From positions 1 through 64,000 of the forward strand of contig NZ_MWQY01000005.1 of assembly GCF_002087085.1 (NCBI RefSeq): DNA of 64,000 nucleotides, read 5' to 3'. The position numbers and the translations under genes were made by a program. A model generated the notes under the pieces. That model was not told where the DNA came from, did not search any database, and saw only the letters and a program-made list of their open reading frames with translations. The DNA comes from Marispirochaeta aestuarii. GTDB lineage: Bacteria > Spirochaetota > Spirochaetia > JC444 > Marispirochaetaceae. Position 1 is the stretch's first letter. Each line of letters opens with the position of its first letter. This document shows, piece by piece, positions 1 to 64,000 of the stretch.

Positions 1-41
1 CTCCTGACCAGTCCTTCGAGCCCACTGCTTGAACTGGTTTA

Positions 42-647
42 ATGCGCTGGCCCTGGGTCTTTCAGCGGGGCTTGAAACAGACTCTGAAACAGCTCTCCGG
101 AGCCTCGCCGGAGGCCTATCTGTCCCCGCTGACCATCACCCTGGGGGATGAGTTTCAGGCGGTCTATGGGGACTTCTCTGCGGTTTTTCCCCATATGCTG
201 GAGATCCTTCAGTTTCTTTCCCCCCACAAGCTTCGTGTGGCCCTGGCCTACGGGGAATTGACCACCGATATCAACCCGAAAGCTGCGTTGGAGATGGACG
301 GTCCCGCCTTCAACCTGGCCCGGGGCTGCATGGAAGGCCTTAAAAAACGGCAAAGCACCGCTCTCCTGATTGACGGCCTGCCGGAGGATCGTCTCCCGCT
401 GATAAACGCCGCGTGCACCCTGCTGGCGAATGCCCTGAACGACTGGAAACCCGCTACCCTTCGGATCGCCCGGGGACTGCAGAAGGGGGAGTCGGCGCAG
501 AGCCTCTCCGAAATGCTCGGGATAACCCCCAGGGCGGTTCACAAGAACATCGCCACCAATTACGTTCGGGACATCCTCGCGGCCATGGACGCCATAAACC
601 GGGAAGTCCGGGGCCTGACGGAAGAGAAGGGCGGAAGATTTACATGA
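42..647 (+). CDS. SatD family protein, N-terminus possibly missing
   Basis: About 201 residues resembling SatD proteins: the hallmark ITLGDEFQ segment lies near residue 32, and the C-terminal third (around residues 155-185) reads as a helix-turn-helix. SatD proteins have been linked to acid tolerance in streptococci, but their biochemistry is unclear. Family members usually begin with a short strand carrying a GD-x-x-x-SR motif about 25 residues before the helix that leads to LGDEF. That segment is absent here. The reading frame is closed by TGA at 30-32, only 12 bases upstream of the first ATG, so either the gene is 5'-broken or the start lies in a disrupted part outside the window. It overlaps the next gene by ATGA, as expected of a coupled SatD/membrane-protein pair. 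Confidence 0.6.
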   Translation: MRWPWVFQRGLKQTLKQLSGASPEAYLSPLTITLGDEFQAVYGDFSAVFPHMLEILQFLSPHKLRVALAYGELTTDINPKAALEMDGPAFNLARGCMEGLKKRQSTALLIDGLPEDRLPLINAACTLLANALNDWKPATLRIARGLQKGESAQSLSEMLGITPRAVHKNIATNYVRDILAAMDAINREVRGLTEEKGGRFT

Positions 648-1408
648 CAGCGCCTTATCTCTCCTATGCGCTGCTTGTGACGATTCCCCTTCCGCGCATT
701 CTTATGCATCTTCGCCGGTATCCGGGGCCGGGCCTTAAGGCGCTTGCGGCTGCTCTGGTTTATCCAGTTGTGCTCCTGTTGCCCCTGAAGATTGAGTCTC
801 ATACCGGATTGCTGATCATCCTGTCCGCTGCAGTTCCCATATACCATATCCTGCTGATCAGGATGATTCGCAACCAGCATCTGGCGGCCTCCCTGCTCCT
901 GCTGCTGAATCTCGTAACAATACCTGCGGTGTTCGGCAGGCCGGAGCTGGTCTCCGGCTTCTCGGATTTCCTGCTGTCCCGGCTGGACAATCTGGCGGCA
1001 GCGAACCTGGCAGTTGCGGCTGTCAGCCCCGGGGAGATAGAAGCCTTTCTGTTCTACGGGATGGGAATAATGCTGGTTTCCGTGGGCCTGAACGATCCCA
1101 TCGCTCTCTTTCTGAAGCGTTCCCACCTGATGCCAGGGTTCGCGGGGGATTCTTCATCTCCGAATCCTGCTCCCGCTGATCCGGAGCCTGCCAGGGGGCG
1201 GATAATCGGCTATCTGGAGCGGGGGATTATTCTCGTCCTCATGCTCAGCGGCAACATCGGCGCCATCGGTTTTGTCCTGGCTGCAAAGGGGATAACCCGC
1301 TTCAGGCAGCTGGACGACCGGGATTTCGCGGAATATGTGCTCATCGGCACCCTTCTGTCGGTGGGGGCGACCATGCTGACCGGAGTTGTTCTGTCGGCGT
1401 TTGTATGA
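644..1408 (+). CDS. Hydrophobic membrane protein, SatD partner
   Basis: A 254-residue protein starting at ATG 644, overlapping the SatD stop by four bases. It has about six hydrophobic segments: the N-terminal 25 residues, then around 35-55, 60-75, 85-105, 140-155, and two near the C-terminus after a Pro/Ser-rich loop (about 165-190). The arrangement matches the membrane proteins commonly found after satD (DUF3307-like), but I see no diagnostic residue pattern and leave the family open. Translational coupling suggests that it acts with the SatD-like protein, perhaps as its membrane partner. An upstream in-frame ATG at 413 would read through the SatD gene and is rejected as a start. Confidence 0.6.
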   Translation: MTAPYLSYALLVTIPLPRILMHLRRYPGPGLKALAAALVYPVVLLLPLKIESHTGLLIILSAAVPIYHILLIRMIRNQHLAASLLLLLNLVTIPAVFGRPELVSGFSDFLLSRLDNLAAANLAVAAVSPGEIEAFLFYGMGIMLVSVGLNDPIALFLKRSHLMPGFAGDSSSPNPAPADPEPARGRIIGYLERGIILVLMLSGNIGAIGFVLAAKGITRFRQLDDRDFAEYVLIGTLLSVGATMLTGVVLSAFV

Positions 1409-1424
1409 CCGGGAGCAGGGGATC

Positions 1425-1442
1425 GGCGCTTTGTCCTGTGGC
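1425..1442. repeat. Direct repeat, left copy, flanking AbiE module
   Basis: GGC-G-CTTTGTCCTGTGGC matches 3091-3108 at 17 of 18 positions; the last 14 bases are identical. It lies between the end of the SatD-partner gene and the toxin stop codon, so the two copies bracket the toxin-antitoxin genes. This could be a target-site duplication, an attachment core or a recombination scar; the sequence alone does not decide. Confidence 0.6.
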
Positions 1443-1454
1443 ACGTTTAAATGT

Positions 1455-2357
1455 TTACTGCCAGCCATGAGCAGGAGTCCACTGCATTGAAAAAAGGGAT
1501 TCATGGGAAAGTGCTGTAACTACCGGTATCAGAAAATCTAATACTACCTGTGCAATTTGTTCGAACGATGCCGGTATATACTCCAGCTTCATTCGCCGTC
1601 TAAATGCTGACCACTGGATTTGCTTTTCTGTGATGAACCTATCCTCGGTAACAGGAAGATCTGCTGATACTGTGGTTCCTCGCTGCTTGAATGTTCTTGA
1701 AAGTGCTTCAGCAAGAACCGGGCCTTCAAAACTGAATTGCCGCGACAGGAGCCAGATATCGAAAAAATCCTTCATTCTGCTATTCAGGTAGCCATGCTTA
1801 ACCATTGCTTCCAGTTTTTCCGCAATTGCACTTTCCCGGCTGTAACAGAACATGCTAGGCGCCGGGTGCTCTAACAATGTTGGGAAAGAGGACTTCCGGG
1901 GTGCCGGATATACACTATCACCAAAACCAATATCCAGCTGGAAATTGATTCGGGCAGTATCGAGAGTTCCCCTGAAGAAGACACGTACCCCTGAATACTC
2001 AGCTTCCTGAGTTATCTCTTCGCTGGAGATTGTCTCTGGATAGAAAAGAACTCCGTCGGAGTCTACCTCTACAGCAAGGATTTCGCGAACCTGTGCTTCG
2101 ATTTTTTCGGGTGAGTTCTCGGCATGACCCAACAGATCAATATCCATGGTCGGACGATGTTGTGGAGACTGCCATACCCGGAGCATCAGAGCACCTTTGA
2201 GAATAAAACGATCTGCATATCTTGACTGTGAAAGACGATACAAAAATCGCTCCATGCCGTAATACTGTAAAACCTCAGTGAAAGGTCTATTCTCTGCTTT
2301 TGAGAGGTTTAATAGACGCTGTCGGACCGAGGCTGCTACGTTTTTTGCTTCTTTCAC
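1455..2357 (-). CDS. abiEii: AbiEii/AbiGii-type nucleotidyltransferase toxin
   Basis: About 300 residues from a GTG start at 2357 that overlaps the antitoxin stop (GTGA), with GGAGG nine bases upstream; an upstream ATG at 2402 is less likely. The protein is a DUF1814/AbiEii nucleotidyltransferase. It has the leading helices, then FILKGALML, a T-x-DIDLLG motif carrying the two acidic metal ligands, and later the EKLEAM and R-x-KDFFDIW motifs seen in this family. Known AbiEii-type toxins transfer nucleotides to targets such as tRNA 3' ends and cause growth arrest, reversed by the antitoxin. It forms a two-gene operon with the AbiEi-like gene. Its base composition is visibly more AT-rich than its neighbours, suggesting horizontal acquisition. 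Confidence 0.9.
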   Translation of the reverse strand: MKEAKNVAASVRQRLLNLSKAENRPFTEVLQYYGMERFLYRLSQSRYADRFILKGALMLRVWQSPQHRPTMDIDLLGHAENSPEKIEAQVREILAVEVDSDGVLFYPETISSEEITQEAEYSGVRVFFRGTLDTARINFQLDIGFGDSVYPAPRKSSFPTLLEHPAPSMFCYSRESAIAEKLEAMVKHGYLNSRMKDFFDIWLLSRQFSFEGPVLAEALSRTFKQRGTTVSADLPVTEDRFITEKQIQWSAFRRRMKLEYIPASFEQIAQVVLDFLIPVVTALSHESLFSMQWTPAHGWQ

Positions 2358-2947
2358 AGGAGAGCCTCCAGATATGGCTGTATACCACGATCTACCCGGC
2401 ATAGTTCTGCATAGTGCATAATTGCAGTGAAATTGCTATTTTTCTGAGATGTATAGAGTTTGAGTGCTTCAAGGAAAATATCGAGTCCAAGTTTATTGCG
2501 AAACTTGAAGCAGTCGACCAGGGTTTTTTCCTTATCATAGATATTCACCAGTACCCCATCAATCAGATGTTCTTCGACTCCGGATTTATATGCCAGATCA
2601 GAAAACTTATGCACACTTATTGGCGGAAAATCGATTCGAGGTGCTCTGACGGTATGGGGTAGTGCAATAAACACAGAATGGGGGATTTGCGTTGTCAGGT
2701 TGTGATAAGCGAGGGCTGAGACAAGGCAGATTACCGCATTAGGGGTTCGAAGGGCAACTGTTACCAGATCGGGGTTGCTTATGTCTGGCAGGGAGGCAAG
2801 CCGGTAGACTCCACGGCTTACCTGTTCAATAATCCCCCTATCGCGAAGCGAATACAGGGTATACCGATTGATACCTAGTTTGATAGCTTGAGACATGCGG
2901 AGTTGACCGCCATGTTGAAGAAAGATCTCTTCCGGTGTTTTTTTCAT
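2354..2947 (-). CDS. abiEi: AbiEi-type antitoxin/transcriptional repressor
   Basis: A 197-residue protein with an N-terminal winged helix (residues 1-50, including RGVYRLA after the recognition helix) and the AbiEi C-terminal antitoxin region. Typical family segments are present: LVSALAYHNLTTQIP in the middle and a D-x-EKTLVDCFK motif around residues 140-155. AbiEi proteins repress their own promoter and neutralise the nucleotidyltransferase toxin encoded by the next gene, with which this one overlaps by a GTGA junction. The ATG at 2947 is the natural start. The pair sits between a SatD locus and two tRNAs without any other mobile gene, flanked by an imperfect 18-base direct repeat. Confidence 0.88.
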   Translation of the reverse strand: MKKTPEEIFLQHGGQLRMSQAIKLGINRYTLYSLRDRGIIEQVSRGVYRLASLPDISNPDLVTVALRTPNAVICLVSALAYHNLTTQIPHSVFIALPHTVRAPRIDFPPISVHKFSDLAYKSGVEEHLIDGVLVNIYDKEKTLVDCFKFRNKLGLDIFLEALKLYTSQKNSNFTAIMHYAELCRVDRGIQPYLEALL

Positions 2948-3090
2948 GTATTACTACCCAGACAAAATGATAATATTTGTCTTCAAAATATAGCATTATG
3001 TCTGGAGAGTGTATAGGATTACATGCTATTCCTTTGGCAGGCTGGCTGCCCAAGAAGATTCTTTCTCCTCCGCCTGGGGCGTCGGACTGG

Positions 3091-3108
3091 CACTTTGTCC
3101 TGTGGCCA
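3091..3108. repeat. Direct repeat, right copy, flanking AbiE module
   Basis: Second copy of the 18-base imperfect repeat (GGC-A-CTTTGTCCTGTGGC), about 1.67 kb from the left copy and upstream of the antitoxin start. This copy also lies in a small inverted repeat: CACTTTG at 3093-3099 pairs with CAAAGTG at 3107-3113. Confidence 0.6.
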
Positions 3109-3156
3109 AAGTGATTGGCTACGGCTCGAATCCTCTCGGGTCCCCGAGAAATGTCA

Positions 3157-3178
3157 GAGGCCCCCAAAAGGGGGCCTC
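3157..3178 (-). terminator. Hairpin just downstream of tRNA-Arg
   Basis: A perfect inverted repeat, GAGGCCCCC / GGGGGCCTC with a 4-base loop, nine bases past the tRNA-Arg 3' end on the minus strand. It lacks a solid U-tract, so it may be a weak terminator or a processing signal. Confidence 0.5.
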
Positions 3179-3186
3179 AGCCGTTG

Positions 3187-3260
<74 letters not shown>

Positions 3261-3268
3261 ATGGTATA

Positions 3269-3287
3269 CATCGGGATGAGAGGATTC
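3269..3287. repeat. Partial copy of tRNA-Pro 3' end
   Basis: These 19 bases (catcgggatgagaggattc) are identical to 3408-3426, which is the 3' end of tRNA-Pro (half of the T arm, the 3' acceptor strand and the discriminator) on the minus strand. A detached copy of a tRNA 3' end 139 bases away is the classic footprint of integration at, and later loss from, a tRNA gene. A local duplication is the alternative. Confidence 0.75.
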
Positions 3288-3320
3288 TTATCCTTGCCCA
3301 TGTTCCATGAGCTGCGGACT

Positions 3321-3365
3321 GGCGTTTCCGATAAACGGAAACACTACGCCGAGGTTTGAATCCTC
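3321..3365 (+). other. Structured spacer with tRNA-T-arm-like hairpin
   Basis: Between the two tRNAs lies a nested inverted repeat: GGCG 3321-3324 with CGCC 3347-3350, and TTTCCG 3325-3330 with CGGAAA 3336-3341. It is followed by GAGG-TTTGAAT-CCTC at 3351-3365, a four-base stem with a seven-base loop like a degenerate T arm on the plus strand. It is probably a relic of a tRNA gene or element end; no complete cloverleaf can be drawn. Confidence 0.35.
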
Positions 3366-3409
3366 AGGTTAATCCGTTAATAACAGATCACCCTCTATCT
3401 CGAAGTTCA

Positions 3410-3482
3410 TCGGGATGAGAGGATTCGAACCTCCGATCCCCTGGTCCCAAACCAGGTGCCCTAGCCACTGGGCCACATCCCG
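3410..3482 (-). tRNA. tRNA-Pro (anticodon TGG)
   Basis: A 73-nt cloverleaf: acceptor CGGGATG/CATCCCG, D stem GCCC/GGGC, anticodon stem CCTGG/CCAGG with loop TTTGGGA (anticodon TGG), T stem GGAGG/CCTCT (one G-T pair) with loop TTCGAAT, and discriminator A. CCA is not encoded. Its 3' 19 bases are repeated at 3269-3287. Confidence 0.95.
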
Positions 3483-3575
3483 TACAGGTGGATCAGTATA
3501 TCGATTCGCCGCTTCAGGGTCAATATTCCCTGAAATCCGATTGACACTGAGGGCGGCATCGGGTTTAGTCATTTC

Positions 3576-4232
3576 ATGGAGTATCCCCGTTCCAGAATTC
3601 TGAAGATCTACGATATACTCAACAAACGTTACCCCGATCCCCGTACCCTGCTGCACTTTCGAAATCCCTTTGAGCTGCTCATTTCGGTAATCCTCTCCGC
3701 CCAGACAACGGACCGGCAGGTCAACGAGGTCACCCCTGGGCTTTTTGAAGCCTATCCTGACGCCGCATCTTTGAGCAGGGCGGAGCAGGAAAGCGTGGAG
3801 AATCTGGTCCGCAGCACAGGGTTTTACCGGCAGAAGGCAAAGAATATTATTGCAACGGCCAGACAGCTGGAGGATGTTCACGGAGGCGCAGTCCCGGCCG
3901 GCATGGACGAACTGACCCGTCTGCCGGGGGTGGGCAGAAAAAGCGCCAACGTTGTGCTGGGACATATTTATAATCGTCCTGCCGTAATCGTGGACACCCA
4001 TTTTTCCCGGGTGGTACGAAGGCTGGGTTTAACCCAGGCAGAACAGCCGGAGAAAATAGAAAAAGAGATTGCCCTGCTGCTGGCCCCGGAGTTTCATACC
4101 CGCTTTTCCATGGTGATAAATTATCATGGCAGGGATCTGTGTCTGGCCAGGAGGCCGAAGTGCGGCGAATGTCCCTTGAATACACTGTGTCCCTGGTATT
4201 CCGAAAAACCTGCTGTTGTGCTCCGCGAATAA
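3576..4232 (+). CDS. nth: Endonuclease III
   Basis: A 218-residue base-excision-repair DNA glycosylase/AP lyase that removes oxidised pyrimidines. Diagnostic features are all present: a helix-hairpin-helix LPGVGRKSA at residues 116-124 with the catalytic lysine at 122, the catalytic aspartate in VDTHF at residue 140, and four 4Fe-4S cysteines at about 189, 196, 199 and 205 in C-x6-C-x2-C-x5-C spacing. The length is normal for the family. The start at ATG 3576 leaves the usual N-terminus. It stands alone on the plus strand, converging with the metallo-hydrolase gene eight bases away. Confidence 0.96.
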   Translation: MEYPRSRILKIYDILNKRYPDPRTLLHFRNPFELLISVILSAQTTDRQVNEVTPGLFEAYPDAASLSRAEQESVENLVRSTGFYRQKAKNIIATARQLEDVHGGAVPAGMDELTRLPGVGRKSANVVLGHIYNRPAVIVDTHFSRVVRRLGLTQAEQPEKIEKEIALLLAPEFHTRFSMVINYHGRDLCLARRPKCGECPLNTLCPWYSEKPAVVLRE

Positions 4233-4240
4233 TTTAGGGT

Positions 4241-5086
4241 TTAAGGTAAATTGATTTCCTGCCCTTCATATACGGCAAAACTGTGGGTCGTACCCTGCTT
4301 CCTGCTGATTATCTCCCGGCTTACTGCTTCGATTCTCTCTATATCACCGTCACAGTGGTCGGGATCGTGGTGAAAAATACCGTAATTTTTAACCCCGGAA
4401 TGAAGAGCGAAAAGGGCTGCATCGACGAAAGTGGAGTGGCCCCATCCTTTGGTATGTTTATACTCTTCGGGAGTGTACTGGGCGTCATGCAGCAGCAGGT
4501 CCGCATTCTTTGCGAAGTTGATGTATTCGGTATAGGAACGTCTTCCCTCATGATCATGACCCAGTTCGTTGTCCGTCAGGAAGACAAAGGATGCATCCTT
4601 GTCCTGTAATCGGAAACCGAAGCCTCCGTTGGGATGGCTGAGGGGAATGGGAATTAATTCAGCCGTTCCTATCCTGCGTACAATGGGCATTCCGTGACTG
4701 AAATCGAAGTTTGCCTTGAGGGAACTGAAGCGGGCGGGAAAGTAGGGTGCTTCCATCTGATGTTCCAGATACTTTTTCACTGATTCCTTCGCGATGGGGC
4801 CGCCCCGGACGTTTATGGTATAGTTTTCCCTGTAGGCGGGTAAAAAGAAGGGAAAGCCCATCAGGTGGTCCCAGTGGGAGTGGGTAAGAACCAGATACAA
4901 CTCCCTGCAGCTGTCGTCCCGGACAATCCTTTTTCCCAGCTTTCGCAATCCGGATCCGGCGTCGAAGATTACAACGCTGCCGTCTCTCAGGCTGACCTCG
5001 ATACAGCTGGTATTGCCGCCGAATTTGATGGTGGATTTACCGGGCGTTGGAATGGATCCGCGGCATCCCCATATCCTGATTTTCAT
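4241..5086 (-). CDS. MBL-fold metallo-hydrolase
   Basis: About 281 residues from ATG 5086 (MKIRIWGCRGS, the usual start of this family; an upstream in-frame start adds an unlikely leader). It carries the metallo-beta-lactamase THSHWDH motif around residue 80, followed by a later histidine (LSHPNGG), aspartate (LTDNE) and HHD near the C-terminus, so the dinuclear metal site looks complete. GCRGS-x-P-x-PG near the N-terminus and WGHST late in the chain are typical of the subfamily often annotated as phosphodiesterase-like or cAMP-phosphodiesterase class III relatives; the substrate cannot be deduced. It is the last gene of a minus-strand group with pyrD and pyrK. Confidence 0.85.
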   Translation of the reverse strand: MKIRIWGCRGSIPTPGKSTIKFGGNTSCIEVSLRDGSVVIFDAGSGLRKLGKRIVRDDSCRELYLVLTHSHWDHLMGFPFFLPAYRENYTINVRGGPIAKESVKKYLEHQMEAPYFPARFSSLKANFDFSHGMPIVRRIGTAELIPIPLSHPNGGFGFRLQDKDASFVFLTDNELGHDHEGRRSYTEYINFAKNADLLLHDAQYTPEEYKHTKGWGHSTFVDAALFALHSGVKNYGIFHHDPDHCDGDIERIEAVSREIISRKQGTTHSFAVYEGQEINLP

Positions 5087-5146
5087 AATACCAGTATAGC
5101 ATACCTTCCGGGATCCATGACCCGTCGGAGCGATCTGCAAGGCTGA

Positions 5147-6052
5147 TCAGGGTATGTACCGATGAAAATCCTTAAGCGATTCAAGTCCTTCCTCTTTCAT
5201 ATAGGCCTTGATTCCCGCAAGGACCTTTACCGGTGCTGCAGGATCGACGAAGGTGGCCGTACCGATCTGAACGGCCGAGGCCCCCGCCAGCAGGTACTCG
5301 ATGGCGTCCTCAGCGTTCTGTATGCCTCCGATTCCTATAACGGGAATACCTACTGCCCGTTTAACCCTGTATACGGCGGCTACCCCGACGGGTTTGATCG
5401 CCGGGCCGGAGAGCCCGCCTGTTCCAGCCGGGAGGACCGGCTTTTTTTTGTGTATATCGATAACCATACCCACCAGGGTGTTTATGCAGCTTACGGCGTC
5501 GGCGCCTCCGGCCTCGGCGGCCTTTGCGATGGAGGCAATGTCCGTCACGTTGGGGGTGAGCTTTATTATCATCGGTTTGGGGCTTAAACCCCGCAGTTTA
5601 CGGGTCAGGCCCTCCACATACGCGGGGTTGCTTCCAAAGGCCAGACAGCCTTCCTTTACATTGGGACAGCTCAAGTTTATTTCGTAGCCCCAGACCTCAT
5701 CGAATTCGTCAAGTTCCTCCACAACCCTGCAGTAGTCCTCATCGTTTTTACCCGCCACGTTGACGACTACCGGACAGGGAAAGCGGCGGAAGAGGGGAAG
5801 CTTTTCCGAGATAAAGCGCTCGAGTCCCACGTTGGCAAGGCCGATGGAGTTCAGCAGTCCCGCGGGGGTTTCTATTATGCGGGGTATGTCGTTCCCCGGA
5901 CGCGCTTCCGGGGTTACCGCCTTTGAATAGATTGCGCCTAAACTGGAGAGGTCCACCAGCTCCTCGTATTCACTGCCGTAGCCGAAGGTTCCGGAGGCGA
6001 CCCCGGTGGGATTGGGGAGCTTTTTAGTTCCGATCTGTACTGTCAGTTCCAT
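5147..6052 (-). CDS. pyrD: Dihydroorotate dehydrogenase B, catalytic subunit
   Basis: A 301-residue FMN TIM-barrel enzyme of class 1B that oxidises dihydroorotate to orotate in pyrimidine synthesis, passing electrons to NAD through PyrK. Seen: N-terminal NPTGVASGTFGYG, the NLSCPNVKEG active-site loop with the class 1 catalytic cysteine, KLTPNVTD, and the phosphate-binding GIGGI and GASAVQIGTA segments. The start ATG 6052 overlaps the end of pyrK by ten bases, so the two subunits are co-translated. Confidence 0.96.
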   Translation of the reverse strand: MELTVQIGTKKLPNPTGVASGTFGYGSEYEELVDLSSLGAIYSKAVTPEARPGNDIPRIIETPAGLLNSIGLANVGLERFISEKLPLFRRFPCPVVVNVAGKNDEDYCRVVEELDEFDEVWGYEINLSCPNVKEGCLAFGSNPAYVEGLTRKLRGLSPKPMIIKLTPNVTDIASIAKAAEAGGADAVSCINTLVGMVIDIHKKKPVLPAGTGGLSGPAIKPVGVAAVYRVKRAVGIPVIGIGGIQNAEDAIEYLLAGASAVQIGTATFVDPAAPVKVLAGIKAYMKEEGLESLKDFHRYIP

Positions 6053-6807
6053 TGGATGTCCCTGCTGTCAAAGATTGGTCCGTCGGCGCAGACGCGGGCA
6101 TAGCGCTCATGCCCTGTGAGCCGGATTACGCAGCCCATACAGGCCCCGACTCCGCAGGCCATGGTCTGTTCCATGGAGACGCTGCAGGGGGCATCGAGTT
6201 CAAGAGCCTTCCGGTGGATCGCCATCATCATCGGGTTCGGGCCGCAGGCGTAGAACCGGGGATGTGCGGGATACTGTGAGGGCAGGGCATCCACGACGGT
6301 CCCGTGAATACCGATGCTGCCGTCATCCGTGGCAAAAAGGGGTACCAGGTCCTCTGTTATTGAGGAGTCCGGCAGATACTCTCCGCTGCGGGCGCCGATG
6401 ATCAGGGTAAAATCCCTGCCTGCCTGTTTCAGCCCCCGGGCAAAGTATAGAATCGGCCCCATACCGATTCCGCCGGCAACAAGTACGGGGTGTTCGTTCT
6501 TCTCCGGTTCCGGCCAGGAGTTCCCCAGGGGAGCGATTATGTCCAGGGCGTCTCCTTCGCGCATTCCTGCCAGCATATCCGTCCCCGGACCGCGGCGCTG
6601 GTAGATCATGCGCGCCTTTCCGTCCCCGTGGCCTGCAAAGGCAAAGGGCCGTCTTAAAAGCGGAGCCGGTCCTTCCCCGATTTTCACTGTAAGGAACTGT
6701 CCGGGAAGAGGGATGTTTTTGTCCGAAAAATCACAGGAGAACTCGAGCTCAAAATAGTCCCTGGCTATCTCCCGGTTGTGCGTCAGGTGAACCTTTTCCT
6801 GGACCAC
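6043..6807 (-). CDS. pyrK: Dihydroorotate dehydrogenase B, electron transfer subunit
   Basis: A 254-residue flavoprotein/2Fe-2S subunit of the PyrD-PyrK complex. It has an N-terminal ferredoxin-reductase-like FAD domain (LRRPFAF), an NAD-binding region (VAGGIGMGPILYF) and a C-terminal cysteine cluster CGVGACMGC followed by a last cysteine (ARVCADGP), which binds the 2Fe-2S centre. The start is GTG 6807, with GGAGGG five bases upstream. It is the first gene of the pyrK-pyrD-MBL group. Confidence 0.94.
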   Translation of the reverse strand: MVQEKVHLTHNREIARDYFELEFSCDFSDKNIPLPGQFLTVKIGEGPAPLLRRPFAFAGHGDGKARMIYQRRGPGTDMLAGMREGDALDIIAPLGNSWPEPEKNEHPVLVAGGIGMGPILYFARGLKQAGRDFTLIIGARSGEYLPDSSITEDLVPLFATDDGSIGIHGTVVDALPSQYPAHPRFYACGPNPMMMAIHRKALELDAPCSVSMEQTMACGVGACMGCVIRLTGHERYARVCADGPIFDSRDIQWN

Positions 6808-7044
6808 AGTGCCCTCCGTCTTGATCAGGGGAATTCTGGTACAAATCGGTCCATAGTGCTACTATAGGGCAATATGCTGTCCCATGCAGCGTACGGATAC
6901 CGTTTCCAGCTGCTTTCAGTATAGACCGGGTTTCCCCTGCTGATAAAGTGCCCGGTTATTTCATTCCGTCTGAAGGGAGGAATATCGGAGAGCCCCCGGC
7001 GTTTTTTCTAAGCCCGGCAGGCGGCATGTCGATATTATGGATAT

Positions 7045-8550
7045 ATGGCTAATCTCGCGCTAATAAATTGTACGTCCCTTTCTCAGGAGGCCTTTATGCC
7101 TCTCTGCGACGGGAAATCGGCTTTCGATCTGGTCATCGAGCTGGCCGGGAAACTGCCGGATATTTCCGGACTCGTCTGCCTTTGCTCCCGGGAAAACGAT
7201 CTCCATGGAAAGATGGACGGCGTTTCCTGTATTTCCGGAATAGACAGCCCCGGGACACTCTTCGCCGCCCTGCAGAGCCTGTGCGAAAAGCAGCCGGAGT
7301 TGAACTCATTATTCTATCTGTACGGGGATACCCCCTTTGTTGATCCCGCTCTTTCGGAGCGGATGTGGAACAACCACCGCCGTTACCATGCAGACTATAC
7401 CTTTGCCGACGCCTATCCTGCGGGAATAGCCCCGGAGATCATCCGTGCATCCGCCGTCTCCGCCCTGGCACAACTGGCGGAGGGAATGAAGGGGCCGCTA
7501 AAACGGGATACGGTGTTCGAGGTGCTTCGCAGGGATATTAATGCCTTCGAGATCGAGACGGAAATTCCACCCCTGGACCTCAGGATGCTCCGGATATGCC
7601 TGGCCGCGGAAGACAGGGCCGGGTACATGCTGGTTAAGCGGGTTTGTGAGGCGGGAGTCCGGGGCGCCGAGGCGCTGCTTCGTTATCTTGATGAAAACCA
7701 GAGGATCCTCCGGACGCTTCCCGCCTACCTTTCTGTTCAGATCAGTGCCGGATGTCCCCAGGTCTGTACATACTGTCCCTATCCCGGCGTGGCGGGGGAT
7801 GTGGAAAAGCTTACGGATACCATGCCTGTGGGACGTTTCAGGGAACTTTTGCAGGGCTATTCTGATTTTGCCGGACGGGGATACGTCAATCTTTCGCCCT
7901 GGGGCGAGCCGGCACTGCACCCGGAGATATACGATATTCTGGATACGCTGCTGGATTACCCGAATCTGACGGGTGTGCTGGAGACCGCCGGTATCGGTTG
8001 GGATCGGGAAGCCCTTAAAAAACTGGCAGACCGAGCCGGGGAACAGCTTATCTGGATCGTCTCCCTCGATGCCCTGACTGAAGAAACCTACCGAAGGCTC
8101 AGGGGAAAAGGCTTTCAGGAGGCGGTTGATACCGCTGTGTATCTGCTGGAACTCTTTCCTTCCAGCGCCTGGGTCCAGGCTGTCCGCATGGACAGCAACG
8201 AGGAGGAGCTGGAGAAGTTCTATCGCTTCTGGAAGGAGCGTACGGAGAATATTATCATCCAGAAGTACGACCATTTTTCCGGCAGACTTCCCCAGCGCCG
8301 GGTGGCGGATATATCTCCCCTCAAGCGGAATCCCTGCTGGCATCTGAAGCGGGACCTGGTGGTGCTGATCAACGGCGATGTTCCCATGTGCCGTGAGGAC
8401 CTGGACGGTCAATATTCTCTGGGAAACATTTTCAGAGACGGTTTCGAAGCAGTCTGGAAGAGAGGGGAGGAATACTATCTTCAGCATCTTGAGCAGAAAT
8501 ATCCCTCCCTGTGCAGTGAGTGCGATGAGTACTACACCTTCAACTACTGA
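7045..8550 (+). CDS. Spiro-SPASM radical SAM protein with SpsF-like N-terminal domain
   Basis: A 501-residue protein matching the spirochaete-restricted spiro-SPASM family. Residues 1 to about 205 resemble a nucleotidyltransferase: YLYGDTPFVDP, then an HADYTFADAYPAG segment, in the same order as in the SpsF-like gene at 9484. The radical SAM domain follows, with the 4Fe-4S cysteines C237, C241 and C244 (CPQVCTYC), and the C-terminal SPASM region carries cysteines at CWHLK, MCRED and CSECDEY. Radical SAM/SPASM enzymes use S-adenosylmethionine for difficult chemistry on peptides or sugars; the substrate here is unknown. It is the first gene of the sugar operon. The N-domain lacks the usual arginine-rich nucleotide-binding signature, so it may not be catalytic. 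Confidence 0.88.
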   Translation: MANLALINCTSLSQEAFMPLCDGKSAFDLVIELAGKLPDISGLVCLCSRENDLHGKMDGVSCISGIDSPGTLFAALQSLCEKQPELNSLFYLYGDTPFVDPALSERMWNNHRRYHADYTFADAYPAGIAPEIIRASAVSALAQLAEGMKGPLKRDTVFEVLRRDINAFEIETEIPPLDLRMLRICLAAEDRAGYMLVKRVCEAGVRGAEALLRYLDENQRILRTLPAYLSVQISAGCPQVCTYCPYPGVAGDVEKLTDTMPVGRFRELLQGYSDFAGRGYVNLSPWGEPALHPEIYDILDTLLDYPNLTGVLETAGIGWDREALKKLADRAGEQLIWIVSLDALTEETYRRLRGKGFQEAVDTAVYLLELFPSSAWVQAVRMDSNEEELEKFYRFWKERTENIIIQKYDHFSGRLPQRRVADISPLKRNPCWHLKRDLVVLINGDVPMCREDLDGQYSLGNIFRDGFEAVWKRGEEYYLQHLEQKYPSLCSECDEYYTFNY

Positions 8551-9487
8551 TAATAAAACCAGGGTGCCCTATACCGTTCTCGGCGGTGACAGGGAACGGG
8601 AAGGGAATCCTGATCTGCCCCTTACGGTCCTGCTTCTGAACCGGGGTACCCGGGTATACCGCAGCGAGGTTCTGCAGGAGATTGAACGGCTGCGGCCTGC
8701 GGAGATCATCTCTCTGGAGGGCTCCCGCAACACCTATGACCTCGAACCCCTGGCACGGAAGTTTCCCCGGGTTCGCTTTATCCGGCTTCACAGGCAGGTC
8801 AGCCTGGGCGAGTACCTGAATATCGGAATGGACGAGGCCCGGGGAACCTATGTTCTGGTCATCTGGAACGAGATGCGGATAAGCCAGGTCACGCCCAGGG
8901 CCCTGGAGCGGGTGGCTGAACAGCCCGGCGTCTGTACTGTTCCAGTTCTTTTGAATCAGCGGAATGAGACAATTCCCACCATGATGGCCCCGGGCTTTCA
9001 TAGAAAACGGCTCAAGGTTCTGCCCTTTATCTCCAGGAGCGACGGCATGCTGAGCCTTTTTCCCTATGATCATTGCGGTCTTTATCGTCGCAGTCAGTTC
9101 AATCTTCTCGGGGGCTTTGATCCGGAAATCGAGAACCCCTACTGGCAGCTCCTGGATTTCGGTTTCCGGGCTTATCTGTGGGGCGAGCGGATAAGCTCTT
9201 CAAACCAGTTTCGTATCGTCATGACCAGTGATCCGCCGACCCAGGATACTACCCCCGATGCCGGGTACCGCCGCTTTTTTCTAAAGAACCTGGCAATCCG
9301 TTTTGACAAGGACCGGGGAGTGCTTCCCCGTTCGCGTTTTCTCCCCTTTTATCTGCGTTCAGGCGCAACCTTTGTCGAGGCCCTCAGGGAATTCAGGGAA
9401 GCCGCAGCCTGGGTGGGCCTGCATCAGTACCGCTTTGTGCAGGATGCACGGACTATCGCCGATTTGTGGGAGGTCCCCGAAACGTGA
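8525..9487 (+). CDS. GT-A/GT2-like glycosyltransferase
   Basis: About 320 residues from ATG 8525, overlapping the previous gene by 26 bases; an upstream in-frame ATG at 8378 would read a shadow of that gene. The fold signature is a family 2 glycosyltransferase: an early strand LTVLLLNRG, RFIRLHRQVSLGEYLNIGMDEARGTYVLV in the place where GT2 enzymes have their acceptor/DxD region, and GGFDPEIENPYWQLLDFGFRAY, typical of the C-terminal acceptor-binding part. The usual DxD is replaced by IWNEM, so sugar-nucleotide chemistry may differ or be lost. The genetic context suggests work on the sugar made by this operon. Confidence 0.72.
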   Translation: MSTTPSTTDNKTRVPYTVLGGDREREGNPDLPLTVLLLNRGTRVYRSEVLQEIERLRPAEIISLEGSRNTYDLEPLARKFPRVRFIRLHRQVSLGEYLNIGMDEARGTYVLVIWNEMRISQVTPRALERVAEQPGVCTVPVLLNQRNETIPTMMAPGFHRKRLKVLPFISRSDGMLSLFPYDHCGLYRRSQFNLLGGFDPEIENPYWQLLDFGFRAYLWGERISSSNQFRIVMTSDPPTQDTTPDAGYRRFFLKNLAIRFDKDRGVLPRSRFLPFYLRSGATFVEALREFREAAAWVGLHQYRFVQDARTIADLWEVPET

Positions 9488-10179
9488 CAGGGGTTATTCT
9501 TCAGGCACGTCTGGATTCCTCCAGACTGCCGGCAAAGGCTCTGCTGGATCTTCAGGGTAAAACCGTTGTAGAGCACGCCATGGCGGCACTCAGGAAGCTT
9601 AGCTCCGCCGAGGTTTTTATCCTGGCAACGGACCCGGAGAGTGCGGATTTTTTCCGCCGAAAGGCGGAAGCAGAGGGATTTGAATTATTCATCGGCCCCA
9701 AGGAGGATGTCCTCCGGCGTTTTGCCGATGCCGCCCGTCACTACGGTCTCGATCTGATCGTCCGGGCTACCGGGGACAATCCTCTTGTTTCCTGGGAGAT
9801 TGCCGGGGAGTCCCTTGATCTGCAGAGAGAAGCGGCAGCCGATTATGCCGCATGTACGGATGCTCCCCTGGGAACAGGGGTGGAGGTCATCGCCGCCCGG
9901 GCCCTTCTTGAGGCGGACAGGCTGGCCAGGGATCCCTACGAACGGGAACATGTCTGCCCTTATCTCTACCGCAGGCCCGAGGAATATAAAATCAGCGTCT
10001 CTCCTGTAAGGGAATCCCGCCGCCTTCCTGAAGCCCGGGTTACGGTGGATACCCTGGAGGATTACCGGCATATTTCCGCTCTCTTCAGAAGTCTGTATAG
10101 GGGTACTCCAATAGCCCTGGAGGATGTTCTCGACTACCTGAAAACAGAAGCTTCAGGAAAAGCGGATACCTCCGGGTAA
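9484..10179 (+). CDS. spsF: SpsF-like cytidylyltransferase
   Basis: About 231 residues. I prefer the GTG at 9484 (GTGA overlap with the previous stop, GGAGG about ten bases upstream) because the family begins directly at the strand read here as GVILQARLDSSRLPAK, the nucleotide-binding loop; the ATG at 9466 is the alternative. RATGDNPLVS is the metal-binding segment, followed by the DYAACTDAPLGTGVEV stretch. SpsF/NeuA-type enzymes activate acidic sugars such as nonulosonates as CMP derivatives. With the PseG-like gene next door and a NeuB-like gene at 31367, it suggests a nonulosonate or related acid sugar. Confidence 0.85.
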   Translation: MTGVILQARLDSSRLPAKALLDLQGKTVVEHAMAALRKLSSAEVFILATDPESADFFRRKAEAEGFELFIGPKEDVLRRFADAARHYGLDLIVRATGDNPLVSWEIAGESLDLQREAAADYAACTDAPLGTGVEVIAARALLEADRLARDPYEREHVCPYLYRRPEEYKISVSPVRESRRLPEARVTVDTLEDYRHISALFRSLYRGTPIALEDVLDYLKTEASGKADTSG

Positions 10180-10190
10180 ATGGCAGGACT

Positions 10191-11972
10191 ATGGGTAAAG
10201 AAGGAAGTAAAAAGATACTGGCTGTTCCGTCGGTACGCAGGGGAAACGGAAGCGGCCATCTTCATCGCATGCTGCACCTTGCCGCCGAGCATCCCCGCAG
10301 GGTTTCTCTTTTTCTCGACAGAACCGGAAAACTGACTCCGGGACCGACGATCAATCTGAAACCCTACGAGGAGTTTATCCGGTCCGAGATCGACTTTCGG
10401 CAGCTGCAGAAAGAATCCTGGAGTTATATTCTGCTGGACCAGCGGGAGACCCCGGTTTCTCTTCTTGCCGGTCTGAAGGAACTGATTCCCGGCACCCCTG
10501 TTGCGGCAGTCGATGAGGGCGGCAAACACCGCAAGTCTCTTGAATACCTTATCGATACCCTGCCGAGTCTTCGCCGGCAGGAATGCAACCTCTTCAAGCC
10601 TGACCTGAATCCGCGGCCGCTTCGGCGCAGCTTATACTACAACTGTCCTTTAAAATTCGAGAAGGTACTGATCAGTTTCGGTGGAGAAGATCCCAGGGGA
10701 CTTACCCTGCCCACCCTCATAGCTCTGGGGAAGATACCTTTTCTGTCCCGAACCTCCATTACCGTGGCCGCCGGCCCTGCCTTTCGGGAGCTCAGCCTGC
10801 CGTCGGATATCGAGATCCTGAGGGCTCCGGGGAACCTTCGGGAGTACCTGTCCGACTACGATTGCCTGATCACCTCCTACGGATTGACGGCCCTGGAAGC
10901 CCTTGCTGCGGGTATTCCTGTAGTCACGGTGAATCCCTCCCGGTACCACAGCCGTCTGGCAAAAAAGACGGGCCTTTTGGTCTGCGGCACGGGAAAGCCC
11001 GATGCAGGAAGACTGAAAAGAGCCCTGGAAAACCCTCGAAAGCTCATCGGCCGCTGCGCCCTGGCGGAGGAAAACCTGAGGGACACTGCTGACGCTGATC
11101 CGTCCCCGGCGGAGCTTTCCCCCTCAGCCTCAGTCTGTCCCGGATGCGGTGCGGCTCCCGGGAGGGTTCTGGGACGCTTTCCTGAGCGGACCTTTTATCG
11201 ATGCGCCTCATGCACCCTGGTTTATCAACAGCGCTGGATTCCGGATTCAACCGTTTACAACCACGCCTATTTTTTCGATGAGTACAAACGACAGTACGGA
11301 AAGAGTTACCTCGACGATTTTGCACATATCCGCAGCATGGGAAGGGAGCGGCTCAGGAATATTCGTATCGAAAATTCCGACCCGTCGCTTCTGGATGTGG
11401 GCTGTGCCTATGGACCTTTCCTGGAAGCTGCTCGGGAGGCCGGTTTCCGGATCGAAGGCCTCGAACCGTCCAAAGAAGCGGCCCGCTGGGCGGAGGAGCA
11501 CCTTGGATGCAGGGTTTCCCCCATGGGTCTTGAGGAGTTTGTCCGGAAGAATCCTCAGAAAAAATGGGACGTCGTAACTCTCTGGTATGTAATCGAGCAT
11601 TTTCCCGATCTGGAGAGTGCCCTGCAACAACTTTCCGGCATGGTAAAACCCGGGGGTATGCTGGCTCTGGGGACCCCCAACGGCGCCGGTATAAGTGCCA
11701 GAAGGAATCTGAAGAAATTTCTCGCCGCGAGTCCCGCGGATCACTATACAATTCTCAGTCCGAAATCGGTAAAACGGCTCCTGAAACAAAAGGGTTTCAG
11801 GGTGGAAAAAATGAGGATTCCCGGAATGCACAGGGAGCGCTTCCCGGTACTGTTCCGTATACTCTGGCCCTTCACTGCCGGGATAGCCCGCTTGCTGCGT
11901 CTGGGAGACACCTTCGAGGTGTACGCCCGCCGTATGGACAGGGAAAGAAAGGATAACTCCCGTGAAGGATAA
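10191..11972 (+). CDS. PseG-like sugar enzyme fused to SAM-dependent methyltransferase
   Basis: A 593-residue two-part protein. Residues about 8-310 look like PseG/MurG-type enzymes (UDP-sugar hydrolase or glycosyltransferase fold): GSGHLHRM at the N-terminus, ISFGGEDPRG in the middle and TSYGLTALEALAAGIPVV later. A zinc-ribbon follows (cysteines from 316: CPGCG, then CASC), and then a class I methyltransferase with motif I DVGCAYG at 402-408, the acidic GLEPS end of strand 2 and a VIEHFPDLESAL segment. PseG proteins remove UDP during pseudaminic acid synthesis; zinc-ribbon methyltransferases often methylate sugar nucleotides. It begins 11 bases after spsF and overlaps the ATP-grasp gene. The fusion suggests that two steps of one pathway are coupled. 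Confidence 0.82.
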   Translation: MGKEGSKKILAVPSVRRGNGSGHLHRMLHLAAEHPRRVSLFLDRTGKLTPGPTINLKPYEEFIRSEIDFRQLQKESWSYILLDQRETPVSLLAGLKELIPGTPVAAVDEGGKHRKSLEYLIDTLPSLRRQECNLFKPDLNPRPLRRSLYYNCPLKFEKVLISFGGEDPRGLTLPTLIALGKIPFLSRTSITVAAGPAFRELSLPSDIEILRAPGNLREYLSDYDCLITSYGLTALEALAAGIPVVTVNPSRYHSRLAKKTGLLVCGTGKPDAGRLKRALENPRKLIGRCALAEENLRDTADADPSPAELSPSASVCPGCGAAPGRVLGRFPERTFYRCASCTLVYQQRWIPDSTVYNHAYFFDEYKRQYGKSYLDDFAHIRSMGRERLRNIRIENSDPSLLDVGCAYGPFLEAAREAGFRIEGLEPSKEAARWAEEHLGCRVSPMGLEEFVRKNPQKKWDVVTLWYVIEHFPDLESALQQLSGMVKPGGMLALGTPNGAGISARRNLKKFLAASPADHYTILSPKSVKRLLKQKGFRVEKMRIPGMHRERFPVLFRILWPFTAGIARLLRLGDTFEVYARRMDRERKDNSREG

Positions 11973-13560
11973 AATTCGACGCATTTATATTCTGGGAGCG
12001 GGGACCATGCAGCTTCCGGCCATCCGTATAGCCAGGGGATTCGGATGGGAGGTAATCTGCGCCGACGGCAATCCTGATGCGCCCGGGAGGGCCGAGGCCC
12101 ATTATTTTGAGCATATCGATCTGAAGGACAGAGAGGGAATAGCGGAATCCGTAGTCGACTGGAGAAACCGGAGGGGCCTTGACGGGGTATTTACCGCAGG
12201 AACGGATTTTTCCGCCGCTGTAGCCTGGGCCGCGGAGAAGGCGGGTCTCCCCGGTATCCCGTATCAGAGCGCTCTGAAGGCCAGTGACAAATTCCTTATG
12301 CGCACAGCCTTCGCCGAAGCCGGAGTGCCGTCTCCCCGTTTTGCAGGGATAGAGAATCCCGACCAGTGGCGGGATGCTTTCGAAAAAGCAGGACTCCCCG
12401 CGGTGGTGAAGCCGGTGGACAATATGGGCTCCCGGGGAATCCGGCGGGTGGACACCCTCGAGGATGCCCGTTCCGCCGTTGAAGCCGCCTTTGTCTGCTC
12501 CGCCTCCGGCAGGGTCATAGTGGAAGAGTATATCGAAGGCCCGGAGTTTTCCCTGGATGCCCTGATTTATCGCGGTGTGTTCAGCCTCTGCGGTATTGCG
12601 GACCGGCACATACGCTTTGCCCCCTATTTTATCGAAGTAGGACACACCATGCCGTCAATCTTTCCCGAAGGGGACCGGCAAAGAATTATCGACACCTTCA
12701 GGAATGCCGCTTTTGCCCTGGGTATCGACAACGGGGCGGCCAAGGGGGATATCAAGCTGGGCAGATCCGGTCCTGTGGTGGGCGAAGTCGCCGCACGGCT
12801 TTCCGGGGGATATATGTCGGGGTGGACCTATCCTCTTTCCTCGGGAGTCGAGGTGACCGCGGGGGCCTTGAGAATTGCCGTGGGAGAGCCTCCCGGAGAT
12901 CTTGCTCCTGTACAACAGAAAACCTGCGCGGAACGGGCATTTTATTCCATCCCGGGCATTATCGACAGCATCGACGGTTTTTCCGACAGTATGGGAAGCG
13001 CCGCCTTTCTTCTGACCTCTCCGGGCAGCAGGGTGGAGTTTCCCCGGAACAATGTGGAAAAATGCGGTAATATAATCTGTGCTGCGGAAACCCGGGAGGA
13101 TGCCTGCAGCAGGGCGGAAGATCTCTGCCGAAGGGTCATCCTGCGCCTTGCCGCGGGAGGACGGGAGACCCTGGATTTTCTTCGCCGTCGCAGCCATGAA
13201 TGGGTTCCCGATGCTTTTACCCTGGAGGACCCGGAAAACCGGGATTGGCTGCGGGAACTTGAATATCTCCCGGATTTTGCCAGTCTGCGCAGCACGGGGC
13301 CGGTAATCCCCCTGCCGCCGCATCCCGAAAAGGAGACCGCCTGTGACTGGCTGGGCCGCAGTCTGACGGATGCCCTTGAACTGATACAGGCAAAGACCGG
13401 TGTACATGCAGCATCTGAACGGGGTAATGTGGGAAGACAGTTCTGGCTCGCTCTTCTTCGGGGAGGCTATCAGGGAGGTCTCTGGTTTCTCGATACCCTC
13501 AACGGTTCAGCGGACCAGACCGGATACGGAGAAATTGAGGAGTTTCCTGCAGGATGGTAA
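11962..13560 (+). CDS. ATP-grasp domain protein
   Basis: A 532-residue protein from GTG 11962 overlapping the previous gene by 11 bases (an ATG at 12007 is possible). It has an N-terminal Rossmann-like pre-ATP-grasp domain (YILGAGTMQLPAIRIAR, then ICADGNPDAPG), a central ATP-grasp domain with the ATP-binding lysine in PAVVKPVDNMGSRG and VIVEEYIEGPEFS, and acidic/Asn metal ligands around GDIKLG and GEVAARLSGG. The last 150 residues are an unassigned extension. Such enzymes join a carboxylate to an amine, thiol or similar group through an acyl-phosphate. In this operon, ligation of an amino acid or other acyl unit to a sugar acid is a reasonable guess. Confidence 0.85.
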   Translation: MKDKIRRIYILGAGTMQLPAIRIARGFGWEVICADGNPDAPGRAEAHYFEHIDLKDREGIAESVVDWRNRRGLDGVFTAGTDFSAAVAWAAEKAGLPGIPYQSALKASDKFLMRTAFAEAGVPSPRFAGIENPDQWRDAFEKAGLPAVVKPVDNMGSRGIRRVDTLEDARSAVEAAFVCSASGRVIVEEYIEGPEFSLDALIYRGVFSLCGIADRHIRFAPYFIEVGHTMPSIFPEGDRQRIIDTFRNAAFALGIDNGAAKGDIKLGRSGPVVGEVAARLSGGYMSGWTYPLSSGVEVTAGALRIAVGEPPGDLAPVQQKTCAERAFYSIPGIIDSIDGFSDSMGSAAFLLTSPGSRVEFPRNNVEKCGNIICAAETREDACSRAEDLCRRVILRLAAGGRETLDFLRRRSHEWVPDAFTLEDPENRDWLRELEYLPDFASLRSTGPVIPLPPHPEKETACDWLGRSLTDALELIQAKTGVHAASERGNVGRQFWLALLRGGYQGGLWFLDTLNGSADQTGYGEIEEFPAGW

Positions 13561-14582
13561 GGCCTTTCAGAGCATTTGTGCTTATTTTATCCGGACTGCT
13601 CCTGTGCTCAGCGGTATCCTTCGGGGATACCAATATTACGACCCTTATTCAGCGGGTAGGGGGAGAACTCCTGTGGGATCCGGTCCTGGAGCGGGGCATT
13701 GTCAACCGGGGCCGGCGGAGCGTTGTCTTCCAGGTGGGGATTCCTTTTCTGCTGAAGGATTTTAACGAAGTTACCGACATCGAAGCCCCCCGTCGAAGGC
13801 AGGATGGGAGCGTTGTTGTGAGCGATGAAAGCGCCAAAGCCTTCGTCTCCCTCTTCGCTGTCGACCAGCCTCAGGACTCCTTTACCATCTCCACCATTAT
13901 TATCGATCCCGGCCACGGCGGAAAGGATCCGGGAACCATCGGGACCCACAACATCGATGGAGAACGGCTCGTCCTGGAAGAAAAGGATCTGGTGCTGAAG
14001 GTTTCACAGTCGGTGGTTAATCAGCTGAAAGAGAACTTTCCCGACAAAAATATCATCCTGACCCGCAGTGACGACCGTTACCTTGCCCTGGAAGAACGGA
14101 CGGCCATAGCCAACGCCGTTGAACTTGCGGAGCAGGAGGCCATGATCTTCATGTCGATTCATGCCAATGCCTCCCTGAACCGGAAGGCCTCTGGTTTCGA
14201 GGTCTGGTACCTTCCGCCTGAATACCGGCGGGAAATCGTCGATCCCGAAGATCTGGACCAGGAGCAGAAGACAATCGCGCCCATTCTGAACTCGATTCTG
14301 GAAGAGGAATTTACCGTGGAGAGTATTCTGCTGGCAAAGGAGATTCTCGATGGCATGGAAACGACAATCGGAACCGTCAGCGGCAGCAGGGGGCTCAAGG
14401 AGGAGTCCTGGTTTGTGGTCAGAAATGCCAAAATGCCTTCGGTCCTGGTGGAAATCGGTTTTGTAACCAATCCCGAAGAGGCGAAGCTTCTGAATACGGA
14501 GACACACTTGCAGAAGATCTCTTCGGGCATCTATAATGGGCTTGCCGCCTACATACGGAATTTTGAGAAGAGCGGCGAATAA
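13554..14582 (+). CDS. N-acetylmuramoyl-L-alanine amidase (AmiA/AmiC type)
   Basis: A 342-residue exported peptidoglycan amidase (Amidase_3). The signal peptide spans about residues 1-23. After an N-terminal region of about 100 residues, the catalytic domain shows the zinc ligands: His in DPGHGGKDPGT, Glu in LVLEEKDL and His in SIHANAS, plus the catalytic glutamate in LVEIGFVTNPEEA. It cleaves the bond between MurNAc and the stem peptide. It overlaps the ATP-grasp gene by seven bases and precedes a GerMN gene and flaA. A role in making room for periplasmic flagella or in septum splitting is possible but inferred. Confidence 0.93.
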   Translation: MVRPFRAFVLILSGLLLCSAVSFGDTNITTLIQRVGGELLWDPVLERGIVNRGRRSVVFQVGIPFLLKDFNEVTDIEAPRRRQDGSVVVSDESAKAFVSLFAVDQPQDSFTISTIIIDPGHGGKDPGTIGTHNIDGERLVLEEKDLVLKVSQSVVNQLKENFPDKNIILTRSDDRYLALEERTAIANAVELAEQEAMIFMSIHANASLNRKASGFEVWYLPPEYRREIVDPEDLDQEQKTIAPILNSILEEEFTVESILLAKEILDGMETTIGTVSGSRGLKEESWFVVRNAKMPSVLVEIGFVTNPEEAKLLNTETHLQKISSGIYNGLAAYIRNFEKSGE

Positions 14583-14607
14583 TTCTCTCTTTTGCAAGGA
14601 TGAGTCT

Positions 14608-15087
14608 GTGACACTATCAAAAAAGCCGGACACCCTGACCCTTGTCACCGGTCTGGTGCTTCTGATCCTCTTCGTCCTGTCCCTGGTCCTCTATATCATG
14701 GATCCCTATAAACAGATACAGCGAAAATTTCTCTTTGTCAGCGAAGCCACCATGTCTCTCGCCGGGGAAGTACGGTCGGTGCCTTTCTCAAACGACAGAG
14801 AAAGAAACATTGCAGCATATATAGAAGAGCTTCTTCTGGGACCTGCGGCCCTGAGGCTGCAGAGCATTTTTCCTGAAAATACCAGGCTGAACCAGCTGAA
14901 ACTGGAAGATAAAGTGCTGTATATTGATTTCTCCCGGGAAATGGTCTTCAATCTCGACAATCATCCCCTTACTCCGGTTGAGATTAAGGACCTGGTGGTC
15001 GACAATCTATCTGTAAACTTTCCCGGATTAGAGAAAGTGATCATCACTGTAAACGGTCTCGAGCCTGATTTCGAGATCAAGGAGTAG
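14608..15087 (+). CDS. GerMN-domain membrane-anchored protein
   Basis: About 159 residues from GTG 14608, with AAGGA seven bases upstream; the ATG at 14536 would read inside the amidase gene and gives an unnatural leader. It has one N-terminal transmembrane helix (LTLVTGLVLLILFVLSLVLYIM) and then a GerMN/sporulation-germination type domain: AAYIEELLLGP, FPENTRLNQLKLEDKVLYIDFS and a final IITVNG strand. GerMN domains occur in envelope proteins, often with peptidoglycan amidases, and the linkage to the preceding amidase fits that. Its molecular role is not known. Confidence 0.8.
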   Translation: MTLSKKPDTLTLVTGLVLLILFVLSLVLYIMDPYKQIQRKFLFVSEATMSLAGEVRSVPFSNDRERNIAAYIEELLLGPAALRLQSIFPENTRLNQLKLEDKVLYIDFSREMVFNLDNHPLTPVEIKDLVVDNLSVNFPGLEKVIITVNGLEPDFEIKE

Positions 15088-15137
15088 GGAAAAGGATGGA
15101 GGTTTGTTTCGAAAAAGAGAGAAAAAAAGAAAAATCG

Positions 15138-15165
15138 TTGACAAAAATGTATGGGTACGTATAAT
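15138..15165 (+). promoter_or_regulatory. Sigma-70-type promoter for flaA
   Basis: TTGACA (15138-15143) and TATAAT (15160-15165) are exact consensus boxes separated by 16 bases, about 40 bases upstream of the flaA start. An AAGGAG ribosome-binding site lies at 15195-15200. Such a strong housekeeping promoter fits abundant FlaA production and agrees with reports that spirochaete flagellar genes can use sigma-70. Confidence 0.88.
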
Positions 15166-15206
15166 TTTAATTGGCTAATGCAATTAATGTGAGAAAGGAG
15201 CAATAA

Positions 15207-16157
15207 ATGAAACGGTTTGCAATCCTTCTTTGTCTTCTCATGGTTGTTTCCGGAATGACGATCTCTGCGGAGGAATCTGTATTAATAGATTTTGCATCTC
15301 TGACAGCAGACACCGAAACCGGTGAAAACGAAGCGACAATGGTTGATTTCAGTGACAAAGCCGGTACCAGTTTCTCCGATGAAGAGAAGGAGAGGATGAA
15401 GACCTCTCTTGCGATCGACAACTGGGATGTCCAGCTTTCCAGTTCCTCCCGGACTGTCGCCAACCAGCGTTATTCCATGACCCGGGAAGCCCCGGTAAAG
15501 GATACCGCTCGTCGTTATGCCGGCGAAACAATCATGGGCATAAGGGTTCACTTTCCCCTGGAGTCCTACAACTCCTATGCGGTTGTTAAACCTCCCTTCG
15601 AGATTCCGGCGTATTATACCCCGGAAGAACCGGACAAGTTTAACAACTTCGGCGTTCTGAAGAATGTTGGTGTTATCAAGAGTATCTCCATGAACGTTCT
15701 CGGAAAGAACTATCCTCACCGGATAGGTCTGATTCTGAAGGACCAGAACAACATGGAACAGACCATCATCATGAACAATCTTGAGTTTGACGGATGGAAG
15801 ACTCTTACCTGGAATAACCCCAACTACATCGAAGAAGTTCGAAACAGGGAAATCCAGAAATTCCCCCTCTATCCGAAGACCGCCCCTAACTTCAAGCTGA
15901 TCGGTATCCTCGTATTCCGTGATGCCATGCATGAAGGCGGAGACTTCGTGACCTACGTCAAGGACGTGAGCATGACTTACGACCTCGCGGTTCTCTCTCT
16001 GGAATCCGATGTCAACGACGAGGAAATCTGGGGTATTCTCGAGCAGCGTGAAGAAGCCCGGCGTACTGCCGAGTTCGAGCGCCTTGGCAACATTCAGGTT
16101 CTGCGTTATCTGGAAGCCCAGAAGATGCACCAGGAACCTGCTGAAGCTGAAGAGTAA
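15207..16157 (+). CDS. flaA: Flagellar filament outer-layer (sheath) protein FlaA
   Basis: A 316-residue protein with a signal peptide (residues 1-21, ending near ISA-EE). The mature part matches the FlaA sheath protein of spirochaete periplasmic flagella: MGIRVHFPLESYNSYAVVKPPFEIPAYY around residues 110-140, then FGVLKNVGVIKSISMNVLGKNYPH, RIGLILKDQN and a C-terminal AEFERLGNIQVLRYLEAQKMH helix. FlaA is exported to the periplasm and coats the FlaB core, affecting filament stiffness. It has its own consensus promoter and is closed by a terminator at 16197. In Borrelia, flaA heads the cheA2 operon; here two reverse-strand genes separate it from cheA. Confidence 0.95.
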   Translation: MKRFAILLCLLMVVSGMTISAEESVLIDFASLTADTETGENEATMVDFSDKAGTSFSDEEKERMKTSLAIDNWDVQLSSSSRTVANQRYSMTREAPVKDTARRYAGETIMGIRVHFPLESYNSYAVVKPPFEIPAYYTPEEPDKFNNFGVLKNVGVIKSISMNVLGKNYPHRIGLILKDQNNMEQTIIMNNLEFDGWKTLTWNNPNYIEEVRNREIQKFPLYPKTAPNFKLIGILVFRDAMHEGGDFVTYVKDVSMTYDLAVLSLESDVNDEEIWGILEQREEARRTAEFERLGNIQVLRYLEAQKMHQEPAEAEE

Positions 16158-16196
16158 GATCCTCTCCCTGCAACAAATCAGTAGCTATCAGAGACC

Positions 16197-16226
16197 GACC
16201 CCTCGGGAAACCGGGGGGGTCTTTTT
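16197..16226 (+). terminator. Rho-independent terminator after flaA
   Basis: A GC-rich stem, GACCCCTCGG (16197-16206) with CCGGGGGGGTC (16211-16221) and a GAAA loop, followed by TTTTT. It lies 40 bases after the flaA stop, so flaA is probably a single-gene transcript. Confidence 0.88.
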
Positions 16227-16407
16227 ATACAGGCTGTGTTCATCAGTGTCAGGAGCGTGGACGGACAACGGAGCTTATCCGCTGCTTGGGGCAACGCAGT
16301 AATGGCCGTCTTTTTTCTGATTCGGATGATCCATCTGTCGCAAGTGCGCTACTCCCCCACGCTTGATGTCCGATCTGAGCTTCGCGGCCCGGGGGGATCT
16401 CTGCAGA

Positions 16408-17274
16408 TCAATCGAGGGAAAACCGGAAACCAGCGGTAAGGGAGAAGAGGTAAACCCCGATTCCCGATTCTGCAAGATCGATGAAGGTATCATTCGCCTC
16501 GCCGAAGGAGTAGATATTGCTTTCCAGGTCGAAGAATACATCGAGCCTGTCTGAGCTGCGTACATCGAGGCGTGTTCCGAGGACAAGAGAATTAAGGACA
16601 TGTTCAACGGTTGCGGCTTCTATAAAGGACAGTGTGCGTGTCTGGTAGGCAAAGGTGAGCTTTACCCGGTAGGGCCTGTTTTTCTGATAGACATCCGTAC
16701 TGAAGGCGTACTGACGAAAGTGGTTCTCCTTTTCTCCGGAGGAGGTTTTCTCGGTATAGGTTTTATTTTCGAGGGAAACCTCACAGATTGCGTTGGGAAT
16801 ATAGAATCCGACCCCTAGAACACTTTTTTCCTGCAGATAATCCCCGTCCCGTACAATTCTACCGCCTATGCTCGAGTCAGCCCTGAGCCGCGCAAATATG
16901 GTTCCCGGAACATCCACCAGGACTTCAGTGGAGATTCCCGGTTTCAGGATTGTATCCCAGTCATTGAGAAATCCAAAAAAGGGACCCGCCTTAAGCTGAA
17001 AATAGTCGCTGCGATAATTCAGAAGGGCAGAGACGGAATAACGAAGAACAGGATCATAATAGAGGCCTGTCTCCAGGCTCAGGTTGTCAGCAACCGGGGC
17101 GTTCGCAAATACTGATACGCCATACAGGTAATCGGTTCCGCTTATATCGCTGTCATCCTTTTTTCTGTCCGGAGAAAGGTTGAGGCTGCCGGCGTTAAAG
17201 GAAGCTCCGATCTCTAAAGCAGAGAGGGATAGTGCAAGGATAAGCAGAAGGCTAATACAGATTCTCTTTTTCAT
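16408..17274 (-). CDS. Putative outer-membrane beta-barrel protein
   Basis: A 288-residue protein with a clear signal peptide (MKKRICISLLLILALSLSA, cleavage near residue 19). The rest alternates polar and hydrophobic residues in short strands separated by charged turns, and ends in a strand closing with phenylalanine and a short tail (LTAGFRFSLD), as in outer-membrane barrels. I do not recognise a named family; such proteins are common in spirochaetes and divergent. Its start directly abuts the end of the gene at 17275, so the two form an operon and may be related barrels. Confidence 0.62.
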   Translation of the reverse strand: MKKRICISLLLILALSLSALEIGASFNAGSLNLSPDRKKDDSDISGTDYLYGVSVFANAPVADNLSLETGLYYDPVLRYSVSALLNYRSDYFQLKAGPFFGFLNDWDTILKPGISTEVLVDVPGTIFARLRADSSIGGRIVRDGDYLQEKSVLGVGFYIPNAICEVSLENKTYTEKTSSGEKENHFRQYAFSTDVYQKNRPYRVKLTFAYQTRTLSFIEAATVEHVLNSLVLGTRLDVRSSDRLDVFFDLESNIYSFGEANDTFIDLAESGIGVYLFSLTAGFRFSLD

Positions 17275-18435
17275 TCAGAACTCCGCGCGTACGCCCAGAA
17301 AGGCATAGAACATTTGAGATATATCATTCATCTCCGTCGCAACCCAGCTGAACTTGAGGTTCCATACTGCTCCGGAGGTTATAAAGCTCAGGTAAGGACT
17401 GACGACCCCGTCGATATCCGAATCGTCGTTGTAATGGATGGTCCCTTCGATGCCGCCGGCCAGGGGACTGACTTCCGGTTTTCCAAACTGCAGGTTGATA
17501 TTGGTGTGCATCTCGCCGGTTTCGTCGGTTCCTGAGATCACATATTCCTTATAATAGCTGGGATGGGAAAAGAAGGTGAAGATGAGGCTGCCGCTGCCGA
17601 AATGAATCCGGGGCTCGAAGAGAAAATAGAAGAGGCCTATATCCATATCCTCTTCCCCCGGGATGAGCCTGGGGATTCCCACCTGGACAAAGAACTCACC
17701 CCTTTCGCTGGCGAAAAGCCCCGCCATAAGGCCCCCATGGTACAATCCGTAATCCCCGTAGGGGTAACTGCCGCCGGCAAAGGCGTCGAGCTTAAAGAAC
17801 TCCCTGTCCACCGACCATCGCAGATCGCTGGTAAAATGTCCCCGGCCAAGATAGTTGTCCTGATAGGTGTAGACGGACAGCAGCTGCCAGGGGCGGCCGA
17901 AATCGGTCTGCAGCTGCAGGCCCGTACCATCCACGGTGTACAGACCATCGTAGACCACGGAGTCGGGAAAGTAGAAGCGTCCCCGGAAGAGAGAAGCCAC
18001 AGGGTTAGAGCCAAAATAGGAGGGAAAGATTTCACCGTCGCTGAAGGTATCGATTTCACCGGTAAAATAGGAGATATCAAGGGGACCGTAAAAAGCCTCC
18101 CGCACAGTTACCTTCGCCGATTTAAGGAACACATAGGAGCTGCTGTTCAAATAACTGATAATTTCCTGGTCTGTATCCCCCGCCTCCAGACTCTCCCTGG
18201 GAGGACCGATACTGTCGCTCTCAATTCCGAGGCTCAAGGCTCCGCCGAGCTTATAGCCTCCCTGGATATTGATGTCTATTTCTCCAAAGGTATCCAGCAC
18301 AAAGCTGTCATCCTCAACTGAACCTGTGGTTGTCAATTCCATTTTAGAGACGGTAAGGTCCGCCGAAATCAGTTTTACCTGCGGAATGAGCAGCAACATG
18401 AATACGACGAATCGGAACACATAGCGTTTTTGCAT
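17275..18435 (-). CDS. Putative outer-membrane beta-barrel protein
   Basis: A 386-residue protein with a signal peptide (about residues 1-25) and a chain dominated by amphipathic beta-strand patterns with many aromatic residues, ending in a terminal phenylalanine (FLGVRAEF), the classical outer-membrane-barrel C-terminus recognised by the BAM machinery. Repeated segments such as LGGALSLGIES, SLFRGRFYFPDSVVYDG and GLYHGGLMAGLF support a porin-like or transport barrel. No named family is evident. It is the first gene of a two-gene minus-strand operon lying between flaA and cheA, with a candidate promoter at 18457-18486. Confidence 0.62.
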   Translation of the reverse strand: MQKRYVFRFVVFMLLLIPQVKLISADLTVSKMELTTTGSVEDDSFVLDTFGEIDINIQGGYKLGGALSLGIESDSIGPPRESLEAGDTDQEIISYLNSSSYVFLKSAKVTVREAFYGPLDISYFTGEIDTFSDGEIFPSYFGSNPVASLFRGRFYFPDSVVYDGLYTVDGTGLQLQTDFGRPWQLLSVYTYQDNYLGRGHFTSDLRWSVDREFFKLDAFAGGSYPYGDYGLYHGGLMAGLFASERGEFFVQVGIPRLIPGEEDMDIGLFYFLFEPRIHFGSGSLIFTFFSHPSYYKEYVISGTDETGEMHTNINLQFGKPEVSPLAGGIEGTIHYNDDSDIDGVVSPYLSFITSGAVWNLKFSWVATEMNDISQMFYAFLGVRAEF

Positions 18436-18456
18436 CGGATTACCCCGTTACTTACA

Positions 18457-18486
18457 ATTGTACACCCCATTCGCAGGGTAACTCAA
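18457..18486 (-). promoter_or_regulatory. Candidate promoter for outer-membrane protein operon
   Basis: On the minus strand, TTGAGT (18486-18481) and TACAAT (18462-18457) are 18 bases apart and lie about 22 bases before the start codon. The boxes match consensus at four and five positions. Confidence 0.45.
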
Positions 18487-18630
18487 TTGCGGCCTTCTTA
18501 TATTATCGTTGATACCGGGGGAAGACTGTATAGCGGGTATACGAAAGATTTGCCGGCCCCTTTCAGTAAGTCAAATATCTCAAAATCGTGCTTGACTTAA
18601 CGCTATATATATATAAAGATTAATTCCAAG

Positions 18631-21003
18631 ATGAGCGACTACCTTGATCCAAATAACGAAGAGCTTCTGAAGGATTTCTTCATGGAAGCCAACATGCAGG
18701 TAGAGGTTCTCGAGCAGAATATTCTGGTCCTCGAGAACGACCCCACGAACAAGGAGGCGGTGGACGAGATCTTCCGTGCTGCCCATACCCTCAAAGGGGG
18801 AGCGGCGACGGTACAGATGAATGATCTGTCCAGCTTTACCCATCTTCTGGAGGACCTGCTTGACGAGATACGGAATGGCTCTGTTCGGGTTAGTGAAGAC
18901 CTGATCGATGTTCTTCTGGCCTCCATCGATATCATCAAGGGTATTATCGATGCCCGATCCTCCGGCGAGACGTTCACAGGAGATACGGAAGAGACCCGCA
19001 GGCGGCTAAAAAGCTTCAGTACTGAGGAATCAGGTGCAAAGACTAAAGAAACAGTGGTTGAGGAAGCCGCTCAACCTTCGACGGTCAGAGATGTATCCGC
19101 CGAGGGACCCGGAGGTTCAGATCTTTCCGAGTATGAGATCCTTGAATTGAAGGATGCGGCCAGGGCCGGGGAAAAGATCTACGAAATCGCCGTGGATTTT
19201 GACGAAGACAATCCCATGAATACCGTGGGGGGAATACAGCTTTATGCCGCCATCAAGGCAGCAGGTACGGTACTGAAAACAGTACCCGACTTTGAGGAGC
19301 TGTATGAGGATCAGTTCCATCCCCGGGTGGTTTACTTTGTCGCCACAGAAGAAACCCTTGACTCCCTGCGTACGCGGGTTGACATCCCGGATGTCGTAAA
19401 TTCGGTCTCCCTGGCGGAGCTGAGCGGTGAAGCCGCAAAAGAAAAGCCGAAGGCAGAAAAGAAAAAGACAGCGGCTGCTCCTGCTGCTCAATCCAAAAAA
19501 CCTTCTGCTGCTCCTGCCAGGGAAAAAGTGGAAACTGCCGGTGAAATAGAGTCCCTCTCCGGAGATTTGTCCGGGTCTGCGGAGCCCCAGGCGGCGGCAA
19601 AAAAAGGTAAAAAGCTCGGTTCTGTCCTCAGGGTGGACAGTTCCAGAATCGACAACCTTCTGAACCTTGTTTCCGAGGCCGTCATCAATAAGGCGACCTT
19701 CAATCAGATCAGCACCCAGTTCTCCGAGACCCAGGAAGAACTTTCCGCAGCTGAAAATCTTTTTCGTGAAAGAATGAAGGAAATCCTGGACCTGGTTCCG
19801 AACCTGGCGGAGGAGATGCAGAATGGTTCCTCCGAAAAGGATGTACGGAACCAGCTCAATGAACGCTTCGGCGATCTGATAAATATCTTTGAGCCTTTTG
19901 AAAATAAACTTAAAACCGCTGTGAACAAATTCCGCGGTACATCCCAGAACCTGGGAAGGCTGACCAGTGACCTTCATGAGAGGGTTCTTCAGATCCGGAT
20001 GGTACCGATATCCCAGATTTTTTCCCGCTTTCCCCGGCTCGTACGGGATATTTCAAAATCCCTGAACAAGAAGATCCAGCTTGTGATAGAAGGTGAAGAC
20101 ACGGAGCTCGACAAATCGGTTATCGAGGATCTCCTGGATCCTCTTATCCACTGCGTACGAAATTCCGTGGACCATGGGATTGAGAGCATAGATGACCGCA
20201 AGGCCGCCGGAAAAGAAGAAGAGGGTCATATTCTGCTGAGCGCCCGGAACGAAGGCAACATGATTGTCATTGAAATCCAGGACGACGGCAGGGGCATCGA
20301 CGTCGAATCTGTCCGTTCCAAGGCCATAGAACGGGGTATTATCCATCCCAGTAAAAACCTGTCGGATATTGAAGCCTTCAACCTGATCTTTGAGCCCGGT
20401 TTTTCCACCGCGAAATCCGTTACCAGTATCTCGGGCCGGGGAGTCGGACTCGATGTTGTCAGAAAGCAGATCGAGAAGTTGAACGGCAATGTGAGTGTCT
20501 GGTCAGAAAAAGGGACCGGTACACGGTTCACTATCAAACTCCCCCTGACTCTTGCCATCATACAGGGACTCCTGGTCCAGGTTGGCGAGGAAATCTATGC
20601 CATTCCCATTACATCGGTAATTGACAGTCATCGAATCAGGCCCGAAGAGATCAAGATGATCGACAACTACGAGGTCTTTAATGTCAGGGAGGATGTAATC
20701 TCTCTGCTGCGTCTTAACCGGCTTTTCAAGATTCAGACCAGTGAGCAGAGGGAGTATCAGTTCGTTGTCATTGTCGGCAGCGGTGATAAGAAAATGGGAT
20801 TGATGGTAGATACCCTCATCGGGGAAGAGGACGTGGTTATCAAACCCCTGCGGGATTCTTATACCAATGCTCCCGGAATTGCCGGGGCAACGATACTCGG
20901 AGATGGCACAGTCTCGCTGATAATTGACGTAAGCCAGCTGCTTGAACTCGGATTCAGACAGGAGTTGGCGGACCGTCAAAAAAGGGAAGCAACCATTGGC
21001 TAG
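18631..21003 (+). CDS. cheA: Chemotaxis histidine kinase CheA (flagellar operon)
   Basis: A 790-residue kinase. The HPt domain (residues 1-120) has the phospho-accepting His52 in AAHTLKGG. A CheY-binding P2-like region lies around 165-270, then a Lys/Ala/Pro linker. The dimerisation region (about 330-480) is unusually long, with an extra helical stretch rich in Glu (ETQEELSAAENLFRERMKEIL onward). The ATPase domain has HCVRNSVDHG, DDGRG and GRGVGLDVV, and a CheW-like regulatory domain ends the chain. It starts at ATG 18631 (the MSDYLDP N-terminus typical of spirochaete CheA) despite a poor ribosome-binding site. It leads cheA, CheW/CheR-like, cheX, cheY. An AT-rich TATATATATATA tract lies at 18604-18615, but no well-spaced promoter boxes are seen. 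Confidence 0.96.
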   Translation: MSDYLDPNNEELLKDFFMEANMQVEVLEQNILVLENDPTNKEAVDEIFRAAHTLKGGAATVQMNDLSSFTHLLEDLLDEIRNGSVRVSEDLIDVLLASIDIIKGIIDARSSGETFTGDTEETRRRLKSFSTEESGAKTKETVVEEAAQPSTVRDVSAEGPGGSDLSEYEILELKDAARAGEKIYEIAVDFDEDNPMNTVGGIQLYAAIKAAGTVLKTVPDFEELYEDQFHPRVVYFVATEETLDSLRTRVDIPDVVNSVSLAELSGEAAKEKPKAEKKKTAAAPAAQSKKPSAAPAREKVETAGEIESLSGDLSGSAEPQAAAKKGKKLGSVLRVDSSRIDNLLNLVSEAVINKATFNQISTQFSETQEELSAAENLFRERMKEILDLVPNLAEEMQNGSSEKDVRNQLNERFGDLINIFEPFENKLKTAVNKFRGTSQNLGRLTSDLHERVLQIRMVPISQIFSRFPRLVRDISKSLNKKIQLVIEGEDTELDKSVIEDLLDPLIHCVRNSVDHGIESIDDRKAAGKEEEGHILLSARNEGNMIVIEIQDDGRGIDVESVRSKAIERGIIHPSKNLSDIEAFNLIFEPGFSTAKSVTSISGRGVGLDVVRKQIEKLNGNVSVWSEKGTGTRFTIKLPLTLAIIQGLLVQVGEEIYAIPITSVIDSHRIRPEEIKMIDNYEVFNVREDVISLLRLNRLFKIQTSEQREYQFVVIVGSGDKKMGLMVDTLIGEEDVVIKPLRDSYTNAPGIAGATILGDGTVSLIIDVSQLLELGFRQELADRQKREATIG

Positions 21004-21019
21004 AAATATTGGGGATACA

Positions 21020-22351
21020 ATGGAAACCTTACAGGAACAGCAGCAAGGAACTGAACAGAAAGGCGTAACGGAACAGATCGACTTCAAGATGGTCACCTTC
21101 TCTCTGGCGGGCAAGGAATACGGCATCGACATCATGAAGGTAAAGGAGATCTCAAAGGCTGATCGTTTTACCTATGTGCCCAATACAGCACCCTATGTCC
21201 GGGGAGTCTACAACCTTCGGGGAGATATTATATCCATAATTGATCTTCGGGTTATGTTTCATCTTCCTGCTCCCAGCAAAGCCGACGGACTGATGGAGGA
21301 CATGATTATTCTGCGTCTGGATAACTACTTTATCGGGGTTATCGTGGACAGCATCGATAAGGTCGTCGGTATATCCTCCTCGTCCATTCAGCCTCCGCAT
21401 CCGCTCTTTGGTGATATCAACATCAAGTTCATCAAGGGAATTGTCGAGAACGAAAAAAAGCTCTACATCATTCTGGATGTCGAGAAAATTCTCGGGGATG
21501 CTGATGATGAAGAGGATGAAAGCCGGGTAGAGGTCATGGGGATTCCCATGGCCAGCGAAACGGAAGCTGAAGCAGAGTCGGCCTACGGAGGCGACGGAAA
21601 AAGTGGTGATCTGGGGCTTGATTTTCTCCAGGATACCCTGAAAACCTTCAGTCGCTTTACCGTAAGCTCTGTGAACCGCGAATGGATCCGGGAGCGATAT
21701 GCTGAATGGAAGTCTCAGCATGGAGGAAGCGACGAAAAGGCCCAGTTGAAATCCCCCGAGGATGCCCAGAAATTCCTTGAGGATTTTTATTCTCCCTGTA
21801 CAGGGCGTTTATGGAACAAGGATTACGCCGACGCGATGGCTTCGATTCTCCCGGACGGTAGAAAAGGGAATCTGACTGCCTGGAATCCCGGCTGTGGCAA
21901 GGGTTATGAAACCTATTCACTGGCTGCCGCTTTAAGGGCAAAGAATCCGGAAGCGGTTATTAAAATCTGGGCCAACGACAGCGACCTCCTGAGTATTTCA
22001 ACCGCCCCGAATCTTGTATTTAATGATAACGAAATTCCTGAATATCTCGATGCATATATGCAGGAAACCAAAAACGGCAAGCAGTTAAACGAGGGAATAC
22101 GAAAGCAGATTCTCTTTGAGTATCATGACGTACTTCATTCCAATCCTTTTCCCGAGGTCGATCTGATAATGGCCCGGGATCTGATCTCTTTTATGTCAAA
22201 AAATGATCAGAACCGCCTGATGAGTGAATTCCTGGAAAAACTGAAACCCGGCGGCCTGCTGTTCCTTGGAGCTCATGAGCGGATTAATGATCCTGAATGG
22301 GACATGGTTGAAGCTTCAGGACTAGTTGCGTACAGAAAGAAAAATGGATAA
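21020..22351 (+). CDS. CheW-CheR-like hybrid adaptor protein
   Basis: About 443 residues from ATG 21020. Residues 20-165 are a full CheW domain (VTFSLAGKEYGIDI, VRGVYNLRGDIISIIDLR). After an acidic linker, residues about 210-440 resemble CheR but with altered signatures: AWNPGCGKGYETYSLA where the true CheR at 27712 has WCAGCSSGEEAYTLA, and MARDLISFMSKND in place of CRNVMIYFDKPT. Loss of the acidic SAM-binding residues suggests a non-catalytic or altered domain. Treponema carries a similar CheW-CheR-like protein reported to be built into its chemoreceptor arrays. The gene follows cheA by 16 bases. Confidence 0.88.
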   Translation: METLQEQQQGTEQKGVTEQIDFKMVTFSLAGKEYGIDIMKVKEISKADRFTYVPNTAPYVRGVYNLRGDIISIIDLRVMFHLPAPSKADGLMEDMIILRLDNYFIGVIVDSIDKVVGISSSSIQPPHPLFGDINIKFIKGIVENEKKLYIILDVEKILGDADDEEDESRVEVMGIPMASETEAEAESAYGGDGKSGDLGLDFLQDTLKTFSRFTVSSVNREWIRERYAEWKSQHGGSDEKAQLKSPEDAQKFLEDFYSPCTGRLWNKDYADAMASILPDGRKGNLTAWNPGCGKGYETYSLAAALRAKNPEAVIKIWANDSDLLSISTAPNLVFNDNEIPEYLDAYMQETKNGKQLNEGIRKQILFEYHDVLHSNPFPEVDLIMARDLISFMSKNDQNRLMSEFLEKLKPGGLLFLGAHERINDPEWDMVEASGLVAYRKKNG

Positions 22352-22398
22352 TATTGTGCCGGGCTTTGATAACAGCCTGGCGGCCAAGGAGAGTATGT

Positions 22399-22863
22399 AT
22401 GAGAGTTGAATATATCAATCCCTTTGTTGAATCTGCCTTCAATATCCTTCGCGAGGTACTGAATGCGGAAATAACAAGGGGTGAACTTTATCTTAAATCT
22501 GCATCCCAGCCGGTACTCGGTGTCGCAGCCATAGTAGGTCTTGCCGGAGATGTTGAGGGACGCGTTCTTTTCGACATGAGTCGCCCCACCGCTATCGCTA
22601 TTGCCTCCGCAATGAATGGAGAAGAATTGAGCGAACTGGATGACCTCGGGAAAGCAACAATTACAGAGCTTGCAAACATGATTACTGCCCAGGCGGTAAC
22701 GAAACTTCATGATCTCGGGTTTAAATTCGACCTGACGCCTCCGGCCATATTCACCGGTGATAATATGGAGGTTACCGATACCGAGGTGGAAGCCCTGATT
22801 GTACCTGTTAACCTGGAACAGGGTAAAATCGAAATTAACGTCGCCGTCCGTGAAAGAGCATAA
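22399..22863 (+). CDS. cheX: Chemotaxis phosphatase CheX
   Basis: A 154-residue CheY-P phosphatase, the type used by spirochaetes in place of CheZ. It begins at ATG 22399, with AAGGAGAG upstream; a leader from 22354 is not needed. The N-terminus MRVEYINPFVESAFNILREVL is typical, and the catalytic E-x-x-N motif is seen in ITELANMI around residue 92-99. It sits between the CheW/CheR-like gene and cheY, the same order as in Borrelia. Confidence 0.95.
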   Translation: MRVEYINPFVESAFNILREVLNAEITRGELYLKSASQPVLGVAAIVGLAGDVEGRVLFDMSRPTAIAIASAMNGEELSELDDLGKATITELANMITAQAVTKLHDLGFKFDLTPPAIFTGDNMEVTDTEVEALIVPVNLEQGKIEINVAVRERA

Positions 22864-22877
22864 GAGGAGGGGATACA

Positions 22878-23312
22878 ATGAAGACTAAGATGGACTTTCC
22901 GAATATAAATGAACGAAAAGCTGAAGGTGTAGGCCCCGATGGAAATGCCTACAGGGTGCTTGTAGTCGATGATTCCATGTTCGTTACAAAACAGATAAGC
23001 CAGATTCTTACCTCCGAAGGCTTTGATGTTGTGGGAACTGCAAAGGACGGGCAGGAGGGGCTCGAGAAATACAAGGAACTTTACCCGAACGTTGATCTTG
23101 TTACCATGGATATCACCATGCCCAAGATGGATGGTGTAACCAGTCTTGAAAAGATTATTGAATTTGACAAAGATGCACGGGTTATCATGATAAGCGCTCT
23201 TGGAAAACAGGACCTTGTTAAAAAATCACTGCTTTTGGGGGCGAAGAATTACATTGTGAAACCCCTGGACCGGAAAAAAGTTCTGGAAAGGGTATTGATG
23301 AGCCTGAAATAA
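22878..23312 (+). CDS. cheY: Response regulator CheY (flagellar motor)
   Basis: A 144-residue receiver domain with all conserved residues: the acidic pair in VVDDSM, the phospho-accepting aspartate in TMDITMP, the switch serine in MISALG and the lysine in IVKPLD. It carries an N-terminal extension of about 25 residues before the first strand, compared with free-standing CheY proteins of about 120. As the last gene of the cheA operon, directly after cheX, it is the likely flagellar switch-binding CheY. GGAGGGG precedes the ATG. Confidence 0.95.
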   Translation: MKTKMDFPNINERKAEGVGPDGNAYRVLVVDDSMFVTKQISQILTSEGFDVVGTAKDGQEGLEKYKELYPNVDLVTMDITMPKMDGVTSLEKIIEFDKDARVIMISALGKQDLVKKSLLLGAKNYIVKPLDRKKVLERVLMSLK

Positions 23313-23338
23313 TATGGTAAAAGTACCCCTGTCATTTC

Positions 23339-23412
23339 GGGCGGCTAGCTCAGTTGGTTAGAGCACTTGCTCGACACGCAAGGGGTCGTTGGTTCGAATC
23401 CAATGCCGCCCA
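23339..23412 (+). tRNA. tRNA-Val (anticodon GAC) with C at position 33
   Basis: A 74-nt cloverleaf with a perfect acceptor stem GGGCGGC/GCCGCCC, D stem GCTC/GAGC, anticodon stem CTTGC/GCAAG, T stem GTTGG/CCAAT and discriminator A. The loop is T-C-GAC-A-C: anticodon GAC at 23373-23375, but the base before it (23372) is C instead of the almost invariant U33. CCA is not encoded. A terminator follows at once. Confidence 0.93.
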
Positions 23413-23416
23413 GAAA

Positions 23417-23453
23417 ACAACCGGAGGGGTTAACCTTTCGGTTGTTTTTTTTT
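23417..23453 (+). terminator. Rho-independent terminator after tRNA-Val
   Basis: ACAACCG (from 23417) pairs with CGGTTGT (23439-23445), with an inner AGG/CCT pairing, and is followed by a run of nine T. It ends the tRNA-Val transcript, and perhaps the chemotaxis operon upstream. Confidence 0.9.
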
Positions 23454-23512
23454 GTCTATTATTTGCGCATGTCCGTTTTTTTTACCATACTAGGATTGTT
23501 TCCGGGGGAATA

Positions 23513-24802
23513 ATGGTATTGATAATTGTTCATCTTGCTATGTTGCTGACAGGCGTATTTTTTGTAATCAGATATTCAGATCCGGTAATTCTGATAATTC
23601 CTTTCCTTTCTCTTGTAACCCTTGGTACTGTGCTTATTCGCCGGCGGGGAGTTAATAAAAACGCTGAGGGAGCAGGGAAGACTCTTCTGAAACAGGAAGT
23701 ATCTGATTTGAAGGATATGCTTTCTGCGGCTTCTGAAAAAATAAATTCCCTGGAAACTGAACGCGCGAAAAACGAAGATGCACAACAGACAAAAAATATT
23801 GTTCTGGCATCCCTTGCCGACTCCCTGCAACTGCTGAATGCCGCAGCCCCCATACTCGAAGCCCTGTCTAAACGGGTTATAGAAAAAACAGAAGCCTCGA
23901 ATATGTCGGTATCGGACCGTATCTTTTCCATTGCGGAACATTCGAAATATCTGGGCGGCGAGATCCAGAATGTTCTTACAGAGCTCATGGATGGAAGTGG
24001 AGGTCTGGAAAGCAGTCTTGCCAGACTCGAGCATGAGACCGGCGGTTACAGGACGCTGATATCCGGTCTGAAAGAGATCAGCGGCACCTACCTCAAGGAT
24101 ATGGATCTGCTGAAACAGGCTGTTCAGAATATCGGTTCCTATACTCAGGGGCTGACGGACCTTGCGGATCAGACCAATCTGCTGTCTATAAATGCATCCA
24201 TTGAGGCGGCCCGGGCTGGAAGTGCCGGCGGCGGTTTTCGGATTATCGCCTCGGAGGTGCAGGCCCTGGCCCGGCGTTCCAAGGCAATTGCGGATGAGAT
24301 CAACACCCAGATTGTAGCCGCGGCCAGTAATGTGGAAAGCTCCTTTTCTCACCAGGAGCTTATTCTTGGAGACAGTATATCCCGGATCGAGGAATCCCAG
24401 AGCAATCTGGACAAGCTTGTAACGGAACTGCGGCCGCAGCTCGAAAGTATCGGCAATACTGTGGAGGAATCAAAGAAGATTTCCACGGGAGTAACCGCTG
24501 ATCTGAATCAAATTATTGTATCCATGCAGTATCACGATATGATTCGTCAGATTCTTGAACACTGTAATTCTATATTGAACGAGGTAAGGTCCTCCTGTAA
24601 CGAACAGACGCTCCTTTCACGGTATGCCGAACAGGACGATGAGCTGGTTAAAAAGCGGGTGCGGGACCTTGCAACGAAATATTTTACCGTGGATGATGAG
24701 TGGGAGGTCCTGGGGATTTCAGTTCGGGACTCTACCCGGCATAAAGAGCGGGAGAAAATAAAAAAGGAACACAAGCTCGAAGGGGACATAACCCTCTTTT
24801 AA
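23513..24802 (+). CDS. Membrane-anchored MCP-like protein without sensor domain
   Basis: About 429 residues from ATG 23513, after GGGGGAA. Two N-terminal hydrophobic helices (residues about 2-20 and 24-42) are joined by only a few residues, so there is no periplasmic sensor domain. A coiled-coil follows, then an MCP signalling hairpin: the tip reads DQTNLLSINASIEAARAGSAGGG-FRIIASEV, close to the receptor consensus. Toward the C-terminus is a QYHDMIRQILEH segment, which recurs in cytosolic MCP-like proteins with unknown purpose. It is the first gene of the second chemotaxis cluster and may report a membrane or cytoplasmic signal to the CheA at 25193. Confidence 0.82.
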   Translation: MVLIIVHLAMLLTGVFFVIRYSDPVILIIPFLSLVTLGTVLIRRRGVNKNAEGAGKTLLKQEVSDLKDMLSAASEKINSLETERAKNEDAQQTKNIVLASLADSLQLLNAAAPILEALSKRVIEKTEASNMSVSDRIFSIAEHSKYLGGEIQNVLTELMDGSGGLESSLARLEHETGGYRTLISGLKEISGTYLKDMDLLKQAVQNIGSYTQGLTDLADQTNLLSINASIEAARAGSAGGGFRIIASEVQALARRSKAIADEINTQIVAAASNVESSFSHQELILGDSISRIEESQSNLDKLVTELRPQLESIGNTVEESKKISTGVTADLNQIIVSMQYHDMIRQILEHCNSILNEVRSSCNEQTLLSRYAEQDDELVKKRVRDLATKYFTVDDEWEVLGISVRDSTRHKEREKIKKEHKLEGDITLF

Positions 24803-24817
24803 GAGAGAGGAAGAGGA

Positions 24818-25180
24818 ATGAAAATTTTATGTGTAGATGACAGCCCGACCATCAGGATGCTGGTAAAACGTGCGCTGGAGCCGGAAGGATATACGATTGT
24901 CGAAGCTGAGAATGGAAAAAAAGCTCTTGATGTGGCTGTCTCCACTTCTGTCGATGCCTGTATTGTTGATGTGAATATGCCTGAACTCGACGGTTTCGGC
25001 TTTGTGGAACAGGTACGCCAAAATCCGGAATACAGGGATACCCCGATCATTTTTCTTACCACCGAAAGCTCCCAGGAAAAAAAGAGCAGGGGTGCGGCCC
25101 TCGGCGTAAAGGGCTGGATTGTAAAACCCTTTGATCCCCCGTCCCTGGTAAAAGTCATGAATATCCTGATTCCCCGCTAG
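24818..25180 (+). CDS. Single-domain response regulator (CheY-like)
   Basis: A 120-residue receiver with the acidic DD in CVDDSP, the phospho-acceptor in IVDVNMP, the switch residue in FLTTES and the lysine in IVKPFD. It lies 15 bases after the MCP-like gene and 12 before cheA2; its ATG follows GAGAGGAAGAGG. It is probably the phosphorylation target of the CheA at 25193. Three such receivers occur in this operon, so the target of each is open. Confidence 0.93.
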   Translation: MKILCVDDSPTIRMLVKRALEPEGYTIVEAENGKKALDVAVSTSVDACIVDVNMPELDGFGFVEQVRQNPEYRDTPIIFLTTESSQEKKSRGAALGVKGWIVKPFDPPSLVKVMNILIPR

Positions 25181-25192
25181 GAGCAGTGCCAG

Positions 25193-27715
25193 ATGTCTCA
25201 ACTTGATGATCTGATTGACCGAATCTCTGATTTTATCCCCGGCGACCTGGTGGAAGGAATAGAGATAGAGGAGCACCTGAAAAAGCTCATTCAGGAGTAC
25301 CCTGAGGACCAGGAGAAAGCAACCCTGCTGAAAGCGCTGACAGATGAGTTTTCGTCGATTATACAGCAGACATCCGCGGGTGACGAAGAGACAATCAAGT
25401 CCGGTATTCTGAAGGGATTAAAGAAACTGCAGGCTCCAGGAAAAAACTCCGACGATACCGGTCCCGTCAGGACAGATATTCCGGAAGGAAAGGAGATAGA
25501 GGATCTTGACCTGCTGACTTCCTTTATTTCTGAAGCTCAGGAACACCTGGAGAGTATTGAAAAAAAGATCCTGAGCCTTGAAAATCAGAGTGATCATGAT
25601 ACGGTGAACGATATTTTTCGTTCCATGCACACCATAAAGGGGGTTTCCTCTTTTCTGGGTCTTACGGGTGTCAAAACCCTGAGTCATCATATGGAGACTG
25701 TTCTGGATTCTGTGAGAAAAGGCTCCGTTGCGGCGAATGCGGAAATGATCGACACCCTTCTTGAAGGGGTGGATCTGCTTGTACGCCTGGTGGATGACCT
25801 GGCTAAAAAAACAGAGCAGAAGATCCAATCTCCGGAAACACGAATATTCGAACTCGAGATGGATATACATCCCTACGTTGAGAAGCTGGTTGTCTTTTCC
25901 GATGAAACAAAAAGTGTAAAAGAATCGACCGAAACTGGCGGATTCGCAACGGAAGATCTGTTCACCCGGGAGATGGTCGAAAAGTATGTGGCTGAGTCCA
26001 TGGATCTTCTGGATACGGCGGAAAAGGCCATTCTCGACCTGGAAGACAATTCCCACAAGGCTTCGCTGATTGATGAAGCCTTTCGGGCAGTTCACACGAT
26101 TAAGGGAAATGCGGGGTTTTTCTGGTACGGATATATAGAAAAGCTCTGCATGGACGTGGAGTCTGTTCTGGATGTTATGCGCAAGGACCCCAGGGCCATT
26201 CGAAATACTGTTATCTCCTCACTCCTGACTGCCATTGACGAAATACGATTCGGTCTCCAGAGGATACAGTCCGGAGAGCTCAAGCCCGGTGCCTTCTCTG
26301 ATGAAGACGGGGCAGAGTATAGTGATGAACGCCTTAAAAGAGGGGAAGCCAAACCTCTCGGAGAGTTGCTGGTCGAAATGGGTGCCGTATCCAGAGAGGC
26401 AGTGGAGGAGGCCCTGGATAAACAGGGAATGCGTCTGGGAGAACTCCTGATCCGGGAGGGGATCACCGATTCAGAGAGCATCGAGAAAGCCCTGAAACAG
26501 CAGGGTCGACCGTCGGAGCCCGGGGGAGATGCAGGTTCGGGATACAGCTTTAAACGCAAGGATATCCGTGTCGATACCGAAAGGCTGGACCGTCTTTTCG
26601 ATCTGATGGGAGAACTTATTACCGCAGAAGCCATGGTTTTACACAACCCGGATCTGGTCTCTCTGGACCTTCCGGATTTTCAGAAGGCCGGGACCTATCT
26701 CTCCAAGATCACCAGGGAGATGCAGGAAATCACCATGTCCATCCGGATGATTCCCCTGGACGGTCTTTTCAGCAAGATGCGGCGTCTCGTACGGGATCTT
26801 TCCCGCAAGTTTTCAAAAGACGTCAATTTTCATGTCAGCGGCGAAGAGACTGAAATGGATCGCAATGTAATGGAAGAGATATCCGATCCTCTGGTCCATA
26901 TCATTAGAAATGCCATCGACCACGGAATCGAACCTGCCCAAGTGCGTAAGAAAGCCGGTAAACCGACGGCGGGAAATGTATACCTCGATGCAAAGTATGA
27001 GGGAAACGAGATCTGGATAAGCATACAGGACGATGGAGGGGGACTCAATACCGAAAGAATTCTGCAGAAATCCAGGGAACGGGGAATAATTGCTGCAGAT
27101 GTCGAACCGTCGGAAGATGAGATTTATCAGTTGATCTTCGAACCCGGATTCTCAACTGCCCAGCAGGTATCGGAAATTTCCGGCCGCGGGGTGGGTATGG
27201 ATGTAGTAAAACGGAACCTGGAAAAGCTGCGGGGAAAAATAGACATTCGAAGCGATGCCGGAAAAGGCACGGAATTTATCCTGAGAATACCCCTTACCCT
27301 GGCGATTATTGACGGGGTTACCGCAAGGGTCGGAAGCATGCTCTACTCGGTCCCCGTCAACGATGTAACCTCCTTTCAGAAGGTGGAAGCCGGACAGATA
27401 ACCGAGACAAACCGGTTCCAGGAGGTCTTCAGGTTGCGGGACGATCTTATTCCAGTTGTACGGCTTGCCGATTTTTTCAAGGTCATGGGAGGCGTACGCC
27501 ACGTGGAGGATGGAATCCTGGTGGTTTCTCAGGCTGGCCGACGCAGCGTCGCTCTTCTTGTGGATGAGATCATCGGATACAGCCAGCTTGTGGTTAAGGC
27601 CCTGCCGGAATACATGGGAGAGATGCGGGCCATTTCCGGATGCAGTATAATGGGCGATGGCGAAGTAAGTTTGATTCTGGATATCGGGGCAATCGTCAAC
27701 GAGGAACTTGATTGA
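25193..27715 (+). CDS. cheA: CheA-type hybrid kinase with two HPt domains and MshEN-like segment
   Basis: An 840-residue kinase. After an N-terminal helical region of about 100 residues come two HPt domains, with phospho-accepting His146 (MHTIKGVSS) and His301 (VHTIKGNAG). Residues 388-437 contain two tandem 24-residue repeats of the LGELL-x3-G type, ending in Q (PLGELLVEMG and RLGELLIREG), like the MshEN/GspE N-terminal fold that can bind cyclic di-GMP in other proteins. The dimerisation, ATPase (HIIRNAIDHG, DDGGG, GRGVGMDVV) and CheW-like domains follow. Phosphate would pass to the operon's receivers. No CheW is encoded beside it, so it may borrow one or bind receptors through its own CheW-like domain. 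Confidence 0.92.
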   Translation: MSQLDDLIDRISDFIPGDLVEGIEIEEHLKKLIQEYPEDQEKATLLKALTDEFSSIIQQTSAGDEETIKSGILKGLKKLQAPGKNSDDTGPVRTDIPEGKEIEDLDLLTSFISEAQEHLESIEKKILSLENQSDHDTVNDIFRSMHTIKGVSSFLGLTGVKTLSHHMETVLDSVRKGSVAANAEMIDTLLEGVDLLVRLVDDLAKKTEQKIQSPETRIFELEMDIHPYVEKLVVFSDETKSVKESTETGGFATEDLFTREMVEKYVAESMDLLDTAEKAILDLEDNSHKASLIDEAFRAVHTIKGNAGFFWYGYIEKLCMDVESVLDVMRKDPRAIRNTVISSLLTAIDEIRFGLQRIQSGELKPGAFSDEDGAEYSDERLKRGEAKPLGELLVEMGAVSREAVEEALDKQGMRLGELLIREGITDSESIEKALKQQGRPSEPGGDAGSGYSFKRKDIRVDTERLDRLFDLMGELITAEAMVLHNPDLVSLDLPDFQKAGTYLSKITREMQEITMSIRMIPLDGLFSKMRRLVRDLSRKFSKDVNFHVSGEETEMDRNVMEEISDPLVHIIRNAIDHGIEPAQVRKKAGKPTAGNVYLDAKYEGNEIWISIQDDGGGLNTERILQKSRERGIIAADVEPSEDEIYQLIFEPGFSTAQQVSEISGRGVGMDVVKRNLEKLRGKIDIRSDAGKGTEFILRIPLTLAIIDGVTARVGSMLYSVPVNDVTSFQKVEAGQITETNRFQEVFRLRDDLIPVVRLADFFKVMGGVRHVEDGILVVSQAGRRSVALLVDEIIGYSQLVVKALPEYMGEMRAISGCSIMGDGEVSLILDIGAIVNEELD

Positions 27716-28563
27716 GCACTATGTACGGTCTCCTTGATATCAGCGATAAAGAGTTTCAGGATATTTCCCGGCTCGTGCACAGCCGTTTTGGTATTAATCT
27801 GACGGATAAAAAGGTCACCCTGGTCAAGGGTCGCCTTAACAAGCTTATCCGGGAAAGAGGGTATACTTCCTTCAGCCAGTATTACAAGGCTGTCATGGAG
27901 GATACCACAGGGGCCGAGCTCCTGGGACTTGTAGATAAAATCTCTACCAATCATACCTATTTTTTTCGTGAGAACGATCATTTTCAGGTGCTCCGGGAGA
28001 GGATCCTGCCGGAAACCCTTGCAGGTATACCCGGTGGAGATTTAAAGGAGCTGAAAATCTGGTGCGCCGGCTGTTCCTCCGGCGAGGAGGCCTATACATT
28101 AGCTATTGAGCTGCTGGATTTCGCCCGGTCTGTAAACTCCGGCCTGGACAGCAGAATAATCCTGGCTACGGATATTTCCCTTACAGCCCTGGAAGCCGCA
28201 GCAAAGGGGGAATATGTTGCTGAGCGGGTGCGCGGTGTTTCCCGGGAACACCTGGCACGGCATTTTGTTCTTACACCCGCCGGTACCTACCGGGTGAAAG
28301 ACAACCTGCGGTCTCTGATTCTTTTCAAACGTTTGAATCTCATACGGGACAGTTTTCCCTTCAAGGGAAAGTTCCATATGATCTTCTGCAGAAATGTAAT
28401 GATCTATTTTGATAAACCGACGAAAGACCGTCTGGTTGAACATTTTTCCGACCTGCTTTATCCCGGAGGACACCTGTTTATCGGACATTCTGAGTCCCTG
28501 GGGCGTGATCTGTCGACATTTGAGTACAGGCAGCCGGCTCTGTACAGAAAACGGGGGATATGA
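27712..28563 (+). CDS. cheR: Chemoreceptor glutamate methyltransferase CheR
   Basis: About 283 residues. It probably starts at TTG 27712, overlapping the cheA stop and seven bases after GAGG; ATG 27721 is the alternative. The N-terminal helical domain (RFGINLTDKKVTLVKGRLNKLIRE) and the methyltransferase motifs IWCAGCSSGEEAYTLA and IFCRNVMIYFDKPT are complete, so this is the catalytically intact CheR of the window, in contrast to the hybrid at 21020. It uses S-adenosylmethionine to methylate receptor glutamates. It is followed directly by cheB. Confidence 0.95.
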   Translation: MSTMYGLLDISDKEFQDISRLVHSRFGINLTDKKVTLVKGRLNKLIRERGYTSFSQYYKAVMEDTTGAELLGLVDKISTNHTYFFRENDHFQVLRERILPETLAGIPGGDLKELKIWCAGCSSGEEAYTLAIELLDFARSVNSGLDSRIILATDISLTALEAAAKGEYVAERVRGVSREHLARHFVLTPAGTYRVKDNLRSLILFKRLNLIRDSFPFKGKFHMIFCRNVMIYFDKPTKDRLVEHFSDLLYPGGHLFIGHSESLGRDLSTFEYRQPALYRKRGI

Positions 28564-28567
28564 TTTT

Positions 28568-29614
28568 TTGGCTAAGATTAAGGTATTGATTATTGATGAT
28601 TCCGCCCTGGCCCGGGAACTTTTAAGCAAGGGTCTGTCCAGAGACCCGGCTATCGAGGTTATCGGGACTGCTCAGGATGTATATGTCGCCCGGGACAAGA
28701 TAGTCTATTTAAAGCCGGATGTTCTGACCCTGGATGTAGAAATGCCGAAGATGGATGGCGTGGAATTCCTTCGCAAGCTGATGCCCCAGTATCCCCTTCC
28801 TGTGGTTATGGTTTCCGCCCTGACGGCTCCGGGAGCACAGGTTACCCTGGAAGCCCTGGAACTCGGCGCCGTGGATTTTGTCCTTAAGCCCTCTTCGAGT
28901 TTCGGAAACCGTCTGGATGAGATGTTTCAGGAACTTGCCCAGAAAATCAAGGTCGCGGCCTTCGTGGATGTATCCGAATACAGGAATAACAGAATTGTAC
29001 AGACCCATGAGAGCCGCAGACATCTGGTTGGCGGAACCGACAAGATTATCGCCATCGGAGCTTCAACGGGCGGTACCGTAGCCTTGCGGAAAATGATCGA
29101 GGAGTTTCCGCCGAATTTTCCCGCTACCCTGATTGTTCAGCACATGCCGCCCAAATTTACGAAGATGTTTGCCGATCGTCTGAATGACCATGCCAGGGTG
29201 AGTGTTTCCGAGGCAAAAGACGGAGACAGACTGGTAACCGGGCAGGTCCTTATTGCTCCGGGGGGATTTCACATGCGTCTTAAACGGTCCGGAGGTATCT
29301 ACACAGTGAAATGTGCAGAGGGTCCCCCGGTAAACGGGCACTGTCCCTCGGTGGACGTACTCTTCGAATCCGTAGCTGCAGAGGCTGGGGGAAACGCACT
29401 GGGGGTGATTCTGACGGGTATGGGCCGTGACGGTGCCAGGGGACTTCTGCAGATGCGTGAAAGCGGTGCGAAGACCTTCGCACAGGATGAAGCAAGTTCG
29501 GTAGTCTTTGGTATGCCGAAGGAAGCCTTCGAAATGGGGGCGGTTGATTCCCTTACACCTCTTTCGTCGATGACTGATGCAGTTTTGCGTCAGCTTGAGG
29601 GAGCGAAGGTATAG
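28568..29614 (+). CDS. cheB: Receptor methylesterase/response regulator CheB
   Basis: About 348 residues, predicted to start at TTG 28568 (reading LAKIKVLIIDDSA), five bases after the cheR stop; the ATG at 28409 lies within cheR and would add an artificial leader. The receiver domain has the DD pair and the aspartate in TLDVEMPKMDG. After a linker comes the methylesterase domain with the catalytic triad: serine in GASTGGT, histidine in QHMPPKFTKMFA and aspartate in GMGRDGARG. It removes methyl groups from receptors when phosphorylated by CheA. Confidence 0.95.
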   Translation: MAKIKVLIIDDSALARELLSKGLSRDPAIEVIGTAQDVYVARDKIVYLKPDVLTLDVEMPKMDGVEFLRKLMPQYPLPVVMVSALTAPGAQVTLEALELGAVDFVLKPSSSFGNRLDEMFQELAQKIKVAAFVDVSEYRNNRIVQTHESRRHLVGGTDKIIAIGASTGGTVALRKMIEEFPPNFPATLIVQHMPPKFTKMFADRLNDHARVSVSEAKDGDRLVTGQVLIAPGGFHMRLKRSGGIYTVKCAEGPPVNGHCPSVDVLFESVAAEAGGNALGVILTGMGRDGARGLLQMRESGAKTFAQDEASSVVFGMPKEAFEMGAVDSLTPLSSMTDAVLRQLEGAKV

Positions 29615-29623
29615 GAACGGAAT

Positions 29624-30100
29624 ATGAGAACAGATGTTGGCATCGGAGATTTTCACGCCAGTGGAAACCCCGGAGAACTGATTAAAACCTACGCTCTCGG
29701 CTCCTGTGTAGCGGTTCTGATGTACGATAAAGTGCGCAGAATCGCAGGGATGATTCACGTGGCCCTGCCGGAATCCAGGGTAAACGCCGAAAAAGCTGAG
29801 ACCCGGCCGGGATACTTTGCCGACACTGGAATCCCCGCACTCCTGAAGGCCTTCTCAGCTGCCGGGGGGGATCAGCGGAAGGCACAGATAAAGATTGCCG
29901 GGGGAGCATCTATTCTTGACGAGAACAGGACCTTCGATATCGGCCGACGGAATGTAATCGCGATCAAAAGGGCCCTGTGGAAGTACGGACTTGGAGTGAT
30001 TGCCGAGGATGTGGGAGGAAAAATAAGCCGTACTGTTTCGATAGAAGTGGATACGGGTACTATTGTTATTCATAATGCAAAAAACAGCTGGACAATCTGA
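29624..30100 (+). CDS. cheD: Chemoreceptor deamidase CheD
   Basis: A 158-residue protein with the CheD catalytic cysteine in ALGSCVAV and histidine in MIHVALP, and the later KIAGGAS and GRRNV segments. CheD deamidates receptor glutamines and in many bacteria interacts with CheC/CheX-type phosphatases. The start ATG 29624 is the natural one, nine bases after cheB. Its linkage with the CheX-like gene at 30491 fits a CheC-CheD-like adaptation loop. Confidence 0.94.
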   Translation: MRTDVGIGDFHASGNPGELIKTYALGSCVAVLMYDKVRRIAGMIHVALPESRVNAEKAETRPGYFADTGIPALLKAFSAAGGDQRKAQIKIAGGASILDENRTFDIGRRNVIAIKRALWKYGLGVIAEDVGGKISRTVSIEVDTGTIVIHNAKNSWTI

Positions 30101-30121
30101 TTGTAAGGGAGTGTAAATACT

Positions 30122-30490
30122 ATGGAGTGCAGTAGAATCCTGATAGTCGACGACTCTGCTACTTCCAGAATGATAATCAGACGCTGCTTCCAGATCGCCG
30201 GGTACGGAGAAATTCAGTACCTGGAGGCCGAGGATGGACTGGCGGCGCTGTCGTTACTGCAGAAGGAGAGGGTGGATCTTATTGTCAGTGATATTAAGAT
30301 GCCCAAAATGGACGGAACGACCCTGGTACGGAAGCTCCGTTTAAACAGGGATATCGGCGATATACCCGTGGTTATTATTTCCAGTGTGGGAAACGAAGCT
30401 CTGGAAGATCAGTTGCGGGAATCCGCGGTAAAAGCGATTATCAAGAAACCGGTTTCACCGGCAAAAATCCTCTCGTTTATGGAGGAGTGA
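30122..30490 (+). CDS. Single-domain response regulator (CheY-like)
   Basis: A 122-residue receiver with the DD in LIVDDSA, the phospho-acceptor in VSDIKMPKMDG, serines in VIISSVG and the lysine in IIKKPVS. It lies 21 bases after cheD and directly abuts the CheX-like gene, which suggests that this is the preferred substrate of that phosphatase. It is the second of three receivers in the operon. Confidence 0.92.
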   Translation: MECSRILIVDDSATSRMIIRRCFQIAGYGEIQYLEAEDGLAALSLLQKERVDLIVSDIKMPKMDGTTLVRKLRLNRDIGDIPVVIISSVGNEALEDQLRESAVKAIIKKPVSPAKILSFMEE

Positions 30491-30952
30491 ATGTCCAGGG
30501 AAGAGAAGCTTAAACAGAGCATGGATGAAGCAGTTATGCAGACCTTTGCGGAAATGGCCTTTGTAGATGTACTGCCCGCGGATATTCCGAAGGTGGAGCA
30601 CAGCCAGATCATGATCATCGAGATTACCAGACCATGTCGGGGTGTCATGTATCTGCTGATGCCCAGGGAGTGCAAGCAGTGTGTTGTCGAGAACATCCAC
30701 GGTGACTCCTGGGACAGTCTTTCGGTCGAGCAGATCGATGACTGTCTGCTGGAACTCCTGAATGTTCTGGGGGGTAATTTCCTCAGCAGATATTACGGAG
30801 AAGCGGTGAGCTACAGCGTGAGTTTTCCTCAGGTTATTTTTGATGAGTCCGAGTTACCCGACCTTGAAAAATTTTCGTATTATAGTTACGACGCTGAGGG
30901 GATTCCTTTTGCCGTCGCCATTAAGCTGGAGAATCAAGGAGATGCTCCATGA
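30491..30952 (+). CDS. CheX/CheC-like phosphatase
   Basis: A 153-residue protein beginning immediately after the preceding stop codon. It contains a CheX-like domain with a single E-x-x-N motif (ELLNVLGGNFL, around residues 93-103) and no second one, as in CheX rather than CheC. Sequence similarity to the CheX at 22399 is weak, so it is a separate branch. It overlaps the next receiver by ATGA. Its probable role is to dephosphorylate one or more receivers of this operon. Confidence 0.75.
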   Translation: MSREEKLKQSMDEAVMQTFAEMAFVDVLPADIPKVEHSQIMIIEITRPCRGVMYLLMPRECKQCVVENIHGDSWDSLSVEQIDDCLLELLNVLGGNFLSRYYGEAVSYSVSFPQVIFDESELPDLEKFSYYSYDAEGIPFAVAIKLENQGDAP

Positions 30953-31353
30953 AGATTCTGATTGTTGAAGATGACTTTGCCAGCAGAAAATTGATGCAGA
31001 AGTACCTGAGCCCCTATGGTATCTGCGAAGTGGTCGTTGACGGAGAAGAGGCGGTACTGGCTTTTTCCGAATCCCTGGAGAACGACGACCCCTTCGACCT
31101 GGTATGTCTAGATATCATGCTGCCGAAAAAAGACGGCCAGCAGGTTCTCAAGTCAATTCGCAACCTGGAGGCCTCGCGGGGTATAGAGGGGAGCGAGGGG
31201 GTCAAGGTTATAATGACAACAGCCCTGGGAGATGCGGAGAATATAATGTCTGCATTCCGGTCTCAATGCGAAGGGTATCTTACCAAGCCTGTTACCCGCC
31301 AGCGTCTTCTGGAAGAGATCAAAGAGCTGGGTCTGCTTGCGGACGAAGCCTAG
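30949..31353 (+). CDS. Single-domain response regulator (CheY-like)
   Basis: A 134-residue receiver with EDD in IVEDDFA, the acceptor in CLDIMLPKKDG, the switch threonine in VIMTTALG and the lysine in LTKPVTR. The loop after strand 4 is longer than usual (EASRGIEGSEGVK). It ends the second chemotaxis operon, translationally coupled to the CheX-like gene. It converges with the neuB-like gene 13 bases on. Confidence 0.9.
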   Translation: MKILIVEDDFASRKLMQKYLSPYGICEVVVDGEEAVLAFSESLENDDPFDLVCLDIMLPKKDGQQVLKSIRNLEASRGIEGSEGVKVIMTTALGDAENIMSAFRSQCEGYLTKPVTRQRLLEEIKELGLLADEA

Positions 31354-31366
31354 ATTTTCAGAACAT

Positions 31367-32494
31367 TCAATGAATATCTTCCCAGAGAACTCCCTCGCCG
31401 TCGGGAATATGTCTGCAGGCTGTCCGCCCGGGGATGACTTTCATGTACCGCGGATGCAGTCCCGGACGCAGTTTTTTTTCCGTCCGGAGAACGGCGATGT
31501 TGGAGGTGTCGAGTACATCGCCGGGCTTTATATCGGCAGTGGCGTGAATGGAACGGTTGGTGCGTCCATAGTTGGCCCTTTCTGACGGTGCCAGAACCTT
31601 TTTTCCGTCCCCGAATACCCTTTCCATGCGTTCGGTGCCGTATGTATCCACCAGGAAGGCATAAAGCTCCTCCCGCGGCCGCACTGCCCAATGTCGTACC
31701 GCCCGGCTCATAGCGGTGAACTCTCCAGGAGGAAGGGCCACCGGATCGTCCAGACCTCCTCCCTGCCTGTCCAGGGTAAAATGCTTCTCGATACAGGCTC
31801 CGCCGAAATAGATGCTTGCCAGGGGCACCAGAAGGGGATCGAGGCTGTGGTCGGAGATTCCGACAGGAACGCCAAAGAGGGCAGACATATGGGGCAGCAG
31901 AAAAAGGTTGTACTCTTCCTCCGGAGCCGGATAACTTGTAACACAGTGGAGCAGGGCTGTCCTGTTTTTCTGCACTATAGTCAGGGCCTCTTCAATGTCC
32001 GCAAGCCTGCTTACCCCGGTGGAAAGAACAGCCGAGACTTCGTTCTGCGCAATCTTTTCAAGCAGGGGAATATGATTCAGCTCCGGAGAAGCGATCTTGA
32101 TTATTCTGCATCCCAGCTGGACAAGTTCCCTGAGGCTCCGTTCCCCAAAAGGGGTGCAGAGAAAGCCTATTCCCCGTCCTTCGGCATGACTCTTTGCAGC
32201 TTCCAGAAAGGAACTCCCCGTCTCCAGGGAGCGAAAGACCTCATACAGGGGGGTATCTCCCCCGGGGAGGGGAACCATGCCTGTTTCCGGGTGGATGATT
32301 TCATCGGCATAGACGTGCTGAAATTTGACACATTCCGCACCGCTCTCCACCGCCGCATCGATCAGTTCCCTGGCCCTTTCGATGCTTCCCCGATGGGAGG
32401 TTCCAATCTCTGCAATAATCAGCGGACCCGGTGCGTCTGCATCGGAAGTCCAGATCTTTTCTATCCTTGAATCAGCCACGGTTATATTCGTCAA
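31367..32494 (-). CDS. NeuB-family sialic/nonulosonic acid synthase
   Basis: About 375 residues matching N-acetylneuraminate synthase: IIAEIGTSHRG near the N-terminus, CVKFQHVYADEI, IKIASPELNHIPLL, GVPVGISDHSL and IEKHFTLDRQGGGLDDP, the usual order of active-site and metal-binding segments, then a C-terminal SAF/antifreeze-like domain (IHATADIKPGDVL). These enzymes condense phosphoenolpyruvate with a hexosamine to form nine-carbon acids. It probably starts at TTG 32494, overlapping pncB by 23 bases; GTG 32479 is possible. It is the last gene after pncA-pncB. It is the best partner for the SpsF/PseG-like genes at 9484-11972. Confidence 0.9.
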   Translation of the reverse strand: MTNITVADSRIEKIWTSDADAPGPLIIAEIGTSHRGSIERARELIDAAVESGAECVKFQHVYADEIIHPETGMVPLPGGDTPLYEVFRSLETGSSFLEAAKSHAEGRGIGFLCTPFGERSLRELVQLGCRIIKIASPELNHIPLLEKIAQNEVSAVLSTGVSRLADIEEALTIVQKNRTALLHCVTSYPAPEEEYNLFLLPHMSALFGVPVGISDHSLDPLLVPLASIYFGGACIEKHFTLDRQGGGLDDPVALPPGEFTAMSRAVRHWAVRPREELYAFLVDTYGTERMERVFGDGKKVLAPSERANYGRTNRSIHATADIKPGDVLDTSNIAVLRTEKKLRPGLHPRYMKVIPGRTACRHIPDGEGVLWEDIH

Positions 32495-33896
32495 TCATTC
32501 TGAACTTTAGGTCTCGCAATGCCCGGGAAAGGGAAATCTTGTATTCGTGGGGATTAATCTGTCGCAGGAAGGTCTCATCCATCCGCTGCAGCTGCGTAAT
32601 TACACGATCCCGAATTATCTTCAGATCTTCCTGCGGATTCAGTCGTTTCCCTTCCCGCATGACTGGCAGGAGCTGTTCTTCGGCGGAGTGAAAGGCACTG
32701 AACATGGTACGCTTGTAGTGAAGGGTCGGGTGATGGAGTTCCATGGGACCCTCCGGTATGGGTTCATCGGCCAACTGGATTACATCCCGCAGGGGTGTTC
32801 TGTCTTTATCGTAGAACCGGAAAACCTGTTTAATCCCGGGATTGGTCATTTTGGCAGGATTGTTGGAAACCTTCATGGTGGGAATTATCTGCCTTCCCTG
32901 GTAGCGGGCTGAGAGTTTGTAGACCCCCGAAACCGCAGCATCCGGATGTCCCGTGGCCAGCTGGGTACCTACACCCCAGACATCCACCGGGGCCCCTTCC
33001 GCGAGAAGCTGGGCTGCGATCTGCTCATTAAGGTCTCCGGAAACGGCGATAAAGGCATACCGGAGTCCTGCGGCATCAAGCCTGGCTCGTACCTGCTTGC
33101 TCAGGTACGAGAGGTCTCCGGAATCCAGGCGAACACCTATACGCTTCCCCTGTTTCCGGAGCTTTTTTCCAATGATGATGGCGTTCTCGATCCCCTGGTT
33201 CAGGGTGTCGAAGGTGTCGATTAAAAGGATCGAGGTGTCCGGATACAGTTCGGAGTAACGCTCAAAGGATTCGGCTTCAGAATCAAAGGCCATTACCCAG
33301 GAGTGGGCCATGGTTCCACTCACGGGAATATTGTACAGTCTGCCCGCCAGTGTGTTGGAGGTGCCGCTGGCACCACCGATATAGGCCGCCCGGGATGCCA
33401 TAAGGGCCCCGTTGTACCCCTGGGCTCGACGCATGCCGAATTCAAGAATGCTGCCGAACTCTGTTGCCACTAAAACCCTGGCGGCCTTGGTTGCAATAAG
33501 GGTCTGGAAATTTACAATGTTCAGCAGCAGGCTTTCAATTATCTGCGCCTCGATAAGGGGGGCTTCGACCCGGATCAGGGGCTCCTCCGGAAAGACAAGG
33601 CTTCCTTCGCGAAAAGAGAGGACCGAACCACTGAAACGGAACTCCGAAAGATACTCGAGAAACTCGTCGCCGAAGTATCCAAGGGATCCCAGATAGCTGA
33701 TGTCGTCGCAGCTGAACTTGAGCCCCTCAAGATCGTCCAGGAGGGTATCAATCCCCGCGAAGATCGCGAAACCGCCTCCATAGGGCTGCCTGCGGAAGAA
33801 CATGTCAAAGACCACATGGGGATTATGATGATTCAACAGGTATCCCTGGGCCATGGTCAGTTCGTACAGGTCGGTGAACAGGGGAGAGATCGTCAT
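32472..33896 (-). CDS. pncB: Nicotinate phosphoribosyltransferase
   Basis: A 474-residue enzyme of NAD salvage that makes nicotinate mononucleotide. Typical segments are LTDLYELTMAQGYL and VFDMFFRRQPYGGGFAIFAG at the N-terminus, the GTMAHSWVMAF active-site histidine region, the TFDTLNQG phosphate-binding region and RLDSGDLSYLSKQ. The start ATG 33896 overlaps pncA's stop by ATGA, so deamidation of nicotinamide and use of the product are co-expressed. Confidence 0.95.
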   Translation of the reverse strand: MTISPLFTDLYELTMAQGYLLNHHNPHVVFDMFFRRQPYGGGFAIFAGIDTLLDDLEGLKFSCDDISYLGSLGYFGDEFLEYLSEFRFSGSVLSFREGSLVFPEEPLIRVEAPLIEAQIIESLLLNIVNFQTLIATKAARVLVATEFGSILEFGMRRAQGYNGALMASRAAYIGGASGTSNTLAGRLYNIPVSGTMAHSWVMAFDSEAESFERYSELYPDTSILLIDTFDTLNQGIENAIIIGKKLRKQGKRIGVRLDSGDLSYLSKQVRARLDAAGLRYAFIAVSGDLNEQIAAQLLAEGAPVDVWGVGTQLATGHPDAAVSGVYKLSARYQGRQIIPTMKVSNNPAKMTNPGIKQVFRFYDKDRTPLRDVIQLADEPIPEGPMELHHPTLHYKRTMFSAFHSAEEQLLPVMREGKRLNPQEDLKIIRDRVITQLQRMDETFLRQINPHEYKISLSRALRDLKFRMIDEYNRG

Positions 33897-34510
33897 GCCG
33901 GATCTTCCGATGCTACTATGCGTGCTCCCGCTTTTTGCATCTCTTCCAGGCGCTCTTGTACGTTTCCCGGGGGAAAATCCACGCCCCGGACGCAGTCGCT
34001 GACAAGGTCTACCTTGTAGCCGAGCTTGATGGCATCCATTACGGTATAGAATACGCAGTAATCCGTAGCCAGTCCGCAGACCGCCAGATCATTGATTCCC
34101 AGGTTTTTCAGGTAGCCGTCGAGTCCCGTGGGGGTAAGATGGTCGTTTTCGAAGAATCCCGAATAGGAATCGAGTTTCGGGGAGGTCCCCTTGCTGATTA
34201 TCAGATCAAGCGTGCGCTGGTCCAGGTCGGGATGAAACTCTGCTCCCGGTGTGCCGGGCACGCAATGGTCCGGCCACAGAACCTGTTCAATATCTCCGGT
34301 CTTCAGTATCTCCTGAACCTTTTTACCGGGATGGTTAGAGGCAAAGGAGATGTGATTCTTCGGGTGCCAGTCCCGGGTGGCCACAACCTTGTCGAAAGAT
34401 TTTGCCAGGGAGTTCACTGCAGGTACAATGCTGTCTCCATCCTTTACCGCCAATGCTCCGCCGGGACAGAAATCGCGCTGCAGATCAACAATAATGAGTG
34501 CCTTTTTCAT
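33893..34510 (-). CDS. pncA: Nicotinamidase
   Basis: A 205-residue isochorismatase-fold amidohydrolase converting nicotinamide to nicotinate. Seen: the catalytic aspartate in IIVDLQRDF, the metal-binding ATRDWHPKNH and the catalytic cysteine in VCGLATDYCV with its conserved cis-peptide context. It is the first gene of pncA-pncB-neuB, with a strong GGAGGAG site and a near-consensus promoter upstream. Confidence 0.96.
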   Translation of the reverse strand: MKKALIIVDLQRDFCPGGALAVKDGDSIVPAVNSLAKSFDKVVATRDWHPKNHISFASNHPGKKVQEILKTGDIEQVLWPDHCVPGTPGAEFHPDLDQRTLDLIISKGTSPKLDSYSGFFENDHLTPTGLDGYLKNLGINDLAVCGLATDYCVFYTVMDAIKLGYKVDLVSDCVRGVDFPPGNVQERLEEMQKAGARIVASEDPA

Positions 34511-34537
34511 GATTCTCCTCCAGCTGTTTATATGTTA

Positions 34538-34566
34538 AGTATAACCACTAGAAGCCTTTATGTTAA
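34538..34566 (-). promoter_or_regulatory. Promoter for pncA-pncB-neuB operon
   Basis: On the minus strand, TTAACA (34566-34561) and TATACT (34543-34538) are 17 bases apart, each matching the sigma-70 consensus at five of six positions. The inferred start point is about 20 bases before the pncA codon. Confidence 0.72.
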
Positions 34567-34595
34567 ATACCTTTTTCCCGGAGAGGAAAAAACTC

Positions 34596-34624
34596 TCGAC
34601 ATGGACGCTGAATCCCGCTACTAT
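34596..34624 (+). promoter_or_regulatory. Candidate promoter for the small gene at 34732
   Basis: TCGACA (34596-34601) and TACTAT (34619-34624) are separated by 17 bases and point toward the 70-residue gene, implying a leader of about 100 nt in which I see no clear structure. Confidence 0.5.
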
Positions 34625-34731
34625 TATTTTATATTCATGACGCTGCTGAAAACTCAGCCCAGGGCAGAAAGAGTAGTTTTTCGCGGTGTCCTGATATAAA
34701 TTCCCTGATATAAAGTTTACGAGGAGGCCGT

Positions 34732-34944
34732 ATGACCACTGTTGTGTGCGACGTAACGAAAAAAGCAATTCCCAATGCCCAGCGGGATGTTAATTATGTA
34801 ACCATGCTGGATAAAACTCTATCTATGCCTGCTGTGGAAGAGTTCGAGAAAAGGGTACGGGAGAAGATGAGGAGCAACAAACAATACTCCTTTGCCGTAT
34901 ACAAGAAGGTGTACCGGGACGTATTGAACCAGATGTGCAAATAG
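34732..34944 (+). CDS. Small conserved-looking protein of unknown function
   Basis: A 70-residue protein with a strong GAGGAGG ribosome-binding site and its own candidate promoter, so it is very probably real. It begins TTVVCDVTKKAIPNAQ, includes Cys6 and a second cysteine two residues from the end (NQMCK), and the middle is predicted helical and highly charged (EEFEKRVREKMRSNK). No family is recognised. It has neither a signal peptide nor a membrane segment, so it is presumably cytosolic. It stands alone, divergent from pncA and convergent with serS. Confidence 0.7.
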   Translation: MTTVVCDVTKKAIPNAQRDVNYVTMLDKTLSMPAVEEFEKRVREKMRSNKQYSFAVYKKVYRDVLNQMCK

Positions 34945-34961
34945 TCCCGGACAGAGTTGAT

Positions 34962-34985
34962 TCAGGCCGGATTATTTCGGCCTGA
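34962..34985. terminator. Hairpin between convergent genes
   Basis: TCAGGCCG (34962-34969) pairs perfectly with CGGCCTGA (34978-34985), just after the small gene and overlapping the last codons of serS. No T-run follows on either strand, so a terminator role is only possible. Confidence 0.35.
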
Positions 34986-36246
34986 TCGTATCAAAACCAG
35001 TATAGGGCACCAGCGCCGACGGAATGCGCACCGATCCGTCGGCCTGCTGGAAGTTCTCCAGTATGGCGATAATGGCCCTGGAGACGGCAACTGCCGTTCC
35101 GTTCAGCATATGAACGTAGGAATTCCTGCCCTCGTCCTTGAAGCGTACGCCAAGTCTTCTGGACTGGTAATCCGTACAGTTGGAAGTACTGGTAACCTCG
35201 CCCCAGTCTCCCGCCTCTCCCCGGCCCGGCATCCAGGCTTCAAGATCATATTTCCGGTATGCAGGACTCCCAAGATCGCCGGTACAGGTATCAACCACCC
35301 GGAAAGGAACTTCGAGGCCTTTAAAGATCTCCTCTTCTATTGCAAGCAGTTCCTGATGTATCTCCTCCGACTGGTCGGGTGTACAGTAGACGAACATCTC
35401 CACCTTGGAGAACTGGTGGACCCTGTAGAGTCCCTTGGAAAACTGTCCCGCCGCGCCTGCCTCCCTGCGGAAACAATGGCTGAAACCGGCCATTTTCAAG
35501 GGAAGATCTGCGGCATCCAGGATTGAATCGGAATGATATCCCCCCAGGGTTATCTCTGCGGTTCCCACCAGGCAGGTGCCGGTTCCTTCTAGGGAATAGA
35601 TATTGCTTTCGGATCCCCTGGGGTTGAAACCGATGCCTTCGAGGATTTCCTCCTTGGCAATGTCAGGGGTTATTGTGGGGGTAAAACCCTTTTTCTGCAG
35701 GATATCCATGGCATAGCGGATAAGGGCCAGTTCGAGAAAGACGGCTTCATTCTTCAGGTAATAGAACTTGGTTCCCGACACCTTCGCCGCGGTATCGAAA
35801 TCCACCAGGTCGAGCTCCTGGGCAAGCTGTACGTGGTCCTTTGCCGGAAAGTCAAAGCTGACCGGTTCTCCGAATCTGCGGATTTCCAGGTTGTCCTTAT
35901 CCTCTTTGCCCACGGGGGCGTCAGGATGCGCCATGTTGGGGATTTTCTCTGCAGCTTCCTTGAGCTCCGCCGAGACAGTTTTGAGCCTCTCCTCAAGACC
36001 TGCAATATCCTCCTTGAGGCGTTTCCCCTCTTCCACAAGGGGGGCACGTTCGTCCGGAGGGAGTTTACCCTTCATTTTTGCGGCATTCTCGTTCCGCTGC
36101 CGTCGCAGATCGTCCACTTCGTTCAGAAGACGATTGCGTTCCTCGTAGAGGGCAATAACCTTGTCGAGGTCAGCGGTCATGAAGCGGTTGGCAATATTCC
36201 GGCGAACCGCATCGGCATTATCCCGGATAAATTTAAGATCAAGCAT
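34972..36246 (-). CDS. serS: Seryl-tRNA synthetase
   Basis: A 424-residue class II aminoacyl-tRNA synthetase of normal length. It begins MLDLKFIRDN, followed by the antiparallel coiled-coil arm that grips tRNA-Ser (residues about 30-100). The catalytic domain shows TAEI, the motif 2 region CFRREAGAAG and motif 3 in NGTAVAVSRAIIAILEN. GAAGGAT lies before the ATG at 36246. It is transcribed with no obvious partner. Confidence 0.97.
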   Translation of the reverse strand: MLDLKFIRDNADAVRRNIANRFMTADLDKVIALYEERNRLLNEVDDLRRQRNENAAKMKGKLPPDERAPLVEEGKRLKEDIAGLEERLKTVSAELKEAAEKIPNMAHPDAPVGKEDKDNLEIRRFGEPVSFDFPAKDHVQLAQELDLVDFDTAAKVSGTKFYYLKNEAVFLELALIRYAMDILQKKGFTPTITPDIAKEEILEGIGFNPRGSESNIYSLEGTGTCLVGTAEITLGGYHSDSILDAADLPLKMAGFSHCFRREAGAAGQFSKGLYRVHQFSKVEMFVYCTPDQSEEIHQELLAIEEEIFKGLEVPFRVVDTCTGDLGSPAYRKYDLEAWMPGRGEAGDWGEVTSTSNCTDYQSRRLGVRFKDEGRNSYVHMLNGTAVAVSRAIIAILENFQQADGSVRIPSALVPYTGFDTIRPK

Positions 36247-36297
36247 GTGTGTATCCTTCGCTGATTATGTTGTGGGCACCTTTAAAACTGCCTTGTA

Positions 36298-37089
36298 TTA
36301 TTCAAGTTCTCTGGCCCGCGACGCGGCCCTTCCGACGGCATCCATCACCGAGGCGGTAAAGCCGCCTTCTTCGAGGGCGGCGACTCCCTGTATAGTGGTT
36401 CCTCCGGGGCTGATAACCGTGCTTAACAGGCTGACCGGATGTTCGTTCCCTTCCCGGACAAGGCCGACAGCACCTTCCAGGGTACCGAGGGCAATTTCCA
36501 GGGATGTGGAGTAGGGAATGCCTTCGCCGGTCCCTCCCAGTGCGAGGGCGTGGAGAAAGGCAAAGACATAGGCGATCCCTGATCCGCAGAGGCCGGTAAA
36601 GGCGGCCATGGATGATTCCGGCAGTTCCACCGTATTTCCAGCGCAGCCGGCAAGGTAGAGTGCTTCCCCGCGAAATTCCGCTGTAACCTTTTCTGCACAG
36701 CTCAGGGCCGTAAGGGCCTTTCCCACACGTGCTGCGATATTCGGCATGAAGCGAATTACCTGGTCTGTGGAAAGAAGTTCGGTAAACAGTGATATCGGGG
36801 TACCGGCGGCGATGGAGATAATCTTTTTACCTTTGGTATATGGAGCATACGCGCCAAGGACCTTGCGCAGAAGCTGAGGCTTCAGCGCCACAAGTATAAT
36901 ATCCGAGGCTTCGCAGAACTCAGGTACAGGAAGGTTCACCCTGGCTCCGCAGTCATTGACGGCGCACTCCGCTTTCGCCGTATCAGGTTCCTGCACAATA
37001 AGCGCGGTTTCAGGGCTCTCCTTATGAAGCCCTGTGGCCAGGGCAGAACCCATGTTACCGTAACCAATAAATCCTATCGATCTGATCAC
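36298..37089 (-). CDS. proC: Pyrroline-5-carboxylate reductase
   Basis: A 263-residue enzyme for the last step of proline synthesis. It starts at GTG 37089 after GGAGG, and shows the N-terminal NAD(P)-binding GFIGYGNMGSALATGL, then VALKPQ, the RFMPNIAARVGKALTAL segment, GLCGSGIAYVFAF and the C-terminal VISPGGTTIQGVAALE that closes the active site. It lies downstream of trmL on the minus strand. Confidence 0.95.
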   Translation of the reverse strand: MIRSIGFIGYGNMGSALATGLHKESPETALIVQEPDTAKAECAVNDCGARVNLPVPEFCEASDIILVALKPQLLRKVLGAYAPYTKGKKIISIAAGTPISLFTELLSTDQVIRFMPNIAARVGKALTALSCAEKVTAEFRGEALYLAGCAGNTVELPESSMAAFTGLCGSGIAYVFAFLHALALGGTGEGIPYSTSLEIALGTLEGAVGLVREGNEHPVSLLSTVISPGGTTIQGVAALEEGGFTASVMDAVGRAASRARELE

Positions 37090-37166
37090 CCGTTCCTCCG
37101 GGACTTACCGTACCATGTACGGGAAAAATGTGTCTACTGAAAAGTTGTCAGTCTTTTCCTGATACC

Positions 37167-37658
37167 TCAGCTCCAGCTGAAGGTCCGCGGGCTTCCTTCC
37201 CGCAGAAGCCCCGGAAAATTGTTCTGACGCATCACTTCGAAGGCTGCAATTGCAACTGAATTGGCAAGGTTCATGGATCTGGCTTCTTCCCGCATGGGTA
37301 TTCGTATGCAGCGCTCAGGATGGGCCTGCAGGAGCTCCTCCGGCAACCCCGCGCTCTCCCGTCCGAATACCAGGGCACAGTCCGCAGGGTAGCTGAGCTC
37401 GGTGTATACCTTCGCTCCCTTGGTGCTGAGAAAAAAGAGGGGCGTCCCGGGATTCGCCTCCAGAAAAGCTGAAAAACTCGGATACCGTGCGTAATCAATG
37501 AGGTGCCAGTAATCGAGGCCGGCACGTTTGACCATCTTTTCCTCCAGGGAGAATCCTAAAGGTTCTATAAGGTTGAGTTGTGCCCCCAGGGCGGCGCAGG
37601 TCCGGCCTATGTTTCCGGTGTTCTGGGGTATTTCCGGTTCCACAAGTACAATTTTCAC
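37167..37658 (-). CDS. trmL: tRNA (cytidine/uridine-34-2'-O)-methyltransferase
   Basis: A 163-residue SPOUT-knot methyltransferase with the standard TrmL pattern: KIVLVEPEIPQNTGNIGRTCAALGA at the N-terminus, VFGRESAGLPEEL and the knot segment IRIPMREEARSMNLANSVAIAAFEV. It methylates the wobble base of certain tRNA-Leu. It starts at GTG 37658, with GAGG seven bases upstream. Confidence 0.95.
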   Translation of the reverse strand: MKIVLVEPEIPQNTGNIGRTCAALGAQLNLIEPLGFSLEEKMVKRAGLDYWHLIDYARYPSFSAFLEANPGTPLFFLSTKGAKVYTELSYPADCALVFGRESAGLPEELLQAHPERCIRIPMREEARSMNLANSVAIAAFEVMRQNNFPGLLREGSPRTFSWS

Positions 37659-37689
37659 GGTAGTACCTCAAGCAGACATCCGTTCCCCT

Positions 37690-38841
37690 TCAATATTTTG
37701 AAACGGACCAGATATCCCGGTGGGGGAGATATACGGAACGTTCCCTCATGCATTCCAGGGGATCGATGGAATAGTAATATGCGGAGTCCCGCAAAATGTG
37801 CCCGGGGATTTCTTCCCACGTATCGAAGGACGCAGGTCCGTAGCCGGCGTAATGGATATACCCCCAGGGACCGAATTCCTCCTTCCGATAGACGGTAACA
37901 AAGTCGCAGGGAAGATCCCCTTCGTAATCCCCTTCGGCTTCCAGGGCAAGAATCTTTGTCTCGCAGCCCAGACGGCGAAGGATATCGTAATAGAAGAGAG
38001 CGAACTCCAGGCAGTCCCCTTCGCCTTTCTCGATAAGTTCTTCAGGCAGCAGGAGTGTTTCGTCCTTTTCAAACTGGATAAGACTGCCGACAACGCTGTG
38101 AACAGCACTGGAGAGTTCGGTTCCGCTCTGGAGAAGCCGCAGAACAAGTTCCCGCATTTTCCTGCTGTTGGTCAGGTACTCTCTGTAGTTATGTGTTTCG
38201 TGGGCGCGTTCGTTTTCTGCCTCCGTCAGGGCATACCCAAGGCCATCCAGGAGGCCCAGGCCGTCGTGAATCCCCCACAGGGGCTGTTCTCTGGAGGCCA
38301 CCAGGGCGGCGGCAAGAAGCACTTCGGTGTAATCGATCGTTCCCCGGGGATTCAGGAGATCAACTGCCTGGATTACCGTTACAGTGTAATTGTTGGCATA
38401 CTCTCCGCTGACAATCTCCCGCCAGTAGACGTTTGAATAATAATCACGAATAACCGATTCCAGCTCCGGACCGGGGGGATCAAAACGGTAGACGTTCTCG
38501 ATATTCCAGTGGGGAAATTCTACACGATAGGTCAGGTGACCAAGACGTTCGACTTTCAGCCCCTGGGTTTCGCCTTTGCCGCTGTTTTTCGTCATATCCT
38601 CGAGGTTCCTGATAATCCCGGCTTCCACCAGATACGCCGTCGGTTCAGGGCTTTGCAGGCCTGCAGGCATTCCCCGGGTAAAATCGGCAAGATCAACGGA
38701 TATGATACTGCTGCGGTCCGGGGCACGGCCAAGCATTTCGGGATCGGCATGGCGGTAAATTCTTACGGACTGTTCCTCTCCGCTGAGAAGAGCTCCGGAA
38801 CACAAGGCAAGTATGAATAAAACAGATGCAAGAGGTCTCAT
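37690..38841 (-). CDS. Exported transglutaminase-like protein
   Basis: About 383 residues from ATG 38841 (ATGA overlap with the LysE-like gene); a longer frame to 39246 is a shadow of that gene. A signal peptide occupies about residues 1-21. The central region contains a papain/transglutaminase-like pattern: EGDCLEFALFYYDILRRLGCETKIL with a candidate catalytic cysteine, then YIHYAGYGPASFDTW in the position of the histidine/aspartate partners. No further family assignment is possible by eye. It is the last gene of an envelope cassette with LysE-like, Lnb-like and lipoprotein hydrolase genes. Confidence 0.7.
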   Translation of the reverse strand: MRPLASVLFILALCSGALLSGEEQSVRIYRHADPEMLGRAPDRSSIISVDLADFTRGMPAGLQSPEPTAYLVEAGIIRNLEDMTKNSGKGETQGLKVERLGHLTYRVEFPHWNIENVYRFDPPGPELESVIRDYYSNVYWREIVSGEYANNYTVTVIQAVDLLNPRGTIDYTEVLLAAALVASREQPLWGIHDGLGLLDGLGYALTEAENERAHETHNYREYLTNSRKMRELVLRLLQSGTELSSAVHSVVGSLIQFEKDETLLLPEELIEKGEGDCLEFALFYYDILRRLGCETKILALEAEGDYEGDLPCDFVTVYRKEEFGPWGYIHYAGYGPASFDTWEEIPGHILRDSAYYYSIDPLECMRERSVYLPHRDIWSVSKY

Positions 38842-39482
38842 CAGGAAAGTCCCTCCATAATCGGCCGCATACCGCTGATGAAAAAATAGATTCCAAAGAC
38901 GGCTATAAAACCGCCGCACAGACCGATCAGGCCACGATACAGACGGTCGCTCAGGAGACGTTTTCCCCGCCAGATGGTGACAGAAACAGCCGTATACCAT
39001 ACCAGGTCTCCCAGTACGTGGCCGCCGAAAAAGCTTGCCACCCCAAAAAATCCGGCATTCCCGGCCCGTAAAAGAAGGCCGAGGCCGATTGTTCCCCACC
39101 AGATTGTCCAGTAGGGATTGGAAACCGAAAGCAGCGCGCCGGTGCCTACCAGGGAGCGGTAATCCCGGGCATCCGTCGTATGCTGCGTCAGGGAGAGTTT
39201 CGGCAGACTGCGGAACATGGAGAAGGCCATATAGAACATGATACATGAACCTGTCAGCGAGATTGTCACAAATGTCCAGGTTCCGGTCAAAAAAGGACCG
39301 AGGCCAAGGAATATCAGGACGACAAGTCCGAGTTCGAGGATTCCGTGGCCCAGGATAAAAAGCGGACCTGCAGAGGGCCCCTTCCTGGCTGCGGCGCCGA
39401 TGGTCGCGGTCAAAAGAGGTCCCGGCATCATGGCGCCGGAGAAAGCCAGAAAAAATGAACCTGCAAAAAGACGTAGGTACAT
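38841..39482 (-). CDS. LysE/RhtB-type exporter
   Basis: A 213-residue membrane protein from ATG 39482. It has six hydrophobic segments and the family's N-terminal signature FAGSFFLAFSGAMMPGPLL; SNPYWTIWW, conserved near the middle, also fits. LysE-type proteins export amino acids or related small molecules; the substrate cannot be told. It is sandwiched between the Lnb-like gene, two bases away, and the transglutaminase-like gene. Confidence 0.85.
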   Translation of the reverse strand: MYLRLFAGSFFLAFSGAMMPGPLLTATIGAAARKGPSAGPLFILGHGILELGLVVLIFLGLGPFLTGTWTFVTISLTGSCIMFYMAFSMFRSLPKLSLTQHTTDARDYRSLVGTGALLSVSNPYWTIWWGTIGLGLLLRAGNAGFFGVASFFGGHVLGDLVWYTAVSVTIWRGKRLLSDRLYRGLIGLCGGFIAVFGIYFFISGMRPIMEGLS

Positions 39483-39484
39483 GC

Positions 39485-40735
39485 TTAGCTCACTATACTC
39501 AGGCTCCGCCCGGGCTTCAATACCCTCAGAATCCAGGGACCGCATATTCCCAGGGCGAGGGGGAGTAAAAATGCAATCGCCTGCCCGACATCCTGGGAAG
39601 GCAGTCCAAAGAATCGGGTTACGATCATGATCAATGATGCATCGATACTGACAAGCCATGGAAGAAAAAGAAGAAAATCCCGAATTCGTATCTGCTCCGG
39701 GGAATTCTTCTTCCCGGGACGGTAGGGCACGAAGATACTGATCCAGTGCAGGGGATTGAGCAGGAGAAGATTCCAGTTTCCATGGGTAACCGCGTGGTCG
39801 GTGAAAAAAGAGAGGAAGAAGAGGACGCTTCCCAGGAGTGCCCCTGATACGAGGATCAGACGGAAGATGACTTCCACCAGTATGCCGGCCTTTCCCCGTA
39901 AGAACCTGCCTGCTATCAGAAATCCTGCGGCGAGAATCCCCGCACCAAGGGGGACGGGAAGCGGGTTTCCCGGCACCTCCGGTATGTTCCGTTCATGTTC
40001 CGGGAGGTGGACAATCCGGTCGGAGACGACTGCCTGCGTATCGGCATCCTTTCCGTCAGAGAAGCTGATCTTCTCCATATACCCGGGGATCTCGGAGGGA
40101 AGAAACATGGCCTCCCAGCCGCTTATTTCCTGATCGATATTACCGCTCATCAGAAACATGAGAAGCCACTCTATGAACCTGTTACGACCGGTAAAACGGC
40201 GGGTCTGAAGACGCAGGGTCATGGCGTCCCGGGCCGATGAGACCCTGCGGAGTTCTCCGTCGTAGGCATCATCCAGCAGGTCCCGTATACGGGTCGCGCA
40301 GTTGTCGCGGTAGTATTCGTAGAGATACTCACGGTTTTCAGGTAATACCCGCCGTTCCAGTTCCCGTATGAGCTTGAGCTTGTTTCCCGGGGGGAAGCGG
40401 AGAACCTGAATGCGGATTCGGCGGTCTTCCTGTATCGTGCGCCGTATGCCCGCTTCTCCGGAACTTCGGTAGCTCATGTACCAGAGCCTGCCGAGGATGA
40501 AGTTGCTAAGGAAGTTTTCCGTTTCAAAGGAAAAGACCCCGAAGTCATAGAGGTAATCTCTGCCCAGTGAATGGTCCTCCACAAGCAGGGTAATATGGCC
40601 CCACCAGAGGTAGACCTCGCTTCCGGGGCCGCTGGTTACCAGGGAAACGGTATAATCCTCTTCAGCCTCGGCCTGAATAAATGTACCGGAACAGATAACA
40701 AGGAGCAGAACAGCCGGGACGGCAAATCTACTCAT
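39485..40735 (-). CDS. Lnb-like (DUF4105) membrane protein
   Basis: A 416-residue protein. A signal peptide/anchor lies at residues 1-25. The periplasmic N-terminal domain has the DUF4105/Lnb pattern: a histidine in LWWGHITLLVED, YDFGVFSFE, and a probable nucleophile cysteine in YRDNCATRIRDLLDDA. The C-terminal half carries five membrane helices including the characteristic WNLLLLNPLHWI stretch. In Bacteroides, a protein of this architecture has been reported as a lipoprotein N-acyltransferase. It overlaps the lipoprotein hydrolase gene by eight bases. Activity here is inferred, not shown. Confidence 0.82.
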   Translation of the reverse strand: MSRFAVPAVLLLVICSGTFIQAEAEEDYTVSLVTSGPGSEVYLWWGHITLLVEDHSLGRDYLYDFGVFSFETENFLSNFILGRLWYMSYRSSGEAGIRRTIQEDRRIRIQVLRFPPGNKLKLIRELERRVLPENREYLYEYYRDNCATRIRDLLDDAYDGELRRVSSARDAMTLRLQTRRFTGRNRFIEWLLMFLMSGNIDQEISGWEAMFLPSEIPGYMEKISFSDGKDADTQAVVSDRIVHLPEHERNIPEVPGNPLPVPLGAGILAAGFLIAGRFLRGKAGILVEVIFRLILVSGALLGSVLFFLSFFTDHAVTHGNWNLLLLNPLHWISIFVPYRPGKKNSPEQIRIRDFLLFLPWLVSIDASLIMIVTRFFGLPSQDVGQAIAFLLPLALGICGPWILRVLKPGRSLSIVS

Positions 40736-41774
40736 GCTTCGGCTCCTTCCTGTTCAGGACCGAAAGGATGTGGGAGAAGGTCATGCTCTTGAAAGGTTCC
40801 GCCTCCTTCAGGAGTTCGTGCCGGCCTCCCGGGATGCTGTATATCTGCAGCGTATCAAGCTGATCCTGGTAGAATTTCAGGTTGTAGCTGTAATCCACAA
40901 CCTTGTCCTGGTCTCCCTGAATGATTGTCAGACCCATGGGTGGAAGCCTGGTCTCTTCTATTCTGCTGTTCCAGGAGAACAGGGCCCGGACCCAGTCCGG
41001 CTGAATGGCGTCATGCTGCAGGGGATCCCGGTTTTCCTGAAAATCAAGATACTCCAGGTCGGAACTCGTTTTCTGATACATCCGCGGAAGGGTTTTTATT
41101 ACAGGATTGAAAATGGCAAAACCGAACTGGGAGAGTCCGTACATGGTGGAGCGCACAAGGGGTGCGACAAAGATGTAGTCCCGGATCATCTCTCCTCCCT
41201 TCAATCTGTATTCCAGAAGGGCCGCGCAGCCCATGGAGTGGCCGATGCCGATAAACGGGCCGGGCGCTTCCGGGGCGACAGTATCCGCAAGAGCGGCCAC
41301 GGCGCTTCCGTATTCCGAAAAATCGTCTATGTGGGTGGGAGTACCTGTCGAGAGGCCATGGCCGGGAAGATCGATGCCGGCGACAGCCCAGCCGTCATCG
41401 AGGAGCAGGGGAATCAGGTCCTGAAAAAAACCGAAGTGGGAGAGAAATCCGTGAATCAGCAGCACGGTTCCTTTTGCCTGCCCCTCGGGAAGGCTCAGGT
41501 GAGAGGCACAGCGGTACTCTCCGACTTTGATGTATCCGAACCAGTACCGGTTCCGGTTGAAAGCCAGTCTGTAGTAATCGAGGTATTCATCGAGTTCCGG
41601 AGAAGGTTCCTGCTGCCTGGAAAAAGCGGGTCTGCTCTTACGCAGCCTGATGAAACCTGTTATGTCACGGGATTTTTGCTGACCCATTGAAGCACAGCCT
41701 CCAAAAACAAATAAAGGATAGACACAAAGAATCAGAGCCAAAAGGGCCGCAGGAATACCCGTACTCTTTTTCAC
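40728..41774 (-). CDS. Alpha/beta-hydrolase lipoprotein
   Basis: About 348 residues if started at GTG 41774 (KKSTGIPAALLAL, an ideal lipoprotein signal peptide); ATG 41807 is an alternative with a longer leader. The lipobox FGGC is near residue 26. The hydrolase domain contains LLIHGFLSHFGFF, the nucleophile elbow GHSMGCAAL, then QGDQDKVVDYSYN and a final histidine (GGRHELLKEAE). It resembles monoacylglycerol lipase/serine aminopeptidase S33 proteins (lysophospholipase type). A surface or periplasmic lipid substrate is likely. It overlaps the Lnb-like gene. Confidence 0.82.
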   Translation of the reverse strand: MKKSTGIPAALLALILCVYPLFVFGGCASMGQQKSRDITGFIRLRKSRPAFSRQQEPSPELDEYLDYYRLAFNRNRYWFGYIKVGEYRCASHLSLPEGQAKGTVLLIHGFLSHFGFFQDLIPLLLDDGWAVAGIDLPGHGLSTGTPTHIDDFSEYGSAVAALADTVAPEAPGPFIGIGHSMGCAALLEYRLKGGEMIRDYIFVAPLVRSTMYGLSQFGFAIFNPVIKTLPRMYQKTSSDLEYLDFQENRDPLQHDAIQPDWVRALFSWNSRIEETRLPPMGLTIIQGDQDKVVDYSYNLKFYQDQLDTLQIYSIPGGRHELLKEAEPFKSMTFSHILSVLNRKEPKHE

Positions 41775-41841
41775 AGGGGGTATTGTAGATATGTAGCGGG
41801 GGAGCATCAAGATCAGGGCCTGGCTGATCCCCCTCTTTTTC

Positions 41842-41870
41842 TTGACAAGGGGAAAAAGCAGCTTTAGCCT
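41842..41870 (+). promoter_or_regulatory. Candidate promoter for glpK
   Basis: TTGACA (41842-41847) is exact consensus, and 17 bases later TAGCCT (41865-41870) is a poor -10 box. A GGAGG site follows at 41886-41890. A weak -10 could mean activator dependence. Confidence 0.45.
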
Positions 41871-41899
41871 GAAAACAGAGAGGATGGAGGAACCAGTAA

Positions 41900-43399
41900 A
41901 TGAGCAGAGACTACATCGGAGCAATAGACCAGGGAACCACGAGCAGCCGTTTTATCCTTTTCGACCGACACGGCAAGGAGGTCGCCTCCAGCCAGAAGGA
42001 GCATACCCAGATATATCCGCGGCCCGGCTGGGTAGAGCATGATCCAGGGGAAATATGGACCCGCACCGATGAGGTTATCCGGGATACTCTGAAGAAAAGC
42101 GGGATCTCCGGTTCACAAATCGCCGCTGTTGGAATAACGAATCAGCGGGAGACCAGCCTGTTCTGGGACGCTGAGACCGGTAAACCCCTGAACAATGCCA
42201 TTGTCTGGCAGGATACCCGTACGGCCGGGATTGTGGAGTCCATGAAGGATCATCATCCTTTTCTGACCAGGAAAACCGGTCTTCCCCCGGCCACCTACTT
42301 CTCTGCGCCGAAGCTTGTCTGGATGAGGGACAATGTGGCCGCCGCCGCTTCCGCCATCTCCCGGGGCAGCGCCCGCTTCGGTACCATCGATTCCTGGCTG
42401 GTCTGGAAGCTCACCGGCGGAAAGTCCCATGTAACGGATCTTACCAATGCGAGCAGAACCATGCTGATGGATATTCAAAGCTGCACCTGGGACCGGGAAC
42501 TCCTTTCCCTCTGGGGTCTGCCTGAAGAGATCCTGCCGGAGATCCGGTCCTCCATTGCCGCAGAGCCCTACGGTACAACCGAGGCCGACGGTCCCTTCGG
42601 GGATGAAATTCCCATTGGCGGTATTCTCGGGGACCAGCAGGCGGCCCTTTTCGGACAGGCCTGCTTTTCAAAGGGAAGTTCGAAGAATACCTATGGAACC
42701 GGCTGTTTCCTTCTTCTTAATACGGCGGACGAACTGATCCGTTCAAGCCACGGGCTTCTGTCCACCGTGGCCTACCGCTGGAAGGACGAACCGGTGCAGT
42801 ACGCCCTGGAGGGCTCTGTCGCAGTAAGCGGGGCCCTTGTTCAGTGGCTCCGGGACAACCTGGGCCTGATAAAGAGCAGCGCCGAGGTGGAGGAACTTGC
42901 CCGGAGCGTCGACGACAGCGGCGGGGTCTATTTTGTTCCCGCCTTCTCCGGTCTCTTTGCCCCCCACTGGCGCTCGGATGCCAGGGGAATTGTCGCCGGC
43001 CTTACAGGCTATGCACGGAGCGGTCACCTGGCCCGGGCGGTACTGGAGGCTACGGCCTTCCAGACCCGGGAGATGATGGAGGCCATGGAGGGTGATTCGG
43101 GAATCAGCATAGGATCCCTACGGGTGGACGGAGGCATGGTCCGCAACGAACTATTAATGCAGTTCCAGGCCGATATTCTCGGCAGGCCGGTTATTCGGCC
43201 GGAGATTACCGAAACCACCGCCCTGGGCGCGGCCTATGCTGCAGGGCTTTCCGTCGGTTTCTGGAGATCCCAGGAGGAGATCGGGAAACACTGGCGGGAA
43301 GACAAGCGCTGGCTTCCGGTCATGAAACCGGCGGAGCGGGAAGATCGCTTTCATTTCTGGAAAAAGGCCGTGGAGCGAAGCAAGGGCTGGCTGGACTGA
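41900..43399 (+). CDS. glpK: Glycerol kinase
   Basis: A 499-residue FGGY-family kinase making glycerol-3-phosphate. [16 protein letters not shown] at the N-terminus is the ATP-binding phosphate-1 loop; [24 protein letters not shown] and the C-terminal RVDGGMVRN and [12 protein letters not shown] are all typical. Its length is close to the usual 500. It stands alone with a strong ribosome-binding site. No glycerol facilitator or glycerol-phosphate dehydrogenase is in view. Confidence 0.97.
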
Positions 43400-43511
43400 T
43401 TCCCCGGGGCCTCTGTATGTCCCCGGCATCCGTCGGGCATGCCGTTGATCGAAGCAGGTTCCCATGATAAGCTGACTCCGCCTATGAACACAAGAATCAG
43501 AGAGGGCGTGT

Positions 43512-45455
43512 ATGCTTAGAAGCCGGAGTATTTTTCCCGCGGCAGTTTTTCTTGCCCTGTTTTTTTTCGTTTTTTCAACTGATGTGAATGCCGAGAAGGG
43601 CGGATATGTCGAGCGGGGGGTTCCTGCCGGTGATTCAGGCTGGTACACCCTTATCCGGGAGGGGGGACTCAATTTTTTCGATACCCTCAGCGGCGATATG
43701 AGCCCTCTGAGCCAGGGGCTTCCCCGCCGGGTTGTCTATCCTTTTTCCGACGACAAACCCAAAGATCTCAGTGCCGTAAGCATAGATCCGGTAAATTCCA
43801 GGCGGCTGGCGGTAACTACCAATGCCCGGCTTTTCTTATCTGACGACAGGGGGAAGTCCTTCAGGGAAATCCCCCTGAATGAGCCCATTGCCTCTACAAA
43901 TTACCTCACTTCCGTCGCCCTCGGGCGGGATAAGCTTATCTACCTGGGAACATCCTTCAACGGCTTTTTCAGAAGTACCGACGAGGGAAAATCCTGGACG
44001 AAGCTCTCTGAAACCCTCCCGGAAATCTACAGGGGGGCGGGTTTTTATGAAGAGATCAGCGGTATTGCCGTGGACAAAGAGGGCCGCATTGCTGTCGGTA
44101 CGAGCTTCAGCTCCCGGATTTATCTCGCGGAAAGTGATTTAAAAGCCTGGGAAAGCGTCAGGTTCCCCTTCAGTGACGAGATAAAGGGGCTCTGGTTTTC
44201 TTCTCCCGCCGTCAAGCAGGATTCCGGAGGTGAATCCACGGACCAGGTACTGCAGGTATGGGGGACAAAAGCCATCTATTCATTCACTGCCGGAAGGTGG
44301 ACAAAAACTCCTCTGCCGGTGGAGAATACTCTGCCTGAACCGGACCCCGATGCAGAGACCCGCCGGAACAGGGCCGCAGATAAATACGGTATCTATATCA
44401 ATCCCGCCAACGCCTCGGGAGATAAGCTGACGGCCCTGCTGGATTTCCTCGTTCAGAACGGAATGAACGCGGTGACCGTGGACGTAAAGGATGACTTCGG
44501 CTGGATCAGTTACGATTCAAATCTGGAGACTGTCAGAAATGCCGGCGCCCTGCGTCCCCGTTTCAAGCTGGATGAACTGATAGCAGCCTGCCACGCCCGG
44601 GATGTGTACGTGGTCGGACGTATGGTGGTATTCAAGGATAAACAGCTCTACGATTACAGGGAGAATCGCTACGCTATATGGGACTCCTCCCGCAACGCTC
44701 CCTGGGGCCATTTTGTTCCGGAAAAAAATGAAGAGGATGAAACTGTCTATCGTCAGCGGGAGTTCTGGGTCGATCCGTTCAGTCAGGATGTCTGGGAGTA
44801 CAACCTGGCCATAGCAGAGGAGCTTCAGGCCAGGGGGGTTGACGAAATTCAGTTCGACTATATCCGTTTCCCCTCCGACGGGAACCTCTCCACAGCCCGG
44901 TATCGTCATCGACATGACGGCATGAGCCGCATAGAGGCTCTGGAATCCTTCCTGATCATGGTCCGGGAAAAAATCAGCGTTCCCATAAGCACGGACCTCT
45001 ACGGTTTTAACTCCTGGTACCGCATGGGCAACTGGATCGGGCAGAACATAGAGCTTGTATCCCATTATGTGGATGTTATCTGTCCCATGTATTACCCCTC
45101 CCATTTTCCCCGGAGTTTCATGAAGGATCTGCCCTATCTGGAAAGAGCGGAACGAATCTATCAGGAGGGTTCATCCCGTTCGGCCAGAATCGCCGACGGC
45201 AGGAGCATTATCCGTCCCTACGTACAGGCCTTTCTGCTCCCCTTCGAATATTACATGGAGGAACCGGAATATTCGGAGTACCTGGAGCGGCAGCTCAGGG
45301 GAACCAAAAATTCTCCCGCTTCGGGGTTTACCCTGTGGAACAACTCAAACCGTTACTACATGGTTACCCGGCCGCTCTATCCTTTTCTCAGCCTTCAGGG
45401 GGAGGCTGTCCTTGGAGACAGAGAACAGGCAGAGGTCCCGGAGATCCTGGAATAG
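43512..45455 (+). CDS. Secreted putative glycoside hydrolase with BNR-like repeats
   Basis: A 647-residue exported protein (signal peptide about residues 1-28). Residues about 40-270 carry sialidase-like BNR repeats (FLSDDRGKSF, FRSTDEGKSW) that form a beta-propeller. Residues about 295-620 match the putative glycosyl hydrolase DUF4015 domain: GIYINPANASG, AVTVDVKDDFGWI, EIQFDYIRFPSDG, and CPMYYPSHF near the end, a TIM-barrel pattern. The substrate is unknown; a cell-envelope or environmental polysaccharide is possible. Confidence 0.82.
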   Translation: MLRSRSIFPAAVFLALFFFVFSTDVNAEKGGYVERGVPAGDSGWYTLIREGGLNFFDTLSGDMSPLSQGLPRRVVYPFSDDKPKDLSAVSIDPVNSRRLAVTTNARLFLSDDRGKSFREIPLNEPIASTNYLTSVALGRDKLIYLGTSFNGFFRSTDEGKSWTKLSETLPEIYRGAGFYEEISGIAVDKEGRIAVGTSFSSRIYLAESDLKAWESVRFPFSDEIKGLWFSSPAVKQDSGGESTDQVLQVWGTKAIYSFTAGRWTKTPLPVENTLPEPDPDAETRRNRAADKYGIYINPANASGDKLTALLDFLVQNGMNAVTVDVKDDFGWISYDSNLETVRNAGALRPRFKLDELIAACHARDVYVVGRMVVFKDKQLYDYRENRYAIWDSSRNAPWGHFVPEKNEEDETVYRQREFWVDPFSQDVWEYNLAIAEELQARGVDEIQFDYIRFPSDGNLSTARYRHRHDGMSRIEALESFLIMVREKISVPISTDLYGFNSWYRMGNWIGQNIELVSHYVDVICPMYYPSHFPRSFMKDLPYLERAERIYQEGSSRSARIADGRSIIRPYVQAFLLPFEYYMEEPEYSEYLERQLRGTKNSPASGFTLWNNSNRYYMVTRPLYPFLSLQGEAVLGDREQAEVPEILE

Positions 45456-45456
45456 A

Positions 45457-46635
45457 TCAGCTCCGCTTTTTCGGATGCAGCAGCCGTGCTTTGACCAGGG
45501 CGTCCTCGGTGTGCCTGTCCCGGATCATGACCACCGCCTCTTCCACCCGTTTCTTCCTGTTCTGGGGGTCCTCGAAGAGGTCCCCCTGCCTGGCGGCATG
45601 TACGGGTTCTATATTAGAGAGGCCCACACCTATAAGCCGTACCTCCCGGCCCTTTGACCAGCGTTTGGCGAAGAGTTTCAGGACCTCTCCATAGAGCTCC
45701 TCCGCCGAAACCACGGGAGATACAAGGGTCGTCTGGGCTGTGGTGGTTGAAAAGTCGGCAAAGCGCAGCTTAAGGACAACCGTTTTACCCGTAAAGCCTT
45801 CCCGCATCATCCTGAACATTACCTGGTGACTCAAATCCAAAAGGCCGGCCTTGAGCCCCTCTTCGTCGGCGGTATCCCGGCCGAAGGTCGTTTCGGTACT
45901 GAGGGAGCGGGATTTCGGCTCCTGCGAAAAGATACCCGGATCCCTGCCGTGTACCGCGTCCCACAGGAATTCCGCGGCTCCGGCACCAAGCTGACGTTTA
46001 AGGATTCCCAGGGGATACATCCTCAGAGAGGGAATGTCCCGGATATTCAGTTCTTCCAGACGCTGACGCCCCTTGGCGCCCAGCCCCCAGAGGTCCTTCA
46101 GCGGGAGCTGATCGAGGAAGGCCTCTTCTTCTCCTTTAACAACCTGGTACATTCCGTCGGGTTTCCGGAAATCACTGGCCAGCTTTGCCAGGTATTTGTT
46201 CCAGGCAATACCGATGGAGACGCTGAGCCCGGTCTGCCGCCGGACCTCCGCCTTGAGTTTCTCCGCAGCCTGAATGGGAGTGCCGTAGAGCCGACGTGTA
46301 CCGCTCATGTCAAGGAAGGCTTCGTCCACGGAGATTTGCTGAACAATGGGAGAGAAGTCGGCGAAAATTTCCATTATCCGCAGCGAAACCTCGTGATATC
46401 GTTCCATGCGGGGCCGCAGATAGACTCCGTCGGGGCAGCGCCGGTAGGCCTCCGAAATGGGCATGGCGGAGCGCACGCCAAAACGCCGGGCCGCATAGGA
46501 GCAGGCGGAGACAACTCCCCGATGACCGGGGAGCGCCCCGATAATAACCGCTTTGTCCTTCAGTTCCGGATTATCATGCTCTTCCACCGAGGCGTAGAAG
46601 GCATCGAGATCGACGTGGAAAATAACCGGTTCCAT
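45457..46635 (-). CDS. dinB: DNA polymerase IV
   Basis: A 392-residue Y-family translesion polymerase. Seen: FHVDLDAFYASVE with the first metal aspartate, the ACSYAARRFGVRSAMP segment, the catalytic SVDEAFLDM, VSIGIAWNKYLAKLASDFRKP, and the C-terminal little-finger region (VLKLRFADFSTTT). The protein is slightly longer than E. coli DinB (351). It lies downstream of the HEAT-repeat gene, 19 bases away. No LexA-type operator is evident. Confidence 0.95.
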   Translation of the reverse strand: MEPVIFHVDLDAFYASVEEHDNPELKDKAVIIGALPGHRGVVSACSYAARRFGVRSAMPISEAYRRCPDGVYLRPRMERYHEVSLRIMEIFADFSPIVQQISVDEAFLDMSGTRRLYGTPIQAAEKLKAEVRRQTGLSVSIGIAWNKYLAKLASDFRKPDGMYQVVKGEEEAFLDQLPLKDLWGLGAKGRQRLEELNIRDIPSLRMYPLGILKRQLGAGAAEFLWDAVHGRDPGIFSQEPKSRSLSTETTFGRDTADEEGLKAGLLDLSHQVMFRMMREGFTGKTVVLKLRFADFSTTTAQTTLVSPVVSAEELYGEVLKLFAKRWSKGREVRLIGVGLSNIEPVHAARQGDLFEDPQNRKKRVEEAVVMIRDRHTEDALVKARLLHPKKRS

Positions 46636-46654
46636 ACCGCCTGTCTGTAGTGTC

Positions 46655-48970
46655 CTATAAACCCCGGGAATAACTCATAAGGAGAGCCTCCAGGACCGTA
46701 CGTATCTGCTGGTTCTCTTCCCGTTTCAGTCTCCGGTTGATCAGGGGTTCCAGAGTGTCCGGGTCTCCCTCCTCCAAAAAGGGAATCAGGAGTTCGTTGA
46801 TATCTTCATCCGCTGACAGGTCGAAAAGGACCTCCCAGGCATCGTCGCTGTCGCTTTTTACCAGGGCATAGACAATGTCCCGTTTCAGCTCCCGGCCGGG
46901 TTCCTCCTCCAGCAGCGACCTGGCAGCTGATCCGGTTTCCGGGGAAGACATGTCTCCCAGGGCCTTGAGAGCGGCGATACGCACCGGAAGGGAGGCTCCT
47001 TCGCCGTTACCGGCGATTTCCGCCAGGGTGTTTTCCACTCCCGGGGATGAAGCCCCGATGCTGTGAAGGGCCTTCACTGCCTCCTCCTTCAGGCTCTGGT
47101 CCTGTTCGCCCCTGGCGACAAGAAAAAGAACGGAACGTACCTCGTCGTTGATGGTTCCCAGGGCACCAAGTCCCCGGAGGGCATACAGACGCAGTATTGA
47201 GTATTTTGTTCCCCGCATTTTAGCCACAGTAGAGAAGGTCTGCCACAGCAGCATGCTGGGGTGGTCTTCTCCGGCTTTTACCAGTGCCCTGAGGGCATTG
47301 ATGCGCACCTCAAGGGGTTCAGTCTCGCTGGTAACGAGCTTCTGCAGGGCTGTCTGGACACGGAGGTTTCCGGAGACCCCTATCCGGTAGAGTCCCCAGG
47401 TGGCGTTCTTGCGTACCTGAGGAGAAGACGAGGTCAGCAGGCTGAAGAAGGTATTCACCGCCGAAGGGTCGGCGAGCTCAGCGAGCAGCGAGGAGGCCTC
47501 CTTCAGGTAGAGTTCATCCTTGGATGCAGCAATTCCCCGGGCCAGTGAGCTTGCGACCACCTGGGCATTCTGCGCGTACAGGACTTTCATTGCATCCCTG
47601 GCGCTTTCCCGGGTCTCCCGCTCAGGATCTCCCAGATATTCCTGGATATTTACCGCCCCCCGGACCCCGTCGGGATGCTGCCCCAGGGCCTTGATGACCT
47701 CACCGGTCATATCGGGACTGAGGTTCCCTTCCCGAAGCAGTCCCACCATCGTGGGGACCGTGGAGGGATGATTTATATGGTGGGCGGAACGCACGGCAGC
47801 CAATACCACCTTCGTATCTCTGTCGTTCTTCATGGCATTGAGTACCTGTACCGAGGATGCCTGATCGGCATAGAAAGAGAGCCCCCGGATGGCAATGGTC
47901 CTGAAGGAGGGATCAGGATTTTCCAGATACTCCGTCAACAGGGTTGAAATTCTACGGTCAGTGTATCCTCCGGCGGCCATATCGCTGAGACTTCCCAGGA
48001 TTTCCTGTTCTTTTTCCGTACTGATTTCAGACTCTTCACTCTTGAGAATATCGAGCAGGGTATCCGCGCTCTCTTTTCCGCCGATCTTTCCCAGTGCCCG
48101 TATGCACTCAAGGGCCTCGGCATCGCCGGTCTCTTCACTTTTCAGCTTTTCCAGCAGGATCTGCTGGGCGTCGGGGGTCCCGATATTGCCCAGGGCACGG
48201 ATCGCTTCCCTGGAAAAGGTGTCCCGCTGCAGCAGGTCGATCAGGTAGGGAACGGCGGCGTCGGATTTCAGTTTTCCCAGGGTCAGGACAGCAATGAGGG
48301 AGCGTTCGGGATTATCCGCCCTCTGCGGCATGGTTGCGTTTATCAGGGTGCTTTCGAAAATTGCGTAGTCCTCGGGTAAAAGGTTTTCCGGGAGAGGATA
48401 GCCCCTGTCGAGCAGGGTAAAGAGCTCGTCCCTGGCTTCGACAAAATCGGATTCCGCCTGACGCCACTCCTTCTGGTAGGCAAGGTTCAGCCGGGATATA
48501 AGGTCTTCCATGGTGTCCAGGGCCTTGCGGCGGGCAGAGGGAGAAAGGTACAGCCCGTCCTCTCCCATGGCTTCCCGCTCCCTGATAAGGGCGCTGATTC
48601 GGGTGCGATAGTTTATTGTAAGGATTTCCGGAATCGCGCCCTGGGGATCATCAAGGGCGTCCCGTACAGAGCTCAGTTTAGCAAGAGGGAGATAACGGTA
48701 ATTCTCAATCAGAAAATCGAAAATCTCCTGGACCTGAAGAATTTCATCCCGCAGCCGGGATTCCGGAACCAGTTCATCCATGTCTTCCAGACGATCCAGA
48801 CTTCCGTTCTGATTCAGATCGATATAACCCTGGCGCAGTTCCGGAAAAATGGTACCCAGCCGGGAACCCAGGGTATTGTCCACTATTCGGGGAGCTGCAA
48901 AGGCGTTCTGGAGTCCCGGAACAAGGATAAAAAGAAAGATTATCTGGAGTATCTTCAGGGTATTTCTCAT
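46655..48970 (-). CDS. Exported HEAT-repeat protein
   Basis: A 771-residue protein with a signal peptide (about residues 1-25). Near residues 50-65 is an EF-hand/dockerin-like calcium motif (DLNQNGSLDRLED). From about residue 210 to the end the chain is built from HEAT/PBS-lyase type repeats of about 35 residues (LGNIGTPDAQQILLEKL, LGKIGGKESADTLLDIL, LGALGTINDEVRSVLF and others), forming a solenoid for protein contacts. No catalytic domain is seen. It follows the membrane M28-like gene by 22 bases and probably shares its operon. Confidence 0.82.
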   Translation of the reverse strand: MRNTLKILQIIFLFILVPGLQNAFAAPRIVDNTLGSRLGTIFPELRQGYIDLNQNGSLDRLEDMDELVPESRLRDEILQVQEIFDFLIENYRYLPLAKLSSVRDALDDPQGAIPEILTINYRTRISALIREREAMGEDGLYLSPSARRKALDTMEDLISRLNLAYQKEWRQAESDFVEARDELFTLLDRGYPLPENLLPEDYAIFESTLINATMPQRADNPERSLIAVLTLGKLKSDAAVPYLIDLLQRDTFSREAIRALGNIGTPDAQQILLEKLKSEETGDAEALECIRALGKIGGKESADTLLDILKSEESEISTEKEQEILGSLSDMAAGGYTDRRISTLLTEYLENPDPSFRTIAIRGLSFYADQASSVQVLNAMKNDRDTKVVLAAVRSAHHINHPSTVPTMVGLLREGNLSPDMTGEVIKALGQHPDGVRGAVNIQEYLGDPERETRESARDAMKVLYAQNAQVVASSLARGIAASKDELYLKEASSLLAELADPSAVNTFFSLLTSSSPQVRKNATWGLYRIGVSGNLRVQTALQKLVTSETEPLEVRINALRALVKAGEDHPSMLLWQTFSTVAKMRGTKYSILRLYALRGLGALGTINDEVRSVLFLVARGEQDQSLKEEAVKALHSIGASSPGVENTLAEIAGNGEGASLPVRIAALKALGDMSSPETGSAARSLLEEEPGRELKRDIVYALVKSDSDDAWEVLFDLSADEDINELLIPFLEEGDPDTLEPLINRRLKREENQQIRTVLEALLMSYSRGL

Positions 48971-48992
48971 AGGCTCAATCCTAATTCAGAGA

Positions 48993-51209
48993 TTACGGGG
49001 GTGTCAATTCAAATAAATTTATATCCTCCGAGTATTCCCGGGTGTGATGGACGCTGTAATCGCTTCCCATTACCCTGCGGTCTTCGAAGGGGCCGGAAAA
49101 AACAGCCCGTACGCGCATGGTCCGGACCGTTCCTGCAAGAAAGATTGTATCCAGTTCAAGGGGGACCGGCGGGTTCCGTCCAATATAAACACGGGCTCGT
49201 GTTCCGTCATCCGAGAGGGTATAGGGATACTGGATATCGTATATCAGGAAATCATCGGTACCGTGGAAGGTGATTTCGAGACTGTCCGGTTGTTTTTCGC
49301 TGGAAAAGGAGATCCTGAAGCGGTCCCGGTCCAGGAAACGCTCCAGGTTTATGGATGTGGTAAGCAGGGGAGTGTCGTAGCTGCTCTCAAAAACAGCTTT
49401 CCGGGTATTGAATACCAGATCCTGACTGCCATCTTCTTCAAAGAGCAGCAGGGAACGGATGGGTGCCGGACTTGAAACGCTGGTTACCCGCAGCATGCTT
49501 TCGGCTGAAATCTTTTCCGTTACCCGTACCGGCTGGGGGCTTGAACCGGAGTAGGGGTCGTACCCCAGGATGTAGAGAAAGCTGATAAAGCTTATGGAGA
49601 GAGTGATAATGCCGGCGTTAATGAGGATCCTTTTCTGTGTGCTCATGGAAGGATGACGAAAAAGAAAATCCAGACGAATAAGCATCAGGAGATAGGGCAG
49701 TATCAGCAGGGAGAGAAACAGGTTTCCCCACAGAGGTGAAAGAAGCAGATATTCAATCACCCTGGTCGCCTGTTCCGCGAAGACGTTATGGAAAACCAGC
49801 AGCACCGGAACGGTGGAGAGAACAAGCATCAGGGTCTTAATCAGCCGTGAAGGGACAATGCTGAAGAGAAAGGAGAACCCGAAGGCCCACAGCAGGGGAG
49901 CCGTCATGGAGATGTCGAGACTGGTCAGAATCATAATCGAGAACATGAAAAACAGCAGGGCAGAGGATGTATAGAAGGATGAGCTGTGAGAAAAGGGCAG
50001 CCGGCGCAGGAGTCCGAAGAGAAGAAAAAAAAGCACCATGGCTACACCGCTTTTGATGAGGAAGGCGGTAAAAGGTGTGTATTGCCATATGGTCGGAAAA
50101 TCCCGCACAATAAGGAGCCCCTTGAGGGCATAGGTCCCGATGAGCAGAAACAGGAAAATCAGGGACAGCAGAACCGGGATCGCCCATATATTTCGGCGAA
50201 TTGTCCGTAAATAGCGCTGGAACCGGCGGGTCCGGAAAAACGGGTATCCCAGGGGCAGAATTATTACCCCCAGCAGAAAGGTTATATACTCACCTTCACC
50301 AATGGAAAAAGGGGCCCCCAGTACATCAAAGTAGAGGTAGTGCCGATCCCAGACCTGCGAAAATCCTCCGGAGTTTTCCTCCATAAAAAAGAAGAAAAAT
50401 GAAAAAAAACTGGTGATCCACCGGATGGTATTCTTTGCTTCCGGAGCAGCCTCTCCCTGCAGGGTGATGCCGGGATACCCGGCCTGCAGGTACGGATTGA
50501 TCCGGGTCGGACTGTGCCACATTCCAAGTCGATGAATCTGGTTTTCATTGTTCTCAAAATGATAGGCTAGCCCGGACCCCTCCAGGGATGCGATAGTCCT
50601 CCCGACAAGCCAGTAGGGGGCGACAATGCCCTCTCCTCCCGCCTGGATCAGGATCTCATCGGGAATACCCTTCAGATCCAGATAGAGAAAAGCCTGCGGT
50701 TCTTCGGGAAAAAAATCCGAAAGAAAATTTTCGGAACCGAGCTGAACTTCCTTTTCTCCGCTGAACTCGGCCCCCAGAAAGATAATTCTCAAACCGATGG
50801 GAAGCTCCCTGTTATAAAATTCCCGCGTCAGGGCAAGTCCCAGGGCCAGGTTGATTGAGCCATCCGCTCCGGGTGTACTGCTTCGAGACTGGTCCACGGG
50901 GACCAGGATGTTCAGGGTGTCCGGTTTTTCTCCCGGAATCTCGACAAGCAGGGAAGATGAGAAGGAGTGAGCGTTGTGAAGGTGCGTCAGGGGATTCCGG
51001 GTATAGTCGATCCTGTTGTCGTCAAGTACCGACTCTATATAGAAAAAAGCCGCATTTTCGCCTTTGGCCCCTTCCAGTCTTGGGTAGAGGCTGTTAAAAT
51101 AGGTGAGATCGTTGAGGATCTCCCCCATGGGGGTTCGAATAATGCTTTGACCTGGTAAGGTATATGCCAGTAACAGGAGAAAAACGATCGTTGAAAGAGA
51201 ACGTTTCAT
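48993..51209 (-). CDS. Degenerate M28-peptidase-like multi-pass membrane protein
   Basis: About 738 residues from ATG 51209, whose KR-containing N-terminus gives a good signal/anchor; an in-frame ATG at 51290 is less natural. Residues 60-270 resemble the M28 aminopeptidase fold (NILVPVDQSR, then GADGSINLALGLALTREF, and LGSENFLSDF), but the metal ligands are not where active enzymes have them: no H-x-D at the first site, and the E-E pair is replaced by AEFSG. Eight or so transmembrane helices follow (residues about 300-560), then an extracytoplasmic beta-rich tail. It is probably a binding or scaffold protein working with the HEAT-repeat protein. Confidence 0.68.
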   Translation of the reverse strand: MKRSLSTIVFLLLLAYTLPGQSIIRTPMGEILNDLTYFNSLYPRLEGAKGENAAFFYIESVLDDNRIDYTRNPLTHLHNAHSFSSSLLVEIPGEKPDTLNILVPVDQSRSSTPGADGSINLALGLALTREFYNRELPIGLRIIFLGAEFSGEKEVQLGSENFLSDFFPEEPQAFLYLDLKGIPDEILIQAGGEGIVAPYWLVGRTIASLEGSGLAYHFENNENQIHRLGMWHSPTRINPYLQAGYPGITLQGEAAPEAKNTIRWITSFFSFFFFFMEENSGGFSQVWDRHYLYFDVLGAPFSIGEGEYITFLLGVIILPLGYPFFRTRRFQRYLRTIRRNIWAIPVLLSLIFLFLLIGTYALKGLLIVRDFPTIWQYTPFTAFLIKSGVAMVLFFLLFGLLRRLPFSHSSSFYTSSALLFFMFSIMILTSLDISMTAPLLWAFGFSFLFSIVPSRLIKTLMLVLSTVPVLLVFHNVFAEQATRVIEYLLLSPLWGNLFLSLLILPYLLMLIRLDFLFRHPSMSTQKRILINAGIITLSISFISFLYILGYDPYSGSSPQPVRVTEKISAESMLRVTSVSSPAPIRSLLLFEEDGSQDLVFNTRKAVFESSYDTPLLTTSINLERFLDRDRFRISFSSEKQPDSLEITFHGTDDFLIYDIQYPYTLSDDGTRARVYIGRNPPVPLELDTIFLAGTVRTMRVRAVFSGPFEDRRVMGSDYSVHHTREYSEDINLFELTPP

Positions 51210-51263
51210 CTGCGAAGTAGCATACGGAAAATTGATTTCAATGGTCAAGAGAGAGGATCCGAT

Positions 51264-51773
51264 ATGACCCTGCTTCCCCATATAGAACACCGCGTTACCA
51301 TCCGGAATTTTACCGGCGAGCCGGTGGTCCAGAAAAGTCTAGACGCAATTCTGGAAGCCGCCCGCCTTTCTCCTTCAGCCAAAAATCGCCAGCCCTGGCG
51401 CTTCGTAGTAATACAGGACAGCGAGGTTCTCAGGCAGATTCAGGATGCCGCCTACAATGAACCCCATGTCTCCTCCGCGCCTGTTCTTATAGCGGCCTGT
51501 ACCACTAACGTAGATTACCGCATGCCCAACGGGCAGGTTTCCTATCCCATAGACATAGCCACTGCTGTGGCCTTCATGATGATCCAGGCGGAGGAGGAGA
51601 AGCTGGGAAGTTCAATTGTAACTACCTTCGACGAGACCCTGGTCAAGGAGATCCTTTCGGTACCCCATTCAATGCGGGTCGTGATGCTTCTTGCCCTGGG
51701 GCATCCAGAACATCGGCCGCTGCGTCCTCCCAGAAGAGCAGCGGATCAGATAGTCTCCTATAACCACTGGTAG
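51264..51773 (+). CDS. Nitroreductase-family protein
   Basis: A 169-residue FMN-dependent oxidoreductase of the short nitroreductase type. The N-terminal RxTIRNFTGEPV and AARLSPSAKNRQPWRFVVIQD motif is characteristic, followed by IDIATAVAFMMIQAEEEKLGSS and ALGHPEHRPLRPPRR. The natural electron acceptor is not predictable. It is separate from neighbours, diverging from the M28-like gene across about 55 bases. Confidence 0.88.
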   Translation: MTLLPHIEHRVTIRNFTGEPVVQKSLDAILEAARLSPSAKNRQPWRFVVIQDSEVLRQIQDAAYNEPHVSSAPVLIAACTTNVDYRMPNGQVSYPIDIATAVAFMMIQAEEEKLGSSIVTTFDETLVKEILSVPHSMRVVMLLALGHPEHRPLRPPRRAADQIVSYNHW

Positions 51774-51775
51774 CC

Positions 51776-52888
51776 CTAGACTGATCCGCCCGGGTTCATG
51801 ATGGAATAGACGCATCGGCTTCTCTTTTCGAAGCGCTCCCTGCCCAGTTCAATCATTTCCCGAATCAGCTCTGAATAGGGGAGACCTCCGGCCTCGCACA
51901 TTCGGGGGAACATGCTGATGCTGGTAAATCCCGGTATGGTATTGATCTCGTTCAGGAATATTCCGCCCCTGTCACGATCCACAAAAAAATCGACCCGTGC
52001 CATGCCTTCGACTCCGGCGGTCCTGTAGGCTTCCTCGGCAATCCGGCGCACTTCGGCAGCCGTTTCATCGTCAATGTCCGCCGGGAGCAGGAGGGCAGCG
52101 CCGTCGGGATCGATGTACTTCGCCTCGTAGTCGTAAAAACTGTGGCTGGGGAGGATCTCCCCCGGCGGAAAGCTGCGGGTATGAAAATTGCCGATTACCG
52201 AACACTCGATCTCCCGGCCGTTGACTGCGGGCTCCACCAGGGCGGCGGTGTCATACCGGAGGGCATCCTCGAGGGCCGTATTCAAAGCATCCCAGCCTTC
52301 CACCCTGGAAACTCCAACGGAGGAGCCGGCCCGTACAGGTTTTATAAAGAGGGGCGGGGTAAAGCTGTCCTTAAGCTGTTTCAGTTTTTCATCCCAGAGA
52401 TCGGAGGAGGAGAACGCATCCCCATCAACCCTGATAAAGGGGACAACCGGCAGTCCCCGGGCAGCCCAGATTTCCTTGGCAGCAGCCTTGTCCATGGATA
52501 GGGAACTGCCAAGGATCCCGGCACCCACATAGGGCAGATTGCAGATTTCCAGGAGCCCCTGGACGGTGCCGTCTTCTCCGTTTGTACCATGGAGGACCGG
52601 AAAGACGACATCTATATCCAGCTGCCGTCCTTTGCAGATGAGGCCGGTTCCGGGAAGGGCGGATACCAGGGCTTCCTCATCTTCTGCAAGGGGCAGAATC
52701 TCGGTATCCCCGGGGATGTCTGTTTCAGGCTGCAGGTACCAGCGGCCGTCCCTGCTTATACCAATTAAAAGAGGTACATAGATGCTGCGGTCGATATGAT
52801 GGTACACCGAACAGGCGGAGCGGAGGGAAACCTCGTGCTCACCGGATTTACCACCGTACAGAATAGCAATAACCTCTTTTTTTGACAT
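51776..52888 (-). CDS. ddl: D-alanine--D-alanine ligase
   Basis: A 370-residue ATP-grasp ligase making the D-Ala-D-Ala of peptidoglycan. VAILYGGKSGEHEVSLRSA is the family's N-terminal signature; LPVVPFIRVDG and PLFIKPVRAGSSVGVSRVE hold the ATP lysines, and the C-terminal FLNEINTIPGFTSISMFP carries the metal ligands. The length fits the DdlA/VanA-like branch. GGAGGTA precedes the ATG. It is near murE and murD. Confidence 0.96.
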   Translation of the reverse strand: MSKKEVIAILYGGKSGEHEVSLRSACSVYHHIDRSIYVPLLIGISRDGRWYLQPETDIPGDTEILPLAEDEEALVSALPGTGLICKGRQLDIDVVFPVLHGTNGEDGTVQGLLEICNLPYVGAGILGSSLSMDKAAAKEIWAARGLPVVPFIRVDGDAFSSSDLWDEKLKQLKDSFTPPLFIKPVRAGSSVGVSRVEGWDALNTALEDALRYDTAALVEPAVNGREIECSVIGNFHTRSFPPGEILPSHSFYDYEAKYIDPDGAALLLPADIDDETAAEVRRIAEEAYRTAGVEGMARVDFFVDRDRGGIFLNEINTIPGFTSISMFPRMCEAGGLPYSELIREMIELGRERFEKRSRCVYSIMNPGGSV

Positions 52889-52985
52889 TCCAAGTACCTC
52901 CTGATGTATGAGAACCTGTAATAAAATGATACATGATCCCGTGAATAAATCCTACCACGGAAGAGAAAGCCGGGTAAACACGGTT

Positions 52986-53303
52986 TCAGCTGTTCTGCAT
53001 TTTTCGGGGGTTCCATCGATACGTGAGCATATCTACCCGGCCGGCTGGGGCCGGGACGCCTTCGGCTTCCAGCAGGGAGATCTGTTCCTCCCGGCCATCC
53101 CCGGATCTGAGGGCTATGCACCCGTCAACCCTGAGAACCCGGTGCCAGGGAAGGTCGTACTTTCGGCTGGATGAACGCAGAATCCACACAACTCCCCGGG
53201 CTCCCCGGGGATTCCCCGCCATTATGGCGATCTGCCCGTAGCTCGCGACACTGCCCCGGGGAATGGAGCGGACAATATCGATGACCGCGGAGCTGAAACT
53301 CAT
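52986..53303 (-). CDS. Alkyltransferase-like (ATL) DNA-binding protein
   Basis: A 105-residue protein with the C-terminal domain of O6-methylguanine-DNA methyltransferase: GSVASYGQIAIMAGNPRGARGVVWIL holds the helix-turn-helix. Active-site region: PWHRVL. The alkyl-accepting cysteine (PCHR) is replaced by tryptophan, as in ATL proteins of the YbaZ type, which bind O6-alkylguanine without repair and hand it to nucleotide excision repair. The start overlaps the murE stop by ATGA. Confidence 0.9.
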   Translation of the reverse strand: MSFSSAVIDIVRSIPRGSVASYGQIAIMAGNPRGARGVVWILRSSSRKYDLPWHRVLRVDGCIALRSGDGREEQISLLEAEGVPAPAGRVDMLTYRWNPRKMQNS

Positions 53304-54832
53304 CTATAACCCAAACCTTCGAGGGCATCGATCAGGGCCTGTTCTTCGTCCCAGGGGCGGGGACCATCGGCATAGATAATGGAACCTTCGTGACCCTTGC
53401 CAAGGCAGACCAGGAGGTCCCCGGACTTCGCCATGGTACAGGCCCGGGAGATCGCCTCCCTGCGGTCGGGAATGAGGAAGAGGTTCTCCCCCCGGGCTTT
53501 TCCCTCGCAGCCTGCGGCGATCTCTTCAAGAATGGAGACCGGGTCTTCCCCCCGGGGATCTTCGTCGCAGAGAAAGACCATGTCGCAGTACTGCGAGGCG
53601 ATGCGTCCCTGAATCGCTCGCTTTTCACGGTCCCGCTCTCCCGCTGAGCCGAAGAGGGCGATCAGGCGTCCCCGGCAGCGTTCCCTGAGCAGGGGAAGGA
53701 GCTTTTCAAAGGCTCCGGGACTGTGGGCGTAATCGACCAGAGCGCTAAAGGGCTGACCCCTGCGGACCGCCTGCATCCTACCCCGGACCGCCTGAAGCCC
53801 GGGAAGGAGGGGAATGAGCTCTTCCAGGGGTTTTCTCAGCATCTCTCCAGCCGCGATGAGGGCGGCAAGGGCGTTGTCCACGTTAAAGAGTCCCTGGAGC
53901 CTGAGAAAGCAGGGCCGGCTTTCTCCCTGATGGTGCAGGCTGAAGCGTATACCTTCTTCGTCTTCATGAATGTCCGCGGCCCTGTAGTCGGCTTCCGGAG
54001 TATTGCTTCCATAGAGTACGACCCGGCTTCCTTCGGCGGCTTCCACAAACCTGGGCAGATAGTGTTCCGCCGCGGGAAGTACCGCCGTGGGTCCGACGGA
54101 ATGACTTTCCGACAGGGAGGCCATAAGCCGGGACTTGTCCTTTACATACTGCTCCATGGTTCCGTGGAACTCCAGGTGTTCGTGACTGATGTTTGTCAGA
54201 ATCCCCAGGTTGAAATCAACATCCCCCAGGCGGTTATTCCGGGGAGAGAGTCCATGGGACGTGGCTTCCACGACCGCGTAGTCGCAGCCCCGGTCAGCCA
54301 TTTCCCGGAGCAGACGATGGACCTCCGGCGGTTCCGGGGTGGACTGACGAAAAGCGTTCTTGCTCAGTTCCTCGCCGTTGTGAAACTCAACGGTGGAAAG
54401 GAAACCGCAGCGGAAACCGGCGGCGGCAATAAGCTGGCGAAGATACGATACGGTGGAACTTTTGCCGTCCGTCCCGGTAACCCCTGCGACTATCATCTGT
54501 CGTGACGGGTGTTCGTAAAAAGCCGCTGCCATGGAGGACATGCTGGTTCTGGAATTCTCCACCCGGAGATAGCAGATTTCCGGGTCATATGAATCAAGGG
54601 GGCTGCTGTGAACTATAACCCGGGCACCCATTTCTATGGCCCTGGGAATGTAGCTGTGGCCGTCGGTATGAACCCCGGGGAGGGCGAAAAAGAGGAAGTC
54701 CTCTTCCACTTCCCGGGAATCATAGGCCATCCCCCGGACCTCAGGATTTTCCGGGCCCCGGCTGTCGAGGATGTTGTCAGGAGATACGAAGTCTGATACT
54801 CTTTTTTTGGCTCTTGCAGTGGGATTTTTCAC
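53300..54832 (-). CDS. murE: UDP-N-acetylmuramoyl-tripeptide synthetase
   Basis: A 510-residue Mur ligase adding the third residue of the peptidoglycan stem. GTG 54832 starts the chain. GVTGTDGKSSTVSYL is the ATP-binding loop; ATSHGLSPRN, LTNISHEHLEFHGTMEQYVKDKSRL and DYAHSPGAFEKLL are conserved MurE segments. The DNPR-type motif that selects meso-diaminopimelate appears as DEDPRGEDPV, changed in its first part. In spirochaetes the third residue is usually L-ornithine, which I infer here. It sits upstream of the ATL gene. Confidence 0.93.
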   Translation of the reverse strand: MKNPTARAKKRVSDFVSPDNILDSRGPENPEVRGMAYDSREVEEDFLFFALPGVHTDGHSYIPRAIEMGARVIVHSSPLDSYDPEICYLRVENSRTSMSSMAAAFYEHPSRQMIVAGVTGTDGKSSTVSYLRQLIAAAGFRCGFLSTVEFHNGEELSKNAFRQSTPEPPEVHRLLREMADRGCDYAVVEATSHGLSPRNNRLGDVDFNLGILTNISHEHLEFHGTMEQYVKDKSRLMASLSESHSVGPTAVLPAAEHYLPRFVEAAEGSRVVLYGSNTPEADYRAADIHEDEEGIRFSLHHQGESRPCFLRLQGLFNVDNALAALIAAGEMLRKPLEELIPLLPGLQAVRGRMQAVRRGQPFSALVDYAHSPGAFEKLLPLLRERCRGRLIALFGSAGERDREKRAIQGRIASQYCDMVFLCDEDPRGEDPVSILEEIAAGCEGKARGENLFLIPDRREAISRACTMAKSGDLLVCLGKGHEGSIIYADGPRPWDEEQALIDALEGLGYR

Positions 54833-54967
54833 GACTTTACAGACTCCTTTTTACACGAATCCGACCAGGGAATTTTGTACAGTCTAACCCGGAGATGCGT
54901 CGACGGACAAGCGGCGCGAATTAAGAAGCACAGGTGCCACAAATAGAGTTCAGAGGCCAGAAACAGG

Positions 54968-55333
54968 ATGTATCAGTTACGAATCAACGGAGACTTCGCC
55001 GCCGCTCATTTCCTGAAAAATTATCACGGAAAATGCGAGAACCTTCACGGCCACAACTACAAGGTCCGGGTATATCTTTCCGGGAGCCGGCTCGATGCCG
55101 GTGGAATGCTCATCGACTTCGGTATAGTAAAAGGCCACTTAAAGGAAGTCCTTGCCGGTCTGGACCACAGCAATCTGAACGAGCACCCCTTTTTCAGTTC
55201 CGGGAACCCCAGCGCCGAACTTATTGCCCGCTACATCTATGAAGAGATGGCCCCCAGAATACCCTCTGTTCATCTGGACAGGGTGGAAGTATTTGAAACC
55301 GAGAACAATGTAGCCTCCTATCTGCCGGACTGA
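54968..55333 (+). CDS. queD: 6-carboxy-5,6,7,8-tetrahydropterin synthase
   Basis: A 121-residue PTPS-fold enzyme. AAHFLKNYHGKCENLHGHNYKV holds the zinc histidines and the catalytic cysteine; DFGIVKGHLKEVLAGLDHSNLNE and VFETENNVASY complete the signature. It converts dihydroneopterin triphosphate into the precursor of queuosine. No other queuosine gene is in the window. It starts the plus-strand pair with the DNA methyltransferase four bases downstream. Confidence 0.94.
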   Translation: MYQLRINGDFAAAHFLKNYHGKCENLHGHNYKVRVYLSGSRLDAGGMLIDFGIVKGHLKEVLAGLDHSNLNEHPFFSSGNPSAELIARYIYEEMAPRIPSVHLDRVEVFETENNVASYLPD

Positions 55334-55337
55334 TCTG

Positions 55338-57008
55338 ATGCCCGCGGCGGACCTTTCTTCGGACTATCTTAAACGACAGCTGATCGCCTATATAGGAAAC
55401 AAGAGGCGGCTTCTGCCCTCTCTGCACCGGCTCTTTCTGCGTCTGGAGGACCGGCACCCCATACACGACATGCTGGACCCCTTTGCCGGAAGCGGCGCCG
55501 TGTCGCGTCTCGGCCGCGCCATGGGGTACCGGGTTCATGCAAACGACTGGGAGGAGTACAGCAGGATAATAAACCGGGTGTATCTGAGACTCACACCCGC
55601 AGGGTCTGCCGGTCTCTTTTCCCGTTACGGAGGTCTCGAGAAGCTCCTTGCCCGGCTGAATACCGATACAGCGGAAGCCGGGGAGACCTGTTTTTCCCTG
55701 TACTACGCCCCCCGGTCTACGGAAAACGCGGATTATCGCACCGAGCGGCTCTTCTATACCCGGGAAAATGCCCTGTTCATTGACCGGGTACGGAGCTGGA
55801 TTGAACGGGAGTATCCGATCGAGGAGATGGATGACGGGAAGAGTCTGGATGAACGGGAACTTCTGATCGCTCTGCTCCTTTACGAGGCGGCAACCCACGC
55901 CAATACCTCCGGGGTATTCAAAGCCTTCCACAAGGGCTTCGGCGGTCATGGCTCCGATGCCCTCAAACGTATCATGGCCCCCATGAAACTTGAGTGTCCT
56001 GTGCTCATCGAGGGGCCCGAAGGAGAGGTCGGTTCCAGCGATGCGGCCGAATGGGTCCGCGGCAAAAGCGCAGATCTCTGTTACCTGGATCCGCCATATA
56101 CCATTCACCAGTACGGAAGTAATTATCATATTCTGAATACCCTTGCCCGCTGGGACCGGCCGGAGGTTCCCCTGGAACTGGGAAAAGACGGGCGTCTGAA
56201 ACGAAAGGCGGGCATCCGTGAAGACTGGGTACGGACCCGGAGCGCCTACTGCATAAAAAAAACAGCTGCGGCTGCTCTCAAGAATCTGCTCGCCGGAACC
56301 GACTCCCGCTACATTGTTCTGAGCTATAACAGCGACGGCATAATCTCCTTCGACGAGCTTTGTGATCTTCTATCCGAGAGAGGCCGCCTCTCTGTTTTTG
56401 CCGATGATTACGTTCAGTACCGGGGAGGCAGGCAGGGGCTGAACAGAAGGAACCTCACAACCGAGTTTCAGCTCGTGGTGGAGAGTACCGGGAGACACTC
56501 TTCCCGGGACACGGAAAAGATCCGCCGGTTTATCAGAATGCAGGAGCTTGGACAGCTGCTGCAGGGAGGATTTCATCCCGGACGACTTGAAGAGACGGGA
56601 CTCGTAAAGGGGGGAGTACTTCTTCTTGGAAGCGTCGGAAAAGTTGCAGTTCCTGTCAGGGGCGGATTCAAACCGGATTTGTCTGCCCTTGGCCGGAAGG
56701 ATTTTCATTACCTCGACGATGATGAGCTGGAAACATGCCTGGGGCTCCTTAAATCTGCTTCTTTTACGGACAACCTGGAGGAGGCTGAGGTACTGCTTTC
56801 CCTGGTTGACGGATCAGGGGAGAATAACGGAGAACTCCGCTTCCTGGAGGAGCGCTTTTTTCTGCTTCTTAAAAAGCTGGCCCATAAAAAATATCGTGAT
56901 ATTTACAAAGATATTTATTCCCGGGCTTTAAAAATCATGTCAGGCGAAAGGGCTCTTGAAAAACTTCGAGCCCTTAACGAGGTAGCCCTGCGGCGTTTCA
57001 GCGGTTGA
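55338..57008 (+). CDS. Adenine-specific DNA methyltransferase (D12 class)
   Basis: A 556-residue N6-adenine methyltransferase of the Dam/DpnM-like D12 group. KRQLIAYIGNKRRLLPSL is the family's N-terminal motif X; DPFAGSGAVSRL is the SAM-binding FxGxG motif I; LCYLDPPYT is catalytic motif IV. About 170 extra residues follow the catalytic core, perhaps for target recognition. It lies next to queD and overlaps the rhodanese gene end by 11 bases. No restriction endonuclease gene is close by, so it looks orphan or regulatory. Confidence 0.88.
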   Translation: MPAADLSSDYLKRQLIAYIGNKRRLLPSLHRLFLRLEDRHPIHDMLDPFAGSGAVSRLGRAMGYRVHANDWEEYSRIINRVYLRLTPAGSAGLFSRYGGLEKLLARLNTDTAEAGETCFSLYYAPRSTENADYRTERLFYTRENALFIDRVRSWIEREYPIEEMDDGKSLDERELLIALLLYEAATHANTSGVFKAFHKGFGGHGSDALKRIMAPMKLECPVLIEGPEGEVGSSDAAEWVRGKSADLCYLDPPYTIHQYGSNYHILNTLARWDRPEVPLELGKDGRLKRKAGIREDWVRTRSAYCIKKTAAAALKNLLAGTDSRYIVLSYNSDGIISFDELCDLLSERGRLSVFADDYVQYRGGRQGLNRRNLTTEFQLVVESTGRHSSRDTEKIRRFIRMQELGQLLQGGFHPGRLEETGLVKGGVLLLGSVGKVAVPVRGGFKPDLSALGRKDFHYLDDDELETCLGLLKSASFTDNLEEAEVLLSLVDGSGENNGELRFLEERFFLLLKKLAHKKYRDIYKDIYSRALKIMSGERALEKLRALNEVALRRFSG

Positions 57009-57405
57009 GCCCATAAGGCCAGCGGTTTATCCCGCCGAAGTCGACGACATTCGTGTACCCCTCTTTATGAAGCAGCCTCGCTGCCTGGGACGATCTGTTG
57101 CCGGATCGGCAGTAGAGGATTATCAGGGAATCCCGGGACGTCTCGGGAAGGTTTTCTCCGAGAATCTGAAGCGGCAGGTTTTGTGCTGTGGGGATATATC
57201 CGGAAGAATATTCCGATGGGGTACGTACATCCAGCAGCAGATAGGAAGAATCCTGGTCATCGACGAGCTGCTTAAGGTTTTCAGGATCCCTGTAGGGAGA
57301 ATCCCTGGAACCTTCCCGGGGATATAAGGACAGCAACGTAAAAGAGACGAGTATCGCGAGAGCGATATAAAGTATTATCCGCTTTTTTTCCAGTCTGTAT
57401 TCCAT
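56998..57405 (-). CDS. Membrane-anchored rhodanese-domain protein
   Basis: A 135-residue protein with one N-terminal transmembrane helix (residues about 9-28) and a rhodanese fold outside the membrane. LLLDVRTPSEYSSGYIPTAQNLPL is typical, and the active-site loop CRSGNRSSQAA has the reactive cysteine near residue 99. The single domain suggests sulfur carrier/transfer or persulfide activity in the periplasm; partners unknown. Confidence 0.87.
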   Translation of the reverse strand: MEYRLEKKRIILYIALAILVSFTLLSLYPREGSRDSPYRDPENLKQLVDDQDSSYLLLDVRTPSEYSSGYIPTAQNLPLQILGENLPETSRDSLIILYCRSGNRSSQAARLLHKEGYTNVVDFGGINRWPYGLNR

Positions 57406-57441
57406 GGGATAAATATAATAAAAACACTAATATATGTGGAG

Positions 57442-57478
57442 AAAAAAATACCCGGCAGCCTGACGGCATACCGGGTAT
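57442..57478 (-). terminator. Rho-independent terminator after hflKC
   Basis: On the minus strand, ATACCCGG pairs with CCGGGTAT, enclosing an inner GCC/GGC pair, followed by seven T. It lies about 20 bases after the hflC stop, closing the hflK-hflC transcript. Confidence 0.9.
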
Positions 57479-57495
57479 CCTTCAATTCAGGGGTT

Positions 57496-58500
57496 CTATT
57501 CTCCGTCCTGATCGTAGAGGTACCTGAAGTATTCCATATCGGTTGTCAGGGTCTTGTTGAACTTGTTCATGGTATTCCGGTAACTCTCCAGGGATCGCCA
57601 GAATATGGCGAACTCCTCGTCGGCGCTGTAGGCGTCGGCGTAGATCTGGGCGGCCTGACGGTCGGCGTTACCTTTAACTGTCTCCGCCTCGGTGTAGGCC
57701 CGGGAGAGGATTGTACGCTTTTCGTTGTCCAGCTTACCGAGCCAGAAGGCCTTCTGACCTTCTCCCCGGGAGCGGAATTCCTGGGCCTTCTGGTTCCGTT
57801 CAGCGATCATTCTGTTGTAGACGCTTTCGGTAAGGTCGTCGGAGTAGCGGATCTGCCGGATAACGATATCGATCAGCTCGATTCCGTACTGGGGGGTTAC
57901 CTGGGCGGCGGCGTCAAGCATCTCCTCGGAGAGCATGTTTCGTCCCTTGTTTACCGCGGGATAGGTCTTGTTGGCGTCGATGATAGCCGGGCTGTCCTCG
58001 TCGGGCAGTTCCTCGGTTTTTTCTCCTTCCGTTTCCGCCGTCACACGGACGACCTCGCTGCGGTCGATCTCGTTGATCACGTTGCTGTTCCGTACCGCTT
58101 CAAAAAGGGGATTATCGGCGATAACCGTCCGAATCGAAGAGTCGATAACCTCGTCCAGACGGGCGAAGGCCTGGTTCATGGAGGTTACGGATTCGTAGAA
58201 GAGGGTCGGATCAGAGATCTCCCACCTGGCGGTGGCGTCTACCCAGATAAACTGGTTTTCCGCCGTCGGCAGGCGCTGGGCGTCTCCGTCCCAGGAGAGA
58301 ATCTTCTTGGGGTATTTGACCACCGTATCGATAAGGGGCATCTTGAACTTCAGCCCCGCATCCCTGGCAGTGGAAACAATGGCACCAAAACGGGTTACCA
58401 CCGCCTGCTCTCCCTCGGTGAGTATATAGAAGGGGCCCAGGGCCACGAAGACCACCAGAAGTACAGCTACTACTATCAGTACAGTTGCAAGTCGTTTCAT
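57496..58500 (-). CDS. hflC: HflC, SPFH-domain regulator of FtsH
   Basis: A 334-residue membrane protein with an N-terminal helix (LATVLIVVAVLLVVFVALGPFYIL) and an SPFH/band 7 domain (VVTRFGAIVSTARDAGLKFKMPLID), then a long charged coiled-coil (FRSRGEGQKAFWLGKLDNEKR). With HflK it forms a large cage around FtsH that modulates membrane-protein degradation. Its start is one base after hflK's stop. It is slightly divergent, with an acidic insert (EGEKTEELPDEDS). Confidence 0.92.
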   Translation of the reverse strand: MKRLATVLIVVAVLLVVFVALGPFYILTEGEQAVVTRFGAIVSTARDAGLKFKMPLIDTVVKYPKKILSWDGDAQRLPTAENQFIWVDATARWEISDPTLFYESVTSMNQAFARLDEVIDSSIRTVIADNPLFEAVRNSNVINEIDRSEVVRVTAETEGEKTEELPDEDSPAIIDANKTYPAVNKGRNMLSEEMLDAAAQVTPQYGIELIDIVIRQIRYSDDLTESVYNRMIAERNQKAQEFRSRGEGQKAFWLGKLDNEKRTILSRAYTEAETVKGNADRQAAQIYADAYSADEEFAIFWRSLESYRNTMNKFNKTLTTDMEYFRYLYDQDGE

Positions 58501-58501
58501 A

Positions 58502-59479
58502 TCAAAGTCCTCCCTGTCCCTGGAGGTTCTTCAGGGGTAGAAAGTTCTCCAGATTGCGGTCGATAAGATCGGATCCCGGGTCGTTGCCGAAGACGTCCTC
58601 GATCATCTCGATGTAGAGCCTGGAACGGGTTACGTCCGGGTTCCGGCGGTACTCCTGCAGTACCGAGCTGAAGCGGGCCACATCTCCCTGGGCCCGGTTG
58701 ACCTTCTCCGCAGCGTATCCCTGGGCTTCCTGTACGAGCTGCTGTGCCTGTCCCTTGGCCTTGGGGATCTCCTTGTTGTACTGCTCCCGGCCTTCGTTTA
58801 TAAGACGCTCCATGTCCTGGATGGCCTTGTTGACATCCTCGAAGGCGTCCTGAACCGAACCGGCGGGGGGAACGATGTTCCGCAGCTTGACGGTGGTTAT
58901 GTTGATGCCGAGGCCGTAGCTTTCCAGTATACTGTTCATGGTTTCCTGGGCCCGGATCTCGATGTTGGTTCGCTCCGATCCGATTACGTCAAAGATGGTC
59001 CGGTCTCCCACCAGACGGTTGACGATGGACTGGGAGATGTCCCGAATTGTCCGTTTTGGTTCCTGAACATTAAAGAGCCATGCCCGGGGATCGACAATCC
59101 TGTACTGAATAGTCCATTCCACATCCACGATATTGAGGTCCCCGGTGAGCATGATGGACTCCTCGGGAAAATCCGCTTTGGAATAAACTGAGGCGACTCC
59201 GGCCCTTTCTGTACGGAAACCGAACTGCTCGGTCTGGATTACCTGGGTGGGAACATTGTAGTTGCGTTCGATGCCGAAGGGCAGCTTGAACTGCAGCCCC
59301 GGCCCGGTGATTGTTTTGAAATTTCCCAGAAAGAGAGTCACCGCCTGCTCTGTCTGGTCGACAACGTAGAAACTCGACATGACGGTACCGGCGATTATTA
59401 GTACCACAATCGCCAGTATTATCATTTTCGGCCGCACCGGAAAGGGAAAGCCCTTCGGTGTCTGGTCACGGTCCGACAT
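58502..59479 (-). CDS. hflK: HflK, SPFH-domain regulator of FtsH
   Basis: About 325 residues from ATG 59479, preceded by GGAGG; the longer frame from 59560 lacks a good start. The N-terminal RPKMIILAIVVLIIAGTVM helix and SPFH domain (QTEQAVTLFLGNFKTITGPGLQFKLPF) are typical, and the C-terminal part is a coiled-coil (REQYNKEIPKAKGQAQQLVQEAQGYAAEKVNRAQGDVARF). First gene of hflK-hflC. Confidence 0.93.
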   Translation of the reverse strand: MSDRDQTPKGFPFPVRPKMIILAIVVLIIAGTVMSSFYVVDQTEQAVTLFLGNFKTITGPGLQFKLPFGIERNYNVPTQVIQTEQFGFRTERAGVASVYSKADFPEESIMLTGDLNIVDVEWTIQYRIVDPRAWLFNVQEPKRTIRDISQSIVNRLVGDRTIFDVIGSERTNIEIRAQETMNSILESYGLGINITTVKLRNIVPPAGSVQDAFEDVNKAIQDMERLINEGREQYNKEIPKAKGQAQQLVQEAQGYAAEKVNRAQGDVARFSSVLQEYRRNPDVTRSRLYIEMIEDVFGNDPGSDLIDRNLENFLPLKNLQGQGGL

Positions 59480-59644
59480 AAGACCTCCTGTTAATCTTAC
59501 TGAACGCATCGATCCCTGTGTGGATGCGCCGTATCTGGTTAAGGGTACTTCCCTGTGCATCGAGCGTCAAGGGAGATCACCCGGAAGCTTCGGATATCCC
59601 CTTTCTCTTGCAACAGCGGCAATTATTCCATATAGTGATGAGCT

Positions 59645-61825
59645 ATGAAGAAGAGACTGATCACCTCGGCACTGCCCTATGTTAACAATATTCCCCATCT
59701 CGGCAACCTTATACAGGTTCTGTCGGCGGACGTTTTTGCCCGTTTCTGCCGGCTCAAGGGCTACGAAACCCTCTATGTCTGCGGAACCGATGAGTACGGA
59801 ACCGCCACCGAGACCAGGGCACTGGAGGAAGGAGTCTCTCCCAAGGAGCTGTGCGACCGCTATTTTGTTATCCACGACGATATCTACAAATGGTTCAACA
59901 TCGCCTTTGACAAGTTCGGCCGCACTTCCACCCCGGAACAGACCGATATTGTCCAGTCCATCTTCAGGGGCTGCGACCGGCAGGGCTACATAAAAGAAGG
60001 CAGCATCGAACAGCTCTACTGTACGAGCTGTCAGCGCTTTCTGGCGGATCGCTTTGTCCGGGGAACCTGTCCCCACTGCGGCTATGATGATGCCCGGGGA
60101 GATCAGTGCGAAAACTGCGGCAAACTGCTTGACCCGACGGACCTGGTAAAACCCCGCTGCGGTACCTGCGGCGCGGAACCCGAGGTGAGGGTGACCCATC
60201 ACCTCTATCTCGATCTTCCCGCCATACTTCCGAAACTCCAGAACTGGATGACCGAGGCTTCGGTCCAGGGTTTCTGGGCCCGCAATGCTGTTCAGATGAC
60301 CAACTCCTGGATCCGGGACGGCCTCAAGGAACGGGCCATAACCCGGGACCTGAAGTGGGGAATCCCGGTCCCTAAAAAGGGCTATGAAGACAAGGTCTTC
60401 TATGTCTGGTTCGACGCCCCCATCGGCTACATATCCATAACCGCGACCCTGACGGCGGAGTGGGAAACGTGGTGGAAAAACCCGGAAAACGTGGAGCTTT
60501 TCCAGTTCATCGGCAAGGACAACATCCCCTTTCATACGGTTATTTTTCCTTCATCCCTGCTGGGAAGCGGTGAAAACTGGACCCTCCTGCACCACATGTC
60601 ATCCACCGAGTATCTGAACTACGAGAGCGGTAAGTTCTCCAAGAGCAAGGGGATCGGCGTTTTCGGTACCGACGCCAAGGAAACGGGAATCCCCGCGGAT
60701 GTATGGCGCTTCTATATATACTATAATCGCCCCGAAAAGGCGGATGCCCTCTTTACCTGGAAGGATTTTCAGGAGAAGGTGAATGGAGAGTTGATCGGCA
60801 ACCTGGGCAACCTGGTAAACCGGACCCTCACCTTTGTGAACCGTTTCTATGACGGAAAACTTCCGGAGGCCGAACCGGACGCAGAGTTCTGGAAACAGGT
60901 GGCAGTGCATGAAGAGAAGATTACCGCCCATCTTGAGCGGGCGGAGCTGCGGGATGCTTTCCGGGAAATTTTCGCCCTCTCCTCCATGGGAAACAAGGCC
61001 TTCCAGGACGGAGAGCCCTGGCGGACCCGCAAGGAGGCTCCGGAAGAGGCTGCCCGGCTTCTCAGGGACCTGACTTTCCTTATCCGCGATCTGGCGGTAC
61101 TGATTTCCCCCTATATTCCGGAAACCTCGGATAGAATTGCCGGCTGGCTTGGAATGGACGCGATAAGCTGGGATACCCTGGGCCGGGCCGACGGTATAAC
61201 GGCCATCGCGAAGCCGGAAATCCTTTTTCAGCGTCTTGAGGATGATTTCATCGAAGGCTTACGGGAACGCTTCGCCGGCAGCCAGGCAGAGAGGGAAGCC
61301 GCCAGAAAGGAAAATCAGGAGAAGTCCGAAGCTTCGCCGGAGGATTTTTTCCGGGAACGTCTTGACCTGCGGGTTGCACGGATCGAAACAGTCGAGCAGC
61401 ACCCCGACGCCGACAAGCTCTACGTTCTTCAGCTGAAGCTGGGGGAGGAGGAGCGGCAGATAGTCTCCGGTCTTGTGGACCATTACAGTATCGAGGATCT
61501 GACAGGCCGACACATCGTACTTGTCTACAACCTGAAACCTGCAAAACTCCGGGGGATAAAGAGCGAAGGAATGCTCCTGGCCGCCTCTACGGAGGGGGAA
61601 AAGGAGCTGGAGGTCCTCTTTCTGCCGGAGGTCGCACCGGGGACCCGTCTTTCCCTGGATGGAGAGGCTGCCGCGGCGGAGGGAGCAAAGCGGATCAGCA
61701 TCGACGACTTTTTCTCCACCCCCATGCGGGTTGAAGATAACACGGTAATGATCGGTTCCACCGCGGTGGCAGCCGACGGAACACCTGTCCGCACAAAAAA
61801 TCTCGCCAGGGGGAGCGTAGGCTGA
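59645..61825 (+). CDS. metG: Methionyl-tRNA synthetase
   Basis: A 726-residue class I synthetase. ALPYVNNIPHLGNL holds the HIGH-like motif, a four-cysteine-pair zinc region starts at CTSCQRF and continues through CPHC, CENC and CGTC, and KFSKSKG is the KMSKS motif. A C-terminal tRNA-binding domain (from about residue 570, LRVARIETVEQHPDADKLYV) gives it the dimer-type length. It diverges from hflK over about 165 bases and is followed two bases later by a FemABX-type gene. Confidence 0.97.
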   Translation: MKKRLITSALPYVNNIPHLGNLIQVLSADVFARFCRLKGYETLYVCGTDEYGTATETRALEEGVSPKELCDRYFVIHDDIYKWFNIAFDKFGRTSTPEQTDIVQSIFRGCDRQGYIKEGSIEQLYCTSCQRFLADRFVRGTCPHCGYDDARGDQCENCGKLLDPTDLVKPRCGTCGAEPEVRVTHHLYLDLPAILPKLQNWMTEASVQGFWARNAVQMTNSWIRDGLKERAITRDLKWGIPVPKKGYEDKVFYVWFDAPIGYISITATLTAEWETWWKNPENVELFQFIGKDNIPFHTVIFPSSLLGSGENWTLLHHMSSTEYLNYESGKFSKSKGIGVFGTDAKETGIPADVWRFYIYYNRPEKADALFTWKDFQEKVNGELIGNLGNLVNRTLTFVNRFYDGKLPEAEPDAEFWKQVAVHEEKITAHLERAELRDAFREIFALSSMGNKAFQDGEPWRTRKEAPEEAARLLRDLTFLIRDLAVLISPYIPETSDRIAGWLGMDAISWDTLGRADGITAIAKPEILFQRLEDDFIEGLRERFAGSQAEREAARKENQEKSEASPEDFFRERLDLRVARIETVEQHPDADKLYVLQLKLGEEERQIVSGLVDHYSIEDLTGRHIVLVYNLKPAKLRGIKSEGMLLAASTEGEKELEVLFLPEVAPGTRLSLDGEAAAAEGAKRISIDDFFSTPMRVEDNTVMIGSTAVAADGTPVRTKNLARGSVG

Positions 61826-61827
61826 TT

Positions 61828-62829
61828 ATGCCCGGGGCGATGATGGAAACGGTTTCTCTTGACGAACTCGACGGGTACGACAACCTGCTGCAGTCAGGCT
61901 ACTGGGGAAGGGTAAAGGAGAGCTTCGGCTGGACACCCTTTGCCTTCAGTTTTAACGATCAGCCCCTGCTGGTTCTCGTGCGGCGCCTGCCCTTTGGGCA
62001 GGGTATAGCCTACGTACCCCATGGTCCCGTCAACGAGGTGGAGCCCCATTTTTTCGCCCTCTTTGCACGGAACATGATTCCCTCCCTGCCGGACTATGTA
62101 AGCTTTATCCGTTTTGATCTCCCCTGGCAGATATCTGCTGCAGAGGAGAGAAAAGGCTACCTCAAATCCCCTTTTAAAAAAGCCCCCGTTGATGTGCAGC
62201 CTCCCGACACAGTGGTCCTCTCTCTGAAGGAGAGCGAGGAGGATATTCTTGCGGGAATGAAAAAGAAGACCCGCTACAATATACGGCTGGCGGGCAAAAA
62301 AGGGGTTTCCGTTCGCAGCGGCAGCATAAAGGACCTGGAAACCTGGTACGACATCTATCGGGAGACCGCCGGGCGGGACGGCATCAGCATCCACTCCCTG
62401 GACTATTACCGCAGGGTTTTCCAGGAAGGACTGAAACGCAAGAACCCCTCTGTTCGTCTTCTTCTAGCGGAGCTTGAGGGGGAGGTTATCGCCGGGAACA
62501 TCGTTGTTCTCCATGGAAAATCATCCACCTACCTCTACGGCGCCTCCCGGTCGGTACACAGGAACTGCATGCCCACCTATCTGCTGCAGTGGGAAGCGAT
62601 CCGCCTTGCAAAACAGCACGGCTGTGAAAGCTACGATCTCTATGGAATCCCGCCCTATGAAGACGAGGACCATCCCATGAGCGGGCTCTACCGGTTTAAA
62701 ACGGGATTCGGCGGCCGGATAATAAACCGTGCGGGCTGCTGGGATTTTCCCGTTCGCCCGGGCGCCTATACACTCTACCGAGCAGCGGAGAAGGCCAGAA
62801 ACTTCTACTATAAACGTCTTCGCCGCTGA
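61828..62829 (+). CDS. FemABX-type peptidoglycan aminoacyltransferase
   Basis: A 333-residue double-GNAT protein of the FemABX/FmhB group. Typical segments: LLQSGYWGRVKESFGW, RFDLPWQ, MKKKTRYNIRLAGKKGV, TYLYGASRSVHRNCMPTYLLQWEAIRLAKQHG and YDLYGIPP, FKTGFGG. It uses an aminoacyl-tRNA to extend the peptidoglycan stem; in spirochaetes with ornithine-glycine peptidoglycan the donor would be Gly-tRNA, an inference. It starts two bases after metG, so it is co-transcribed, and converges directly with murD. Confidence 0.86.
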   Translation: MPGAMMETVSLDELDGYDNLLQSGYWGRVKESFGWTPFAFSFNDQPLLVLVRRLPFGQGIAYVPHGPVNEVEPHFFALFARNMIPSLPDYVSFIRFDLPWQISAAEERKGYLKSPFKKAPVDVQPPDTVVLSLKESEEDILAGMKKKTRYNIRLAGKKGVSVRSGSIKDLETWYDIYRETAGRDGISIHSLDYYRRVFQEGLKRKNPSVRLLLAELEGEVIAGNIVVLHGKSSTYLYGASRSVHRNCMPTYLLQWEAIRLAKQHGCESYDLYGIPPYEDEDHPMSGLYRFKTGFGGRIINRAGCWDFPVRPGAYTLYRAAEKARNFYYKRLRR

Positions 62830-64000
62830 TCAGAGTCCGCCCGTCCCGGCAAGACTGCGGACATAGTCCCTGAAAAGGTCTCCCCGGTGAAACTCGTTTC
62901 TGAACATCCCGAAGGAAGCGCATCCCGGCGAAAGCAGTACCACATCCCCCGGACGGGCCTCTGCCCGCACCTGCATAAGGGCTTCCTCCAGGGATTCAAA
63001 GGGTCCCCGATGCCTGATACCGGCTTCTTCCGCCGCAGCTTCAAAACGGGGCGTTGCGTTTCCTTTCAATAAATAAAGCCCCGCCACCCTGCGCAGGGCA
63101 TCGGAAAAGCCGGTAAAATCCAGTTCCTTGTCCGTACCTCCGGCAATCAGCCGTACGGGAGCATCAAAGCTGGCAATTGCAGCAGCCGCAGCCTCAGGGA
63201 TTGTGGCGGCGCTGTCGTTTACATACAGTACGCCGTCGATTCGGGCCACCTCTTCCAGACGGTGGGGAATGCCGTGAAAATCCGCAAGTCCGGACTTGAT
63301 GGTTTCCACCGGAACCCCGGAGGATGCGAGCATTACCGCTGCGGCCAGCAGGTTGAGCCGGTTGTGAGCGCCGGGAACTGCAAGAGTTTCCGGCAGGATT
63401 TCCACTTCCTTGCCCTCCCTGCGCAGGAATCCCCTGGTCCCTTTAAGAAAACCACCCTCCAGCGCTGCGGGAAGTTGATTATTGGAAAAGTAGAGGACCC
63501 TGGCTCGGGACTCCCCGGCATATTTCCGTCCGTAAGGGTCGTCATAGTTGAAAACCGATACATCGTTACTGTCCTGATTGGAAAATATCAGGGCCTTGTC
63601 GGCAACATAATCCTCGAAGCTGTCATAACGGTTCTGGTGATCATGCATTATGTTGGTGATCATGCTGTACCGGGGCTTCAATACCTCCCGGGGAAGACAG
63701 TCCGCCAGCTGCCAGGAAGAGAGCTCCAGAACCACCGGTGCATCCTTCTCTTTGAGGCTGCCGTTTATCATATCCCTGAGCAGGAAATTCAGGGGACTGA
63801 TGGTGATGTTTCCTCCCAGGTCGGTTTCGCTTTTGATTGTCGACAGAACATGGTGCACCGCGCTGGCCGTAGTAGACTTACCCTTGGTCCCGGTTATGGC
63901 GAAGACTTCGCGGCCGCTGAGGCCCAGGAAAACAGCGATATCGCTGCTCACGTGGTGTGCGGCCTTCAGGTATTCCGAACCCGAGGGTACCGCCGGGTTC
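62830..64000 (-). CDS. murD: UDP-N-acetylmuramoylalanine--D-glutamate ligase (5' end outside window)
   Basis: The C-terminal about 390 residues of a Mur ligase; the frame stays open to the window end, giving NPAVPSGSEYL before the segment that begins at GTG 63951. AITGTKGKSTTASAV is the ATP loop; LELSSWQL and ITNIMHDHQNRYDSFEDYVADKALI are MurD-specific; HRLEEV, NDSAATIPEAAAAAI and LLSPGCASFGMF complete the C-terminal domain. It adds D-glutamate to UDP-MurNAc-alanine. Confidence 0.94.
   Translation of the reverse strand, partial: NPAVPSGSEYLKAAHHVSSDIAVFLGLSGREVFAITGTKGKSTTASAVHHVLSTIKSETDLGGNITISPLNFLLRDMINGSLKEKDAPVVLELSSWQLADCLPREVLKPRYSMITNIMHDHQNRYDSFEDYVADKALIFSNQDSNDVSVFNYDDPYGRKYAGESRARVLYFSNNQLPAALEGGFLKGTRGFLRREGKEVEILPETLAVPGAHNRLNLLAAAVMLASSGVPVETIKSGLADFHGIPHRLEEVARIDGVLYVNDSAATIPEAAAAAIASFDAPVRLIAGGTDKELDFTGFSDALRRVAGLYLLKGNATPRFEAAAEEAGIRHRGPFESLEEALMQVRAEARPGDVVLLSPGCASFGMFRNEFHRGDLFRDYVRSLAGTGGL

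Follow-up and report, generated by a model that had tools for sequence, protein, structure and literature searches.

A conserved gene run beside flaA in spirochaetes, probably for a flagellar nonulosonate-type sugar, with a radical SAM/SPASM protein whose conserved role is probably non-radical

Introduction

In Marispirochaeta aestuarii a run of sugar biosynthesis genes, headed by a gene for a radical SAM/SPASM protein (spiroSPASM), lies upstream of flaA. The locus raises two questions: what the operon makes, and what a radical SAM protein contributes to it. Flagellins of Campylobacter and Helicobacter are glycosylated with pseudaminic or legionaminic acid via PseB-PseI and Maf/PseD, and in Leptospira the glycans of the flagella seem to keep the sheath attached to the filament. 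A literature search found no paper naming spirochaete genes for flagellar glycans and none on spiro-SPASM; its sole find on spirochaete radical SAM/SPASM proteins was a T. pallidum annotation study that labels TPASS_0285 an Fe-S (SPASM) protein. The FlaB glycan of T. denticola has a mass of 450.2 Da and is essential for filament assembly and motility (Kurniyati 2017, as cited in PMC9481697). We analyzed a stretch of 64,000 nucleotides, here called the window, and compared it with other spirochaete genomes.

Gene content of the locus

ORF and family profile searches bore out the run of seven tightly packed genes, with their families, that an earlier note had described upstream of flaA (7045-15087, + strand), and the operon adjoining flaA is confirmed.

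7045-8550, + strand: gene 1, spiroSPASM, 501 aa (TIGR04321, 532.6 bits, cut-off 250)
8525-9487, + strand: gene 2, GT-A-fold glycosyltransferase-like protein, 320 aa (AlphaFold pLDDT 90.3)
9466-10179, + strand: gene 3, SpsF-type cytidylyltransferase (CTP_transf_3 PF02348, 4.1e-28, 99.1 bits)
10191-11972, + strand: gene 4, PseG/SpsG-like hydrolase domain (N half) and zinc-ribbon class I methyltransferase (C half), from profiles (C half, Methyltransf_23)
11962-13560, + strand: gene 5, ATP-grasp carboxylate-amine ligase with L-amino-acid-ligase type C domain (PF13535, PF18603)
13554-14582, + strand: gene 6, N-acetylmuramoyl-L-alanine amidase, Amidase_3 (PF01520, 2.8e-47)
14536-15087, + strand: gene 7, GerMN (Germane) protein (PF10646, 6.1e-12)
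15138-15165, + strand: flaA promoter, sigma-70-like, TTGACA-16-TATAAT, 12/12 match, from sequence
15207-16157, + strand: flaA, flagellar filament outer layer protein (PF04620, 5.6e-78)
31367-32494, - strand: NeuB/SpsE-type nonulosonate synthase with SAF domain (PF03102, 1.7e-59; PF08666)

Gene 2 starts at 8525 rather than 8378 and overlaps gene 1 by 26 nt, an overlap that recurs in relatives. It had been called GT2-like; its GT2 match (PF00535, 16.9 bits) falls under the Pfam gathering cut-off of 23.3, and what stands is a glycosyltransferase-like protein of predicted GT-A fold, with its best Foldseek matches among GT27 ppGalNAc-transferases (E 1.5e-13). No conserved DXD was found in an alignment of its relatives. 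The CTP loop of gene 3, QARLDSSRLPAK, is intact and occurs in 39/39 orthologues, all of which also carry the Mg-site Asp (D97); the nearest solved relative is 6OEW (1.9e-27), a cytidylyltransferase of Leptospira borgpetersenii. The N half of gene 4 retains the GxGH..R motif and scores 30.3 bits against the NCBIfam PseG equivalog, below its cut-off of 153.55. Some relatives have SpsF additionally fused to the PseG/methyltransferase protein.

The true start of the GerMN gene may lie near 14608. Since flaA has its own promoter-like site and is followed by a terminator-like stem (at 16199), it adjoins the operon and need not be co-transcribed with it. At another locus (L053), where the GT and ATP-grasp genes are missing, the amidase, GerMN and flaA genes still adjoin one another, which argues that these three form a block of their own. 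The amidase and GerMN genes, earlier counted with the sugar pathway, are thus conserved with flaA as a block apart.

The NeuB-like synthase that had been noted at 31367 is real, with an orthologue throughout the spirochaete phylum. Among solved structures it is nearest to B. subtilis SpsE (1VLI, 1.3e-53, residues 19-374), and it scores below the NCBIfam equivalog cut-offs for NeuB/NnaB (234.4 vs 399.65) and PseI (204.7 vs 340.25). Elsewhere in the same genome, genes for a CapD-type 4,6-dehydratase and a DegT aminotransferase are adjacent on one contig (C1), and there are four Maf/PseD-type transferases. One Maf protein of the presumed T. denticola genome matches PseD (4e-27).

Distribution across spirochaetes

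The gene-order comparison across Spirochaetota that had been proposed as a check was run, and the order proved to be conserved across the class Spirochaetia. The whole eight-gene order (SPASM-GT-SpsF-PseG/MT-ATPgrasp-amidase-GerMN-flaA) is complete in 12 of the 17 Spirochaetia genomes examined, so the arrangement is not due to chance. Other classes keep the order SPASM-SpsF(-PseG), and in Brachyspira-like genomes spiroSPASM is not adjacent to SpsF. One genome (G185) has the operon, flaA, cheA, cheR and NeuB all within about 20 kb; in another (G010) NeuB overlaps SpsF.

Co-occurrence was counted on 182 good genomes with a Fisher test, the counts reflecting few independent loss events: spiroSPASM and NeuB/SpsE were both found in 157, spiroSPASM only in 2, NeuB only in 1 and neither in 22. 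In one genome (G025) the absence of NeuB is probably an assembly edge, where a 36-residue match is found. The pathway is kept in nearly all flagellated spirochaetes and is absent from Borrelia and from non-flagellated members. Flagellin is missing in 7 genomes, and all 7 also lack spiroSPASM. Conservation in non-flagellated, NeuB-free relatives, which the earlier note had named as grounds for rejecting its proposal, was looked for and not found. The other components largely follow the same pattern: Maf/PseD-type transferases occur in 24/24 sampled genomes with spiroSPASM and 0/10 without, and the ATP-grasp orthologue in 13/13 spiroSPASM-positive and 0/5 spiroSPASM-negative genomes. Among 14 sampled spiroSPASM genomes, all have a DegT aminotransferase and 13 a CapD-type dehydratase (G003 lacks one at the threshold used); the two genes are adjacent in several sampled Spirochaetia, including G000 and the presumed T. 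pallidum genome. The NeuB, dehydratase and aminotransferase families alone are not specific, because the non-flagellated G227 also carries a NeuB, and G224 dehydratase and aminotransferase homologues. Serine is conserved at the FlaB glycosites in 35/35 and 34/35 cases, and Glu and Asp stand there in 6/6 Borrelia-like ones. The co-occurrence with NeuB/SpsE and flagellin supports the earlier proposal of a nonulosonate-type pathway that would be tied to flagella.

The spiroSPASM protein

A contig scan with a single protein as query returned ten close MAG relatives only. The match of the window protein to TIGR04321 is near full length (positions 7-510 of 510), and its AlphaFold model (pLDDT 93.8, pTM 0.91) has three parts.

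Residues about 1-205: N domain, SpsF-like nucleotidyltransferase fold without CTP loop
Residues about 225-425: radical-SAM barrel
Residues about 426-501: C-terminal BtrN-like twitch domain with four cysteines
7753-7776, + strand: codons of the radical-SAM cluster motif C237-x3-C241-x2-C244, intact in the window protein
8335-8523, + strand: codons of the auxiliary-cluster ligands C431, C449, C490 and C493, from an alignment of relatives

The nearest solved relative of the N domain is again 6OEW (Z 20.6, profile 7.6e-10), but the CTP-binding loop, R-x2-S-x-R-x2-3-K, is present in 0/129 spiroSPASM N domains as against 39/39 SpsF proteins. Residues 222-501 match the fold of BtrN, a radical SAM dehydrogenase (4M7T, Z 22.3; profile E 3.6e-21). 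The auxiliary-site cysteines align with those of BtrN, and the window protein has the single auxiliary site of a BtrN-type twitch domain (C431, C449, C490, C493). All four cysteines are found in 126/127 relatives with a complete C-terminus. On its predicted structure, spiroSPASM joins a dead SpsF-like domain to a radical-SAM/twitch module that resembles BtrN. It differs from BtrN in adding the pseudo-nucleotidyltransferase domain and in lacking the catalytic cluster motif in half of the family.

The CX3CX2C motif is kept in the window protein and 62 others and is absent from 65/128 homologues, including those of the presumed T. denticola ATCC 35405 and T. pallidum genomes. It changed at least 7 times on the tree, and 16 times by parsimony. 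Misalignment does not explain why the cysteines are missing, as CX3CX2C occurs elsewhere in only one motif-lacking homologue, at the C-terminal auxiliary site. Gene decay was ruled out by dN/dS values, mostly 0.05-0.2 in the motif-lacking barrels, which indicate purifying selection. Motif-lacking homologues retain the auxiliary cysteines and nearly all other conserved residues; at the SAM site few columns differ between motif-bearing and motif-lacking proteins beyond the three cysteines, and conservation there did not discriminate between them. The radical SAM step of the earlier note finds no support as a general one, the cluster-binding cysteines being missing in half of the family. Because the motif has been lost repeatedly while the other conserved residues and the auxiliary cysteines were kept, and because the N domain has no CTP loop, the conserved role of spiroSPASM is probably not radical chemistry.

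A proposed pathway and its alternatives

Taken together, the genes point to a pathway whose product is probably an acidic nine-carbon sugar decorating the flagella. The chemistry that we infer would begin with the CapD-type 4,6-dehydratase and continue with the DegT aminotransferase, the PseG/SpsG-like hydrolase in the N half of gene 4 and the SpsE/NeuB synthase at 31367. SpsF (gene 3) would then activate the sugar with CTP, and Maf proteins would transfer it onto Ser/Thr of FlaB. The C half of gene 4, a methyltransferase, and the ATP-grasp ligase (gene 5) would probably place a methylated acyl or aminoacyl group on an amino function of the sugar, and a sugar so modified is plausible from these two genes. 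The T. denticola glycan is reportedly a nonulosonic acid whose nitrogen carries a methoxy-polyhydroxy-hexanoyl group; such an N-linked group would be in keeping with a methyltransferase acting together with an ATP-grasp ligase. The spiroSPASM of the presumed T. denticola genome lacks CX3CX2C, unlike that of the window. Across the phylum the role of spiroSPASM is most likely non-radical: its pseudo-nucleotidyltransferase domain would bind the (CMP-)sugar or partner SpsF, and its auxiliary Fe-S cluster would serve for structure or sensing. Where CX3CX2C is retained, as in the window, the protein may also oxidise the bound sugar.

We consider it likely that the operon provides the later reactions of a legionaminic-like, Sps-type pathway to a CMP-nonulosonate, feeding Maf/PseD-type transferases that act on periplasmic flagellins, with a phylum-wide role for spiroSPASM that is most likely non-radical. 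It seems rather unlikely that spiroSPASM is instead a working radical-SAM sugar enzyme at the core of the pathway, with a different glycan or a substitute enzyme in the motif-lacking lineages. The 63 proteins with an intact motif, and the C-terminal part's best match, by fold and by profile, to BtrN, which dehydrogenates an aminocyclitol by radical chemistry, would fit such an enzyme, but the motif went missing independently and repeatedly while the auxiliary cysteines, nearly every other conserved position and the rest of the pathway persisted.

The product could also be an envelope or peptidoglycan-associated glycan rather than a flagellar one, as the amidase and GerMN genes within the run point to the cell wall and the operon lies on a different contig from flaB and maf in its own genome. 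We regard this as improbable, given that the operon is absent from the seven flagellin-negative genomes, that Maf transferases share its distribution without exception among the sampled genomes and that amidase-GerMN-flaA forms its own block. Still less probable is co-occurrence through shared ancestry only, by which Borrelia and two non-flagellated families would have lost many biosynthetic genes of unrelated function. Losses are indeed clustered in three families (f5, f9 and f12), mostly with small genomes; yet the presumed T. pallidum genome (1.14 Mb) retains every component tested, and SpsF, PseG and the methyltransferase are joined by physical clustering and domain fusion.

Relation to known systems and implications

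The proposed flagellar nonulosonate pathway resembles the sps legionaminic acid pathway of B. subtilis (SpsM, SpsC, SpsD, SpsG, SpsE, SpsF; Dubois 2020, PMC7439481) in its SpsE-like NeuB, SpsF-type and PseG/SpsG-like proteins and in the adjacent CapD-type dehydratase and DegT aminotransferase. The sps target is the spore crust, whereas the spirochaete target is probably flagellin, and the spirochaete set adds Maf transferases, the methyltransferase, the ATP-grasp ligase, the GT-A protein and spiroSPASM. With Campylobacter and Helicobacter the spirochaetes share Maf/PseD-type transferases, a NeuB-type synthase and CMP-sugar activation; they differ in that the window proteins miss the PseG and PseI equivalog cut-offs and in having additional spirochaete-only proteins.

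The locus provides a testable gene set for the flagellar glycan, one that genomes mostly carry or lack as a whole, and predicts that Borrelia flagella would lack this sugar. It also presents an unusual case in which radical-SAM cysteines were repeatedly lost and the auxiliary cluster retained. We tentatively suggest, as a possibility somewhat short of even, that spiroSPASM acts throughout the phylum as an Fe-S protein, composed of a dead cytidylyltransferase and an often dead radical-SAM module, with a new, conserved non-radical task in flagellar glycosylation: carrying the substrate, partnering SpsF or sensing by means of its Fe-S cluster. If this is true, spiroSPASM would be a radical-SAM family whose essential part is the auxiliary cluster and not the catalytic one.

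Gene content and order of the operon

The positions proposed in an earlier note for the seven genes (7045-15087) and for flaA were borne out by the ORFs of the window and by family matches. Features of flaA and of the DNA 3' of it are as follows.

15138-15165, promoter of flaA's own, a perfect match
16199, terminator-like stem of flaA
18631-29614, chemotaxis cluster directly 3' of flaA: cheA, a cheW-cheR fusion, an MCP, a second cheA-like kinase and cheB
31367-32494, minus strand, NeuB (SpsE-type synthase), following the chemotaxis cluster
37693-39246, minus strand, 518-aa protein upstream of an Lnb-like membrane protein; no Pfam match at E 1e-5

The start of gene 2 was corrected to 8525, with a 26-nt overlap with gene 1 (spiroSPASM, TIGR04321); an overlap of about 23 nt is seen again in relatives. 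The PF00535-type GT2 score of gene 2 falls below the cut-off, but the predicted structure (pLDDT 90.3) has a GT-A fold, closest to the GT27 ppGalNAc-transferases. A conserved DXD is missing from gene 2.

Among 17 Spirochaetia loci from other genomes, 12 share the order spiroSPASM, GT, SpsF, PseG-like/methyltransferase, ATP-grasp ligase, amidase, GerMN, flaA. In three others, including the presumed T. denticola and T. pallidum, the run is interrupted after gene 4, and in two of these SpsF, PseG and methyltransferase form a single fused protein. This domain fusion occurs in L034, L040, L033 and L051, part of family f3. Outside Spirochaetia the core is spiroSPASM-SpsF, often with the PseG-like gene; spiroSPASM stands by itself in Brachyspira-like and a few other genomes. 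In genome G185 the operon, flaA, cheA, cheR and NeuB all lie within one stretch, and in G010 NeuB and an SpsF gene overlap.

Co-occurrence across Spirochaetota

TIGR04321 is present in 213, NeuB (PF03102) in 211 and flagellin in 240 of the 247 Spirochaetota genomes. SpiroSPASM and NeuB occur together in 201 genomes, spiroSPASM only in 12, NeuB only in 10 and neither in 24. In the 182 genomes with a completeness of 90% or more, the counts are 157, 2, 1 and 22, respectively. The co-occurrence that the earlier note had proposed to look for is seen. Fisher's test on this table takes no account of relatedness, so that the deciding quantity is how often the genes were lost independently, perhaps two or three times. 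One of the two spiroSPASM-only genomes, G025, is probably a contig-edge artefact. The 22 genomes with neither comprise 16 flagellated Borrelia-like genomes (family f5) and six flagellin-negative genomes of families f9 and f12.

Maf (PF01973) was found in 24/24 spiroSPASM-positive versus 0/10 negative genomes, and the ATP-grasp orthologue in 13/13 versus 0/5. One Maf copy of the presumed T. denticola matches PseD. At E 1e-40, 13/14 positive genomes have a CapD-type dehydratase and 14/14 a DegT aminotransferase, genes that adjoin each other in several Spirochaetia; among eight negative genomes, the two were found only in G224. In the maf regions L198, L199 and L196, the maf pair is flanked by conserved genes of about 630-790 aa without Pfam match and by a degenerate GGDEF-like protein; these flanking genes are common to the presumed T. 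denticola and T. pallidum and in part to the window's genome. That genome also carries, on contig C12 at about 77384 (L180), a second, different NeuB. With its neighbours and a dehydratase at 69510, it may form a nonulosonate cluster of its own.

The spiroSPASM protein

In the predicted structure of spiroSPASM (pLDDT 93.8), the N domain resembles SpsF-type 6OEW (Z 20.6) and the C part resembles BtrN (Z 22.3); profile searches concur. The CTP loop was found in 0/129 N domains versus 39/39 SpsF proteins.

A radical SAM step had been suggested, and the CX3CX2C cluster motif is indeed intact in the window protein, but it is absent from 65 of 128 spiroSPASM proteins; the presumed T. denticola protein has zero cysteines across the motif region. 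Of the 127 relatives whose C-terminus is complete, 126 keep all four auxiliary cysteines; in the remaining one, G091, Ser replaces the last. On a tree made without the motif columns 16 motif changes are needed, at least seven forced by strongly supported branches, and these are read as losses because the ancestor of radical SAM proteins had the motif. At columns conserved in motif-positive proteins, those lacking the motif differ almost only in the three cysteines, and their barrels show dN/dS mostly of 0.05-0.2, similar to motif-positive ones. Radical chemistry therefore cannot explain conservation in the lineages without the motif; we propose that spiroSPASM may act as a carrier, partner or Fe-S sensor.

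Flagellin glycosites and proposed pathway

The FlaBs of T. denticola ATCC 35405 carry a 450.2-Da glycan, essential for filament assembly and motility (PMC9481697). According to PMC7431986, Leptospira FlaB1-3 retain the T. denticola glycosite motifs VEVSQL and DRIAS, and B. burgdorferi has substitutions in them. In an alignment of 41 flagellins, those of spiroSPASM-positive genomes have Ser at the first glycosite in 35/35 and at the second in 34/35. All six Borrelia-like flagellins (L200-L205) have Glu and Asp there, which is consistent with glycan loss but no proof of it, because they form one clade. These acidic residues look as if their negative charge took the place of that of an acidic sugar.

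Judged by sequence, the gene set matches an Sps legionaminic-type pathway plus putative Maf transfer to flagellin. As in the Sps pathway of B. subtilis (PMC7439481), there are SpsE-, SpsF- and SpsG-like genes, here in the window, and a dehydratase and aminotransferase, on contig C1 of the same genome. Gene content suggests that the sugar would receive a methylated acyl group through the gene 4 methyltransferase and the gene 5 ligase. In the T. denticola glycan a methylated acyl group sits on nitrogen; the flagellin of C. botulinum is modified with an N-methyl-glutamyl legionaminic derivative. In Leptospira, FlaB1 glycans are visible where core meets sheath (PMC13144727), and at this interface such a sugar would have a plausible job.
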